A stretch of DNA of 46,876 nucleotides, taken from NCBI GenBank assembly GCA_017651165.1, contig JAGCDH010000004.1, positions 69,096-115,971 on the forward strand, written 5' to 3'. A program made the translations under genes and the position numbers. Shown here piece by piece: positions 1-46,876 of the stretch. The stretch's first letter is position 1, and every line of letters begins with the position of its first letter. The stretch is from Bacilli bacterium (GTDB lineage Bacteria > Bacillota_I > Bacilli_A > RFN20 > CAG-826). The notes under the pieces were generated by a model. That model was given only the letters and a program-made list of their open reading frames with translations. It did not search any database and was not told the DNA's origin.

Positions 1-153
1 TTATTCTTATTTGCGGTGCTCAATAGTGTAGTGATTATTCTTTATACATTACTCTCTCATTCAGCATTTGATAAATACATTAACAAAGAGCATTACCCTG
101 ACATGGTTGGTAAGGGTCTATATAAACTAGAAAAAGAAGACAAGGAGGCCTAG
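1..153 (+). CDS. C-terminal end of a membrane protein, possibly a sugar ABC permease (partial)
   Basis: An open frame enters the window at base 1 and ends at TAG 151-153, giving the last 50 residues of a protein. They comprise one hydrophobic segment (residues 1-20 of the fragment) followed by a charged tail ending in KEDKEA. The SD of the next gene (AAGGAGG near 140-147) lies inside this frame, and the next ATG is 4 nt after the stop, so the two are surely co-transcribed. Placement directly before an MsmX-type ATPase suggests an ABC transporter permease, but the fragment carries no diagnostic permease motif, so this is inference from context. Confidence 0.5.
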   Translation, partial: LFLFAVLNSVVIILYTLLSHSAFDKYINKEHYPDMVGKGLYKLEKEDKEA

Positions 154-157
154 TTTT

Positions 158-2044
158 ATGGCAGATGTAACATTACGACACATTTATAAGGTTTATGACG
201 GAGGTGTAAGAGCGGTTAATGACTTTGATCTCGATATTAAAGATCAAGAATTCGTCGTTTTCGTTGGTCCTTCTGGTTGTGGTAAATCCACGACGTTAAG
301 AATGATCGCAGGCTTAGAAGAAATCACCGCTGGTCAACTCTATATCGATGGTGAATTAATGAATGAAGTGGAACCAAAGAATAGAGATATCGCCATGGTT
401 TTCCAAAGCTATGCTTTGTATCCACACATGACTGTCTACGCTAATATGGCGTTTGGTTTAAAGCTCAGACACACACCAAAAGATGAAATTGATAGACGTG
501 TCAAAGAAGCTGCTGAGATTTTGGAAATCTCTGATTTATTATCACGTAAGCCAAAAGCCCTTTCTGGTGGCCAAAGACAACGTGTGGCCTTAGGTAGAAC
601 TATTGTTCGTCAACCAAAAGTCTTCTTGCTTGATGAACCATTATCTAACTTAGATGCTAAACTCCGTGTCTCCATGAGAAGTGAAATTACCAAACTTCAC
701 GAAAAATTAGGTACAACATTTATTTATGTTACCCACGATCAAACAGAAGCGATGACCATGGGTAATAGAATTGTGGTTATGAAAAATGGCTTTATTCAAC
801 AAGCCGACACCCCAATTACGTTATTTGAAGATCCGTGTAATTTGTTCGTTGCGACATTCTTAGGCTCTCCTCAAATGAATATCGTCGAAGCGGAATTATT
901 CATGGATGGTAAAACCTTAAAAGCTAAATTAAATGACCGTGATGATATGGTGGTCTCCTTCCCAGACATCAAAGCCAAACAATTAGCGAGTAAAGAATAT
1001 ATCGGTAAAAAAGTCTTATTAGGCATCAGACCAGAACACATTAGACCTAATGAAGGCAACTTAAAAGCGTTCATCGATGTCGTTGAACACTTAGGTGATG
1101 AATCTATTCTTTACTGCAAAATGGAAAATAGAAAAGAACAATTCATTATTAAGATTCCATTTAATTCCAAGATTCGCGCTAACGCCGATATTAACGTGGA
1201 ATTTAATATGGACCACGTGTATTTGTTTGACGCTGATACACATAAAGCCATTATGGGTATTCCTCATGAAGATGAGATCCCAGTTAATATTGATAAAAAT
1301 GTGATGACAATGGGTGAGCAAGAATTTACTCTTGATGAACAATTTACTAAACATCTTTTAGATGCATCATTTAACGCAAATGTAAAATTGGCAATCAAAC
1401 CAGATTACATTTCTATAGAAGAAGTCCCAGATTCATTAGCGGTTAAAGCTAAACTTGAGTTTGTTGAACAAAAGACAGATTATCAAGCTGTTTACTTCTC
1501 ATTGAAGGGACTTGATGGTTATTTTGCTATCAAGATGGCAAATGATCAAGAAGTCAAATTAGGAAAAGAAGTAACCCTATATTTGCCATACCGTCGCTTA
1601 AATGTTTACGATGTTGAGCATAATAAGACCAACTCTAGAGAAGACATTTTTGAAAATAGAGGCGAAGCAATCGTTAATAACGTTAACGGACAAATGCATG
1701 TCAAAGTTGGTGGCGCCACTCTTGTGTATCCAGAAAACCCAGATTATCCGAATGGCAAATACGATATCGTTTTCAAGCAAGATAAATTAGTTCCTATTTT
1801 TAATAGAAAGATGCTTAAAAACAGCGATCGTGAAAATCCAGAAATGGATAATCCAAAAAACAAAATCAAAGTCTATGCTTATGACGAGGATGTTTTAGGC
1901 GATAAGATTGCCGCTTATGTCCAAGTCGAAGGATTTGATTATTACGCCACATTTGTGATGAAAAACAACTTCTCCGTTTATAAAATGCCGAAGTTTGAAT
2001 TATATGTTCCACAAGATGGTTTCGTTTTAATTCCAAAGGAATAA
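158..2044 (+). CDS. MsmX/UgpC-type carbohydrate ABC transporter ATPase with duplicated C-terminal domain
   Basis: This is the cytoplasmic ATPase that powers uptake of oligosaccharides through ABC permeases. Walker A GPSGCGKST is at residues 37-45, the Q-loop near 83, signature LSGGQ at 135-139, Walker B VFLLDEP at 155-161 and the switch His at 193. The protein has 628 residues, against about 370 for the usual family member. The regulatory OB/TOBE region (about 286-365, LLGIRPEHI ... VYLFD) is followed by a second, diverged copy (about 410-492, KLAIKPDYI ... LNVYD) and a possible third partial copy to the end. Long members of this family are known in Mollicutes. A good SD (AAGGAGG) lies about 10 nt before the ATG. 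It heads a block of sugar-metabolism genes. Confidence 0.93.
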   Translation: MADVTLRHIYKVYDGGVRAVNDFDLDIKDQEFVVFVGPSGCGKSTTLRMIAGLEEITAGQLYIDGELMNEVEPKNRDIAMVFQSYALYPHMTVYANMAFGLKLRHTPKDEIDRRVKEAAEILEISDLLSRKPKALSGGQRQRVALGRTIVRQPKVFLLDEPLSNLDAKLRVSMRSEITKLHEKLGTTFIYVTHDQTEAMTMGNRIVVMKNGFIQQADTPITLFEDPCNLFVATFLGSPQMNIVEAELFMDGKTLKAKLNDRDDMVVSFPDIKAKQLASKEYIGKKVLLGIRPEHIRPNEGNLKAFIDVVEHLGDESILYCKMENRKEQFIIKIPFNSKIRANADINVEFNMDHVYLFDADTHKAIMGIPHEDEIPVNIDKNVMTMGEQEFTLDEQFTKHLLDASFNANVKLAIKPDYISIEEVPDSLAVKAKLEFVEQKTDYQAVYFSLKGLDGYFAIKMANDQEVKLGKEVTLYLPYRRLNVYDVEHNKTNSREDIFENRGEAIVNNVNGQMHVKVGGATLVYPENPDYPNGKYDIVFKQDKLVPIFNRKMLKNSDRENPEMDNPKNKIKVYAYDEDVLGDKIAAYVQVEGFDYYATFVMKNNFSVYKMPKFELYVPQDGFVLIPKE

Positions 2045-2049
2045 ATAAA

Positions 2050-3726
2050 ATGAGAGATTATCAACATTATTACGAGGAGTGGTTAAGCTCTCCGCTCCTT
2101 TCGAAAGAAGAAAAAGAAGAACTCCTATCTATTAAAGATAATGATGAAGCAATTAAAGACCGCTTCTATCTTGATTTAGAATTTGGAACTGGTGGTCTTC
2201 GTGGTGTGATGGAAGTGGGTACCAACAGAATGAACCGCTTCATCATTAGAAGAGCGACACAAGGTTTAGCCAACTACTTAAATAAAAAAGAAAAGAATCC
2301 AAGCGTAGCAATTGCTTATGATTCAAGAAACCACTCTGATGAATTTGCGAAAGAGACAGCGGCAACGCTTGCCGCAAACGGTGTTAAAGTCTACTTATTT
2401 CCAGAGTTAATGCCTACACCCTCCCTCTCTTTTGCCACTAGATACTTTAAATGTCAGGCTGGTGTTGTTGTCACCGCAAGCCATAATCCAAAGATCTATA
2501 ATGGCTATAAAGTGTATGGTCCAGATGGCTGCCAATGCACAGATACTTTAGCGAATGCGATTTTAGAAGAAATACTCGCCATTGATGTCTTTGATGCCAA
2601 AGTGGGTAATTATGACGCTTTAGTAAAATCCAAAGACATTATCTTAATTGGCCAAGATTGTTTTGATGCTTATATGGAAAGCACAATGAAACAATCCATT
2701 TATCAAGAAGAACGAACATTAAATGTTATTTATACTCCATTAAATGGTGCAGGGCGTCGTTGTGTTACTACCATTCTTAAGAAAGATGGCTTTAATAATG
2801 TCTCGATTGTCAAAGAACAAGAAATGCCGAATGGTGATTTCCCGACTTGCCCATATCCAAATCCAGAAATTCACGCTGCGCTTAAACTAGGTATCGATAA
2901 ACTAATTGCGGATAACGCTGATATCTTAGTGGCCACTGACCCAGATAGTGATAGATGTGGTGTGGTTGTGAATAATCACGGTGAGCCATGTATCCTAACT
3001 GGTAATGAAGTTGGTTTGTTATTATTTGATGCTGTGTATCACGCTAAAAAAGAACAAGGCAAATTACCCGCTAATCCAGTATTAGTAAAAACAATTGTTT
3101 CTAGTGATATGGCGGCATTAATGGCGAAAGACTTTTGTGTGCGCGTAATAGACGTTTTAACGGGCTTTAAATACATTGGCGAACAAATACTCTTCCTTGA
3201 GCAGAAAAACGCTCAGAAGGACTATTTATTTGGTTTTGAAGAGTCTTGTGGTTACTTAACCAACACTGATGTGAGAGATAAGGACGCTGTGAATGCTGTT
3301 TTACTCATTTGTGAAGTTGCCAATCATTTAAAGAAACAAGATTTAACTTTGTTAGATAGACTAAATGCCTTATATGCGAAGTATGGTGATTTCAAAACCG
3401 CTTTGGATACATATGAATTCCCTGGTGTGGAAGGCATGCAAAAGAGACAAGACTTAATGACTTTGTTCAGAAGCGATGAAATCAAAGCCAAAGTTAGTGG
3501 TATTGACCATATTGGCGATTATAAAGAAGGGTTTATCCACTATAGCGATAGAAAAGAACCAACCAATTTACCAAAGAGTGATGTGGTGAAGTTCTTCTTA
3601 AAAGATAATTCCACAATTACAATTAGACCAAGTGGTACTGAACCTAAATTAAAAATTTATTTCTTTGCTAACGGGCAAGAAAGAGTAAACGAACTAAAGG
3701 AACTATTTGATAGTTTTGTGAAATAG
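2050..3726 (+). CDS. Phospho-sugar mutase (alpha-phosphoglucomutase/phosphomannomutase)
   Basis: A member of the alpha-D-phosphohexomutase family, interconverting hexose 1- and 6-phosphates in the cytoplasm. The phosphoserine loop TASHNP is at residues 142-147 with catalytic Ser144, the metal-binding loop DPDSDR at 297-302, the sugar-binding loop GFEESCGY at 395-402 and the phosphate-binding RPSGTEPK at 526-533. The length of 558 is typical of the PgcA-like bacterial branch with both glucose and mannose activity possible. An AAAGGA SD sits 10 nt before the ATG. It follows the ABC ATPase by 5 nt and precedes manA by 1 nt, so this is one operon feeding hexose phosphates into glycolysis or polysaccharide precursors. 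Confidence 0.95.
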   Translation: MRDYQHYYEEWLSSPLLSKEEKEELLSIKDNDEAIKDRFYLDLEFGTGGLRGVMEVGTNRMNRFIIRRATQGLANYLNKKEKNPSVAIAYDSRNHSDEFAKETAATLAANGVKVYLFPELMPTPSLSFATRYFKCQAGVVVTASHNPKIYNGYKVYGPDGCQCTDTLANAILEEILAIDVFDAKVGNYDALVKSKDIILIGQDCFDAYMESTMKQSIYQEERTLNVIYTPLNGAGRRCVTTILKKDGFNNVSIVKEQEMPNGDFPTCPYPNPEIHAALKLGIDKLIADNADILVATDPDSDRCGVVVNNHGEPCILTGNEVGLLLFDAVYHAKKEQGKLPANPVLVKTIVSSDMAALMAKDFCVRVIDVLTGFKYIGEQILFLEQKNAQKDYLFGFEESCGYLTNTDVRDKDAVNAVLLICEVANHLKKQDLTLLDRLNALYAKYGDFKTALDTYEFPGVEGMQKRQDLMTLFRSDEIKAKVSGIDHIGDYKEGFIHYSDRKEPTNLPKSDVVKFFLKDNSTITIRPSGTEPKLKIYFFANGQERVNELKELFDSFVK

Positions 3727-3727
3727 T

Positions 3728-4633
3728 ATGGAACTAGTTAAATTAAAACCTGCTGTTAAAGATTATATCTGGGGTGGTAATTACTTCCAGAAATTTAATA
3801 AAGGCCTAGAACTCGCGAGAGTAAGCGAATGCTGGGAACTTTCAGTTAGAGATAATGATTCCTCGATAATTGTCTCGGGCAAAGATGAAGGCAAAAGGCT
3901 TGTAGATGTTATCTCTAGAGAAGATATCGGTCCTGTGATGGATAGATTTCCTTATTTCCCATTGCTCATTAAGCTAATTGACGCAAAGGAAAACTTATCT
4001 GTCCAAGTTCATCCAAGTGATGACTATGCTTTAAAATATGAAAACTCTTTTGGTAAGAGCGAGATGTGGCACATCATTTCCGCGGATGAAGGTAGTGGTC
4101 TTTACGTTGGTTTAAACAAAGACTACAAGAAAGAAGATATTGAGAAAGCATTGAAAGAAGGAACAATTCTTGAATGCTTGAATTTCTTTAAAGTTAAACC
4201 AGGCGATACATTTATTATCAATCCAGGAACAATCCATGCGATTGGCAAAGGTGTGAGATTAATCGAGATCCAACAGAACTCAAATCTGACTTATCGCTTG
4301 TATGATTATAACCGCGTTGATGCGAATGGAAACCCGAGGGAATTACACATCAAAAAAGCTCTTGAGGTCATTGATTACCGTCAATATAAACCATCAAATG
4401 AAAAGAGTGAATATTTAGCAAATAATCAGTATTTTACAGTAAAAGAAGCCAGTTTTGATGGGGATTTTAAGATTTTTGCAAACGAAAACTCCTTTGTCTC
4501 GTTTACCTTTTTAGATGGAGATGGCATGGTCAATGATATCCCATTTAAACAGTACGACACATTCTTCCTACCACACAAAAAAGAATGTTTGATTAAAGGT
4601 AAAGGAAGAGTCGTTATTTCTCAAGTTAGATAG
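3728..4633 (+). CDS. manA: Mannose-6-phosphate isomerase, class I
   Basis: Zinc cupin enzyme converting mannose 6-phosphate to fructose 6-phosphate. The family zinc ligands are visible: Gln93 and His95 in QVHPSD, Glu112 in GKSEMW and His170 in GTIHAIG. The 301-residue length matches the short Firmicutes type I enzymes. The ATG lies one base after the TAG of the mutase gene (TAG-T-ATG), and no Shine-Dalgarno is evident, so translation probably depends on coupling to the upstream gene. Pairing with a phosphohexomutase gives a route between mannose and glucose phosphates. Confidence 0.95.
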   Translation: MELVKLKPAVKDYIWGGNYFQKFNKGLELARVSECWELSVRDNDSSIIVSGKDEGKRLVDVISREDIGPVMDRFPYFPLLIKLIDAKENLSVQVHPSDDYALKYENSFGKSEMWHIISADEGSGLYVGLNKDYKKEDIEKALKEGTILECLNFFKVKPGDTFIINPGTIHAIGKGVRLIEIQQNSNLTYRLYDYNRVDANGNPRELHIKKALEVIDYRQYKPSNEKSEYLANNQYFTVKEASFDGDFKIFANENSFVSFTFLDGDGMVNDIPFKQYDTFFLPHKKECLIKGKGRVVISQVR

Positions 4634-4634
4634 T

Positions 4635-5363
4635 ATGAAGACTGCTTTCAATATCAACTTTTATCAAGACAAATTCTTAGACTTATTTCTTCCCGAGAAA
4701 GAAGAATTTATCACTATCATCCATTTCCATGGTGGTGGTTTAGTTGAAGGTGATAAAGGCGATACACATCAATATTGCGAACACCTAGCAAATGCTGGTT
4801 TTGCGGTGGCCACAGCGAACTATTCGTTGTTGCCGAATAATAAGTTTCCATCATTTGTGAAGGACGCTAGTGAAGCCGTTAAATACGTTATCAATAACAT
4901 TTCCAAATATGGTAAAAGCAATAAGTTTATCATCTCTGGTCAATCCGCTGGAGCGTGGTTAACATTAATGCTCTGCTTTAATAAAGAGTATTTGGGCGAA
5001 TATAGAAATAAGATTATTGGTTACATCAGTGATGCCGCTCAACCGACCAGTCATTTTAATATTTTAAAATATGAAAATGGCTTAGACCCATTGCTTCAAA
5101 GAATAGATGAAACCGCTCCTCTTTACTACGTTAACAAAGATACTAGTTTCTCTTCTATATTGTTAATGGTCTATGAAAACGATTTACCAAATAGGCTAGA
5201 ACAAAACGAATTATTAGTGAGCACGATTAAAAGTTTTAATGATAAAGCGAATGTTGAATTAAAAATACTAAAAGGCTATCACTGTAAAGGAAGTAGTGAA
5301 GTAGATGAAGACGGCGAATACGAAACCGTTAAAGTGATTAAAGAATGGGCAAAGAGATTATGA
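4635..5363 (+). CDS. Alpha/beta-hydrolase, putative acetyl-esterase
   Basis: A 242-residue alpha/beta-hydrolase of the hormone-sensitive-lipase/acetylesterase type, without signal peptide and thus probably cytoplasmic. The oxyanion motif HGGG is at 32-35, the nucleophile elbow GQSAG at 102-106 with Ser104, a candidate acid is Asp183 and the likely catalytic His is 216. It starts one base after the manA stop (again TAG-T-ATG). Context in a sugar operon suggests removal of acyl groups from imported sugars or glycosides, which is inference; the substrate cannot be read from the sequence. Confidence 0.8.
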   Translation: MKTAFNINFYQDKFLDLFLPEKEEFITIIHFHGGGLVEGDKGDTHQYCEHLANAGFAVATANYSLLPNNKFPSFVKDASEAVKYVINNISKYGKSNKFIISGQSAGAWLTLMLCFNKEYLGEYRNKIIGYISDAAQPTSHFNILKYENGLDPLLQRIDETAPLYYVNKDTSFSSILLMVYENDLPNRLEQNELLVSTIKSFNDKANVELKILKGYHCKGSSEVDEDGEYETVKVIKEWAKRL

Positions 5364-6085
5364 AAAAGATAAGTGTTTTGATGATTGGTAATTCCTTTAG
5401 TGTGGATGCCGCAAGATATACACATCAAATATCCGTTAATAGTGGTATTGAAATAGAATTAGGTGTCTTGTACGTTGGTGGTTGTTCTTTAGAAATGCAT
5501 GTCAATTTTATCAAAGAAGGATCCACACCATATGAATGGTTTATTAATGGAGAATCCACAGGAAAATATATTTCCTTAAAGGATGCCTTGTTAATGAAGA
5601 AATGGGATTATATAACCTTGCAACAAGTAAGCGTCTATTCTGGTTTATTAGATACTTTCTATCCTTATATTAATCAATTAATTGATTATGTTAGAAAATA
5701 CCAAAAAGAATCTATTTTGGTTTTGCATAAGACATGGCCTTATGAAACAGGATTTGATAACACTAATTTCGCTCATTATAACTACGATAGAAAAATAATG
5801 TATCAATCCATCAACAAAGCTTATGAAAGCGTTGCAAAAGATTTAGGTATTAATCTTGTTATTAGAAGTGGCGATATTATTGAAGCCGCGATTGAAAAAT
5901 ATGGCGAACATTTCCACAAAGATGGTTTCCATTTAAATGATGAAGGCCGATATTTAGCGGCTCTAGGTTTTGTTCATACATTTAATCAAAATAAAACAAT
6001 CAAGGAATTGTATATTCCAGAAGGCTTTAATAAAGATAAATGCATTGCATTTGATGAGTTTGTATCCCAAGTCTTAAACAAATAA
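5360..6085 (+). CDS. DUF4886/SGNH-like hydrolase
   Basis: A 241-residue protein resembling the DUF4886 group of the SGNH hydrolase superfamily. Block I is GNSFS at residues 10-14 (Ser as probable nucleophile) and the C-terminal block has DGFHLN, supplying the Asp-x-x-His pair. No signal peptide is seen. I chose ATG 5360, which overlaps the preceding TGA as ATGA, over an upstream in-frame ATG at 5345 that would overlap the esterase by 19 nt. It is the last gene of the sugar block. Together with the esterase it suggests two de-esterifying steps, plausibly on acetylated glycans; specificity is unknown. Confidence 0.78.
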   Translation: MKKISVLMIGNSFSVDAARYTHQISVNSGIEIELGVLYVGGCSLEMHVNFIKEGSTPYEWFINGESTGKYISLKDALLMKKWDYITLQQVSVYSGLLDTFYPYINQLIDYVRKYQKESILVLHKTWPYETGFDNTNFAHYNYDRKIMYQSINKAYESVAKDLGINLVIRSGDIIEAAIEKYGEHFHKDGFHLNDEGRYLAALGFVHTFNQNKTIKELYIPEGFNKDKCIAFDEFVSQVLNK

Positions 6086-6110
6086 TAAATATATAAAAAG
6101 ATAATAGCGA

Positions 6111-6132
6111 GCGTGTCCATATGGGCACGTTT
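6111..6132 (+). terminator. Probable terminator of the sugar operon
   Basis: Inverted repeat CGTGTCC (6112-6118), loop ATAT, GGGCACG (6123-6129) gives a 7-bp stem with one G-T pair, followed by only three T. It lies 26 nt after the last stop codon. The short T run makes it weaker than the other terminators here. Confidence 0.55.
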
Positions 6133-6283
6133 ATGCGTATTTGCGCGTATAAAAATAAAAGAAGAAAATAATTAATAAAAAAATCGATATTTTTGGAATA
6201 AAAAATAATTAATTTATAATATTTATAAAATTTAAATAACTATGTTATTTATAAAAAAAGTTAAAAATTTTTTTAAAAAAGTA

Positions 6284-6313
6284 TTGCATTAAAAATATAT
6301 TTTGTGGCATACT
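6284..6313 (+). promoter_or_regulatory. Sigma-A type promoter of the large RNA
   Basis: A -35 box TTGCAT (6284-6289), an 18-nt spacer and a -10 box CATACT (6308-6313) lie at the end of an extremely A/T-rich stretch (about 6140-6300) that could act as an UP element. The predicted start is about 6319-6321, exactly where GC content jumps and structured sequence begins. Confidence 0.65.
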
Positions 6314-6430
6314 ATAGAAACCCACCCGAGAAACCGAGTGAGTGAGAGACTAAGAATTGATAGATTCTTAGTATCTCAAGACCAGGTAAGACAATCAACG
6401 CAGGTATCTAAGTTGCTAAAGCGTTTCTGG

Positions 6431-6571
6431 GATCAAAGAAAAAGCCCAGATCAATGATTGCACTGGCAGGTTGCTTGTTGAAAGTAACCAAGGGCAAATT
6501 CCTCCCTGCTACAGTGGATGCTGAATTAGAGTTTGACAGCTTAAAACCACCGCCCGACACGATCGAAGAGG
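6431..6571 (+). repeat. RNA module copy 1
   Basis: It opens with a hairpin TCTGGG/CCCAGA (6426-6431/6445-6450) whose loop starts ATCAAAG, then a conserved GCAC (6460-6463), a GCTG/CAGC hairpin (6520-6523/6537-6540), and ends with CCGACAC...CGAAGAGG. Closest to copy 2: both share CTGCTACAG, TTAGAGT and TGACAGC in the same order. Confidence 0.8.
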
Positions 6572-6737
6572 AAGACGAAGGCCAATAACCCGTCCACCAC
6601 CCCACATTCAGGCTAGAGCAACCAAAAACCTGAAATAAACTATCCGGTCAGTGATGGCACAGATAGCGAATGGGCGAAAACTTAGCCTTAAAAATAAGAC
6701 GATCACCACTAAAACGACGTTGATAGTAAGGATCGGG

Positions 6738-6873
6738 GATTAAAGTTCCCAGTTAATGATCGCACAAGGCTGGAAATCCTTCGGGAAATCCAAACGGCAA
6801 ACCTCACTGCTACAGAAGCCGCTGAGTTAGAGTATGACAGCGTAAGACTTCCGCCGGACACAGGACGAAGAGG
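6738..6873 (+). repeat. RNA module copy 2
   Basis: Same order of elements as copy 1: hairpin GGGA/TCCC (6736-6739/6747-6750) with loop TTAAAG, GCAC at 6762-6765, GCTG/CAGC hairpin (6821-6824/6838-6841), and CCGGACAC...CGAAGAGG at the end. The start is 307 nt after copy 1. Confidence 0.8.
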
Positions 6874-7049
6874 GAAAAAAGAAAAGCGAGTTAGAGAAAA
6901 CCTAACCGCAAAGCCTAAATCACATTATTCAACTCAAAGTGTGATGATAACGGAAGAACCCAGATGGAAATTCCGCGAAGAAATGGCCTAAAGAACTTAA
7001 GACTAGATCAGTCAACCAGCTCCTCTAAACTGGTATGGGAGCATCTGAG

Positions 7050-7196
7050 GATTAAAGAGCCACAGTCAACTGGTTGCACTAGCAAAGTCCGTTAGAAATA
7101 GCGGTAATCGGTACGACCCCACCTGGCTAGCAATAGCCACCGGCATCTGCGTAAAAGCTTGGCAGAGTAAATCCGGCACCGGACATGACGAAGAGG
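7050..7196 (+). repeat. RNA module copy 3
   Basis: The most diverged copy, starting 312 nt after copy 2. The opening hairpin pairs CTG/CAG and GG/CC (7045-7050/7060-7065) around loop ATTAAAG. GCAC is at 7076-7079, the third-hairpin equivalent is TCTGC/GCAGA (7146-7150/7162-7166) and the end is CCGGACATGACGAAGAGG. The stems differ from the other copies but still pair. Confidence 0.7.
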
Positions 7197-7351
7197 GTAA
7201 CAGTCCCAAAGCCAATAACTTGGGAAAGCTGGCCATCAATGTGCTACTCAGTTCAAAACGCATTGTAAGAAAGAAGCAACACCAGCGAATGCAGCTTAAC
7301 TCGGATATCGATAAGGTTCGCCCTTATAATTCGGATATCACGGTTACAAAA

Positions 7352-7381
7352 AAGGAAGCGGAATTGTCCGCTTCTTTTTTG
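7352..7381 (+). terminator. Intrinsic terminator of the large RNA
   Basis: GAAGCGG (7355-7361), loop AATTGT, CCGCTTC (7368-7374), then TTTTTT. Strong hairpin with a U-run, in plus orientation. Confidence 0.9.
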
Positions 7382-7409
7382 TTTTATTGGATCTAAATAG
7401 AATAAACAA

Positions 7410-7455
7410 AAAAACGACTGGCACAATTAACACATAATTAATACACGCAGTCGTT
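7410..7455 (-). terminator. Minus-strand terminator of the small Tyr-rich protein gene
   Basis: Read on the minus strand, AACGACTG (7455-7448) pairs with CAGTCGTT (7420-7413), followed by a T run. The loop of 27 nt is long, but the 8-bp stem is perfect. It is back-to-back with the terminator of the large RNA. Confidence 0.65.
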
Positions 7456-7475
7456 ATTTCTTAAGAAGAGCAATA

Positions 7476-7697
7476 TTATGCTCTAGCAATTCTGAAGCGA
7501 TTGTAGTAATCATAGACGTAAGCGATATCATGCTTGTTTCCATCAATGAAATATTCTTCATTGACTCTAAGATTAACTAAGTAGTGGTTATCGTAGTAAC
7601 GGAAGATGTAATCAATCGCCTCGTCTCTAGACTTGAATAGGTGATTGAACTTGATGTACTCGCCTTCTACAACAGCTTCCAAAGTGTACTTATTCAT
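7476..7697 (-). CDS. Small Tyr-rich hypothetical protein
   Basis: A 73-residue protein I do not recognise, with 11 tyrosines, no signal peptide and no membrane segment. The central segment HLFKSRDEAIDYI looks like a strand-helix unit. Its shape (basic/aromatic strand, then a helix starting with S/T-x-x-EA) loosely recalls the DUF2188 domain seen at 30375, but that is only a visual resemblance. The start is supported by AAGAGG 10 nt upstream. It has its own promoter, a structured leader and its own terminator, so it is an isolated, individually controlled gene. It converges on the large RNA gene. Confidence 0.75.
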   Translation of the reverse strand: MNKYTLEAVVEGEYIKFNHLFKSRDEAIDYIFRYYDNHYLVNLRVNEEYFIDGNKHDIAYVYDYYNRFRIARA

Positions 7698-7703
7698 ATT
7701 CAG

Positions 7704-7756
7704 AATACCTCTTTTCTAATGCCTTTTAACGTCATGCTTAGGACGAGGTATTCCTC
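7704..7756 (-). promoter_or_regulatory. Leader with two mutually exclusive hairpins around the RBS
   Basis: On the minus-strand transcript, GAGGAATACCTC (7756-7745) can fold on itself (GAGG/CCTC). Its 3' half AATACCTC (7752-7745) is also perfectly complementary to GAGGTATT (7711-7704), which contains the Shine-Dalgarno of the 73-residue protein. The CCTC segment can pair with only one partner, giving a possible RBS-open versus RBS-closed switch. The ligand or trigger is unknown. Confidence 0.5.
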
Positions 7757-7767
7757 TATGAAAGATT

Positions 7768-7798
7768 ATTATATTAGTCCTTTTTTAAAATAAGTCAA
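7768..7798 (-). promoter_or_regulatory. Promoter of the small Tyr-rich protein gene
   Basis: On the minus strand TTGACT (7798-7793) and TATAAT (7773-7768) are separated by 19 nt. A shifted -10, TAATAT, would give 16 nt. The predicted start near 7760 places the switch-like leader in the mRNA. Confidence 0.6.
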
Positions 7799-7868
7799 TA
7801 CCCATAGCAAATAAAGTTAAATATACTTTGTATATTTAAAAACAAAAATGCTTAAAAAATTATATTTT

Positions 7869-9935
7869 TTATTCTTCTTTTAGCCATTTTTTGCGGTATA
7901 TATAACCAAATACACCGCCTGAAACTAAATTAAATAAGCCAAGATAGAATAATGGTCTTGTTAATCTATAGCCCTTAGAAGGACTAAATGAGAGACGAAC
8001 ATCATATGTACCTTGTTTGAGATTAAAAGCGATTAAACCATCGATATTCTTGGCTTTGCCTAGATTCTTTTTACCAGCGTACATAGTATATGTATCGTAA
8101 TAGAATTGCGGGAACTGCACTAAAGCAGATTCACTAGTAACTTCAATATGGAATTTATTATTAGGAGAATTATATTCAGTGATTTGTACTGATCCATCGC
8201 CTTCTAAGAAAACTGGATCAATATAATCTTCTAGAGAGTAGAAGAAACCAGTTTGAGTGCGTAAACGGCTTCTGACAGTGCTATATAATGAATTAACGTA
8301 TTCGGGTGTGTATTGAATTGGATTACCCGCTTCATCTTTGTGTTCTTCCTCATAATAGAAGACGCGTGGCGCCATTTCATTTTGTGCGCCTGAATATTTT
8401 ACTGATTTAGTGTATTCGTAGCCGTCATTAGTGATAAACGCCCCTGAATCCACGGTATAAAGGACTCTTTTTTCTGTTGTGGCCATTGTTAAGGTCATAA
8501 TGCCACATACCGCGATAGAAGAAGCGATAAAAACGGCTTTTTTAGCTTGGAAATGAGAAAGTAATAGACAGACAAGCATAGCCGTTAAGAAAGCGGTTAT
8601 ACTCCACATTCTCCAGGCAAATTGGCCTTGATACATAATGGAAGGCACAAACTTCCAAGCGACAGGCACAAATAGAAGCGCTAAGCAGATAATAATTGAG
8701 ACAATTAAGAAATATAAATCAACATTCTTGCTTAATGGTCTATCTTCTTCATTAGAAGATGGCAACGACTTTGCCATAAATGTAATAAAGAAATAAAGCA
8801 CTAAGGAAATAGCAATAGCAATATAGACTTCCACTCTCACTTGGAAGACTATTGGTAAGATAAACGCTGTAATAGCGATGATCGGATGTCTTAAGTATTT
8901 ATTGATTTTAACGGTATTTAATAAGCAATCCACTAAGACCGCAATGATCATCGTGACGAAATATAGAATTGATGTGAATATCAACGAAGAAACTGAATCA
9001 CTAGATGTCCAATAAGCGGTTCCTTGTTGTCTAGAAATAAAAATGAGATTTAAGAAACCACTGAAATCATATGTTCGACCAGTTTCAGCGGAAATGGAAT
9101 CATATGTTGTCCACTGTCTTTCAGCATTTGATAAGTTATAGAGATTTGTGGATTCGTAGTGGTAACTATTTAAAACATAGAACAAGACAAGGAATATGAC
9201 AGTTATAACTGCGCCACCCATAGAAATAAGAGCTTTATAGTTACGACGGTTTTCGTAAACACCTTTGATATTGAATAAGATGTAAATAAAACCAAAGATG
9301 GCGGTAATTAAACCAGTAAAGGCATGTGATAAAACAATGAGCGACGCACCAACCGCGAAAGCTACATATGGTTCAACACGCCACTTCTTATCATGCAAGA
9401 AACTATAAGCGCCATAGAACACCATTGGAATTAATGCCATAGCAATACTTTCCGCGAATGCGCATCTACATAAAGCACAGAAGATACGGTATGGTAAGAA
9501 GACGAATAAAACCGCGCTTATTAATGATACGATACGGTTATTTTTGGATATTTTCATCGCTAAGCGGTACATATAAATACCACCTAACATTGCACTAGCG
9601 ACAACCATGAATTTTAAGCCAGTAGTGGGAGTAGCGCCAGCCCATCTAAATAACCAAGTAAAGATAGCCGCTCCATAATGGGTAACAGGTCCATAGAAAC
9701 CAAAGTTATAGATAGCAAAACCACCCATATGTAGATGATTCGTTGATAAACCAAAGTATCCATGATCAAAACCGTATAAAACGTCATTGGTCATTGATAA
9801 ATGGAAAGCAATATCATCACCACGGGCAAGACCTGGTAAAAAATAGATAAAGCATGACAAAATTGCCGCTAAAACGATCACAAGATAGGGGAAGTAACCT
9901 TTAAATATGTTTAGGGCTCTTTCTTTTGTAGTCAT
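7869..9935 (-). CDS. Polytopic membrane protein, GT-C glycosyltransferase-like
   Basis: A 688-residue integral membrane protein with about 12-13 hydrophobic segments, a first extracytoplasmic loop containing GDDIAFH after TM1, and a C-terminal soluble domain of about 170 residues followed by a last TM (residues about 663-680). An acidic pair just after TM1 and the H/D-rich loop are typical of GT-C enzymes and YfhO-like proteins that use lipid-linked sugars; membership is inferred from architecture, not from a certain motif. No Shine-Dalgarno is present. Instead TTTACA-16 nt-TAAGAT lies 6 nt before the ATG, which suggests a leaderless mRNA. A likely role is glycosylation of surface polymers or proteins. 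Confidence 0.7.
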   Translation of the reverse strand: MTTKERALNIFKGYFPYLVIVLAAILSCFIYFLPGLARGDDIAFHLSMTNDVLYGFDHGYFGLSTNHLHMGGFAIYNFGFYGPVTHYGAAIFTWLFRWAGATPTTGLKFMVVASAMLGGIYMYRLAMKISKNNRIVSLISAVLFVFLPYRIFCALCRCAFAESIAMALIPMVFYGAYSFLHDKKWRVEPYVAFAVGASLIVLSHAFTGLITAIFGFIYILFNIKGVYENRRNYKALISMGGAVITVIFLVLFYVLNSYHYESTNLYNLSNAERQWTTYDSISAETGRTYDFSGFLNLIFISRQQGTAYWTSSDSVSSLIFTSILYFVTMIIAVLVDCLLNTVKINKYLRHPIIAITAFILPIVFQVRVEVYIAIAISLVLYFFITFMAKSLPSSNEEDRPLSKNVDLYFLIVSIIICLALLFVPVAWKFVPSIMYQGQFAWRMWSITAFLTAMLVCLLLSHFQAKKAVFIASSIAVCGIMTLTMATTEKRVLYTVDSGAFITNDGYEYTKSVKYSGAQNEMAPRVFYYEEEHKDEAGNPIQYTPEYVNSLYSTVRSRLRTQTGFFYSLEDYIDPVFLEGDGSVQITEYNSPNNKFHIEVTSESALVQFPQFYYDTYTMYAGKKNLGKAKNIDGLIAFNLKQGTYDVRLSFSPSKGYRLTRPLFYLGLFNLVSGGVFGYIYRKKWLKEE

Positions 9936-9941
9936 GGCAAT

Positions 9942-9969
9942 ATCTTAACATTAGGTATTTTTTTGTAAA
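9942..9969 (-). promoter_or_regulatory. Promoter for the GT-C-like gene, leaderless configuration
   Basis: On the minus strand TTTACA (9969-9964), 16-nt spacer and TAAGAT (9947-9942) place the start of transcription at or within a base or two of the ATG at 9935. Confidence 0.55.
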
Positions 9970-9972
9970 GTT

Positions 9973-10001
9973 AGAAAAAACGTCCTAACAAGTAAGACGT
10001 T
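9973..10001 (-). terminator. Terminator of the GPH symporter gene
   Basis: Minus-strand hairpin AACGTCTTA (10001-9993) with TAGGACGTT (9987-9979), followed by a T run. It separates the symporter transcript from the next gene. Confidence 0.8.
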
Positions 10002-10025
10002 CTTTCTATTTTATTAATTTATTAA

Positions 10026-11588
10026 TTATTCAGCTTGTGGAGCTTCAGCGCTAGCTTCTGCTTTTCTTGATTCTAAAATGTCGTGGTCTTCTTTAGAATG
10101 TTTTTCAACGTTCATGAAGATGAACATAATAGCAATGGCTGCAAAGCAGATTGCTTCACCACCGAAGAAGATCCATGTCATAGCGCCTTGGACAGATTTG
10201 CTTGTCATGGAGAGAGCAGCAGCAATACCGCCGTCACCAGCAGTAGCATCATAACCAGTGGCGCTTAAGACACCAGAGATGATTGCATTAGCAATACCAG
10301 TCATACTGACCATGATCGCACCATAGATTGACATTGATAAACCATCGCAACGAATTTTATGTTTTGCTTCTTGGTGATCGCTGACGTCAGCAAGCAATGC
10401 AAGAGAGATATACATAGCAGGTGCGCCACCTAAGGCTTTGATAATGAAGGCAACGATTGCTAAAGCATAGTTATTACCAGCAATGATACCTAAGACGCCA
10501 CCAACAACGGCTAAGAGAGCGCCGAAGAGAATTAATCTACCTTTACCAATCTTATTGGATAATGGCCAGACAACTAACATACCAAGAGCAGTTGGAATCG
10601 CACCAACAATCGCTAATGTACCAGATTTGGCACCGCCAAGAGCGTTAACGCCTTCAGCAGTTTGCTTAGCAATATCTTTGCTTAAACCCCAAAGGGAGTT
10701 GCAGTAATAGAGTTGTGAACAGTTCTTCAACATACCACCTAATTGATAGAGGAGGAAGAAGGCGATCATGATCCACCAGAATTTATCTTTACGGCAGACT
10801 TTCCATTGTTCAGAAGTTTTGACAGCTTTGACTTCTACTTTTTGTTGGCCTTCTCTTTCTTGTTGTTCTTCAGTAACTCTTTCACGAGTGAAGATGAATT
10901 CAAGAATGGTACCGATTAAGGTAATGATAACTAAGACTAATGCCACCCATTTAAAGACTTCATAAGCCTTTGTTGGTTGGTTGAATAATTTGTCTAAGAA
11001 GAATGGAAGAGCCATTGTACAGGCACCCATAGAACCTAAAACGGCAGCGTTAGATAATGTCGCTAATAAACCTCTTGCTTTACTATCACGTGTGGATAAA
11101 CCAACAAGCGCGGAGTGGGAGGTGTAATAGAATGGATAACCAACTGCGAAGTATAAGTTATAACCTAAGGCCACCATTAACAATGTCACGAAGTTTTTCT
11201 TTTCACCAGCCGCTAAATCTGGGAATGGTGTGAAGAAGAACATGACGAAGAACGCTAAGATGATTAATGGAATACTAATCAAAAGTAGTGGTCTTGCTCT
11301 ACCGGCTTTGGAATTCAACCTGTTCATGATTTTGCCAACGATAATGTTGCCAGCAACGATAAAGATGACAGACACTAATTGGAGCAAAACAAGGAAGAAT
11401 GGAGCCCATTTGTTAAGTCCGAGAACATCGGTGTAGTATTTTTGCAAATAAGCAGCAATAAAAGAATTACTGATTAATGCAAGGACAGGACCGACAAGAT
11501 AACCAAGGCCACCTTCTGGGAAAATCTTGGCTTTTTCTTTGTCAACCCTCGCTCTAAAAATAGAGTTATCAAAGATAGAAGATCTCAT
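10026..11588 (-). CDS. GPH-family (MelB-like) sugar:cation symporter
   Basis: A 520-residue transporter of the glycoside-pentoside-hexuronide branch of the major facilitator superfamily, with about 12 TM segments. Family-like features are the N-terminal GYLVGPVLALI region, the KYYTDVLGL segment after TM1, the acidic GRARPLLL loop between TM2 and TM3 and the later DVSDHQEAKHKIR loop, which resembles the conserved GPH cytoplasmic motif. A long charged insert (about residues 235-260) links the two halves. An AAAGGA SD lies 9 nt before the ATG. It probably imports an oligosaccharide or glycoside with Na+ or H+; the substrate is unknown. Confidence 0.88.
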   Translation of the reverse strand: MRSSIFDNSIFRARVDKEKAKIFPEGGLGYLVGPVLALISNSFIAAYLQKYYTDVLGLNKWAPFFLVLLQLVSVIFIVAGNIIVGKIMNRLNSKAGRARPLLLISIPLIILAFFVMFFFTPFPDLAAGEKKNFVTLLMVALGYNLYFAVGYPFYYTSHSALVGLSTRDSKARGLLATLSNAAVLGSMGACTMALPFFLDKLFNQPTKAYEVFKWVALVLVIITLIGTILEFIFTRERVTEEQQEREGQQKVEVKAVKTSEQWKVCRKDKFWWIMIAFFLLYQLGGMLKNCSQLYYCNSLWGLSKDIAKQTAEGVNALGGAKSGTLAIVGAIPTALGMLVVWPLSNKIGKGRLILFGALLAVVGGVLGIIAGNNYALAIVAFIIKALGGAPAMYISLALLADVSDHQEAKHKIRCDGLSMSIYGAIMVSMTGIANAIISGVLSATGYDATAGDGGIAAALSMTSKSVQGAMTWIFFGGEAICFAAIAIMFIFMNVEKHSKEDHDILESRKAEASAEAPQAE

Positions 11589-11696
11589 GATTTTATATCC
11601 TTTCGTTTCGATGAAAAATCAATCCTTGTTATTATAAAGCATTTTTATTTCGTTTTAAAAATGTATTTTTATATTTCTGTTACTAATTAGTGAAAA

Positions 11697-14600
11697 ATGA
11701 TACAAAATGTACTATATTTTTTGAGTAAGCATATGATTCAAGACGAATTTAATAAAGTAGAGATTACCAATGATAAACAGCTTTTAAAAGTAGAATTTGG
11801 GAAAACCCAAAAAGTTGAATTTACCTCTAAAAAAGAGAATGAAATTCCTGAGGGTGACCTCAATGAAAAATACGTTGGTAAGACTATTAAGAAAGTTACT
11901 GAAGTAAACGTTGACTATGTCAACAAAGTGCCGACACACGCAACACAGACAGTCGTGACTACTTCTACGACTGCGACAAGCGCTGGCGCAGCGGCTGCGG
12001 CCACTGCAGTAACCGCATCTACAGTAGCGGTAGTAGCCATTGCGACTGCAACCGGTATTTCTGTTGCCCTTCATGATTATTATTTTGAATTCCAATCATT
12101 CATCATTTCTTCCAACGAACTAACATATTGCTTAACTGTTTTTGATAGAAACGATGATAAGACATATTTAAGTTATGAAGAATCTGATGAACCAAGCAGC
12201 AGCGATTTAGAAGAAGAATATGATCCTTTTAAAGAAGCACCGTTTATCTTAAAAGTTTCTAACTATGAATACAGTGTTTCTAAACCAGTCTTTTATCATT
12301 TAGAAAATGAAGGTGTTTTTGAAAACCTTGTTTTAGGCGAAACATACAATATTACCCTTACTGAAAACCGTTATGGTGGTGAAACAATTTATAAAGATGT
12401 TTTTGTTACCTATTCCACGACAGAGTTTAATGATTTCACTATTAGTGGTTCATGTGACATTAAAGATAACTTCTTTGAAGTTAATATGGATTTCATTGAT
12501 AAAACAGATGCATATTCAAACTTCTCTATTGTTTTATTTGACCCAGAATTACCAGAAGAAATTAGATATACATTCCCATTAGAAAAACAAGCGGGCAATC
12601 AATACGTTACCACTCTTGATGAAAACAATAATCCAATGATTGATTACACAAGAACATGGGGTTATGAATTCTCATACGTTTACGAAGGTGAAACAATCAA
12701 TTTCAAACAAGGAACGGTTTCTTTTGAAGATTGGCAAGGAAGAAAGTCTAACTTCAACGAATTTGTCTTTGACAAAACCGCTAACTTTGTTGAGAACTCA
12801 ATTACTGTGAAGCTTGATTATCAAGATGATTTCAATTGGTATAAAGATTTCTCTTTGAAACTCACTCTGATTCCTTCCGAAGAAGAAGGTGGCAATCAAA
12901 CTGGTGGTGATAATCCTGAGCAAGAATACTACTCACAAAATATTCCACTTCAAGCGACAACCGATAATCAAACTATTGTTTTAAACGAATACGAAATGTA
13001 TGTTCGTGACTCTTATTTCAAATACACGTATAGCCTATCTTGTAAATATCGTGATGAAGAAATTATTCTTGCTGAAGAAACCGAGCCATTCACATTTACT
13101 GATAATTCTAATGGTATTAAGAGATTTAATAGTTTTACATTTACCAAGCAAGCCAATTTTATCAATAAATCATTCAAGGTTACTTTGGATTATCAAGATG
13201 ACTTTAACGACTATGAAGACTTCAAACTCACTTTGTATCCAAATGGCGAAAACGCTCAATATGATTTCAATTTGGTTAAGACCAAAGATGAGCAAACATT
13301 AACTTTTGATCCAGATAAGCATCACAACTTCTCAATGGATTATGAATATTCCTATGTTTTAACTTGTATGGATTACTTCACCTATGAAGAAATTGAACTC
13401 GAAAGAAGCGAACAGTATTTCACCTTTACCGATATTTCTGGTGGTAGAGCGGAATTCAACGGTGTGACCTTCACCGGTGAATATGAAATATCAACTGGTA
13501 AAGCTCCGGTTAAACTAGACTTCATCGATGAATATGGTGATTATCTTTCTGATTTTGTTTTGCACGTCTCCGCGCCAATCGTTAATCAACAAGGTGGCGA
13601 CGGTCCTAATCCATTACACGCTAATACAGGTGATGCGATTTCTGCGGATGATTATCCATATACATTCTATTTACAAGCAACAACCGAAGTTCAATATATT
13701 AGCTTATATGAATCTGAAATCCCAACATCATTAGATGCTGAATATAAATACGCCATCACTTATAAGCGTCATGGTGTAGATCAAGAACCATTTGTTAGTA
13801 CATCACAAATTGCATTTAACGATCCAGATGCTGAAAGCGTAGTCAATGGTATTACATTCGTTAACGGCGAAGCCAACTTTAACGACCGCTCATTCTATGT
13901 TCAATTAGACTTCCAAGATGATTATGGATACTTTAGAGATTTCGTCTTGCAAGTTTGGGACGCCACAAATGGTGGTTATGTCAACAAAGAACTTGAATAT
14001 ACAACTGAACCTCAATTAGTGGTCATTGATGAATTTGATAATGAGAATAATATCTATCCAGTCGATATTATCGAAGGAGATTTAACTTATAACTTTAATT
14101 ATGTCACCAGTGAAACTGGCGATCCTTCTACACAGTATTTCTATGAGCAATCCCAACCATTATCATTCACTAATTCATTAAAGAGTGAATTCTATGGTTT
14201 GGATACAACGTTTGATATCACAGAGGTATCTTCAGATTTCTATACTGAATATCGCCTCCCGTTCAGATTTGATATGGTTAATGACGCTGAATATTTCAGT
14301 GCTCCAGAACTATATGTCACATCACTTGATGATGATGAAAATATTCTTGCGACATTTGCTTTCCAAAACGAGACGATGGATTCAGGATGGCAATATGGTA
14401 CATTTGCTCCATATAATAGCAATTTCACACTTGAACAACTGACCAATGGTGATGAATACAACTTAGTGGTAGCGTGCTACGAAAAAGATGGTTATAACGG
14501 CTCCGATTCAAGAGCTATTAAATATAACGAACCACACTCATTTACTCTTAATCAAAACAAAGAAATCTGTGGTGTTAATGCGGCAAACTATATTGTCTAT

Positions 14601-14897
14601 GGCGAATGGAAAGCCTATTTCACCCTTATCGGCAATGGTGATTTTGAAACTTTTGAAAACGGTCAAATTATCTTTGAAAGCGCTGAAGACGGAACGACCT
14701 TAACTTACGATTTAACTCTTACGGAAAATTTGGAAGTTGACTTACTCTCACCAAAAGATAGAACAACAACTGAGCAGTTTATTAATGACTTCTTCACTCA
14801 TAGAGTCAATGCGACTTTTAAGTATAGTAAGCCAGGTTCTGAAGAAATCATTACTTTAGACTGCTTAAGCAATTTCTTATTCTCGATATCTAATTAG
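11697..14897 (+). CDS. Repeat-built surface protein with one N-terminal TM segment
   Basis: A 1066-residue protein of unknown function. Residues 1-95 are charged, 96-125 form an Ala/Thr/Val-rich segment that can cross the membrane, and the remainder is acidic and beta-rich. Five tandem units of 110-129 residues begin near 243, 353, 477, 587 and 716, with a weaker one near 834. Each has F-N-x-F-T-F, then about 10 residues later F-x-V-x-L-D-[FY]-x-D-[DE], then DF-x-L. This looks like an Ig-like or fibronectin-like stalk carried outside the cell. No LPxTG or lipobox is seen. No SD precedes ATG 11697; ATG 11733 is an alternative. mscS follows by 45 nt. Confidence 0.8.
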   Translation: MIQNVLYFLSKHMIQDEFNKVEITNDKQLLKVEFGKTQKVEFTSKKENEIPEGDLNEKYVGKTIKKVTEVNVDYVNKVPTHATQTVVTTSTTATSAGAAAAATAVTASTVAVVAIATATGISVALHDYYFEFQSFIISSNELTYCLTVFDRNDDKTYLSYEESDEPSSSDLEEEYDPFKEAPFILKVSNYEYSVSKPVFYHLENEGVFENLVLGETYNITLTENRYGGETIYKDVFVTYSTTEFNDFTISGSCDIKDNFFEVNMDFIDKTDAYSNFSIVLFDPELPEEIRYTFPLEKQAGNQYVTTLDENNNPMIDYTRTWGYEFSYVYEGETINFKQGTVSFEDWQGRKSNFNEFVFDKTANFVENSITVKLDYQDDFNWYKDFSLKLTLIPSEEEGGNQTGGDNPEQEYYSQNIPLQATTDNQTIVLNEYEMYVRDSYFKYTYSLSCKYRDEEIILAEETEPFTFTDNSNGIKRFNSFTFTKQANFINKSFKVTLDYQDDFNDYEDFKLTLYPNGENAQYDFNLVKTKDEQTLTFDPDKHHNFSMDYEYSYVLTCMDYFTYEEIELERSEQYFTFTDISGGRAEFNGVTFTGEYEISTGKAPVKLDFIDEYGDYLSDFVLHVSAPIVNQQGGDGPNPLHANTGDAISADDYPYTFYLQATTEVQYISLYESEIPTSLDAEYKYAITYKRHGVDQEPFVSTSQIAFNDPDAESVVNGITFVNGEANFNDRSFYVQLDFQDDYGYFRDFVLQVWDATNGGYVNKELEYTTEPQLVVIDEFDNENNIYPVDIIEGDLTYNFNYVTSETGDPSTQYFYEQSQPLSFTNSLKSEFYGLDTTFDITEVSSDFYTEYRLPFRFDMVNDAEYFSAPELYVTSLDDDENILATFAFQNETMDSGWQYGTFAPYNSNFTLEQLTNGDEYNLVVACYEKDGYNGSDSRAIKYNEPHSFTLNQNKEICGVNAANYIVYGEWKAYFTLIGNGDFETFENGQIIFESAEDGTTLTYDLTLTENLEVDLLSPKDRTTTEQFINDFFTHRVNATFKYSKPGSEEIITLDCLSNFLFSISN

Positions 14898-14909
14898 TTA
14901 AACTAATTA
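14891..14909. repeat. Near-perfect palindrome between the surface-protein gene and mscS
   Basis: TAATTAGTT (14891-14899), one base, AACTAATTA (14901-14909). The palindrome overlaps the TAG stop. There is no T run, so it is a poor terminator; a protein-binding site or mRNA 3'-end hairpin are both possible. Confidence 0.5.
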
Positions 14910-14942
14910 AATATAAATTCTTAAATATGGAGGTTATTATTT

Positions 14943-16025
14943 ATGAATGACAAAAAGAAACTTAGAAGAACAATCATAATGTGGTCCATTTATGGCGCAT
15001 TAGTGATTACTACAATCTTGCTCTTCGTCTTTGTTTCCTTTATTTGGAAACACAAGATTGTAACCGGCTATGACGCCGACAAGAATCCAATCTATGATCC
15101 AAACTCATTAACGGTCTTTGACAAAAAGGTATCAGAAATTCCAATTGTCCAATACTTCTATGAATTTGGTATTAGAGGTTCATTAAAAACAATTCAAATC
15201 ATTACCATTGCGTTAACCCTCGGCATTGGCTTACATTACTTCGCAAAGATTGTCTTTAGAAGCAAAAAAGGTAAAACGATTTCTCGTTTATTCGTTTCCT
15301 TCCTTAAATGGATGATTGCCTTATGTGCCTTATTCTTCATTATGGATGCTTGGGGCGCAAATACCACAACAATCCTTGCTTCTGCTGGCGTGTTAACCCT
15401 GATCATAGGTCTTGGTTCCCAATCCTTAGTGGCCGATATCCTTGCTGGTATCTTCATTGTCTTTGAAGGTGAATTCCAAGTTGGTGATATCGTCATCATC
15501 GATGGTTGGAGAGGCGAAGTGAAAGAAATCGGTATTAGAACCACAAAGTTAATCGATGCTGGTTATAACATCAAGATTGTTAACAATAGTGAAATCAAAA
15601 CTATCATTAACCAAACACAAGAATTATCTCTTGCTAAAGCCTATGTATCTGTTTCCTATGGCGCAAGAATTGAAAAGATTGAAGCGGTTATCGCTGATAA
15701 CTTAGATTCATTCAAAGAAAAGATTCCTGCTATCGTGGAAGGTCCTTTCTATAAAGGTGTTTCTGAATTAGGTGAATCTGGTGTCACTTTATTATTCGTC
15801 GCAAAGTGCCAAGAAGATGATATCTACCAAGTTCAAAGAGATATGAATAGAGAAATCAAAGTGATGTTTGACAATAACAACATTGAAATTCCATTCAATC
15901 AACTCGTTGTCCATATGGGTGAAGATGCTGACCAAGATAAAGTTAGCAAAAAAGAAATTAAGAAAGCTGAAGATTTTAACAAAGAGCAAAAAGAACTCTC
16001 TGATGATATCTCAGTGGAAAAATAG
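14943..16025 (+). CDS. mscS: Small-conductance mechanosensitive channel, MscS family
   Basis: A 360-residue MscS-type channel releasing osmolytes upon hypo-osmotic shock. TM segments lie near residues 12-35, 78-97 and 118-135, then the pore-lining TM3 (ASAGVLTLIIGLGSQSLV, Gly/Ala-rich) is followed by the beta domain with FEGEFQVGDIV and GWRGEVKEIGIRTT, the best-conserved part of the family. The C-terminus is a charged tail. The region between TM1 and TM2 (about residues 36-77) is a polar extracytoplasmic loop. GGAGG lies about 8 nt before the ATG. The bidirectional terminator follows. Confidence 0.93.
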   Translation: MNDKKKLRRTIIMWSIYGALVITTILLFVFVSFIWKHKIVTGYDADKNPIYDPNSLTVFDKKVSEIPIVQYFYEFGIRGSLKTIQIITIALTLGIGLHYFAKIVFRSKKGKTISRLFVSFLKWMIALCALFFIMDAWGANTTTILASAGVLTLIIGLGSQSLVADILAGIFIVFEGEFQVGDIVIIDGWRGEVKEIGIRTTKLIDAGYNIKIVNNSEIKTIINQTQELSLAKAYVSVSYGARIEKIEAVIADNLDSFKEKIPAIVEGPFYKGVSELGESGVTLLFVAKCQEDDIYQVQRDMNREIKVMFDNNNIEIPFNQLVVHMGEDADQDKVSKKEIKKAEDFNKEQKELSDDISVEK

Positions 16026-16045
16026 TAACCTCAGTAATATAAAAC

Positions 16046-16073
16046 AAAGGGCCTGTTTCACAGGCCCTTTTAA
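16046..16073. terminator. Bidirectional terminator between mscS and the Rrf2 regulator
   Basis: AAAGGGCCTG (16046-16055), loop TTTCA, CAGGCCCTTT (16061-16070), with T-rich sequence on the plus side and a U-run on the minus transcript from the AAA arm. Confidence 0.9.
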
Positions 16074-16078
16074 TTTGC

Positions 16079-16483
16079 TTAAATTGAATAATCGTTAAGA
16101 TATGATTCTCGTTGATCTTCAATGAGTTTTGCTAATGAAATTTTACTGAAGTAATCATCCAATAATTCATCAGCCTTTTCGATAGCGGAATCAATTGAGG
16201 CATAATTCACTAACTCTTTAGCGAGACTATTTTCTTGAATATAAATAATGTCTTTTAAAGAGATTTGGTTAGGGGATTTTGCTAGTTTATAGCCACCTTG
16301 ATTGCCTCTGTTACCGAGTAATAAACCAGCGTTCTTATAAGAAGGCATAATTTGTTCTAGAAACTTTTTAGATAAGTCTTTTCTTTGGGCGATGTCCTTT
16401 AAAGAAATAAAGCCGTTTTCATATTGTTCCCCTAAATCGATGAACATTTTAATTGCTGTAATAGTCTTAGATGATAATTTCAT
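16079..16483 (-). CDS. Rrf2-family transcriptional regulator, CymR-like
   Basis: A 134-residue winged-helix regulator of the Rrf2 family: the N-terminus MKLSSKTITAIKMF, the helix-turn-helix region ISLKDIAQRKDLSKKFLEQI (27-46) and the wing GNRGNQGGYKLAK. It contains no cysteine, so it cannot bind an Fe-S cluster as IscR and NsrR do. This matches CymR, the cysteine-metabolism repressor that works in complex with CysK in Bacillus. It is divergent from cysK, and the two promoters overlap, which supports control of cysK and of itself. GAGG lies 7 nt before the ATG. The orthology is strongly suggested by context but not proven. Confidence 0.85.
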   Translation of the reverse strand: MKLSSKTITAIKMFIDLGEQYENGFISLKDIAQRKDLSKKFLEQIMPSYKNAGLLLGNRGNQGGYKLAKSPNQISLKDIIYIQENSLAKELVNYASIDSAIEKADELLDDYFSKISLAKLIEDQRESYLNDYSI

Positions 16484-16495
16484 GTTTTTACCTCA

Positions 16496-16524
16496 TTGAC
16501 CTTATTATAGCAAAGAGTTATAAT
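16496..16524 (+). promoter_or_regulatory. cysK promoter
   Basis: TTGACC (16496-16501), 17-nt spacer, TATAAT (16519-16524). A short dyad CCTAT/ATAGG at about 16533-16549 lies just downstream in the leader and is a candidate operator. Confidence 0.8.
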
Positions 16525-16532
16525 GTTGTAAA
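16504..16532 (-). promoter_or_regulatory. Promoter of the Rrf2 regulator, interleaved with the cysK promoter
   Basis: On the minus strand TTTACA (16532-16527), 17-nt spacer, TATAAT (16509-16504). The two promoters occupy the same 37 bp on opposite strands, so polymerase on one should exclude the other. Confidence 0.75.
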
Positions 16533-16573
16533 CCTATTAAACATATAGGAAAAGTAGAAAAGAGGAATTAAAC

Positions 16574-17503
16574 ATGAAAGTTTACTCAAAAATAATCGAC
16601 ACAATTGGTGGCACGCCCCTTGTGGAATTACAAAACATTGAAAAGAAATTTAATTTAAAAGCTAGATTATTAGCCAAGGTTGAATCATTTAATCCAGCGG
16701 GTAGTGTGAAAGATCGTATTGCTAAAGCGATGATTGAAGATGCGGAAAAACGTGGATTAATTAATAAAGATACTGTTTTAGTAGAACCAACATCCGGTAA
16801 TACCGGTATTGGCTTAAGCATGGTTGCTGCTTCAAAAGGCATGAGAATCATTCTCACCATGCCAGAGACGATGTCTGTTGAAAGAAGAAATCTTTTGAAA
16901 GCCTATGGCGCGGAATTAGTGTTAACCGAAGGCGCGAAAGGTATGAAAGGTGCTATTGCTAAGGCCGAAGAATTAGCAAAAGAGATTCCTAATTCATTTA
17001 TTCCTTCGCAATTTACAAATCCCGCTAATCCAAACATTCATTATTTAACAACCGGCCCAGAAATCTTTGCAGATTCTGAAGGCAATATTGATTACTTTGT
17101 CGCTGGCGTTGGTACTGGTGGTACCATTTCTGGCACAGGTAATTATTTAAAAGAAAAGAAACCATCAATTAAAGTAGTAGCAGTGGAACCAGAAACTTCT
17201 CCAGTTCTTTCTAAAGGCACACCCGGCCCACATAAGATTCAAGGCATTGGTGCAGGTTTTGTTCCAGATACATTAGACACTAAAGTCTATGATGAAATCA
17301 TCCCAATTTCTAATGAAGAAGCCTTTGAAAAAGGTAGAGAATCAGCGAGAACTGAAGGTTTGTTAATTGGTATCTCTAGTGGCGCTGCTTTAGCAGCGGC
17401 AATCAAGATTGCTCAAAGAGAAGAAAACAAAGGAAAAACAATCGTGGTTCTTTTCCCAGACACTGGTGAAAGATATTTATCCACAGCAATGTTCCAAGAA
17501 TAA
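16574..17503 (+). CDS. cysK: Cysteine synthase (O-acetylserine sulfhydrylase)
   Basis: PLP enzyme making cysteine from O-acetylserine and sulfide. The PLP lysine is Lys46 in PAGSVKDR, the substrate loop TSGNTG is at 73-78, the phosphate loop [10 protein letters not shown] near 176-185, and SSGAA lies near the C-terminus. The length of 309 is typical. An AGAGGA SD precedes the ATG. It has its own promoter, shared back-to-back with the CymR-like gene. In Bacillus CysK is also the sensor partner of CymR, so this gene pair may form a complete cysteine-responsive switch; the second role is inference here. Confidence 0.97.
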
Positions 17504-17833
17504 TTAGAATTTAATTACAAACACAAACAAAATCATGAGCGTGATATGAATCGCGATACCTAATAAGTTAACCGCGGTGAAATACCAATGCTCTCTTTTT
17601 GTTTTGTGACGGAAGATTAACATTGCGGGATAGCCACCAAAAGCGCCACCAAAGAATGATAAGCCTAATAAAGTCTTTTCTTTCGTGCGGTAAGCCCCTT
17701 TAATGGCTTTCTTTTTATCAATGCGATAAGCAAAGAAAGTAACGATGGATAAAGCAAGTAAATAGGCAGCATAACAAATAACGACTATTTTTCTTGTGCT
17801 CATATGAGCGAGGTTGAAGTCGAGATAAATCAT
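17504..17833 (-). CDS. DUF1294 membrane protein
   Basis: A 109-residue protein of the DUF1294 family, with four hydrophobic segments, the family segment YRIDKKKA after TM1 and the FFGGAFGGYPAM loop followed by HKT. The function of the family is not established. Its stop codon abuts the cysK stop with zero spacing (convergent), and its start overlaps the stop of the upstream phosphopantetheinyl transferase gene by 4 nt, so those two are translated from one mRNA. Confidence 0.85.
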   Translation of the reverse strand: MIYLDFNLAHMSTRKIVVICYAAYLLALSIVTFFAYRIDKKKAIKGAYRTKEKTLLGLSFFGGAFGGYPAMLIFRHKTKREHWYFTAVNLLGIAIHITLMILFVFVIKF

Positions 17834-18432
17834 AATAAGTGTTCAATCCTTTCTGTTTCTATTTCAAATTGTTCGTTAGATTCTCTAGTAATGGAAACAA
17901 TGTGTTTATCAAAGATAAATGTTTGACATTGGTAGTCCTTACCTTTATAAGTCTTTAAACCATTTAATGGAAGGCTAGGTATTTCTTTAACTTTACTAAT
18001 GGAACTACCAATACATTTTATCAAACTTTCTTTCGCGCACCATAAGTAGTAAAAGTCAGTATGTTCTTTTAATAACTTGGCTTCCGCTTCATTAAAGATA
18101 CGGATGAGTGGTGTGAGATTCTTTTCAATGTTTTCTTCAATATCAATACCGATTTCTTTAGTGGATACCGCCATTACTATGTACTTACCAGAATGGGAGA
18201 CGTTGAAATATGGACCATCTTTAAAAAATGGCTTACCCGTGTCATTAAAAAGCAGGGGTTCATTAGATAAAGAATTGATTAAATATGAACTCGCTAAAGA
18301 ACGGATTTGATCAATCTCGTTTTTGTAGCCTAACGCTTTTTCTTTTTGCTTGTCACTGACCCTTTTTAATAACAAGTCTTTATGACGAAAAGCTAGTTCT
18401 GCGTCTAATACAATAAGTCTGACAGTTTCCAT
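17830..18432 (-). CDS. 4'-Phosphopantetheinyl transferase, Sfp type
   Basis: Transfers phosphopantetheine from CoA to a carrier protein serine. Motifs in order: FNVSHS (76-81), GIDIE (95-99; Mg2+ ligands) and WCAKES (131-136; the Trp/Lys/Glu signature). The 200-residue length is near the Sfp class size of about 220. No polyketide or peptide synthase is in the window; the target may be a fatty-acid ACP, which some Firmicutes modify with an Sfp-type enzyme. No SD is present. TTGCAC-16 nt-TAAAAT stands 6 nt before the ATG, a leaderless arrangement. It is divergent from malQ. Confidence 0.9.
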   Translation of the reverse strand: METVRLIVLDAELAFRHKDLLLKRVSDKQKEKALGYKNEIDQIRSLASSYLINSLSNEPLLFNDTGKPFFKDGPYFNVSHSGKYIVMAVSTKEIGIDIEENIEKNLTPLIRIFNEAEAKLLKEHTDFYYLWCAKESLIKCIGSSISKVKEIPSLPLNGLKTYKGKDYQCQTFIFDKHIVSITRESNEQFEIETERIEHLL

Positions 18433-18438
18433 GCATTT

Positions 18439-18466
18439 ATTTTAGTCGATAACCACAAAAGTGCAA
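18439..18466 (-). promoter_or_regulatory. Leaderless-type promoter of the phosphopantetheinyl transferase
   Basis: On the minus strand TTGCAC (18466-18461), 16-nt spacer, TAAAAT (18444-18439), then 6 nt to the ATG at 18432. Confidence 0.6.
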
Positions 18467-18508
18467 TTTATAAACAACTGTTTAGAATTGGTGTAAACTA
18501 ATATTTGT

Positions 18509-19879
18509 ATGATTAAGAAAAATGTTGGTGTCTTACTTCCAGTAGCCTCACTTCCTGGGGACAACGGTATTGGTGATTTCTCAAATTATGCCTATCAATT
18601 CATTGATTGGCTAAAGGAACATCATTATCGCTATTGGCAAGTATTACCATTAAATCCTGTTGGTCCAGGTAATTCTCCATATGTCACTATTTGTAGTGAA
18701 GCCATCGATATCCGTTATATCTGTTTAGCTGATTTAGTGGATATGGGCTTATTAAAGAGAGTTCCAGATCATCATAAGAACACATCACAAATCGACTATG
18801 ATGATGTTTTATCATTTAAAGATAAATATTTAAGAAAAGCCTTTAAGAAAAGTACATATAACTTAGCAAGATTTAAGAAAGAGAATCCATGGAGTGTTCC
18901 TTATGGAAAGTATCTTGTTCTTAAAAAGATTAATAACAATCTTCCATGGAATGAATGGAGTATCTTTGATATTCCAGAAGAATTAAAAAACGAAGCTAAT
19001 TACCATATTTGGTGTCAATATATCGCTTATAAACAATGGAATAAGCTAGTGAGCTACGCTCATAGCGCGCATGTCAGCATTATTGCGGACTGCCCATTCT
19101 ATGTTGGTCTAGATAGTGTTGATTGCTATTTACATCAAGATGAATTCTTACTAGATGAGAATAAACGCCCAACCTTTATCAGTGGTTGCCCACCAGATGC
19201 TTTCTCTGATGATGGTCAAACATGGGGCACTCCAATTTATAACTTCGATAAGATGAGAGAGAATGGTTACTCATTTTTGATTAATCGTATTGGTTTTTTA
19301 AGCAAACACTGCGACATCTTAAGACTCGATCACTTTAGAGCGTTTGATACATATTGCATCATCCCAGCGGAAGATGAAAACGCCAGACGTGGTGAATGGA
19401 AAGTTGGACCACGTTATGAGTTCTTTGATAAATTATATAGACAATATCCAGATATCAAGATTATCGCGGAAGATTTAGGCGATCTCTTTGATAGTGTGCT
19501 TGAACTAAGAGACCACTATAACTTGCCAGGCATGCGTATTATGGAATTCAATATCTTCGATAACATTGAAGAAAGCGATAGAGTGGTGGTTTATCCAGGC
19601 ACACACGATAATCAAACTTTGTTTGGCTGGCTTAAATCATTAAACGAAGACCAGATCAATTTCTTAAAAGAAAAGTTTAATAATCCTCGTAACTTATATA
19701 GAGCTATATTCGACCATATTTGGAATATGAAAAGCTATATAACTATCTTCCAATTACAAGATTTATTGAAATTAGATGATAGAGCGAGAATCAATTTCCC
19801 AGGAACAGTTGGGGCTCACAACTGGAGTTATAAGCTTAAAAGCTTATCCTGGATGAATGATGTCAAATTCGGTCAATAA
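18509..19879 (+). CDS. malQ: 4-Alpha-glucanotransferase (amylomaltase)
   Basis: GH77 enzyme that disproportionates maltodextrins in the cytoplasm. Conserved pieces are SLPGDNGIGDF near the N-terminus, the nucleophile region LRLDHFRAFD with Asp274, the acid/base IIAEDLG with Glu321, and GTHDNQT with Asp367. At 456 residues it is shorter than the usual ~500 but contains all catalytic regions. There is no SD; ACTAAT/TAATAT lies only 4-6 nt before the ATG, so the transcript is probably leaderless or nearly so, though a good -35 box is not evident. It fits the glucan/maltose handling suggested by the ABC ATPase and mutase genes at the window start. Confidence 0.93.
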   Translation: MIKKNVGVLLPVASLPGDNGIGDFSNYAYQFIDWLKEHHYRYWQVLPLNPVGPGNSPYVTICSEAIDIRYICLADLVDMGLLKRVPDHHKNTSQIDYDDVLSFKDKYLRKAFKKSTYNLARFKKENPWSVPYGKYLVLKKINNNLPWNEWSIFDIPEELKNEANYHIWCQYIAYKQWNKLVSYAHSAHVSIIADCPFYVGLDSVDCYLHQDEFLLDENKRPTFISGCPPDAFSDDGQTWGTPIYNFDKMRENGYSFLINRIGFLSKHCDILRLDHFRAFDTYCIIPAEDENARRGEWKVGPRYEFFDKLYRQYPDIKIIAEDLGDLFDSVLELRDHYNLPGMRIMEFNIFDNIEESDRVVVYPGTHDNQTLFGWLKSLNEDQINFLKEKFNNPRNLYRAIFDHIWNMKSYITIFQLQDLLKLDDRARINFPGTVGAHNWSYKLKSLSWMNDVKFGQ

Positions 19880-19951
19880 GATTAATTACATTTGATATAT
19901 AGGTGTAACAACCGGTTTTATAAAATAAAAAGAGGGGTGATATAATCTCGT

Positions 19952-19998
19952 TGTTGTGAAAAAGATTAAAAGCAAATCTCTTTTTTGTTTTTACAACA
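19952..19998 (+). terminator. Long imperfect hairpin with T run after malQ
   Basis: The inner stem AGATT/AATCT (19963-19967/19975-19979) is followed by TTTTTTGTTTTT, enclosed by an outer stem TGTTGT/ACAACA (19952-19957/19993-19998). It could end the malQ transcript. A TATAAT at 19941-19946 upstream would instead make it an attenuator in the leader of the phosphoesterase gene. Confidence 0.55.
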
Positions 19999-20023
19999 TA
20001 GTAATTTAGAAAGGAAATATTGT

Positions 20024-21148
20024 ATGACCAAAAAGACAAGATTATTACCTTTGATAGTCGTGCCATTTTGCTTAACAAGCTGTGGCAAAGTCGTCAAGTA
20101 TGAAGATAACTTGGAAAAATACGTCTTTAAGATGGATTACCATAAAAACTTCAACATCTTGCAATTGACCGACATTCACTGGAATATCAATTCCTCAACC
20201 TATGAATCCAAGAGATACATGGATAAGGTGTTAAAGGAAGCCTATGAACATACTGGCCATCAACTTGATTTAGTTGAATTAACAGGTGACATGTTCATGC
20301 TTTCAAATTCATTTGAAGTAACAGACTTCGTCAAATATTTCGAAAAGAAATCAGAAGAATACGGATTTAAATACGCGGCTATTTGGGGTAACCATGACCG
20401 TCATGGTTTATATCATCCAAATTGGTTAGCGAATCAATTTAGAAAAGCAAAGAACTGCTTCTACTACGAACCAAATGACAATCTTTATGGTAGAAGTAAT
20501 TTCATGATTAACTTAGTGGACGCTACTGATAAAACCACCGTTAAATGGCAAATTGCCAACTTAGACTCTGGCGCATCATTCTCAGAATCACCATTATCCC
20601 CATTCAGAGATTACGATTACATTCGTAAAGATCAAACAGAGTGGTGGGTCGCAGAACACGCTGCTGCAGGTGAAAGCGTTCCAGGTATTGCTTATTATCA
20701 CATCCCACAAGATGAGAATTTAAAACTTTATAACAATCGTGCAGCTTATAAAAATAAGTTCTTTAAATTAGAAGACTTCGCAGACAATGGAAATGAAGAA
20801 TATGCTTCTGACTTCCTTGATGTGGCAAAGACTCATAATTTAAAAGGCGCATTCATGGGTCACGCTCATAACGTTGACTGGACAGTTCAATGGGATGACT
20901 TAGTAGTGGGTTTAGGTGTTAAAACCGGCATTGAACTCTATTACGCGCACATCAATACCAATAGTACAGATCCTGCTATGCAAGAAGGTTTAGCCTCTGT
21001 TGGTATTACCGAAAACTTTGATTTAATTGGTGCTTCTTTAGTCACCATTACTGATGAAAACGATAATATCGAAGGCAAGTTCGATTTAGAGCATTTATAT
21101 TTAAATGAAAGGGCTACTAACGATTTCGTTAGTTGGGTGAAATTCTAA
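20024..21148 (+). CDS. Lipoprotein calcineurin-like metallophosphoesterase
   Basis: A 374-residue lipoprotein with a type II signal peptide (basic N-terminus, hydrophobic core, lipobox LTSC with Cys20). The mature part holds the metallophosphoesterase motifs in order: LTDIHWN, TGDMF, WGNHDRHG, a His in YYHIP and GHAHNVD, so both metal sites appear complete. It acts on the outer face of the membrane on a phosphoester I cannot name. I chose ATG 20024, which has AAGGAAA upstream, rather than an ATG 39 nt earlier that would spoil the signal peptide. The next gene overlaps its stop codon (TAATG), so they are coupled. Confidence 0.88.
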   Translation: MTKKTRLLPLIVVPFCLTSCGKVVKYEDNLEKYVFKMDYHKNFNILQLTDIHWNINSSTYESKRYMDKVLKEAYEHTGHQLDLVELTGDMFMLSNSFEVTDFVKYFEKKSEEYGFKYAAIWGNHDRHGLYHPNWLANQFRKAKNCFYYEPNDNLYGRSNFMINLVDATDKTTVKWQIANLDSGASFSESPLSPFRDYDYIRKDQTEWWVAEHAAAGESVPGIAYYHIPQDENLKLYNNRAAYKNKFFKLEDFADNGNEEYASDFLDVAKTHNLKGAFMGHAHNVDWTVQWDDLVVGLGVKTGIELYYAHINTNSTDPAMQEGLASVGITENFDLIGASLVTITDENDNIEGKFDLEHLYLNERATNDFVSWVKF

Positions 21149-22173
21149 TGAAAAAGTTTTTTAGTAAAGAGAATTTTATTTTCTCAACCTTCGATAAAAA
21201 TCAAAGAAAGCAATCTTTGATTATTTCCCTTGCTCTTATCGTTTTCTTCGTATTTTCAGCATATACATTCCTTAATGCGATGTATGCCTTTGCGGACTGC
21301 ATTGGTTCAATCGTCTGTGGTTCTATGGACTCCGCATTAAGAGATGCGACAAGATCATTACCACTCTTCTTATCATGCTTCATGTCTATTTGGGCAATGT
21401 TACTTTTCCAAGCCGCATTTAGAAATGTTAATGATCAAAAGAGAGTCAGATCCTTAAAGAAAAACGCCATTGCTTTATTAGCGTTTGCCGGCGTTAACTT
21501 AGTGGCTATTATCATTATGTTGGTAATGGGTAAATTCCACTCCATCGTGGAAGGTGCCCCATCTCCTTTATATCCACTTGATTCCATTCTTTATTCGCTT
21601 ATCTTTGTAGCGTTAGGCATCTTCACATTAGTGTATCTTAAGAAGTTTCAAGAAAAACTTCCATTTGCCTTACCACAAAGAGGTGAAGTTGTTAAAAAGG
21701 CAAGGGGCGTGTATTGCGTTTTCGTATCCTTCTGGATGCTAATCGCTTGCTTCTCATTTGCTTGCTTCTCAATCGGTTTATTCATTACCGACTTTGAACA
21801 TTACTTCTTCTTCGCGTTAGCACTTACCTTAGTGTATTGGACAAACGTCTTATTCTTTGGCGTTTGGGAATTCTACTATAATGAGCTCAAAGAAGAAAAG
21901 AAGAAAGAATTCCTCTTACCATTAGCCATCTGCGGTTTAGTTGTTGCAGTTTTGATGGTGGCAATTTATATGATTGCGTTAGCCACAAACTTAGACGCAC
22001 CAAGTAACTTTGGCTTTGGCACATTACCAATCGCCTTTACTGCGAGTGTTAATATCGCCACATTGGTGGTGGTCTTCACACCTGTTATCGTCTCTGTCAC
22101 AGCCTTAATCAAAGGTTTGTTAAAGAGAAAAGGGACTAAAGCTTCTTCGGAAGAAGAGAAACCACAAGAGTAG
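21148..22173 (+). CDS. Polytopic membrane protein of unknown function
   Basis: A 341-residue protein with about eight hydrophobic segments and a Glu-rich C-terminal tail (EEEKPQE). I do not recognise a family. The start overlaps the upstream stop as TAATG; an in-frame ATG at 21133 would lie inside the phosphoesterase gene and is less likely. Tight coupling to a secreted phosphoesterase hints at a joint role at the membrane, which is only inference. Its 3' end overlaps the convergent bioY gene by 38 nt. Confidence 0.75.
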   Translation: MKKFFSKENFIFSTFDKNQRKQSLIISLALIVFFVFSAYTFLNAMYAFADCIGSIVCGSMDSALRDATRSLPLFLSCFMSIWAMLLFQAAFRNVNDQKRVRSLKKNAIALLAFAGVNLVAIIIMLVMGKFHSIVEGAPSPLYPLDSILYSLIFVALGIFTLVYLKKFQEKLPFALPQRGEVVKKARGVYCVFVSFWMLIACFSFACFSIGLFITDFEHYFFFALALTLVYWTNVLFFGVWEFYYNELKEEKKKEFLLPLAICGLVVAVLMVAIYMIALATNLDAPSNFGFGTLPIAFTASVNIATLVVVFTPVIVSVTALIKGLLKRKGTKASSEEEKPQE

Positions 22174-22651
22174 CGATAATAATCTTCGCTATATCGAAAG
22201 GAATATAAGGCACTACTGCAACAAGTAGTGCTTTCTTTAGATCTAAATGGAGATAGAACGCTAAAAATAGTGTGCCAATTAAATAGCAAATAACTAAACC
22301 AACAAAGCAAGCAATGCCCATTCTGATGAATTGGTTTTTAATTCTGAGTTTATTTAGAAAATAAATAGGCACTACAATCACTACGAATGAGATTACAAAA
22401 CCAAATGTCGGCGTGATACCCGCACGGAAACCAGCGTAGATAGGCATGAATAATCCAAGTAATAAATATAGCCCTGTAACAATAATTGCATCAAAAACAG
22501 AAATGGATGTTAAAACGATGATAAATACCATCAATAATTGAAGTGATACTTTGACGTTATCTCCTAATGGTAAAGAGAACATTCCTATGATGCATAGGAG
22601 AGCGAGCATAATTGCATTTCTAGTGATTCTTTTGACCGTTAATGAATTCAT
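22136..22651 (-). CDS. bioY: BioY-family biotin transporter (ECF S component)
   Basis: A 171-residue membrane protein with six hydrophobic segments and the BioY features PTFGFVISF in the middle and PYIPFDIAK near the C-terminus (family form P-F-I-P-x-D-x-x-K). It binds biotin and, with the shared ECF T and A subunits (not in this window), imports it. No biotin synthesis gene is nearby, in line with biotin auxotrophy. The ATG is only one base after GAGG, too close for a normal SD. It is convergent with, and overlaps, the preceding membrane protein. Confidence 0.88.
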   Translation of the reverse strand: MNSLTVKRITRNAIMLALLCIIGMFSLPLGDNVKVSLQLLMVFIIVLTSISVFDAIIVTGLYLLLGLFMPIYAGFRAGITPTFGFVISFVVIVVPIYFLNKLRIKNQFIRMGIACFVGLVICYLIGTLFLAFYLHLDLKKALLVAVVPYIPFDIAKIIIATLVVSLLPKKL

Positions 22652-22734
22652 ACCTCACTTATTTTACTCTTATCTTGGAAAATGTATCTTTTTATGTTCA
22701 CCTTTTTGATGTTTTGTTATAATAAACGTTAGGT

Positions 22735-24108
22735 ATGACCTCTCGTTATCTACTCATAAAACACTTGTCGTTAGGATTCGGGGTGTTGCTTAAAAGGGAA
22801 AACGCTGATATCGGTAGAATCTATTTCGCCGAAACCCGTCAGGTAAAATCAGTCATCCTTTCGCATCCTTATCTTTCTGTTGCGGATAATCTTACGTTAA
22901 GTAAGTTTGTTTCTTTAGGTTTATACGAAGGTTTATTCGAAGAACAAAGCAAAGAAAACGCTCAAGAATATCTTGATAACCATATCAAAGATATGCACGT
23001 CAGTGAAAACGAATGTTATGGATCAATCGTTGGTAAACACGAGTATTCTTTTAGAATTACCATCGATTCCAACGCTTTTATCAATCTTTCTTGTACATGC
23101 CCTTATAACGGCCTTTGTAAGCATTTATATGCGATATTCGTGAGTATGCATAAACTCATCAACCCAAAAGCGGGTGATGAAAAACAAGTCAGTGCTTCTT
23201 CCACGAATGAATTTAAAGACGCTTTAGAAAGATTCTTATATGTGAGAAGCGCAGAGAATATCTCTTTGGTGAGCAAATTATCTTATCAATTAGTTAATGA
23301 ACAAAAGATCCAGTTATTTATTGAAACATTACTACCTTTCTATCAAAGAGGGCAATATAAAGCGCGTGTCATTTCTGATATATTAGCGCCACTTTATTTC
23401 TCTAACAAAAACAAAGAAGCCTTTAATAAAATTAAAGAAAGTGCTTCTGATGGCTTAGTTACCATGCTTAATGAAGCGGAAAACTATTATCAAAATACTT
23501 TATTCAAAGAATACGAAAGAAAAGCCGGTGACACAAAGAAGGCCAATCTCTATCACATTCTTTTAACGCCAGATTGTAACGCTTTAGCGGCATTATTAAA
23601 GCACGCTGAAGATAATTATTCCGAAGAAAGATTAGCCAGCCAAGTAATGGTGGAATATCTCAAATACCAAGACTTAACAATTGAAGATATCATCACCTTA
23701 AAGAATTGTTATTTGTTCCAAATGAATCATCGTTATTACGTTAACGATTTATTAAATAGCCCTCTTAAGAATAGATTAAGTGGTTATCTCTTATTCTTTG
23801 ATGAATTACCACTTGATGAGAATAAGATTAAACAAATTCCTCTTAACTATTTCTTAAAAGTAGCGCCTTATAGCAACGATAAGAGCCACTATATCCAAAT
23901 TGCTTATTCTAATTTTGATCAACTCAAAGAAGAAGATATGGATTCCTTTGTGGAATTGCTCGTTGGTATTTGTTTACAGCACGAATATGTCGATGAAAGA
24001 ACTATTCGTTTAACTATTGAATTAAGCAAGAAGGTTCCACACTCTTCGTTTATAAACGAATTAGTGGAAAACAATATTAGGAGACCGAAGAAAAGTAAGG
24101 CTTATTAG
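22735..24108 (+). CDS. SWIM zinc-finger protein (YwqB-like)
   Basis: A 457-residue cytoplasmic protein with a SWIM domain: Cys120, Cys122, Cys128 and His130 (C-x-C-x5-C-x-H). The rest is helical with no recognised domain. It sits 2 nt upstream of a SNF2 helicase gene, the same pairing as ywqB-ywqA in Bacillus subtilis, whose function is poorly defined. SWIM domains bind DNA or protein, so this may be the loading or specificity partner of the helicase. TATAAT (22718-22723) lies 11 nt before the ATG, implying a leader of only about five bases and no usable SD. Confidence 0.85.
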   Translation: MTSRYLLIKHLSLGFGVLLKRENADIGRIYFAETRQVKSVILSHPYLSVADNLTLSKFVSLGLYEGLFEEQSKENAQEYLDNHIKDMHVSENECYGSIVGKHEYSFRITIDSNAFINLSCTCPYNGLCKHLYAIFVSMHKLINPKAGDEKQVSASSTNEFKDALERFLYVRSAENISLVSKLSYQLVNEQKIQLFIETLLPFYQRGQYKARVISDILAPLYFSNKNKEAFNKIKESASDGLVTMLNEAENYYQNTLFKEYERKAGDTKKANLYHILLTPDCNALAALLKHAEDNYSEERLASQVMVEYLKYQDLTIEDIITLKNCYLFQMNHRYYVNDLLNSPLKNRLSGYLLFFDELPLDENKIKQIPLNYFLKVAPYSNDKSHYIQIAYSNFDQLKEEDMDSFVELLVGICLQHEYVDERTIRLTIELSKKVPHSSFINELVENNIRRPKKSKAY

Positions 24109-24110
24109 TT

Positions 24111-27100
24111 ATGGATATCTATGAGTTATTAAAGCATTACGAATTAGAATCACTTAGCGAAAAAGAACAAGAACTATTCGCTTACTTTTCTTATAGCTAC
24201 AGCATTGAAAATGATGAGAACAATCATCCAGTTTTCTTCATTAGATTATTTACTAGAGCCACACGTATTAATGTGATTGAATTCTCTATCTCTTACAAAG
24301 GAAATATTGGGTACGTGTGTCATATTTGCCGTGAAAAAGAGCCTTGTAATCACTTTAGAATTCTCGTCACAAAACTCTTAAAAGAAGAGAAGGAACAATT
24401 AAAAGCCATCAGTCAAAGATTTGCGTTTGAAATCTCTGATGTTGATAGAAGAGAACAACAATCCGCTTTTGATTATGAAATCGAAGAAGTATTTAAAAAG
24501 ATTAGAAAAGAAGATATTGCTAATGCGTCTACAAAGGCGAGATTAAAAATCTATTTAGAAGACACAAGATTCTCTTATAGTGTTAATCTCACCATTGCCA
24601 AAGGCAAAGAATACAAAATTCCATCTATTGATAGGTTTTTAGCGAGATTTGATAACGAAGAAGAATTCCGTTATGGTAAGGACTTAACTTTAGTCCATCG
24701 TTTATCTTCATTTGATCAAGTTAGCCAAAGACTAATTAAGATTCTCGTAGAACATGAATCCAATTCATTCATTGATTTGAAGAACGAAGAATCTTTATTG
24801 TTCTTAGATGAATTATTAGATGCGCTTAAAGATGATTATTTGTATATCAATAGCGAAGTCTATCATGTCGATAAAGAACCGATGGATGTTAAGATTCTTG
24901 TGAAAGGTGATTATTCATTAGAAGTTAAAGGCCTTATTAAAGGCTTTATTCCATTATCTAGAAACTACTACATCTGTAAATCCGCGAATGAAATTAAACC
25001 AATTACTAACAATACTTATGTTAACTATCTCGTGGATTCCGCGCTTCAATATCCGTTAAGTACAGTCAGAAATAGCTTTGATAACTTCAAATATTCGTTC
25101 TTTGAAAAGTATCCAGAATATTTTGAATTGTCTGAAGAAATTGAAAAAGAAATGCATATGTCCGCTTTAAAAATTAAAGCATACTTTGATTATGATAGAG
25201 AAAATCTCTATGAAAAGACTGTTTATTATAAAAACGATGAAGAAGTAGATCCTTCATCCATTACCAACTTCTACGAAGTTTCACAATTAAAACATTATCA
25301 AGAAATACTCGCTGATTATGGTTTCTTTGAACATGTCTTAACCGATGGTGGACTAGTTTGGGATTTCTTGAATAGCACATTGGATAATCTAAGAGCGGTA
25401 GCGGAAGTCTACTTCTCCAAAGAACTTGAAAACCGCAACACATCATCGTTTATTTCCCCTAATATCAGTATTAAGAAAGAGGGCTCGATGTTAGAGGTCC
25501 TCGTGGATTCTTCCATCTATAGCGATGAAGAACTCAAAGCCATCCTTGTTGGATTAAAACGCAAAAAGAAATTCGTCAAGATTGGTGATAGTTTTATCAA
25601 CCTATTTAATGAAGAAACTAAATCATTTTATGATTTAGCAAAAGACTTTGATTTAATCAAAGAGAATAGTTTAAGTAAGAAAAAAGAAGTGCCTTTATAC
25701 TATGCCTTCAAAGCTTATGGCAAAGACAATTCCTTCTTATCAATGGATTCATATATCGATGATGTCTTCACTGATTTAAAGAACTTCTCAGATAACAAAA
25801 CTGAGATTCCGAAGATTAACGGCGAACTTCGTCCATACCAAGTCGATGGTGTGAAGTGGTTATTAACACTTTATAAGTATTCATTAGGCGGTATCCTTGC
25901 TGATGATATGGGTCTTGGTAAAACTATTGAAACTATTGCGTTCATCAACGCCATTAAAGCGGATAAACCAATCCTTATTGTCTCTCCAAAATCCTTAGTG
26001 TTTAACTGGGTTAGTGAATTCAATAAATTCGCAAAGGACATACCCGTGTATGCAATTTTAGGCACAGTTGAAGAAAGAAAAATGATAATTAAGAAGATCA
26101 AAAACGATAAATTTGGTGTATATTTCATCAGTTATGATTCTCTAAGAAACGAATATGAAAACCTCACCGAATTCACTTTTGATGTGGTTATCTTAGACGA
26201 AGCACAATTCATTAAGAATATGCACGCTAAAAAGACCAATGCTGTTAAGCAAATTAATGCCTTACATACAATCGCTTTAACTGGTACTCCAATTGAAAAT
26301 AACATCTATGATTTGTGGAGTATCTTTGATTTCTTAATGCCACATTATTTATTGGATTATGAAGACTTCAAAGATTCATATGAGAATAACGACGAATATG
26401 TGAAGATTGTCAAAGACAAAGTCGCTCCATTCATCTTAAGAAGAAGAAAAGAAGATGTCTTAAAAGACTTACCGGAAAAATTCGAAGTCATTGTGACTAC
26501 AGAAATGAGCCCAGAACAAAGAAAACTTTATGATGCTTTCCGCCTTAAAGCCAAAGAACAACTCAAGTCTTCAGAAGGTGGTTCTAAAGTTATGGAAGTC
26601 TTATCAATCATTACTAGACTTAGACAAATCTGTGTTGATCCTGCAACATTTGTTGATAACTTTGAAGGTGAATCCGGCAAGATTACCATGCTCAAAGAGA
26701 TTATTGAAAGAAGAATGGCGGAAGGTCATAGATTCTTAATCTTCTCACAATTTGTGTCCGCTCTTAACATAGTTAAGGAAGAGATTGAAAAGATGGGCAT
26801 TAAGTACTTTATGATTACTGGTGATACATCCGCTAAAGACAGATTAAAAATCTGCAATGAATTCAATAAAAACGAAGATTATAAGATTGTTCTCATCTCC
26901 TTAAAAGCCGGTGGTACAGGTCTCAACTTAGTTGGCGCCGATGTTGTCGTACACCTTGACCCATGGTGGAACTACTCCGCTCAAAATCAAGCTAGTGATA
27001 GAGCACACCGCATTGGTCAAACTAGAACTGTTGAAGTTATTAAACTTATTGCTGAAAATTCCATCGAAGAAAGAGTGGTTTCTCTTCAAGACGAAAAGAA

Positions 27101-27188
27101 AGAACTCGTCGATAAAGTCATTAGTAACGATGACTCCTCAATCAAATCTTTGTCTATCAAGGATTTGAAGTCAATTTTGAACATGTAA
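24111..27188 (+). CDS. SNF2-family DNA translocase/helicase with N-terminal SWIM-like motif (YwqA-like)
   Basis: A 1025-residue SNF2 ATPase. Residues 70-81 hold Cys70, Cys73, Cys79 and His81 (C-x2-C-x5-C-x-H), a SWIM-like zinc site. The ATPase occupies the C-terminal ~450 residues: motif I DDMGLGKT near 596-603, motif II DEAQ near 697, motif III LTGTP and, in the second RecA lobe, the final motif SDRAHRIGQ. The middle ~350 residues are unassigned. It belongs to the bacterial SWIM-SNF2 group rather than RapA. Translation probably follows from the SWIM gene, as only 2 nt separate them. Likely roles are DNA repair or displacement of DNA-bound proteins. Confidence 0.93.
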   Translation: MDIYELLKHYELESLSEKEQELFAYFSYSYSIENDENNHPVFFIRLFTRATRINVIEFSISYKGNIGYVCHICREKEPCNHFRILVTKLLKEEKEQLKAISQRFAFEISDVDRREQQSAFDYEIEEVFKKIRKEDIANASTKARLKIYLEDTRFSYSVNLTIAKGKEYKIPSIDRFLARFDNEEEFRYGKDLTLVHRLSSFDQVSQRLIKILVEHESNSFIDLKNEESLLFLDELLDALKDDYLYINSEVYHVDKEPMDVKILVKGDYSLEVKGLIKGFIPLSRNYYICKSANEIKPITNNTYVNYLVDSALQYPLSTVRNSFDNFKYSFFEKYPEYFELSEEIEKEMHMSALKIKAYFDYDRENLYEKTVYYKNDEEVDPSSITNFYEVSQLKHYQEILADYGFFEHVLTDGGLVWDFLNSTLDNLRAVAEVYFSKELENRNTSSFISPNISIKKEGSMLEVLVDSSIYSDEELKAILVGLKRKKKFVKIGDSFINLFNEETKSFYDLAKDFDLIKENSLSKKKEVPLYYAFKAYGKDNSFLSMDSYIDDVFTDLKNFSDNKTEIPKINGELRPYQVDGVKWLLTLYKYSLGGILADDMGLGKTIETIAFINAIKADKPILIVSPKSLVFNWVSEFNKFAKDIPVYAILGTVEERKMIIKKIKNDKFGVYFISYDSLRNEYENLTEFTFDVVILDEAQFIKNMHAKKTNAVKQINALHTIALTGTPIENNIYDLWSIFDFLMPHYLLDYEDFKDSYENNDEYVKIVKDKVAPFILRRRKEDVLKDLPEKFEVIVTTEMSPEQRKLYDAFRLKAKEQLKSSEGGSKVMEVLSIITRLRQICVDPATFVDNFEGESGKITMLKEIIERRMAEGHRFLIFSQFVSALNIVKEEIEKMGIKYFMITGDTSAKDRLKICNEFNKNEDYKIVLISLKAGGTGLNLVGADVVVHLDPWWNYSAQNQASDRAHRIGQTRTVEVIKLIAENSIEERVVSLQDEKKELVDKVISNDDSSIKSLSIKDLKSILNM

Positions 27189-27194
27189 AAGAAA

Positions 27195-27220
27195 ACCGCA
27201 AAAATAGCGGTCTCTTTTTC
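27195..27220 (+). terminator. Terminator after the SNF2 gene
   Basis: ACCGC (27195-27199), loop of seven A/T bases, GCGGT (27207-27211), followed by CTCTTTTT. Confidence 0.75.
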
Positions 27221-27297
27221 GCATATTGTCATGTATTAAATGCACGCTTTCTTGTATAAAGAAGGTGAATCATTTCATATTATCATGGAGGCTAGTT

Positions 27298-28875
27298 ATG
27301 ATTTTAGAAAAGTGTGTTATTGGTATTGAATTCGGTTCCACAAACATCAAAGCGGTCATGCTTGATGAGAATCACGAGATTATTGCATCGAATGATTATG
27401 CTTGGGAATCAACATTAAAGAATGGTATTTGGATCTATACATTAGAACAAGCCAAAATCGGTTTAGCAGACTGCTATGCTGGTTTAAAACAAAAGTTTGA
27501 AACAAAGTATCGTCGCCCATTAGCAAAAGTTGGAGCAATTGGTGTTTCTGGAATGATGCACGGATACCTTGTTTTTGATAAAAACGGTAACCAATTAGCG
27601 GAATTCCGTACCTGGAAAAATACAATTTGTCCAGACGCACAAAATCAATTATCAGCGTTATTCAATTTCAACGTCCCACAACGTTGGAGTGTTTCTCATA
27701 TTTATCAAGCCTTATTAAACGGCGAAAAAGAAGTTAAAGACATTGTCTTTGCTAATACCCTAGCGGGCTATATGCATTACTTATTAACCGGCAAGAAAGT
27801 ATTAGGTGCTAACGATGCCTCTGGTATGTTCCCATTAGATAAGAACACCAAAGATTACGATCAAGAAATGGTTAATAAGTTTGATAACTTAGTGAAAGAC
27901 AAAGTCCCATGGAAGATTCGTGATATCTTACCAGAAGTGATGGTGGCTGGTCAAAACGCTGGTTACTTAACCAAAGAAGGTGCTTTATTAATTGACCCAT
28001 CAGGTGTCTTACAAGCGGGTATCCCATTCTGCCCACCAGAAGGTGATATGGGTACAGGTATGATCGCCACTAACTCTGTTAGAGTGGGTTATGGCAACTC
28101 ATCATTGGGTACATCTGGCAATATTACTTTAGTAACTGATAAGAGCATTGCCATGAATAAAGAAATTGATGTTATTGCTTCTCCGAGTGGTTATCCAGCA
28201 GTTTTAGTTCACGCGAACAACTGCACAACTGATATCAACGCTTGGGTTGAATTATTACATCAAGCCATCGTTTTAGCGGGTGGTTCCATCCAACGTGGTG
28301 AATTATTCGTGAGATTATTCAATAAATCACTTGAAGGTGAACCAGATGCTGGTGGCCTCGTTTCATTCAACTACTTCTCTGGTGAAGCCGCAGTTGGTGT
28401 CCAAGAAGGTCGACCATTATTCGTTCGTGAACCAGACGCTAAGATGTCATTAGCCAACTTCATGAAATCTCACATCCTTGCAGTCTTAGCAATTCTTAGA
28501 ATTGGTTTAGATATTTTAATTAAGCAAGGTGTTGTCGTTAATAAAATCTACGGCCATGGTGGTTTCTTCAAAACACCAGTGGTTGGTGCTAAAGCATTAA
28601 GTGCTGCTTTAGATGCGCCTGTTGCGACATTAAGTAGTGCGGGTGAAGGCGGTCCTTATGGTGAAGCCTTATTAGCCGCTTATATGCTTGAAAAAGAAAG
28701 AGGCGAAACATTAGAAGATTATTTGCAAAATAAGATCTTCGCTAACGCTAAAGAAGATGTGGCCGTTGCTTCTAAAGAAGAAGTCCAAGGCTTCAATAAG
28801 TTCTTAGAAAGATATAAAGCCGCTGTCCCAGTCGAAGCGAAAGCGGTTGAATGTGTGAAAGGTCAACACAATTAA
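27298..28875 (+). CDS. FGGY-family carbohydrate kinase
   Basis: A 525-residue sugar kinase of the FGGY group (xylulose/ribulose/glycerol kinase fold). It shows the N-terminal phosphate motif IGIEFGSTNIKAV, GVSGMMHGYL corresponding to the sugar-binding segment, a Gly-rich LGTSGNITL region, and GHGGFFKTPVVGAKALSAAL near the C-terminus, the adenosine-binding part. The substrate cannot be told by eye; nearby GH43 suggests a pentose. ATG 27298 is preceded by GGAGG at about 27286, so I reject an upstream in-frame start at 27226, which lacks an SD and would add 24 unrelated residues. A lipoprotein gene follows directly. Confidence 0.9.
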   Translation: MILEKCVIGIEFGSTNIKAVMLDENHEIIASNDYAWESTLKNGIWIYTLEQAKIGLADCYAGLKQKFETKYRRPLAKVGAIGVSGMMHGYLVFDKNGNQLAEFRTWKNTICPDAQNQLSALFNFNVPQRWSVSHIYQALLNGEKEVKDIVFANTLAGYMHYLLTGKKVLGANDASGMFPLDKNTKDYDQEMVNKFDNLVKDKVPWKIRDILPEVMVAGQNAGYLTKEGALLIDPSGVLQAGIPFCPPEGDMGTGMIATNSVRVGYGNSSLGTSGNITLVTDKSIAMNKEIDVIASPSGYPAVLVHANNCTTDINAWVELLHQAIVLAGGSIQRGELFVRLFNKSLEGEPDAGGLVSFNYFSGEAAVGVQEGRPLFVREPDAKMSLANFMKSHILAVLAILRIGLDILIKQGVVVNKIYGHGGFFKTPVVGAKALSAALDAPVATLSSAGEGGPYGEALLAAYMLEKERGETLEDYLQNKIFANAKEDVAVASKEEVQGFNKFLERYKAAVPVEAKAVECVKGQHN

Positions 28876-28877
28876 CA

Positions 28878-29339
28878 ATGCTTAAATCGGCTAAAAACAT
28901 CGTTTTAGGTTTAGCGTCAATCTCTATGCTCGCGTCTTTAAGTGCGTGCGCTAAACAAAGAATCTATTATCTTGGCGAAGAGAACGTCCATGGCGATTGG
29001 ACAGTCGTTACCAATATTGATGAAGAAAACGAAAGATTTGTGCTTGATTTTAAGCCGAACAAAAGTAAGCCATCAACATATACATTCTTCTTTATCCTTT
29101 CCTATGGAAGAGGACATAACGCCATCAAGAACACAGATGGGACGAGAGAACTTGTCTATCGATTATATGATGGTGAAGAAATAACATTTGATGAAGGTGG
29201 AAGTTACTTTTTCACTGAAAGAACTTACATTAATGTGTTTTACACATATGCTGGTCAGGAAGTAAAACAGTCCATCAAAGATAAAGACTATAATCTCCAG
29301 TTTGGCTGTGGCCATTATGAACCAAAAAGGGAACAATAA
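28878..29339 (+). CDS. Small lipoprotein of unknown function
   Basis: A 153-residue protein with a lipoprotein signal peptide (MLKSAKN, hydrophobic core, LSAC with the lipidated Cys near residue 20). The mature part is rich in aromatic residues and beta-prone, with no recognised domain. The ATG is 2 nt after the kinase stop, with only a weak SD-like AAAGG 16 nt upstream, so it is likely coupled. An earlier in-frame start at 28851 would overlap the kinase and hide the signal peptide. Confidence 0.72.
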   Translation: MLKSAKNIVLGLASISMLASLSACAKQRIYYLGEENVHGDWTVVTNIDEENERFVLDFKPNKSKPSTYTFFFILSYGRGHNAIKNTDGTRELVYRLYDGEEITFDEGGSYFFTERTYINVFYTYAGQEVKQSIKDKDYNLQFGCGHYEPKREQ

Positions 29340-29341
29340 TT

Positions 29342-30298
29342 ATGTTTAATTGGTGCATTATTGGAACAGGTAAAATAGCGAAGAAAGTCGCCAAACAAAT
29401 TGTGATGAATGAAGGTCATCAAATTGTTTCAGTGTATAATCGCACCAAAGAAAAAGCTGAAAAGTTCGCTAAGAAATATAATTCAACAGTCTATGAAAGT
29501 GCGTTGGATGCAATAAATGATCCAAGAGTGAATGGCGTTTATATTGCCACCACAAATGAAACGCATTTTTCATACTGTAAGCTTTGCTTAGAAAACCATA
29601 AACCTGTCCTTTGCGAGAAGCCAATTACTGGTAACGCTAAAGAACTAAAAGAACTCATCAGAATTAGTGAAGAGAATAATACTTTCTTGAGAGAAGCAAT
29701 GTGGACCTGGTTTAATCCTGTTGCTAATAAGGTGAAGCAGTGGATTAAAGAAGAAAGAATCGGCAAGATTAAATCTGTTGATTGCATCTTTAATATGCCA
29801 ATCTTTGGTTATAACAAATCTAAAGGAAGATATATTAGCCCCGCTAAATATGGTGGTGCTCTCCTTGATTTAGGTGTCTATTCCGTTAGATACGTGTATG
29901 AGTTATTCGGTAAACCAAACGCTATTGAATCAAGAGGAAAACTATATAACGGTATTGATTTATACAATGTTTCTAAATTTAAATATGATGGCTTTGAAGC
30001 ACGCGTTAGTAGCCAAATTAATAAACTAGTAGGTGAACACTGCATCATCATTGGTGAAAAAGGAAAAATAAAAGTTCCTTTCTTCCATATGACCAGTAAA
30101 GCCGTTTTAAAAACTAAAGATGGCAAAGAAGTGTTTAGAGATAAGAAAAAGAAATTTGCTACTGAATTTAGAGTGGTTGCTGAATATATTAAAGGCGAAA
30201 AGCCAGATGAATTAGTTTCCCTTCAATCATCTTTAGATGTTGTGGAAATCATGGATGAAATTAGAAAACAGATTGGTGTTATCTTCCCTTCTGACTAA
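29342..30298 (+). CDS. Gfo/Idh/MocA-family oxidoreductase
   Basis: A 318-residue NAD(P)-dependent sugar or polyol dehydrogenase. The Rossmann motif is IGTGKIA at residues 6-12, the conserved CEKPI (Lys essential for catalysis) lies near 93-97, and the C-terminal beta domain follows with DLGVYSVRYVYELFG. The specific substrate is unknown. It follows the lipoprotein by 2 nt and the FGGY kinase by a few hundred bases, consistent with one sugar-catabolic transcript. Confidence 0.9.
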   Translation: MFNWCIIGTGKIAKKVAKQIVMNEGHQIVSVYNRTKEKAEKFAKKYNSTVYESALDAINDPRVNGVYIATTNETHFSYCKLCLENHKPVLCEKPITGNAKELKELIRISEENNTFLREAMWTWFNPVANKVKQWIKEERIGKIKSVDCIFNMPIFGYNKSKGRYISPAKYGGALLDLGVYSVRYVYELFGKPNAIESRGKLYNGIDLYNVSKFKYDGFEARVSSQINKLVGEHCIIIGEKGKIKVPFFHMTSKAVLKTKDGKEVFRDKKKKFATEFRVVAEYIKGEKPDELVSLQSSLDVVEIMDEIRKQIGVIFPSD

Positions 30299-30319
30299 AA
30301 GTGTCGTCTAATCAGATTT

Positions 30320-30348
30320 TTTACAAAATTTGCGATGTATTTTATAAT
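30320..30348 (+). promoter_or_regulatory. Promoter of the H1-tailed DUF2188 gene
   Basis: TTTACA (30320-30325), 17-nt spacer, TATAAT (30343-30348). Near-consensus, so the gene is likely well expressed. Confidence 0.8.
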
Positions 30349-30374
30349 AAATATAAATTGAAGAGGTCATAATT

Positions 30375-30710
30375 ATGCCAGCTAAAAAACCTGCTGCCAA
30401 AAAGCCAGCACCAAAGAAAGCTGCCCCAGCCAAAAAGCCAGCCGCGAAAGCCGCTCCTGCTAAAAAGGCCGCTCCAGCTAAAAAACCTGCAAAGAAGGAA
30501 GAAGTCAATTACCGTAACTATCACGTTAACAAACGTAAAGAAGACGGCAAATGGACAGTCAAATTCGCCGGTGGTGACAAAGTTATTAAACTTTTTGATA
30601 CTCAAAAAGAAGCTTTGGAATACACCAAGAAAATGGCTGCTAACCAAGGCGGTACAGTCTTAGTTCACGCTTCCAAAGGTGCGCAAAAAGGCAAAATCAA
30701 AAAGAAATAG
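30375..30710 (+). CDS. Histone-H1-like Lys/Ala/Pro tail fused to DUF2188
   Basis: A 111-residue basic protein in two parts. Residues 1-44 are almost only Ala, Lys and Pro in PAKK/APAKK repeats, like the tails of histone H1 or of bacterial HupB-type proteins. Residues 46-108 match the DUF2188 pattern (NYHVNKRKEDGKWTVKF, then a helix with QKEALEYTKK, then a GGTVLVH strand). A role as nucleoid-associated, DNA- or RNA-binding protein is inferred from charge. Good promoter and GAAGAGG SD. It is a single-gene transcript followed by a terminator. Confidence 0.85.
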   Translation: MPAKKPAAKKPAPKKAAPAKKPAAKAAPAKKAAPAKKPAKKEEVNYRNYHVNKRKEDGKWTVKFAGGDKVIKLFDTQKEALEYTKKMAANQGGTVLVHASKGAQKGKIKKK

Positions 30711-30740
30711 TTAGACAAGGAATACTTGTTTGCTAGCAAA

Positions 30741-30767
30741 GGACTCCACTGATGTGGCTGTCTTTTT
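30741..30767 (+). terminator. Terminator of the H1-tailed gene
   Basis: GAC-T-CCAC (30748-30755), loop TGAT, GTGG-CT-GTC, then TTTTTG. Confidence 0.65.
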
Positions 30768-30784
30768 GTAGGCACTAATAAAAG

Positions 30785-30809
30785 AGGACGAATGAATCGT
30801 CCTTTTTTA
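30785..30809. terminator. Bidirectional terminator
   Basis: AGGACGA (30785-30791), loop ATGAA, TCGTCCT (30797-30803), then TTTTTT on the plus strand and CTTTTATT on the minus strand. It serves the minus-strand membrane-protein gene. Confidence 0.85.
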
Positions 30810-31346
30810 TATTCTTTGATAACGATGAATCATAAATTCTATAAATAGAATCATCGCTTCGATAGCTAACGAAATACCAACAAATAGAATAAATGGATTA
30901 AGAGCGTTTAGCGTTCTTGCTAACAGAAGAATGGAGAAAACAATTCTAGTAATCGCTAGAACGATTCTCACGCTACAGATTAACGGTTGATAGACAAGAC
31001 TAATAGAGCCTGTTGATATTTTAACGAGTGAGAAGAAGATACTGAATGCACCCCATAAATAACAAAGCGCTTTCGCATCCATTTTTATTATCATAAAAAT
31101 AATTCCGAGAGCGATAGAAACCATCGAACCGACAAAGTATTGAATGTTTTTCATCTTTATAGAATATTTCCAGGTAATATAGTCAGTAAATTCTAAAACA
31201 CCAATAGCTAAAACTAAGGAACCGATGAAAATCTTGTCAAATGGAACTTTTTGAAAAATAAAAGTAAAAATCGTTACACCTAATACTAAATAACCAAGAA
31301 TAACAATTAGTTCTAATGTATAGCGGAGAAAGCTTCTTCTTTTCAT
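30807..31346 (-). CDS. HdeD/DUF308-like membrane protein
   Basis: A protein of 179 residues from ATG 31346 (190 from an upstream GTG at 31379), with six hydrophobic segments arranged in pairs, the HdeD/DUF308 pattern. No function is assigned. I prefer ATG 31346 because it begins MKRRSFLRY, a typical positive-inside start; neither start has a convincing SD. It lies just downstream of pepT on the same strand and probably shares its mRNA. Confidence 0.65.
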   Translation of the reverse strand: MKRRSFLRYTLELIVILGYLVLGVTIFTFIFQKVPFDKIFIGSLVLAIGVLEFTDYITWKYSIKMKNIQYFVGSMVSIALGIIFMIIKMDAKALCYLWGAFSIFFSLVKISTGSISLVYQPLICSVRIVLAITRIVFSILLLARTLNALNPFILFVGISLAIEAMILFIEFMIHRYQRI

Positions 31347-31389
31347 ACTCACTATTAAATCACACTTTATATGAAACACTAACGATTAT

Positions 31390-32580
31390 TTATCTTTTGA
31401 TAATTTCTAAAACGATTTCGATCATCTTTTCAAAATCTTGAACACATAAATATTCAAATCTGCCATGGTGATTGCCACTTCCAGTACCAAGATTTGGAGT
31501 TACTAAGCCCATTTTAGAGAAAGTAGCGCCATCAGTGCCGCCTTTAATGCGTCCGAATACTGGTTCAATACCAAATTTTCTTAAAGCGGCCGCTGCTTTT
31601 TCTACTGGTCGAGGATCTTTATCGACATATTTCTTCATATTTTCATATTGTTCAGATATATCAATTTCAATTTTGGCTTTTGGATACTTTTTCAATAGTT
31701 CATCTCTAATTTGATAGATACGTGTATCCAATAACTCTAGTTTTTCCCTCGAGAAATTACGTAAGATAGCCACAAATTCAGATTTTTCACTTGTACCATT
31801 GCAAGATGTTAAATGCCAATAGCCCTCGTTAGCATAGAAAGGTGTTTCTTTTTCTGGAAGAGCGGTAATAAACTCCGCTTGTAATTGCAAGGCGTTAATT
31901 AAAGTATTAATTCCCTCACCTGGATGGACAGCCACACCTTCGATCCTGACTTTTAATTGTTGAGCATTGAAGTTTTCAATATCGATATCAGTAATATCTC
32001 CTCCATCAATAGTGAAAGCGTAATCGGCACCCATCTTTTCTAAAGAAAAGTGTTTTGGTCCTTCACCAATTTCTTCATCAACTGTGAAAGCAACCGCTAA
32101 TGGGTGATGTTTAAAGTCTGGATTGTTTTTAAGATAGTCCAACACGCCCATGATAATCGCAATACCTGCCTTATCATCTGCGCCTAATAATGTATTACCA
32201 TCGGTGACAACTAAGTCTTTGCCGACAAATTGTTCCATTTTTGGAAATTGTTTTAATGATATTGAGTATTGATCATTGAGTTTGATATCTTTGCCATCCC
32301 AATTATTAAGTAATTGAGGATTAACATTTTCATCAGTTACTTCTAAAGCGGTATCAACGTGTGAGTTTAAACCAATAACATCGCCTTCACCATCTAAATG
32401 GGCATAAACAATGCCATATTCATCCATATAAGCATCATCTAGACCTAGTTCCTTTAATTCTTTCACTAATAATTTAGATAGATTCTTCTGTTTCTCTGTA
32501 GATGGAGTTGTACCAGTGTTTTCGTCTGCCTGTGTATCGATTTTGGCGTACCTTATAAATCTCTCAATATTCTTATTCAT
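31390..32580 (-). CDS. pepT: Peptidase T (tripeptide aminopeptidase)
   Basis: A zinc M20 exopeptidase that releases the N-terminal residue of tripeptides in the cytoplasm. Metal and catalytic motifs are in order: SHVDTA, GADDKAG, VDEEIGEG (catalytic Glu) and IDGGD, then GTDGATF and a C-terminal NHHGRFEY. The length of 396 is slightly under the usual ~410. The SD AGAGGG lies about 8 nt before the ATG. A TATAAT is found upstream on the minus strand (32608-32603). Confidence 0.95.
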   Translation of the reverse strand: MNKNIERFIRYAKIDTQADENTGTTPSTEKQKNLSKLLVKELKELGLDDAYMDEYGIVYAHLDGEGDVIGLNSHVDTALEVTDENVNPQLLNNWDGKDIKLNDQYSISLKQFPKMEQFVGKDLVVTDGNTLLGADDKAGIAIIMGVLDYLKNNPDFKHHPLAVAFTVDEEIGEGPKHFSLEKMGADYAFTIDGGDITDIDIENFNAQQLKVRIEGVAVHPGEGINTLINALQLQAEFITALPEKETPFYANEGYWHLTSCNGTSEKSEFVAILRNFSREKLELLDTRIYQIRDELLKKYPKAKIEIDISEQYENMKKYVDKDPRPVEKAAAALRKFGIEPVFGRIKGGTDGATFSKMGLVTPNLGTGSGNHHGRFEYLCVQDFEKMIEIVLEIIKR

Positions 32581-32639
32581 GTTGGGACCCTCTTAGCCCA
32601 ATATTATATATTGTCTAATCATTTTATTATAGGTTTTTC

Positions 32640-32668
32640 TTGCCAATTCTAATTGACTTACGGAAAAT
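32640..32668 (+). promoter_or_regulatory. Leaderless-type promoter of the kinase-like gene
   Basis: TTGCCA (32640-32645), 17-nt spacer, GAAAAT (32663-32668; 4 of 6 consensus bases), then 6 nt to the ATG at 32675. Confidence 0.45.
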
Positions 32669-32674
32669 AATGGT

Positions 32675-33259
32675 ATGAAAGAAGAAATAGAAGTTAAAAG
32701 AAAAGTATTCACCGTTGAAGAACAAATCGGTGAACATTCCTATAAAGCGGAAAGAAAAGGCCAGTATTTCTTTTTAAAGAAGTTTGAAGGCCGTGAAAAA
32801 GAATTTGAAGATTTCTGCAATGCAGAACATCGCTTAAGAGTGTCGGGCGTCGTTAATCCTAAATGTTATCTTTATGATAAAAAGGCCAAGATTGCCGTAG
32901 TGGATTATGTAGAAGGTAATACCTGTCTCCAAGATTTATTAGAAGCAGATCTACCAGAAGAAGTTATAGAACAATTATTTAAAACTTTCTGGTACGCAAA
33001 AAACGACTTAATGATGTTGGATTATAAACCAGAGAATTTTAAGTTCGTGAACGGAAAACTATACTATCTACCATTTAAGGCTTCTAAATATGTTAATAAT
33101 GAATCATTTATTCAAAAAGATATGTTGCTTTGGTTTTTCACAAAAGACTTTGTTAAATACTGTCACGAGCAAGGAATTGACGCTGATCAAAAGAGATTAA
33201 AAAGCGATTATGAAACCAATAAAAATATAGCTTTGATGACTGTGAAATACTATAGATAA
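32675..33259 (+). CDS. Small kinase-fold protein, possible pseudokinase
   Basis: A 194-residue protein not recognised with certainty. It has the layout of a minimal protein-kinase fold: FLKKF (a beta-3 Lys), AEHRL (an alpha-C Glu), VVDYVEGN (hinge) and DYKPENFKF, which matches the catalytic-loop form D-x-K-P-x-N. Where the metal-binding DFG would be, LYYLPF has Pro instead of Asp. Activity is therefore doubtful. Bud32- and lipopolysaccharide-kinase-like small kinases are the nearest analogues. The gene stands 15 nt before a nitroreductase gene. Confidence 0.6.
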   Translation: MKEEIEVKRKVFTVEEQIGEHSYKAERKGQYFFLKKFEGREKEFEDFCNAEHRLRVSGVVNPKCYLYDKKAKIAVVDYVEGNTCLQDLLEADLPEEVIEQLFKTFWYAKNDLMMLDYKPENFKFVNGKLYYLPFKASKYVNNESFIQKDMLLWFFTKDFVKYCHEQGIDADQKRLKSDYETNKNIALMTVKYYR

Positions 33260-33274
33260 GAAGGTTAAACAATT

Positions 33275-33793
33275 ATGGCGAACAAAACTTTAGACATTAT
33301 CAAGAATCGTGTTAGCTGCAGAAGCTATAGTGAAAAGAAAGTCTCTCTCAAGAAAGTGCTTCAGATCGCAGAAGCTGGCAAATTTGCTCCAAGTGGGATG
33401 AACAGACAAATCGCCAATATCTATGTGGTAAATTCCAAACGAAATGTCGAAAAACTGCGCAAATTGTCGTTAAAAATTCGCGAAAAGGATTGTATGTATG
33501 GTGCCAAGACAATCATTTTAGTGGCCGGTCCTAGAGGCGATCGCTTTACTTTCCAAGATTGTTCATGCGTTTTGGAAAATATGTTTTTGGCGGCCAAAGC
33601 TTTAAATATCGCTTCTTGCTGGATTAATCAATTTGATGAATTCTTCAGCACAAAAGAAGGATTAAAGGTTAAAAAATCTTTAGGCATTCCTGAAGAATAT
33701 TGTATCGTGGGCAGCTGTGCTCTTGGATACGCAAATGACCCATCCGCATTAAAAGTAAAAGAAAGAAAAGAAGACTTTATAAAAGTCCTATAA
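33275..33793 (+). CDS. Nitroreductase-family FMN protein
   Basis: A 172-residue member of the nitroreductase family. It has the N-terminal NRVSCRSYSEKKV motif, whose Arg and Ser contact FMN phosphate, then AGKFAPSGMNRQ, and ends with a C-terminal GYANDPSALKVKERK segment. It likely reduces a quinone, nitro or flavin-type substrate with NAD(P)H. An AGAAGG SD is present. The small distance to the kinase-like gene suggests a shared mRNA; a hairpin with T run follows. Confidence 0.87.
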   Translation: MANKTLDIIKNRVSCRSYSEKKVSLKKVLQIAEAGKFAPSGMNRQIANIYVVNSKRNVEKLRKLSLKIREKDCMYGAKTIILVAGPRGDRFTFQDCSCVLENMFLAAKALNIASCWINQFDEFFSTKEGLKVKKSLGIPEEYCIVGSCALGYANDPSALKVKERKEDFIKVL

Positions 33794-33817
33794 TGCGAAT
33801 AATTATCATTTAGTATT

Positions 33818-33836
33818 AACAACATTGTTGTTTTTA
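33818..33836 (+). terminator. Terminator after the nitroreductase gene
   Basis: AACAAC (33818-33823), loop ATT, GTTGTT (33827-33832), then TTT. Short and A/T-rich. A second inverted repeat AAATGGT/ACCATTT (33838-33844/33856-33862) lies in the leader of the GH43 gene and may be an operator. Confidence 0.55.
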
Positions 33837-33887
33837 CAAATGGTTTTTTATTGCTACCATTTTGGTGTACATACAGGAGATATTATC

Positions 33888-35309
33888 ATGAAAAAAGTAG
33901 TTACAAATCCCTACTTACCAAATTTTGAGTACGTCCCAGATGGTGAGCCACACGTTTTTAATGGACGCGTTTATGTCTATGGTTCTCACGACCGTTTCGG
34001 TAGCAGCGGTTTCTGTCTAAATGACTATATTACATGGTCTGCCCCAATCGACGATTTATCCGATTGGCGTTATGAAGGTGTTATTTGGAAGAAAACAGAT
34101 GATCCATTAAACAAGAGAAAGAAACAATTCTATGCTCCAGACGTTTGCCAAGGTCCAGATGGCAAATTCTATATCTATTATTCACCAGCCCCAGGCATCA
34201 CAAAAGGTTCTTGGGTCATCCGCTGCGCTGTTAGCGATAGCCCAGCTGGTCCATTCAAATTCCACGGTAAAGTTGATTTATCAAAATGGCAAAAGAATTA
34301 TGCACCATTTGATCCAGCCGTTTATGTGGAAGATGGTCATGTTTATTTATATTACGGCTCAGCCTTGTTCTATCCTGTTATTGGCTTGAGCGCGAAAAAG
34401 ATTCTCGGTGGTGCGGTTGTCGAATTAGATCCAAAAGACATGGTCACAGTTATTACTGAACCAATTACCACAGTTCCATCAATCCAAAATGATAAAAATA
34501 AAGAATATGGTATGCATGCTTTCTTTGAAGCAAGCTCTATGCGAAAGTTCAAAGGCAAATACTATTTCATTTATTCTTCACAAGCTGGTCACGAATTATT
34601 CTATTGTATCGGCGATACACCAGTTGGCCCATTCAGAAAAGGTGGCACATTAGTTTCTAATGGTGATATCGGTTTGCGTGACTGTGTAGATAAAAAATCC
34701 GCGTGTGACTTCACAGGTAACACACACGGTTCCATGGTCGAAGTCAATGGTAAATACTATGTATTCGCACATAGACAAACCAATAAATGTCAATTCTCCA
34801 GACAAGGTTTTGCCGAAGAAACATTTATCGAAGAAGATGGCTCTATCAAGCAAGTTGAAAGAACATCTCAAGGTTTATATGGCAAACCATTACCAGGTAA
34901 GGGTGAATACTTTGCCTCTATCAACTGTGGCTTAAGAGCCAAGAATAGCAACAGATTCTATGGCATCTTCAAATTCGGCCACAAGAAAGAACCTTTCTTA
35001 ACACAAAATGGTAAAGATAGAGAAGAAAACCCAGATCAATATGTCAAGAATTTCAACGATGGCTGTTCCATCACTTACAAATACTTCGATTTAAGAGAAA
35101 CCAAATCCTTTGGTATTGAAGTTAACGGTAAAGCAAACGGCAAACTCATCATGAATTATGGTGATAAAGAAGCCGTTCAAGAAGTAGCCTTAAATAAAGA
35201 AAACAAAGTTATCGAATTCCCAATTGAAAAAGGTGGCGAAAAAGATATGGTCGTTTTCCGTTATGAAGGCAAAGGCGCTCTTAATTTAACTAAGTTAATT
35301 CTTAAGTAG
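33888..35309 (+). CDS. Glycoside hydrolase family 43 protein
   Basis: A 473-residue GH43 enzyme, acting on arabinoxylan-type side chains or xylosides. The five-bladed propeller occupies about residues 1-320: NPYLPNFEYVPDGEPHVF contains the general-base Asp, YAPDVCQGPDGKFYIYYS is the second blade signature, and FEASS is the probable acid Glu. The last ~130 residues look like a beta-sandwich carbohydrate-binding module. There is no signal peptide, so it is cytoplasmic and would act on imported oligosaccharides, matching the GPH symporter and ABC ATPase. ATG 33888 has AGGAGA about 8 nt upstream; a start 63 nt earlier is rejected for lack of SD. Confidence 0.9.
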   Translation: MKKVVTNPYLPNFEYVPDGEPHVFNGRVYVYGSHDRFGSSGFCLNDYITWSAPIDDLSDWRYEGVIWKKTDDPLNKRKKQFYAPDVCQGPDGKFYIYYSPAPGITKGSWVIRCAVSDSPAGPFKFHGKVDLSKWQKNYAPFDPAVYVEDGHVYLYYGSALFYPVIGLSAKKILGGAVVELDPKDMVTVITEPITTVPSIQNDKNKEYGMHAFFEASSMRKFKGKYYFIYSSQAGHELFYCIGDTPVGPFRKGGTLVSNGDIGLRDCVDKKSACDFTGNTHGSMVEVNGKYYVFAHRQTNKCQFSRQGFAEETFIEEDGSIKQVERTSQGLYGKPLPGKGEYFASINCGLRAKNSNRFYGIFKFGHKKEPFLTQNGKDREENPDQYVKNFNDGCSITYKYFDLRETKSFGIEVNGKANGKLIMNYGDKEAVQEVALNKENKVIEFPIEKGGEKDMVVFRYEGKGALNLTKLILK

Positions 35310-35317
35310 GTATTAAT

Positions 35318-36043
35318 ATGTATAACAATAGAAGACATGCCCCTCTCGCTATTACTATTGCGGCATTACTGGGGTTTTACTCATTGTTCTATTTAGTTTT
35401 AGGGATCATTGCCTTAGTTTCCTATATTGAAGTGGGATATGGAGCATTAATAGCCAGATATATAATTTCACTAGTTTTCAATCTATTTCTCTTAATAGCA
35501 ACTGTTTTAATGGCCGCCTTCTCGGTTAGAAGCAAAAAACTGCTAATCCCCGTTGGAACAATTTCTATATTTTTATTAGGCGTTTCAATAACTGATTGCA
35601 TTTCAATTACTGGTGCACCAGTGTGGACAATTGTTTTATGCGTTATTGAAGTATTGGTAATTATATCTTCTTTGATTCTATCAATTGTTGCTGTTTGTGT
35701 GGCAAAAGCGTTCGGAAGAGATTATCCTCAACCACAGCCACAATACGGCTATGATTATCAACGTCCACAACAATATCCACAATATCAACAGCCATATCCT
35801 CAACAAGGATATCCACAATATCAACAACCTTATCAACAACAAGTTCAACAGCCATATCCTCAACAAGGATATCCACAATATCAACAACCTGCTCCTCAAC
35901 CTCAACCTCAGCCATATCCTCAACAACCTCAAATGAGTCCAGAGGCAGCTGAAGAAATTAGAAGAGCCCAAGAGTTGTTGAACTCTGGCGCAATTACAGT
36001 TGAACAATTCAGCGAATTGCAACGTCGAGCGCTCAATAAGTAA
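35318..36043 (+). CDS. Four-TM protein with Pro/Gln/Tyr repeat linker and C-terminal SHOCT domain
   Basis: A 241-residue protein with about four hydrophobic segments in residues 12-130, then a low-complexity linker of QPYPQQGYPQYQQ repeats (about 140-205), then a short C-terminal SHOCT-type helix pair (EEIRRAQELLNSGAITVEQFSELQRRAL). The SHOCT family is common in membrane proteins of Firmicutes and probably mediates oligomerisation. The function is unknown. The linker is encoded by an almost exact 60-bp tandem repeat. The gene follows GH43 by 8 nt. Confidence 0.85.
   Translation: MYNNRRHAPLAITIAALLGFYSLFYLVLGIIALVSYIEVGYGALIARYIISLVFNLFLLIATVLMAAFSVRSKKLLIPVGTISIFLLGVSITDCISITGAPVWTIVLCVIEVLVIISSLILSIVAVCVAKAFGRDYPQPQPQYGYDYQRPQQYPQYQQPYPQQGYPQYQQPYQQQVQQPYPQQGYPQYQQPAPQPQPQPYPQQPQMSPEAAEEIRRAQELLNSGAITVEQFSELQRRALNK
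35785..35890. repeat. Tandem 60-bp repeat within the SHOCT protein gene
   Basis: A 46-nt sequence at 35785-35830 recurs without change at 35845-35890, giving a 60-bp period. It encodes QQPYPQQGYPQYQQP twice. Such a repeat can gain or lose in-frame units of 20 residues by slippage. Confidence 0.9.
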
Positions 36044-36062
36044 AAAACATTGTGCTGGTTTG

Positions 36063-36088
36063 AAAAAAGCCCTTAAAGGGCTTTTTAA
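36063..36088. terminator. Bidirectional terminator between SHOCT gene and toxin gene
   Basis: AAAAAGCCCTT/AAGGGCTTTTT around a short loop, with T/A runs on both strands. The stop codon of the toxin gene lies within its 3' arm. Confidence 0.85.
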
Positions 36089-36402
36089 TTATCTTGTATA
36101 AATAGATTCTTGCAATAGTCACTTCTAGCGAATAGTATTCTGTGAACAACTATTTTTTCTTCCTCGATTTTGTAAAAAACTAAGTAAGATTTATAAATGA
36201 CATAGCGGTAATCCGTAATAATGTTTTCAAATTGCAATGGTATTCCAGATTGTGGAAAGTCTTTCTTGCTATTTATTTTAGCAATCAAACCTTTTACATA
36301 TTCCGTGGTAGTGCTTTTATCTAAACACAGGTTATAAATGTCGTCAGTTAATTTTAGTAAGTCTGTTTTGGCGACATCGGAAAATGTAATCTTATAACTC
36401 AT
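36085..36402 (-). CDS. RelE/ParE-family toxin
   Basis: A 105-residue protein with the RelE/ParE fold pattern: MSYKITFSDVAKTDLLKL at the N-terminus, a helical middle, then YRYVIYKSYLVFYKIEEEKIVVHRILFARSDY. RelE-type toxins cleave ribosome-bound mRNA and ParE types act on gyrase; the motif here does not decide between them. It overlaps the antitoxin gene by 11 nt, the usual arrangement. Confidence 0.9.
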   Translation of the reverse strand: MSYKITFSDVAKTDLLKLTDDIYNLCLDKSTTTEYVKGLIAKINSKKDFPQSGIPLQFENIITDYRYVIYKSYLVFYKIEEEKIVVHRILFARSDYCKNLFIQDN

Positions 36403-36661
36403 CTATTTTCTGTTTAATTAGTTCTTCTACTTCCTCGATTGTATGTTGCTTTTCTTCTTCTGCTGATTTTTGACCTTTTGCTAATTCACACAATAAAATA
36501 AGTGCATTACGCATACGTTCATATTCGTATTCGTCGGCGATGTCTCTAATTATGTAACGTCCTCGGCCATTGACCGTTAAATAAACAGGAGTTCCTTCTG
36601 AAACGTGTTCAAGAACAGTATTGTAATTTCTCAAATCAGACACTGGTAGGATAGTAGCCAT
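36392..36661 (-). CDS. Phd/YefM-type antitoxin
   Basis: An 89-residue protein with the Phd/YefM N-terminal DNA-binding form (MATILPVSDLRNYNTVLEHV, then VYLTVNGRGRYII) and an acidic, helical C-terminus (EEVEELIKQKIDEL) that should wrap the toxin. AGGAGG lies about 7 nt before the ATG. Two dyads sit in its promoter region, as expected for autorepression by the toxin-antitoxin complex. Confidence 0.9.
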   Translation of the reverse strand: MATILPVSDLRNYNTVLEHVSEGTPVYLTVNGRGRYIIRDIADEYEYERMRNALILLCELAKGQKSAEEEKQHTIEEVEELIKQKIDEL

Positions 36662-36682
36662 CTTAAGTCCTCCTTTCTTGAA

Positions 36683-36714
36683 ATTATTATAAATAATACT
36701 TTTGCTCTAAGCAA
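36683..36714 (-). promoter_or_regulatory. Toxin-antitoxin promoter with overlapping dyads
   Basis: On the minus strand TTGCTT (36714-36709), 17-nt spacer, TATAAT (36691-36686). The -35 box is inside dyad TTGCT-CTA-AGCAA (36702-36714), and the -10 box is within the A/T-only dyad at 36683-36697. Bound antitoxin would block both boxes. Confidence 0.7.
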
Positions 36715-36794
36715 GATTTATCATAAAAAATTAAGTAAAATATTACGAAAATATCAAAAATATGCCTCCATTTCCTATAGTTTTTCTTTGATTG

Positions 36795-37954
<1,160 letters not shown>

Positions 37955-37955
<1 letters not shown>

Positions 37956-38995
37956 TGGATATTAATCTATTTGACTACTATCTTCCTGAAGAATTAATTG
38001 CCCAAAGGCCAAGCGAGAAGAGAGATCATTCTCGTCTTTTACTTGTTAATAGAGAGAATCATACATTTGAAGATAAACACTTCTACGATATCGTTAATTA
38101 CTTACACGGGGGCGATGTTTTAGTTAGAAACAATACTAAAGTTATCCCCGCTAGATTACTTGGAATCAAGGAAAAGACTGGTGCACATTGTGAATTATTA
38201 CTCCTTAAGCAATTAGAAGGAGATAATTGGGAATGTTTAACTAGACCTGCTAAATCATTAAAGGTCGGTGCTAGAGTCGATTTTGGCGAAGGAAAACTCA
38301 TTGCAGAGTGTATCGAAGAAAGAGAAGAAGGCCTTCGAGTATTCAAATTTATCTATGATGGCATCTTCTTAGAAGTCTTAGATCAACTTGGCAAAATGCC
38401 TTTGCCACCATATATTGCAAAGCAATTATGCACAAATGATAGATACCAAACTGTCTATGCTAAGTATGAAGGCAGTGCTGCTGCTCCAACAGCAGGATTC
38501 CATTTTACCGAAGAATTATTTGAAACATTAAAAGCAAAAGGTGTCGAAATTATTGATGTGACCTTACATATTGGTTTAGGCACATTTAGACCAGTCAAAG
38601 TCAATGATACTAAGGACCATGTGATGCACAGTGAAGTATATGAAATGAGCGAAGAATCCGCTCAAAAATTGAATGCTGCAAAAGCTAGTGGAAAGCGTAT
38701 TGTTGCCATTGGAACTACATCAGTCAGAACACTTGAAGCCAACTATTCTAAGTACGGAATGTTTAAACCTACAAGAGAAGCAACTAATATCTTCATTGAG
38801 CCTGGTTATGAATACAAAACCGTGGATGCTTTAATCACAAATTTCCACTTACCAAAATCCACTTTAATTATGCTCGTTTCTGCGTTCATGGGTAGAGAAT
38901 TTACTTTAGAAGTTTATAAGCATGCTGTTGAGGAAAAGTACCGTTTCTTCTCCTTTGGTGATGCGATGTTTATTTATGGAAGAAACAAAGATTAA
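37955..38995 (+). CDS. queA: S-adenosylmethionine:tRNA ribosyltransferase-isomerase
   Basis: Adds the epoxycyclopentane ring from SAM to preQ1 in tRNA, making epoxyqueuosine. Characteristic parts are [20 protein letters not shown] near the start, [23 protein letters not shown] and [18 protein letters not shown]. The length of 346 fits. The ATG overlaps the tgt stop (TAATG), so the genes are coupled. Second gene of tgt-queA-queH. Confidence 0.97.
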
Positions 38996-39602
38996 TTATC
39001 AAAAAGAACAGCAAAAACTGCTCGAAAATCTTAAAAACAGCGGTAAAAAGCCAACTCTTTTACTCCATGTTTGCTGTGGTCCTTGCTTTACCTATCCATA
39101 TGAACTCATCAGGGACTATTTTGACATTACCATCATCTATAACAATTCCAACATCTATCCAAAGGAAGAATACAATCGCCGCTTAAATGAACTCAAAAAA
39201 TACTTATCCGATATCAATAGTGGAATCAAAATCATTGAATTCCCATATGATAACACAACCTACAATATTGATTTAGAACCATACGCAAATCAGAGGGAAG
39301 GAATGGATCGCTGCCGTATCTGTTTCCGAAAAAGACTGGGCCAAGCAATCGACTATGCAGACGAACATAATTTTGATTTTGTCGGCACTGTGATGAGTAT
39401 CTCCAGATTTAAAAATTCTCAAGATTTAAACAAGATTGGTTTTGAACTTGCAGAAGGTAAAAAAGTTAAATGGTTGCCTGCGGATTTCAAAAAGAATGGT
39501 GGATATGAAAAGTCTCTAGATATCGTAAGAGCATATAAAATGTATTTCCAGCACTATTGTGGTTGTAAGTTCAGTATTCGCTCCAACAAAGAAGAACTAT
39601 AG
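38976..39602 (+). CDS. queH: Epoxyqueuosine reductase QueH
   Basis: Reduces epoxyqueuosine to queuosine, the last step of the pathway. It carries the signature LLHVCCGPC and further paired cysteines (CRICF, CGCKF) that hold the metal and Fe-S centre of QueH. It replaces the B12-dependent QueG, so no cobalamin is needed. ATG 38976 overlaps the end of queA by 20 nt. Upstream in-frame starts exist but would overlap queA more. The preQ1 synthesis genes (queCDEF) are not here, so preQ1 or queuine is probably salvaged, or those genes lie elsewhere. Confidence 0.93.
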
Positions 39603-39657
39603 TTTTATTACTTTTTATTTATAAAGATATAAGAGTTAGTGAAATCTAATTTTTTAC

Positions 39658-39685
39658 TTTACACGCGGACAAATAAGTATATAAT
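39658..39685 (+). promoter_or_regulatory. Promoter of the iron-transport operon
   Basis: TTTACA (39658-39663), 16-nt spacer, TATAAT (39680-39685). The predicted start lies on the edge of an inverted repeat that could be an operator. Confidence 0.75.
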
Positions 39686-39692
39686 AATTGCA

Positions 39693-39708
39693 GTTAGTCA
39701 AAACTAAC
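39693..39708. promoter_or_regulatory. Candidate metal-regulator operator at feoA
   Basis: Perfect dyad GTTAGT (39693-39698), 4-nt CAAA spacer, ACTAAC (39703-39708), at the predicted transcription start. A weaker copy GTTAGT-GAAAT-CTAAT is at 39635-39650, upstream of the -35 box. The TTAG/CTAA arms resemble sites of DtxR/MntR-type iron or manganese repressors; the regulator itself is not in the window. Confidence 0.5.
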
Positions 39709-39733
39709 CATTTGCATAGAGAGGTAGGAATTT

Positions 39734-39964
39734 ATGCTTAAAAAATTATCAGAATTCAAGATAGGCGAGACTGGCCTAGTAAAAAAGGTAGAAGGGGAAG
39801 GACGTTTTCGTAGAAGATTGCTAGATATGGGCGTTACTCCTGGTACCACAATTTATTTAAGAAAAAAGGCTCCTTTAGGAGATCCTTTAGAAATCACATT
39901 ACGCGGCTATGAATTAACTCTTAGAAAAGACGAAGCCCAATTAGTGATATTGGAGGTTGCCTAA
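39734..39964 (+). CDS. feoA: Ferrous iron transport protein A
   Basis: A 76-residue SH3-like FeoA, which supports FeoB in Fe2+ uptake at the membrane. The family pattern RFRRRLLDMGVTPGTTIYLRKKAPLGDPLEITLRG is clear in spirit (RRLLDMG, then APLGDP). A GAGGTAGG SD precedes the ATG. First gene of feoA-feoB-Cys-rich protein-ZIP. Confidence 0.95.
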   Translation: MLKKLSEFKIGETGLVKKVEGEGRFRRRLLDMGVTPGTTIYLRKKAPLGDPLEITLRGYELTLRKDEAQLVILEVA

Positions 39965-39965
39965 T

Positions 39966-42287
39966 ATGAAGAGGTTTGCATTAGCGGGCAACCCAAACTG
40001 TGGCAAAACCACTTTATTTAATAGTTTAACTGGTAGCAGTGCTCACGTTGGTAACTGGCCAGGGGTTACTGTCGAAAAGAAAGATGGTACTTATAAGAAA
40101 TTAAAAGAGCCAATTTCTATTATCGACTTACCTGGTATTTATTCATTGTCACCATATACAAGCGAAGAAGTAATTGCTAGAAACTATATCATCGATGAAA
40201 AGCCTGACTGTGTTATCAACATAGTTGATGCCACCAACTTAGAAAGAAACTTATATTTAACTACTCAATTATTAGAAATCGATGTTCCTATGGTCGTCGC
40301 CATCAACATGATGGATATTCTTAATAAGCGTGGTGATGTTTTAGATCTTGAGGTTCTTCAAGAAAAATTAGGCATCCCGTGTGTTGAAGTAAGCGCTTTA
40401 AAAGAAGATCATCTTGATGAATTAATGAAGGCTGCCTATGAAGCATCTAAGCAACCAAGAATTGGAAGAAGTGTCTTCCTTAATAAAGACTTAGTCCACC
40501 TCATTGGTGACGTCAAAATTGCTTTTGAAGGTAAAGGTGTTGATAATCCATTATTCCACGCAATCAAACTCATCGAGAACGACGAAGTTGAAGTTAAAAT
40601 GCATGGTGACTTAGTCAAAATGGTGGATGAATTTAAAAAGACATTTAATGATGATGTCTTTGGTGATGATATTGAAGCCGTTATCGCTGATAGCCGTTAT
40701 AAATACATCACTGCGGAATTTGCAAAAGCTTTAACAAGAAATAGAAGAAGTGACGATGATGAAGTTATTTCCACACAATCTGATCGTATTGATAGATTCC
40801 TAACACATAAAGTGTTTGGGTTAGTATTCTTTGCTGTTGTTCTCTTCTTAGCGTTCCATCTCACATTCTCAGAAAACTTATTCTTCTTAGGTGGATTATT
40901 TAAAAACGTCGTTCCTTCATTTGAAGGTAGCATCTATGAAGGATTGTTCTGGAGTGAAAGCGGCATTAATTCTCCTGGTGTCATCATGTTCAATTTCTTT
41001 GACATGTCCTTTAGTGCGCTGACGGATGCTGCTAGAGGCGGTCTTGATGCAGCTTTAGGAGTAGGACACTGGTTTACAGGTTTCCTTTGTGATGGTGTCT
41101 TAACTGGTTTATTCGCCATTTTAGGATTCTTACCACAAATTTTATTGTTGTTCTTATTTTTCTCTATTATGGAAGATACAGGATATATGGCGCGTGTGGC
41201 CTTTATCTTTGATAAATTATTCCGTAAGTTTGGTTTATCCGGTAGAGCGCTTATCCCAATGATTATGGGCTTTGGTTGCTCTGTTCCAGCGATGATCAAT
41301 ACAAGAACACTTGCTGATGACAAAGAAAAGATTGCCACAGTTAGAGTTATCCCATTCTTCTCTTGTGGCGCGAAGTTACCAATCTTGCTTGGTATTGCCG
41401 GCGCTATCGCAGAAGTATTCGGCTTTAGCAATGTCGATTTAATCACTTATTCGATGTACGTCCTCGGTATTTGTACCGCAGTCATTGCTGTATTAATCAT
41501 GAGAAATACAACATTAAAAGGTGATTCAAACCCATTCATTATGGAGTTACCAGCGTATCACTTACCACAATTTAAAGCTTTAATGATCCACCTCTGGGAT
41601 AAAGCTAAACACTTTGTGAAAAAAGCATTCACCATCATCTTAGCTTCCACAATTATCGTTTGGTTCTTAACTAACTTTGGTTGGAACTGGCATATGGTGG
41701 ATTCAGTAGGAGATTCCATCCTCGGTAGTATTGGTCAACTCATTCAACCAATCTTTACTCCTTTAGGTTTTGGCTCACAATTATCTCCTATTGGTTGGGT
41801 ATTTGCTGTTGCAGCAATCACTGGCTTAATCGCTAAAGAAAATGTTATTGCGACATTCATTAGCTTGGGTACAGTGGCAGTTGCTTTCCTTAACAGTGGT
41901 GTTGTTGATCCAAGCGTGATCGAAGCCATTGAAGCCGATGAAAATGGTATTACTGCGACAGTAGCGATGATTCATGCCACCGGCATCACATGGCAAGGCT
42001 GTATCTCCTTTATTGCCTTTAATATGTTAACCATTCCTTGCTTTGCCGCTTGCGCGACCGCAAGAGCGGAATTACCTAAAGGTAAATTCAAATGGACTTT
42101 ACTCTTCTGGATCCTTACATCCTTTATTGGTTCAGCATTTGTCTATTGCTTCTTAAGCATGTTCTCAAGAGCAACATTAGCTTGGGCTATTCCAGTTACA
42201 GTAGGTTTAATCCTTTTAGGGGTATGTGGAGGTTTTTGCATCCATTTCTATAACAAAAGACAAAGAACCAGAAAATTAGGAGCGTAA
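39966..42287 (+). CDS. feoB: Ferrous iron transporter B
   Basis: The 773-residue inner-membrane Fe2+ transporter. It has an N-terminal G domain with G1 GNPNCGKTT (near residues 8-16), G3 DLPGIYSLSPYT and G4 NMMD, a helical linker, then a polytopic core with the two Gate regions (GFGCSVPA and CGAKLPI) and a C-terminal FVYCFLSMF segment. ATG 39966 is used, with GGAGG at 39952-39956; a TTG 9 nt earlier is too close to that SD. The ATG is 1 nt after the feoA stop codon. Confidence 0.97.
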   Translation: MKRFALAGNPNCGKTTLFNSLTGSSAHVGNWPGVTVEKKDGTYKKLKEPISIIDLPGIYSLSPYTSEEVIARNYIIDEKPDCVINIVDATNLERNLYLTTQLLEIDVPMVVAINMMDILNKRGDVLDLEVLQEKLGIPCVEVSALKEDHLDELMKAAYEASKQPRIGRSVFLNKDLVHLIGDVKIAFEGKGVDNPLFHAIKLIENDEVEVKMHGDLVKMVDEFKKTFNDDVFGDDIEAVIADSRYKYITAEFAKALTRNRRSDDDEVISTQSDRIDRFLTHKVFGLVFFAVVLFLAFHLTFSENLFFLGGLFKNVVPSFEGSIYEGLFWSESGINSPGVIMFNFFDMSFSALTDAARGGLDAALGVGHWFTGFLCDGVLTGLFAILGFLPQILLLFLFFSIMEDTGYMARVAFIFDKLFRKFGLSGRALIPMIMGFGCSVPAMINTRTLADDKEKIATVRVIPFFSCGAKLPILLGIAGAIAEVFGFSNVDLITYSMYVLGICTAVIAVLIMRNTTLKGDSNPFIMELPAYHLPQFKALMIHLWDKAKHFVKKAFTIILASTIIVWFLTNFGWNWHMVDSVGDSILGSIGQLIQPIFTPLGFGSQLSPIGWVFAVAAITGLIAKENVIATFISLGTVAVAFLNSGVVDPSVIEAIEADENGITATVAMIHATGITWQGCISFIAFNMLTIPCFAACATARAELPKGKFKWTLLFWILTSFIGSAFVYCFLSMFSRATLAWAIPVTVGLILLGVCGGFCIHFYNKRQRTRKLGA

Positions 42288-42288
42288 T

Positions 42289-42477
42289 ATGAACGAACAA
42301 GCAGTATCTATCTTATTAGCCATTATTTGTATACTGTTTTCGTTATCCCTCATTGGCTTTTTAGTGGGCAGATACATCTATCGCAGAAAACACAATTTAC
42401 CAACTGGTGACTGCGAATGTTGCTGCATAAGCACTAAAAAGATTCTTAAGAAATATCACAAAAGCAAAAAGTTATGA
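42289..42477 (+). CDS. FeoB-associated Cys-rich membrane protein
   Basis: A 62-residue protein with one TM helix (about residues 7-28) and a cytoplasmic tail with the cluster CECCC (residues about 42-46) followed by a Lys-rich end. Small proteins of this type occur just behind feoB in Firmicutes and are thought to act in place of FeoC. Overlaps the next gene by 4 nt (ATGA). Confidence 0.9.
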   Translation: MNEQAVSILLAIICILFSLSLIGFLVGRYIYRRKHNLPTGDCECCCISTKKILKKYHKSKKL

Positions 42478-43268
42478 GCAAATATGTTTATCCATTAATT
42501 GGTATACCTCTAATATTCGCCTGTACAACATTAGGAGCATTATTCGTTTTCTTTTTAAGAAAAAGAGAAATATCTCCTCGATTAAGTAAAATCTTTATCG
42601 GTTTTGCGGCAGGCGTGATGTTTTCCGCATCGTTCTTCTCCCTTATTAAGCCAGCCTTAGAAACCAGCGTATCCTATATGCCCTCCTGGTTAATCGTTGT
42701 AATTTCCATTGTTTTAGGCGCTGGTTTCTTGTGGCTTATTGATAAAGTTGTTCCTCACTTTCACACTAATGAGAACAAAGAAGAAGGTTTAAGAACAAAC
42801 AGGATGTCAAAGACATCAAAGATGTTTTTAGCGGTAACCATCCACAACGTCCCAGAAGGCTTATCAGTCGGTATTGCCTTTGGTGTTGCGTTATTGCAAA
42901 CAAACAATCATGCCTTACTCGTTGGCGCTCTTTTACTAGCTATTGGTATTGGTATTCAAAACATTCCAGAAGGAGCAGTTGTATCCCTTCCAGTCAAAGC
43001 GGAAACCGGCTCATCTGGTAAAGCATTTGTCTTTGGAATGCTCTCTGGAATTGTTGAACCAATCGCTGCGGTGATAGGTCTTTTCTTAGCGATGCAGATT
43101 CAAGGAATTATGCCTTGGGCTTTAGCGTTCGCTGCGGGTTGTATGATCTACGTTGTCGCGGAAGAAATGATCCCTGAAATGACTAGCGAAGGCCACGATC
43201 ATTTTGGTGTTTGGTCCTTCATAGCAGGCTTTGTCATAATGCTCGCTTTAGACTGCATTCAGTTCTAA
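42474..43268 (+). CDS. ZIP-family metal transporter
   Basis: A 264-residue ZIP (ZupT/GufA-like) divalent-metal transporter with eight TM segments. The binuclear metal site is visible as HNVPEG in TM4 and QNIPEG in TM5, the second with Gln in place of the usual His. A histidine-containing loop (HFHT) joins TM3 and TM4. Substrates may be Zn2+, Fe2+ or Mn2+. Location in the feo operon and the dyad in the promoter suggest iron or manganese. Confidence 0.93.
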   Translation: MSKYVYPLIGIPLIFACTTLGALFVFFLRKREISPRLSKIFIGFAAGVMFSASFFSLIKPALETSVSYMPSWLIVVISIVLGAGFLWLIDKVVPHFHTNENKEEGLRTNRMSKTSKMFLAVTIHNVPEGLSVGIAFGVALLQTNNHALLVGALLLAIGIGIQNIPEGAVVSLPVKAETGSSGKAFVFGMLSGIVEPIAAVIGLFLAMQIQGIMPWALAFAAGCMIYVVAEEMIPEMTSEGHDHFGVWSFIAGFVIMLALDCIQF

Positions 43269-43282
43269 TAGAAAATGTGATT

Positions 43283-43313
43283 GAATCTTCCTAAAAGTGA
43301 AGATTCTTTTTCT
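43283..43313 (+). terminator. Terminator of the feo-ZIP operon
   Basis: GAATCTTC (43283-43290), 8-nt loop, GAAGATTC (43299-43306), then TTTTTCTT. Strong and well placed. Confidence 0.92.
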
Positions 43314-43556
43314 TAAATTTTCAGTGTATTTTGGCCCAAAAATAGGGGTCTTTTTGTTCTTACTATTTTTCCTGTTTTTGACCATTTTTTGTGTCATTTT
43401 TCTTTATTTTTTCGAATAATAAAAACACAAAAATTAGCCATCAAAAATGACTTTTTTCACTTTTTTCGACCCTCAAAAATGGTGGTTTTTGATAGCACGC
43501 CCCGCCTCTTTCTTTGGTTTAGTTTTGTTATATATTTTTAATTTATTAAATAAATG
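43314..43556. other. Noncoding T-rich spacer with TCAAAAATG repeats
   Basis: No credible gene here. The stretch is rich in T on the plus strand and has direct repeats TCAAAAATG (43441-43449 and 43473-43481) and an inverted repeat ATCAAAAA/TTTTTGAT (43440-43447/43486-43493). I see no DnaA boxes and no RNA-gene signature. It may insulate or enhance the ribosomal promoter. Confidence 0.5.
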
Positions 43557-43585
43557 TTGACAGTGCATACACACTCCCGTATGAT
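43557..43585 (+). promoter_or_regulatory. S10 operon promoter
   Basis: TTGACA (43557-43562), 17-nt spacer, TATGAT (43580-43585). Consensus -35, near-consensus -10; start near 43592. Confidence 0.85.
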
Positions 43586-43591
43586 ATTAAA

Positions 43592-43722
43592 CGTTGACGG
43601 CTCGCGTTGACGTGCGAGGTTGCTGATACACCCACAGGCGTTGTCATGAAGGTGTATTCAGGGAATTCGCATTGAGAGAGTTAAAGTCAAAGCCTGATAG
43701 TGATAGGAGGAAAAAACAATTC
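43592..43722 (+). promoter_or_regulatory. Structured leader of the S10 operon
   Basis: A ~130-nt leader with two hairpins: CTCGC/GCGAG (43601-43605/43614-43618) and ATACACC/GGTGTAT (43626-43632/43651-43657) enclosing an 18-nt loop. Ribosomal-protein operons are commonly autoregulated at such leaders (in E. coli the S10 leader is bound by L4). Whether this one is a binding site for an operon product is inference. Confidence 0.5.
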
Positions 43723-44034
43723 ATGGCAAAAGCAACAAAGATTAGGGTTCGCTTAAAAGCTTATGATCATGTCAACTTAGACTTAAGTGCTGAAAAGATC
43801 ATTGCTGCAGCGAAGAACACCGGCGCCACAGTTGTCGGTCCAATTCCGCTCCCAACGGAAAAACAAGTGTTCACTATTCTTAGAGCGGTTCACAAATATA
43901 AAGATTCCCGTGAACAATTCGAAATCAGAACACACAAAAGAATCATCGATATTAAAAACTACCGTAAAGAAACTCTTGATTCCTTAAAGAATTTAGATCT
44001 CCCAGCCGGTGTCGATATCGAAATCAAACTATAG
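43723..44034 (+). CDS. rpsJ: 30S ribosomal protein S10
   Basis: A 103-residue protein with the S10 sequence ([14 protein letters not shown], then GPIPLPTEK, then [14 protein letters not shown]). It is part of the small subunit and also the NusE antitermination factor. The SD AGGAGG lies about 11 nt before ATG 43723. A longer frame from 43672 begins with TTG and adds 17 foreign residues; it is rejected. Confidence 0.98.
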
Positions 44035-44047
44035 GAGGTAAATGTTC

Positions 44048-44890
44048 ATGAAAGCTATCGTTGGTAGAAAAATGGGCATGACCGAAGTCTTCACTGAAGA
44101 TGGCCAAATCTATGCCGTTACAGTGGTTGAGGTCTTACCTAATGTAGTTACACAAGTCAAAACCGTTGAAAAAGATGGTTACGACGCTATCCAAGTTGGC
44201 TATGAAGAATTAAAAGAAAGCAGAGCCAACAAATGTGAGAAAGGTATTGCTAAGAAAGCCAATACAGTCCCACACCAAGTCCTTAAAGAATTAAAGGGCG
44301 ATGAAATGAAGAATTATCAAGTCGGCGATGAAATCAAAGCTGACATCTTCAAAGCTGGTGACATCGTTGACGTCATCGGTACAAGTAAAGGTCATGGTTA
44401 TTCCGGTGTTATCAAACGTTGGAATCAAACCATTGGTCCAAAAGGTCATGGTTCAGGTTACCACAGAGGTCAAGGTACCTTCGCAAACAATGGTCGTTAT
44501 AACCACGGTGTTATGCCAGGCAAACACATGTCCGGCCATTACGGTAACGAATCTGCAACAGTGCTCAACCAATTAGTGGTCGCAGTTGATGCAGAAAAGA
44601 ACTACATCTTAGTGAGAGGTGGTCTCCCAGGCCCACGTAGAAGTATCGTTGTCTTACGTACTGCTATTAAGGAAGTTAAACATCCAGAAGCCGTGAAACC
44701 ATTAATCGATCGCACTCCAGTAGTGGAAGCCGCTCCAGTTGAAGAGGCCCCAGTCGTGGAAGAAGCTCCAATCGTCGAGGAAACACCTGTTGTTGAAGAA
44801 ACACCAGTCGTTGAAGCCCCTGTCGAAGAAGCTCCAGCCGCCGAAGAGCCAAAAGCTGAAGAAGCTCCAGCCGCTGAAGAAGCTAAGTAA
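44048..44890 (+). CDS. rplC: 50S ribosomal protein L3 with acidic C-terminal extension
   Basis: L3, 280 residues. Residues 1-212 are standard L3, with GTSKGHGYSGVIKRW and the HGSGYHRGQG loop near the peptidyl-transferase centre. Residues 222-280 are an Ala/Pro/Val/Glu-rich low-complexity tail of PVVEEAP- and APAAEE-type repeats, absent from the usual ~209-residue protein. ATG 44048 lies about 9 nt after AGGAGG (44034-44039); ATG 44042 is too close to it. Confidence 0.95.
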   Translation: MKAIVGRKMGMTEVFTEDGQIYAVTVVEVLPNVVTQVKTVEKDGYDAIQVGYEELKESRANKCEKGIAKKANTVPHQVLKELKGDEMKNYQVGDEIKADIFKAGDIVDVIGTSKGHGYSGVIKRWNQTIGPKGHGSGYHRGQGTFANNGRYNHGVMPGKHMSGHYGNESATVLNQLVVAVDAEKNYILVRGGLPGPRRSIVVLRTAIKEVKHPEAVKPLIDRTPVVEAAPVEEAPVVEEAPIVEETPVVEETPVVEAPVEEAPAAEEPKAEEAPAAEEAK

Positions 44891-44913
44891 GAACGGAAAG
44901 GAGAACAGTTAGT

Positions 44914-45552
44914 ATGGCAGAAAAGAAATCCGTCAGCGTTAAAGTCTATAACATGGCTGGCGAAGAAGTCTCCAAGATGAACCTCAATGCTGCAATCTTC
45001 GGCATTGAACCACATCAACAAGCATTGTTCGACGCCGTTCAAGTAGAACAAGCCAACCAAAGACAAGCGACCGCTAAAACAAAAGTGCGTCACGAAGTCA
45101 GTGGTGGTGGCAAAAAGCCATGGCGTCAAAAAGGCACAGGACGCGCCCGTGCAGGTAGCTCCCGTTCCCCAGTCTGGGTCGGTGGCGGCACAGTGTTCGG
45201 TCCAATCGGGAATCAAAACTACAAGATTTCCCAAAACAAAAAAGAACATAAACTTGCGCTTAAGTCTGCGTTAAGTTTAAAAACAAAAGATGGTCTCTTA
45301 GTGATCGATGAAATCAAATTCGATGAAAAGAAAACCAAAAACTTCGTGAGCTTCTTAGATGCTCTCAAAGTTGGTGGTAAAGCCTTAGTCGTCGTTGATG
45401 AAATCACAGAAAACATCTTCGCTAGTGCACGTAACGTTGGCTATGCCAAAGTCGTGACCGCGGACAATGTCAGCGTTGTTGACTTATTAAATGTTGATAA
45501 CTTAGTCATGTCCCAAGCTAGCGTCAAAGCAATTGAGGAGGCATTGAAGTAA
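44914..45552 (+). CDS. rplD: 50S ribosomal protein L4
   Basis: L4, 212 residues, with the conserved basic loop KKPWRQKGTGRARAGSSRSP that lines the peptide exit tunnel. In other bacteria L4 also represses its own operon by binding the S10 leader. The SD AAAGGAGA is upstream. Confidence 0.97.
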   Translation: MAEKKSVSVKVYNMAGEEVSKMNLNAAIFGIEPHQQALFDAVQVEQANQRQATAKTKVRHEVSGGGKKPWRQKGTGRARAGSSRSPVWVGGGTVFGPIGNQNYKISQNKKEHKLALKSALSLKTKDGLLVIDEIKFDEKKTKNFVSFLDALKVGGKALVVVDEITENIFASARNVGYAKVVTADNVSVVDLLNVDNLVMSQASVKAIEEALK

Positions 45553-45553
45553 T

Positions 45554-45892
45554 ATGGCTACCAAGAAAAAAGCTGAAAACGCAAATCGCTTCCCAAAAGC
45601 GACAGAAAAAGACTTCCAAGTCATCGTTAAACCATTAATCACCGAAAAAACTATGGCGTTAATGCAAAACGATAACAAAGTCACAGTCAAAGTTCTCGAA
45701 ACAGCGAACAAGACTGAAATCAAATTAGCCTTTGAAAGAATCTTCCAAGTCAAAGTTACTGACGTGAAAGTTCTCAATCAAAGAGCCAAAGAAACAACCA
45801 GAGGTACCCGTTATCAAGGTAGAATCTCTGGATTCAAGAAAGCGGTTGTCACCGTCGCTGAAGGCGAAGCAATCGACTTATTCAAAGAATAA
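45554..45892 (+). CDS. rplW: 50S ribosomal protein L23
   Basis: L23, 112 residues, binding 23S rRNA at the tunnel exit, where trigger factor docks. The core begins at about residue 22 (VIVKPLITEKTM), so the Lys/Ala/Asn-rich N-terminus is somewhat longer than in typical ~95-residue L23. The ATG is 1 nt after the L4 stop; the SD GGAGG lies inside rplD. Confidence 0.96.
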   Translation: MATKKKAENANRFPKATEKDFQVIVKPLITEKTMALMQNDNKVTVKVLETANKTEIKLAFERIFQVKVTDVKVLNQRAKETTRGTRYQGRISGFKKAVVTVAEGEAIDLFKE

Positions 45893-45929
45893 GGCAGTTC
45901 ACTTATTCAAACTATAGGAGGACAAAGTA

Positions 45930-46763
45930 ATGTCAATTAGAACTTACAAGCCTACGTCTCCAAGCCGTAGAGCAATGACAAATTCGACATTCAGTGAAAT
46001 CACTACATCCACTCCTGAGAAGAGCTTATTAGTCAGTTTATCCAAATCTGGCGGTAGAAATAACCAAGGTAAAATTACCTGCCGCCACATTGGTGGAGGT
46101 CATAAACGTAAATATCGTATTATTGACTTCAAACGTAATAAAGATGGCATTCCAGCAGTAGTGAAAACCATTGAATACGATCCAAACAGAAACGCAAGAA
46201 TCTGCTTACTCAGCTATGCTGATGGTGAAAAGAGATACATTCTCGCACCAAAAGATATCAAAATCGGTTACAAAATCGTTTCCGGTGAAGAAGTTGATAT
46301 CATGCCTGGTAATGCCTGCTTACTCAAAAACATTCCAGAAGGTACATTGATTCACAATATTGAATTAGTTCCTGGTAGAGGCGGCCAATTATGTAGAGCC
46401 GCTGGTGCTTCCGCTCAAGTGTTAGGCGCTGAAGGTAAATATGTGACCCTCCGCTTAATGAGTGGCGAAGTCCGCAAGATCTTAGGAACATGCCGTGCGA
46501 CAATCGGTGAAGTCGGTAATGAAGACTGGAACCTTGTCAATCTCGGTAAAGCCGGTAAAACAAGATGGGCCGGCACAAGACCTACCGTCCGTGGTAGTGT
46601 CATGAACCCAAACGATCACCCACATGGTGGTGGTGAAGGTAAGTGTCCTGTCGGTCGTGATGCACCAAGAACCCCATGGGGCAAACGTGCATTAGGCGTC
46701 AAGACAAGAAACAACAAGAAAGCGTCTGGCAAATTAATCGTCCGTAGACGCAACGGAAGATAA
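45930..46763 (+). CDS. rplB: 50S ribosomal protein L2
   Basis: L2, 277 residues, with the conserved N-terminal [11 protein letters not shown], the [21 protein letters not shown] segment and the C-terminal [13 protein letters not shown] that is essential for peptidyl-transferase assembly. An AGGAGG SD is present. Confidence 0.98.
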
Positions 46764-46782
46764 TCGCGAAAGGAGATAAAAT

Positions 46783-46876
46783 ATGGCAAGAAGTTTGAAA
46801 AAAGGCGCATTCGTCGATGCTTCATTAATGAAGAAAGTCGATGCATTAAACGCTGCAAATAAAAAAGAAGTCATTA
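46783..46876 (+). CDS. rpsS: 30S ribosomal protein S19 (5' part)
   Basis: Begins at ATG 46783 after AAGGAGA. The reading MARSLKKGAFVDASLMKK is the S19 N-terminus. The gene runs off the window after 31 codons, in the expected S10-operon order. Confidence 0.95.
   Translation, partial: MARSLKKGAFVDASLMKKVDALNAANKKEVI

Follow-up and report, generated by a model that had tools for sequence, protein, structure and literature searches.

ROOL and GOLLD are large, free-standing, ornate bacterial RNAs that are encoded by phages and prophages, in many cases close to tRNA islands, and assemble into symmetric homo-oligomeric cages; ROOL, which is known from the rumen, contains several pseudoknots (PMC12286853). 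OLE, a large structured RNA of Gram-positive bacteria, is about 600 nt long (PMC9723947), and its function is open (PMC12265935). The RNA described here is encoded in a 46,876-nt stretch of DNA from a Bacilli bacterium, hereafter called the window, and is likewise large, free-standing and ornate. However, it differs from ROOL and GOLLD in lying outside any phage or tRNA context, in carrying its repeats inside one chain and in matching neither family in Rfam, and we only infer that it forms a particle. OLE, in contrast, lacks the repeats of the window RNA and is part of a membrane ribonucleoprotein complex, and its Rfam model does not match the window RNA. Repetition is also a feature of CsrB-type sponges, in which one noncoding RNA carries repeated conserved elements, whereas the domains of the window RNA are few and very large and keep a fixed order, and CsrA is missing from the 15 genomes tested. 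One further class, cow-rumen-1 (RF02946), is represented in Rfam by a single hairpin of 61 nt and was reportedly described in a paper of 2017. Here the same motif serves as the core to a ~300-nt domain that contains two pseudoknots and is present in three or five copies per transcript.

The RNA gene occupies positions 6320-7381 of the plus strand as tandem domains A, B and C, an organisation supported by Rfam matches, the arrays of relatives, promoter and terminator scans, a consensus fold and unit trees. Upstream lies a predicted promoter at 6284-6313 (-35 TTGCAT, 6284-6289; 18-nt spacer; -10 CATACT, 6308-6313), with similar hexamers at the same position in relatives. A sigma-70-like site was found upstream in 40/40 arrays scanned, nearly always at a distance of 219-242 nt from the first core; the window's best-scoring such site lies elsewhere, and TTGCAT/CATACT is the one at the orthologous position. 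An intrinsic terminator at 7349-7381, visible as an inverted repeat, comprises a 14-bp stem (7349-7362/7367-7380) and a U-tract, and 39 of 41 arrays have a terminator about 225-265 nt past the start of the last core. The GC content of the RNA is 0.456, compared with 0.181 in the upstream flank, 0.271 in the near-downstream region and 0.365 over the whole window. No ORF of 80 aa or more lies within 6320-7381, the longest ATG ORF there being 65 aa on the minus strand, and no ORF recurs among the arrays of relatives. The gene is intergenic, between a DUF4886 protein (5345-6085) and, on the opposite strand downstream, a gene for a 73-aa protein. A preliminary description, made from the DNA alone, had pointed to this promoter, a strong terminator, GC content above that of the flank and the lack of a plausible protein, and all four observations hold. 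Judged from these sequence features, 6320-7381 is a genuine noncoding RNA gene of ~1.06 kb with its own promoter and terminator.

When the gene was scanned against all 4227 Rfam families, the sole significant match was to cow-rumen-1, a 61-nt 'sRNA', which was found three times on the plus strand: at 6511-6571 in domain A (79.7 bits, E 1.8e-17), 6812-6873 in domain B (65.9 bits, E 1.8e-13) and 7137-7196 in domain C (70.1 bits, E 1.1e-14). All three cover the full 61-nt model and exceed its gathering score of 53.4 bits. OLE, ROOL, GOLLD, HEARO and group I/II introns gave no match, either at gathering threshold or in a second pass relaxed to E<=5, in which nothing convincing appeared besides cow-rumen-1 and no ribozyme or riboswitch match was credible. 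The preliminary description was thus right to set the RNA apart from these large classes, but the RNA is not wholly unclassified, although the matches span only 183 of its approximately 1062 nt. The claim of no known class, for which that description had named an Rfam search as the arbiter, falls to these matches (E down to 1.8e-17). No further copy of cow-rumen-1 was detected in the same genome at a meaningful score.

These matches do not describe a short gene of ~61 nt, as the span from promoter to terminator is ~1.06 kb and holds three copies; a solo form of the unit, type D, likewise reaches well past 61 nt. Each match sits at the core of a domain of ~300 nt, indicating that what Rfam has catalogued is only part of a much larger RNA. 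The Rfam model includes neither the repetition of domains and their (AB)nC order nor the solo form or the two pseudoknots. In the literature searched, which did not include the 2017 source paper, neither the name cow-rumen-1 or RF02946 nor a description of a ~1-kb multi-domain RNA with pseudoknots and an (AB)nC plan was found. Cow-rumen-1 itself was already known, and what is new, as far as that literature goes, is the surrounding ~1-kb RNA.

The preliminary description had missed the internal repetition. From the consensus fold and covariation, domain A (6380-6683) comprises helices 6380-6385/6463-6467, 6390-6397/6455-6461 and 6499-6504/6568-6573, the core hairpin, and helix 6607-6612/6629-6634. 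On the same evidence, domain B (6678-6997) has helices 6684-6688/6767-6771, 6698-6705/6757-6763 and 6734-6739/6747-6752, the core hairpin, and 6919-6925/6939-6945, while domain C (6993-7301) has 6996-7006/7079-7087, 7011-7018/7071-7077 and 7088-7094/7099-7106, the core hairpin, 7204-7211/7219-7225 and 7237-7243/7259-7265; all lie on the plus strand. Thirty-eight arrays with both flanks present contain exactly three units, two complete arrays contain five (G161 and G192), and one has at least five but ends at a contig end (G030). Unit spacing is about 300 and 320 nt. In a tree of 137 units, the A, B and C units, labelled by position, and the solo D units each formed one group without mixing (SH-aLRT 93, 96, 99 and 89, respectively), with three label changes on the tree (minimum 3; shuffled mean 67), and FastTree gave the same grouping with 139 units. 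The order is A-B-C or, in five-unit arrays, A-B-A-B-C, that is (AB)nC with n = 1 or 2, so that it is A-B, as a pair, that repeats, and C is always last. Solo D units were found in five genomes belonging to three genera (loci L102, L072, L081, L073 and L091), indicating that the domain is able to stand alone.

Repetition of this kind could in principle serve titration. CsrB titrates CsrA, and an array whose domains all share one protein or small RNA as their target might act as a multivalent decoy in a similar way; the strongly conserved unpaired strands of the repeated cores, the intergenic position among non-conserved neighbours, and the variation in copy number (1, 3 or 5 domains, with several arrays in some genomes) would all suit such a function. 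However, interchangeable sites would not be expected to keep a fixed A-B-C order and to form old, separate clades, domains of ~300 nt with two pseudoknots far exceed simple binding sites, and the classic target, CsrA, was found in 0/15 genomes tested, with positive controls. We therefore regard a decoy as rather unlikely.

The consensus fold was derived with RNAalifold from 34 non-redundant arrays. Since this method is open to being misled by phylogeny, we wrote a separate, R-scape-like covariation test, a home-made procedure combining a G-test and APC correction with a null in which alignments were simulated by redistributing the observed substitutions over the tree. This test, of a kind that the preliminary description had proposed as a check, identified 20 covarying pairs at E<=0.05 in the full RNA, each at least 80% canonical, and nine in the unit alignment, all of them canonical. 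The many strong local helices noted in that description were borne out as conserved structure but not as unusual stability, as single-sequence folding energies of the three domains are not beyond chance (z = -0.67, -1.43 and -0.08). The structure rests on covariation among 38 arrays, not on single-sequence folding. Outside the domains, the 5' leader (6321-6370) forms two hairpins, one at 6321-6342 with double changes at 6/7 pairs (76% canonical) and one at 6351-6370 with double changes at 7/8 pairs (98% canonical), in which 6354-6367 and 6357-6364 covary significantly. A 3' tail hairpin (7297-7346; helices 7297-7301/7342-7346 and 7305-7312/7332-7338) emerged from the analysis of helix canonicity and double changes in the 38 arrays. 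Several alifold helices linking distant domains or the terminator (6274-6280/7373-7379, 6679-6683/7292-7296, 6802-6805/7193-7196, 6853-6857/7179-7184 and 6870-6873/7118-7121) showed almost no compensatory change or none, and were discarded.

Two conserved pseudoknots recur in all domains and lie outside the Rfam model. In PK1 the loop of the core hairpin pairs with the 3' linker, and in PK2 the loop of the 5' subdomain pairs with that of the 3' hairpin. PK1 of domain A (AGUUU 6530-6534/AAACU 6678-6682) is 98.9% canonical with double changes at 3/5 pairs, and 6532-6680 reaches E=0.05; its counterparts in the 38 arrays are 98.9% canonical in domain B (AGUAU 6831-6835/GAACU 6993-6997) and 96.8% in domain C (AGCUU 7156-7160/CAGCU 7292-7296). 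PK2 of domain A (GUUGC 6412-6416/GCAAC 6618-6622) is 94.7% canonical in 38 arrays, compared with at most 49% when slid, and was included in a permutation test over all units; that of domain B (GUUGA 6719-6723/UCAAC 6929-6933) is 97.9% canonical without compensatory change, and that of domain C (AACUG 7028-7032/CAGUU 7249-7253) is 99.5% canonical with double changes at 2/5 pairs. Across units, the forms of PK1 include AGUUU/AAACU, AACUU/AAGUU, AAUUU/AAAUU and AGCUU/GAGCU, and PK2 occurs as GUUGA/UCAAC, GUUGC/GCAAC and AUUGA/UCAAU. PK1 was first seen in the covariation scan, and PK2 was spotted by visual inspection before being tested. Per domain, both are canonical in 95-99.5% of cases over the 38 arrays, compared with at most 77% when slid, and over all units both exceed 1000/1000 permutations, in tests that were not blind because the pseudoknots had been picked after inspection. 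Single pairs of PK1 are borderline, reaching E=0.05 for the unit set and E=0.1 for the full one. Apart from these linker pseudoknots, the covariation scan of the full RNA found no covarying pair joining two domains. Maintenance of the pseudoknots by compensatory change shows that the folded transcript is under selection.

Domains with double pseudoknots and conserved unpaired strands are, in general terms, aptamer-like, raising the idea that each is an aptamer or catalytic unit of a ribozyme or large metabolite-sensing RNA. This seems very unlikely to us: the transcript is ended by its own terminator with no regulated gene downstream, its neighbours are not conserved, and Rfam offered no worthwhile ribozyme or riboswitch match.

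Conservation in relatives, another check put forward in the preliminary description, was found within a single family. A model search detected the RNA in 44/224 genomes of the window's family, in 10/35 genera and in 10/16 genomes of its own genus. Some genomes carry several arrays, and the number of domains is 1, 3 or 5. Searches of the order (279 genomes, family included) and of an even sample of the class (395 genomes) found no genome outside the family. An extended 137-position model, built for this analysis, recovered the same 44 family genomes and, in a phylum sample, nothing outside the family. Among named genomes, a pattern scan picked out 35 stretches, all but two from Bacilli MAGs, which, where record titles tell (our only source on this point), come from the rumen, reticulum or omasum of buffalo, goat, water deer or reindeer. 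The two exceptions (L128, Roizmanbacteria; L138, Clostridia) are not matched by the extended model and were dismissed as chance, as were six viral contigs from the first pattern scan, which hold no cow-rumen-1. A second pattern scan of viral contigs gave zero, and phage and plasmid collections gave no match. Patchy presence (44/224 genomes) indicates that members of the family can do without the RNA. At well-supported nodes the tree of the RNA disagrees with the genus labels (13 changes against a minimum of 7), so there has been either transfer or old paralogy followed by loss. In genomes of the genus lacking the RNA, the flanking genes were not found in synteny.

Such a distribution might be expected if the RNA were a selfish or mobile element in rumen Bacilli, persisting through transfer and not through a cellular function. 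Patchiness (44/224; 10/16 in the genus), the tree conflict, neighbours that differ between genera and adjacent arrays in G192 and G199 are all compatible with it. Against this, no transposase, integrase, phage or plasmid context surrounds the arrays, the phage, plasmid and viral collections held nothing, the neighbours are ordinary genes, and promoter, terminator and pseudoknots are kept, the last through compensatory change. A selfish element therefore appears distinctly improbable.

The immediate neighbours vary by genus and have ordinary functions in metabolism, transport and housekeeping; no neighbour conserved across genera was found. PHROG matches are scattered, one tRNA gene was found in the 47 loci flanking the RNA, at a distance of about 5 kb, and the earlier statement that no phage genes lie nearby is upheld. 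An own promoter and terminator without a conserved linked gene fit a free-standing trans-acting RNA, and the lack of both a neighbour conserved across genera and CsrA would make a free-standing, trans-acting scaffold its most likely role. With roughly even confidence, we propose that the RNA acts in trans and that its domains form a single-chain pseudo-oligomer scaffold. The gene would give a ~1.06-kb transcript that starts at its own promoter and ends at its terminator. In each domain, PK1 and PK2 tie together the 5' stem subdomain, the core hairpin of cow-rumen-1 and the 3' hairpin. Each domain would fold independently into a compact module, and the modules may join through specialised A-B and B-C interfaces to form a single pseudo-oligomer. 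The resulting particle would be an RNA scaffold akin to one ROOL or GOLLD oligomer with its subunits fused in one transcript, and might offer a putative partner several copies of the conserved core strand (CCGGACA..GAAGAGG). More tentatively, the RNA may represent a new class of large ornate RNA limited to a family of ruminant Bacilli, with homologous, pseudoknotted domains specialised by position as (AB)nC that would come together within one molecule as a single particle, a covalent equivalent of the symmetric cages of ROOL and GOLLD. To our knowledge, natural single-chain RNAs of several homologous, position-specialised folded domains are rare. An orphan 61-nt motif thus becomes a ~1-kb RNA with a defined gene, a domain plan and testable pseudoknots, and its one-, three- and five-domain forms provide a ready series for structural study of RNA repeat architectures beside the ROOL and GOLLD cages.

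The 73-aa protein gene downstream (7479-7697, minus strand) has no Pfam match and, by genome comparison, is conserved beside the RNA in the genus, being linked to it in 8/8 genus genomes that have the gene. The protein is present in 44 family genomes, 28 of which have the RNA, and elsewhere its gene lies on other contigs or far off. Its distribution seems lineage-driven and linkage is lost outside the genus; on this evidence we rejected it as a partner of the RNA. A ZIP transporter occurs near the RNA in three genera, on varying sides and at varying distances. At L072 and L091 the D unit adjoins a comFA-comFC-secA-prfB cluster (gene names assigned from sequence), and at L102, L072 and L081 it is followed by a convergent small gene for a conserved ~100-aa protein, the L102 copy of which has no Pfam match. 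At L094 and L101, two complete arrays are adjacent in one genome with one gene between them (Mbeg1-like in L094), which suggests duplication islands. Finally, an inverted repeat (GAATACCTC ... GAGGTATTC) lies at 7700-7760 of the window, just upstream of the start of the 73-aa protein gene, and is possibly a leader or operator.
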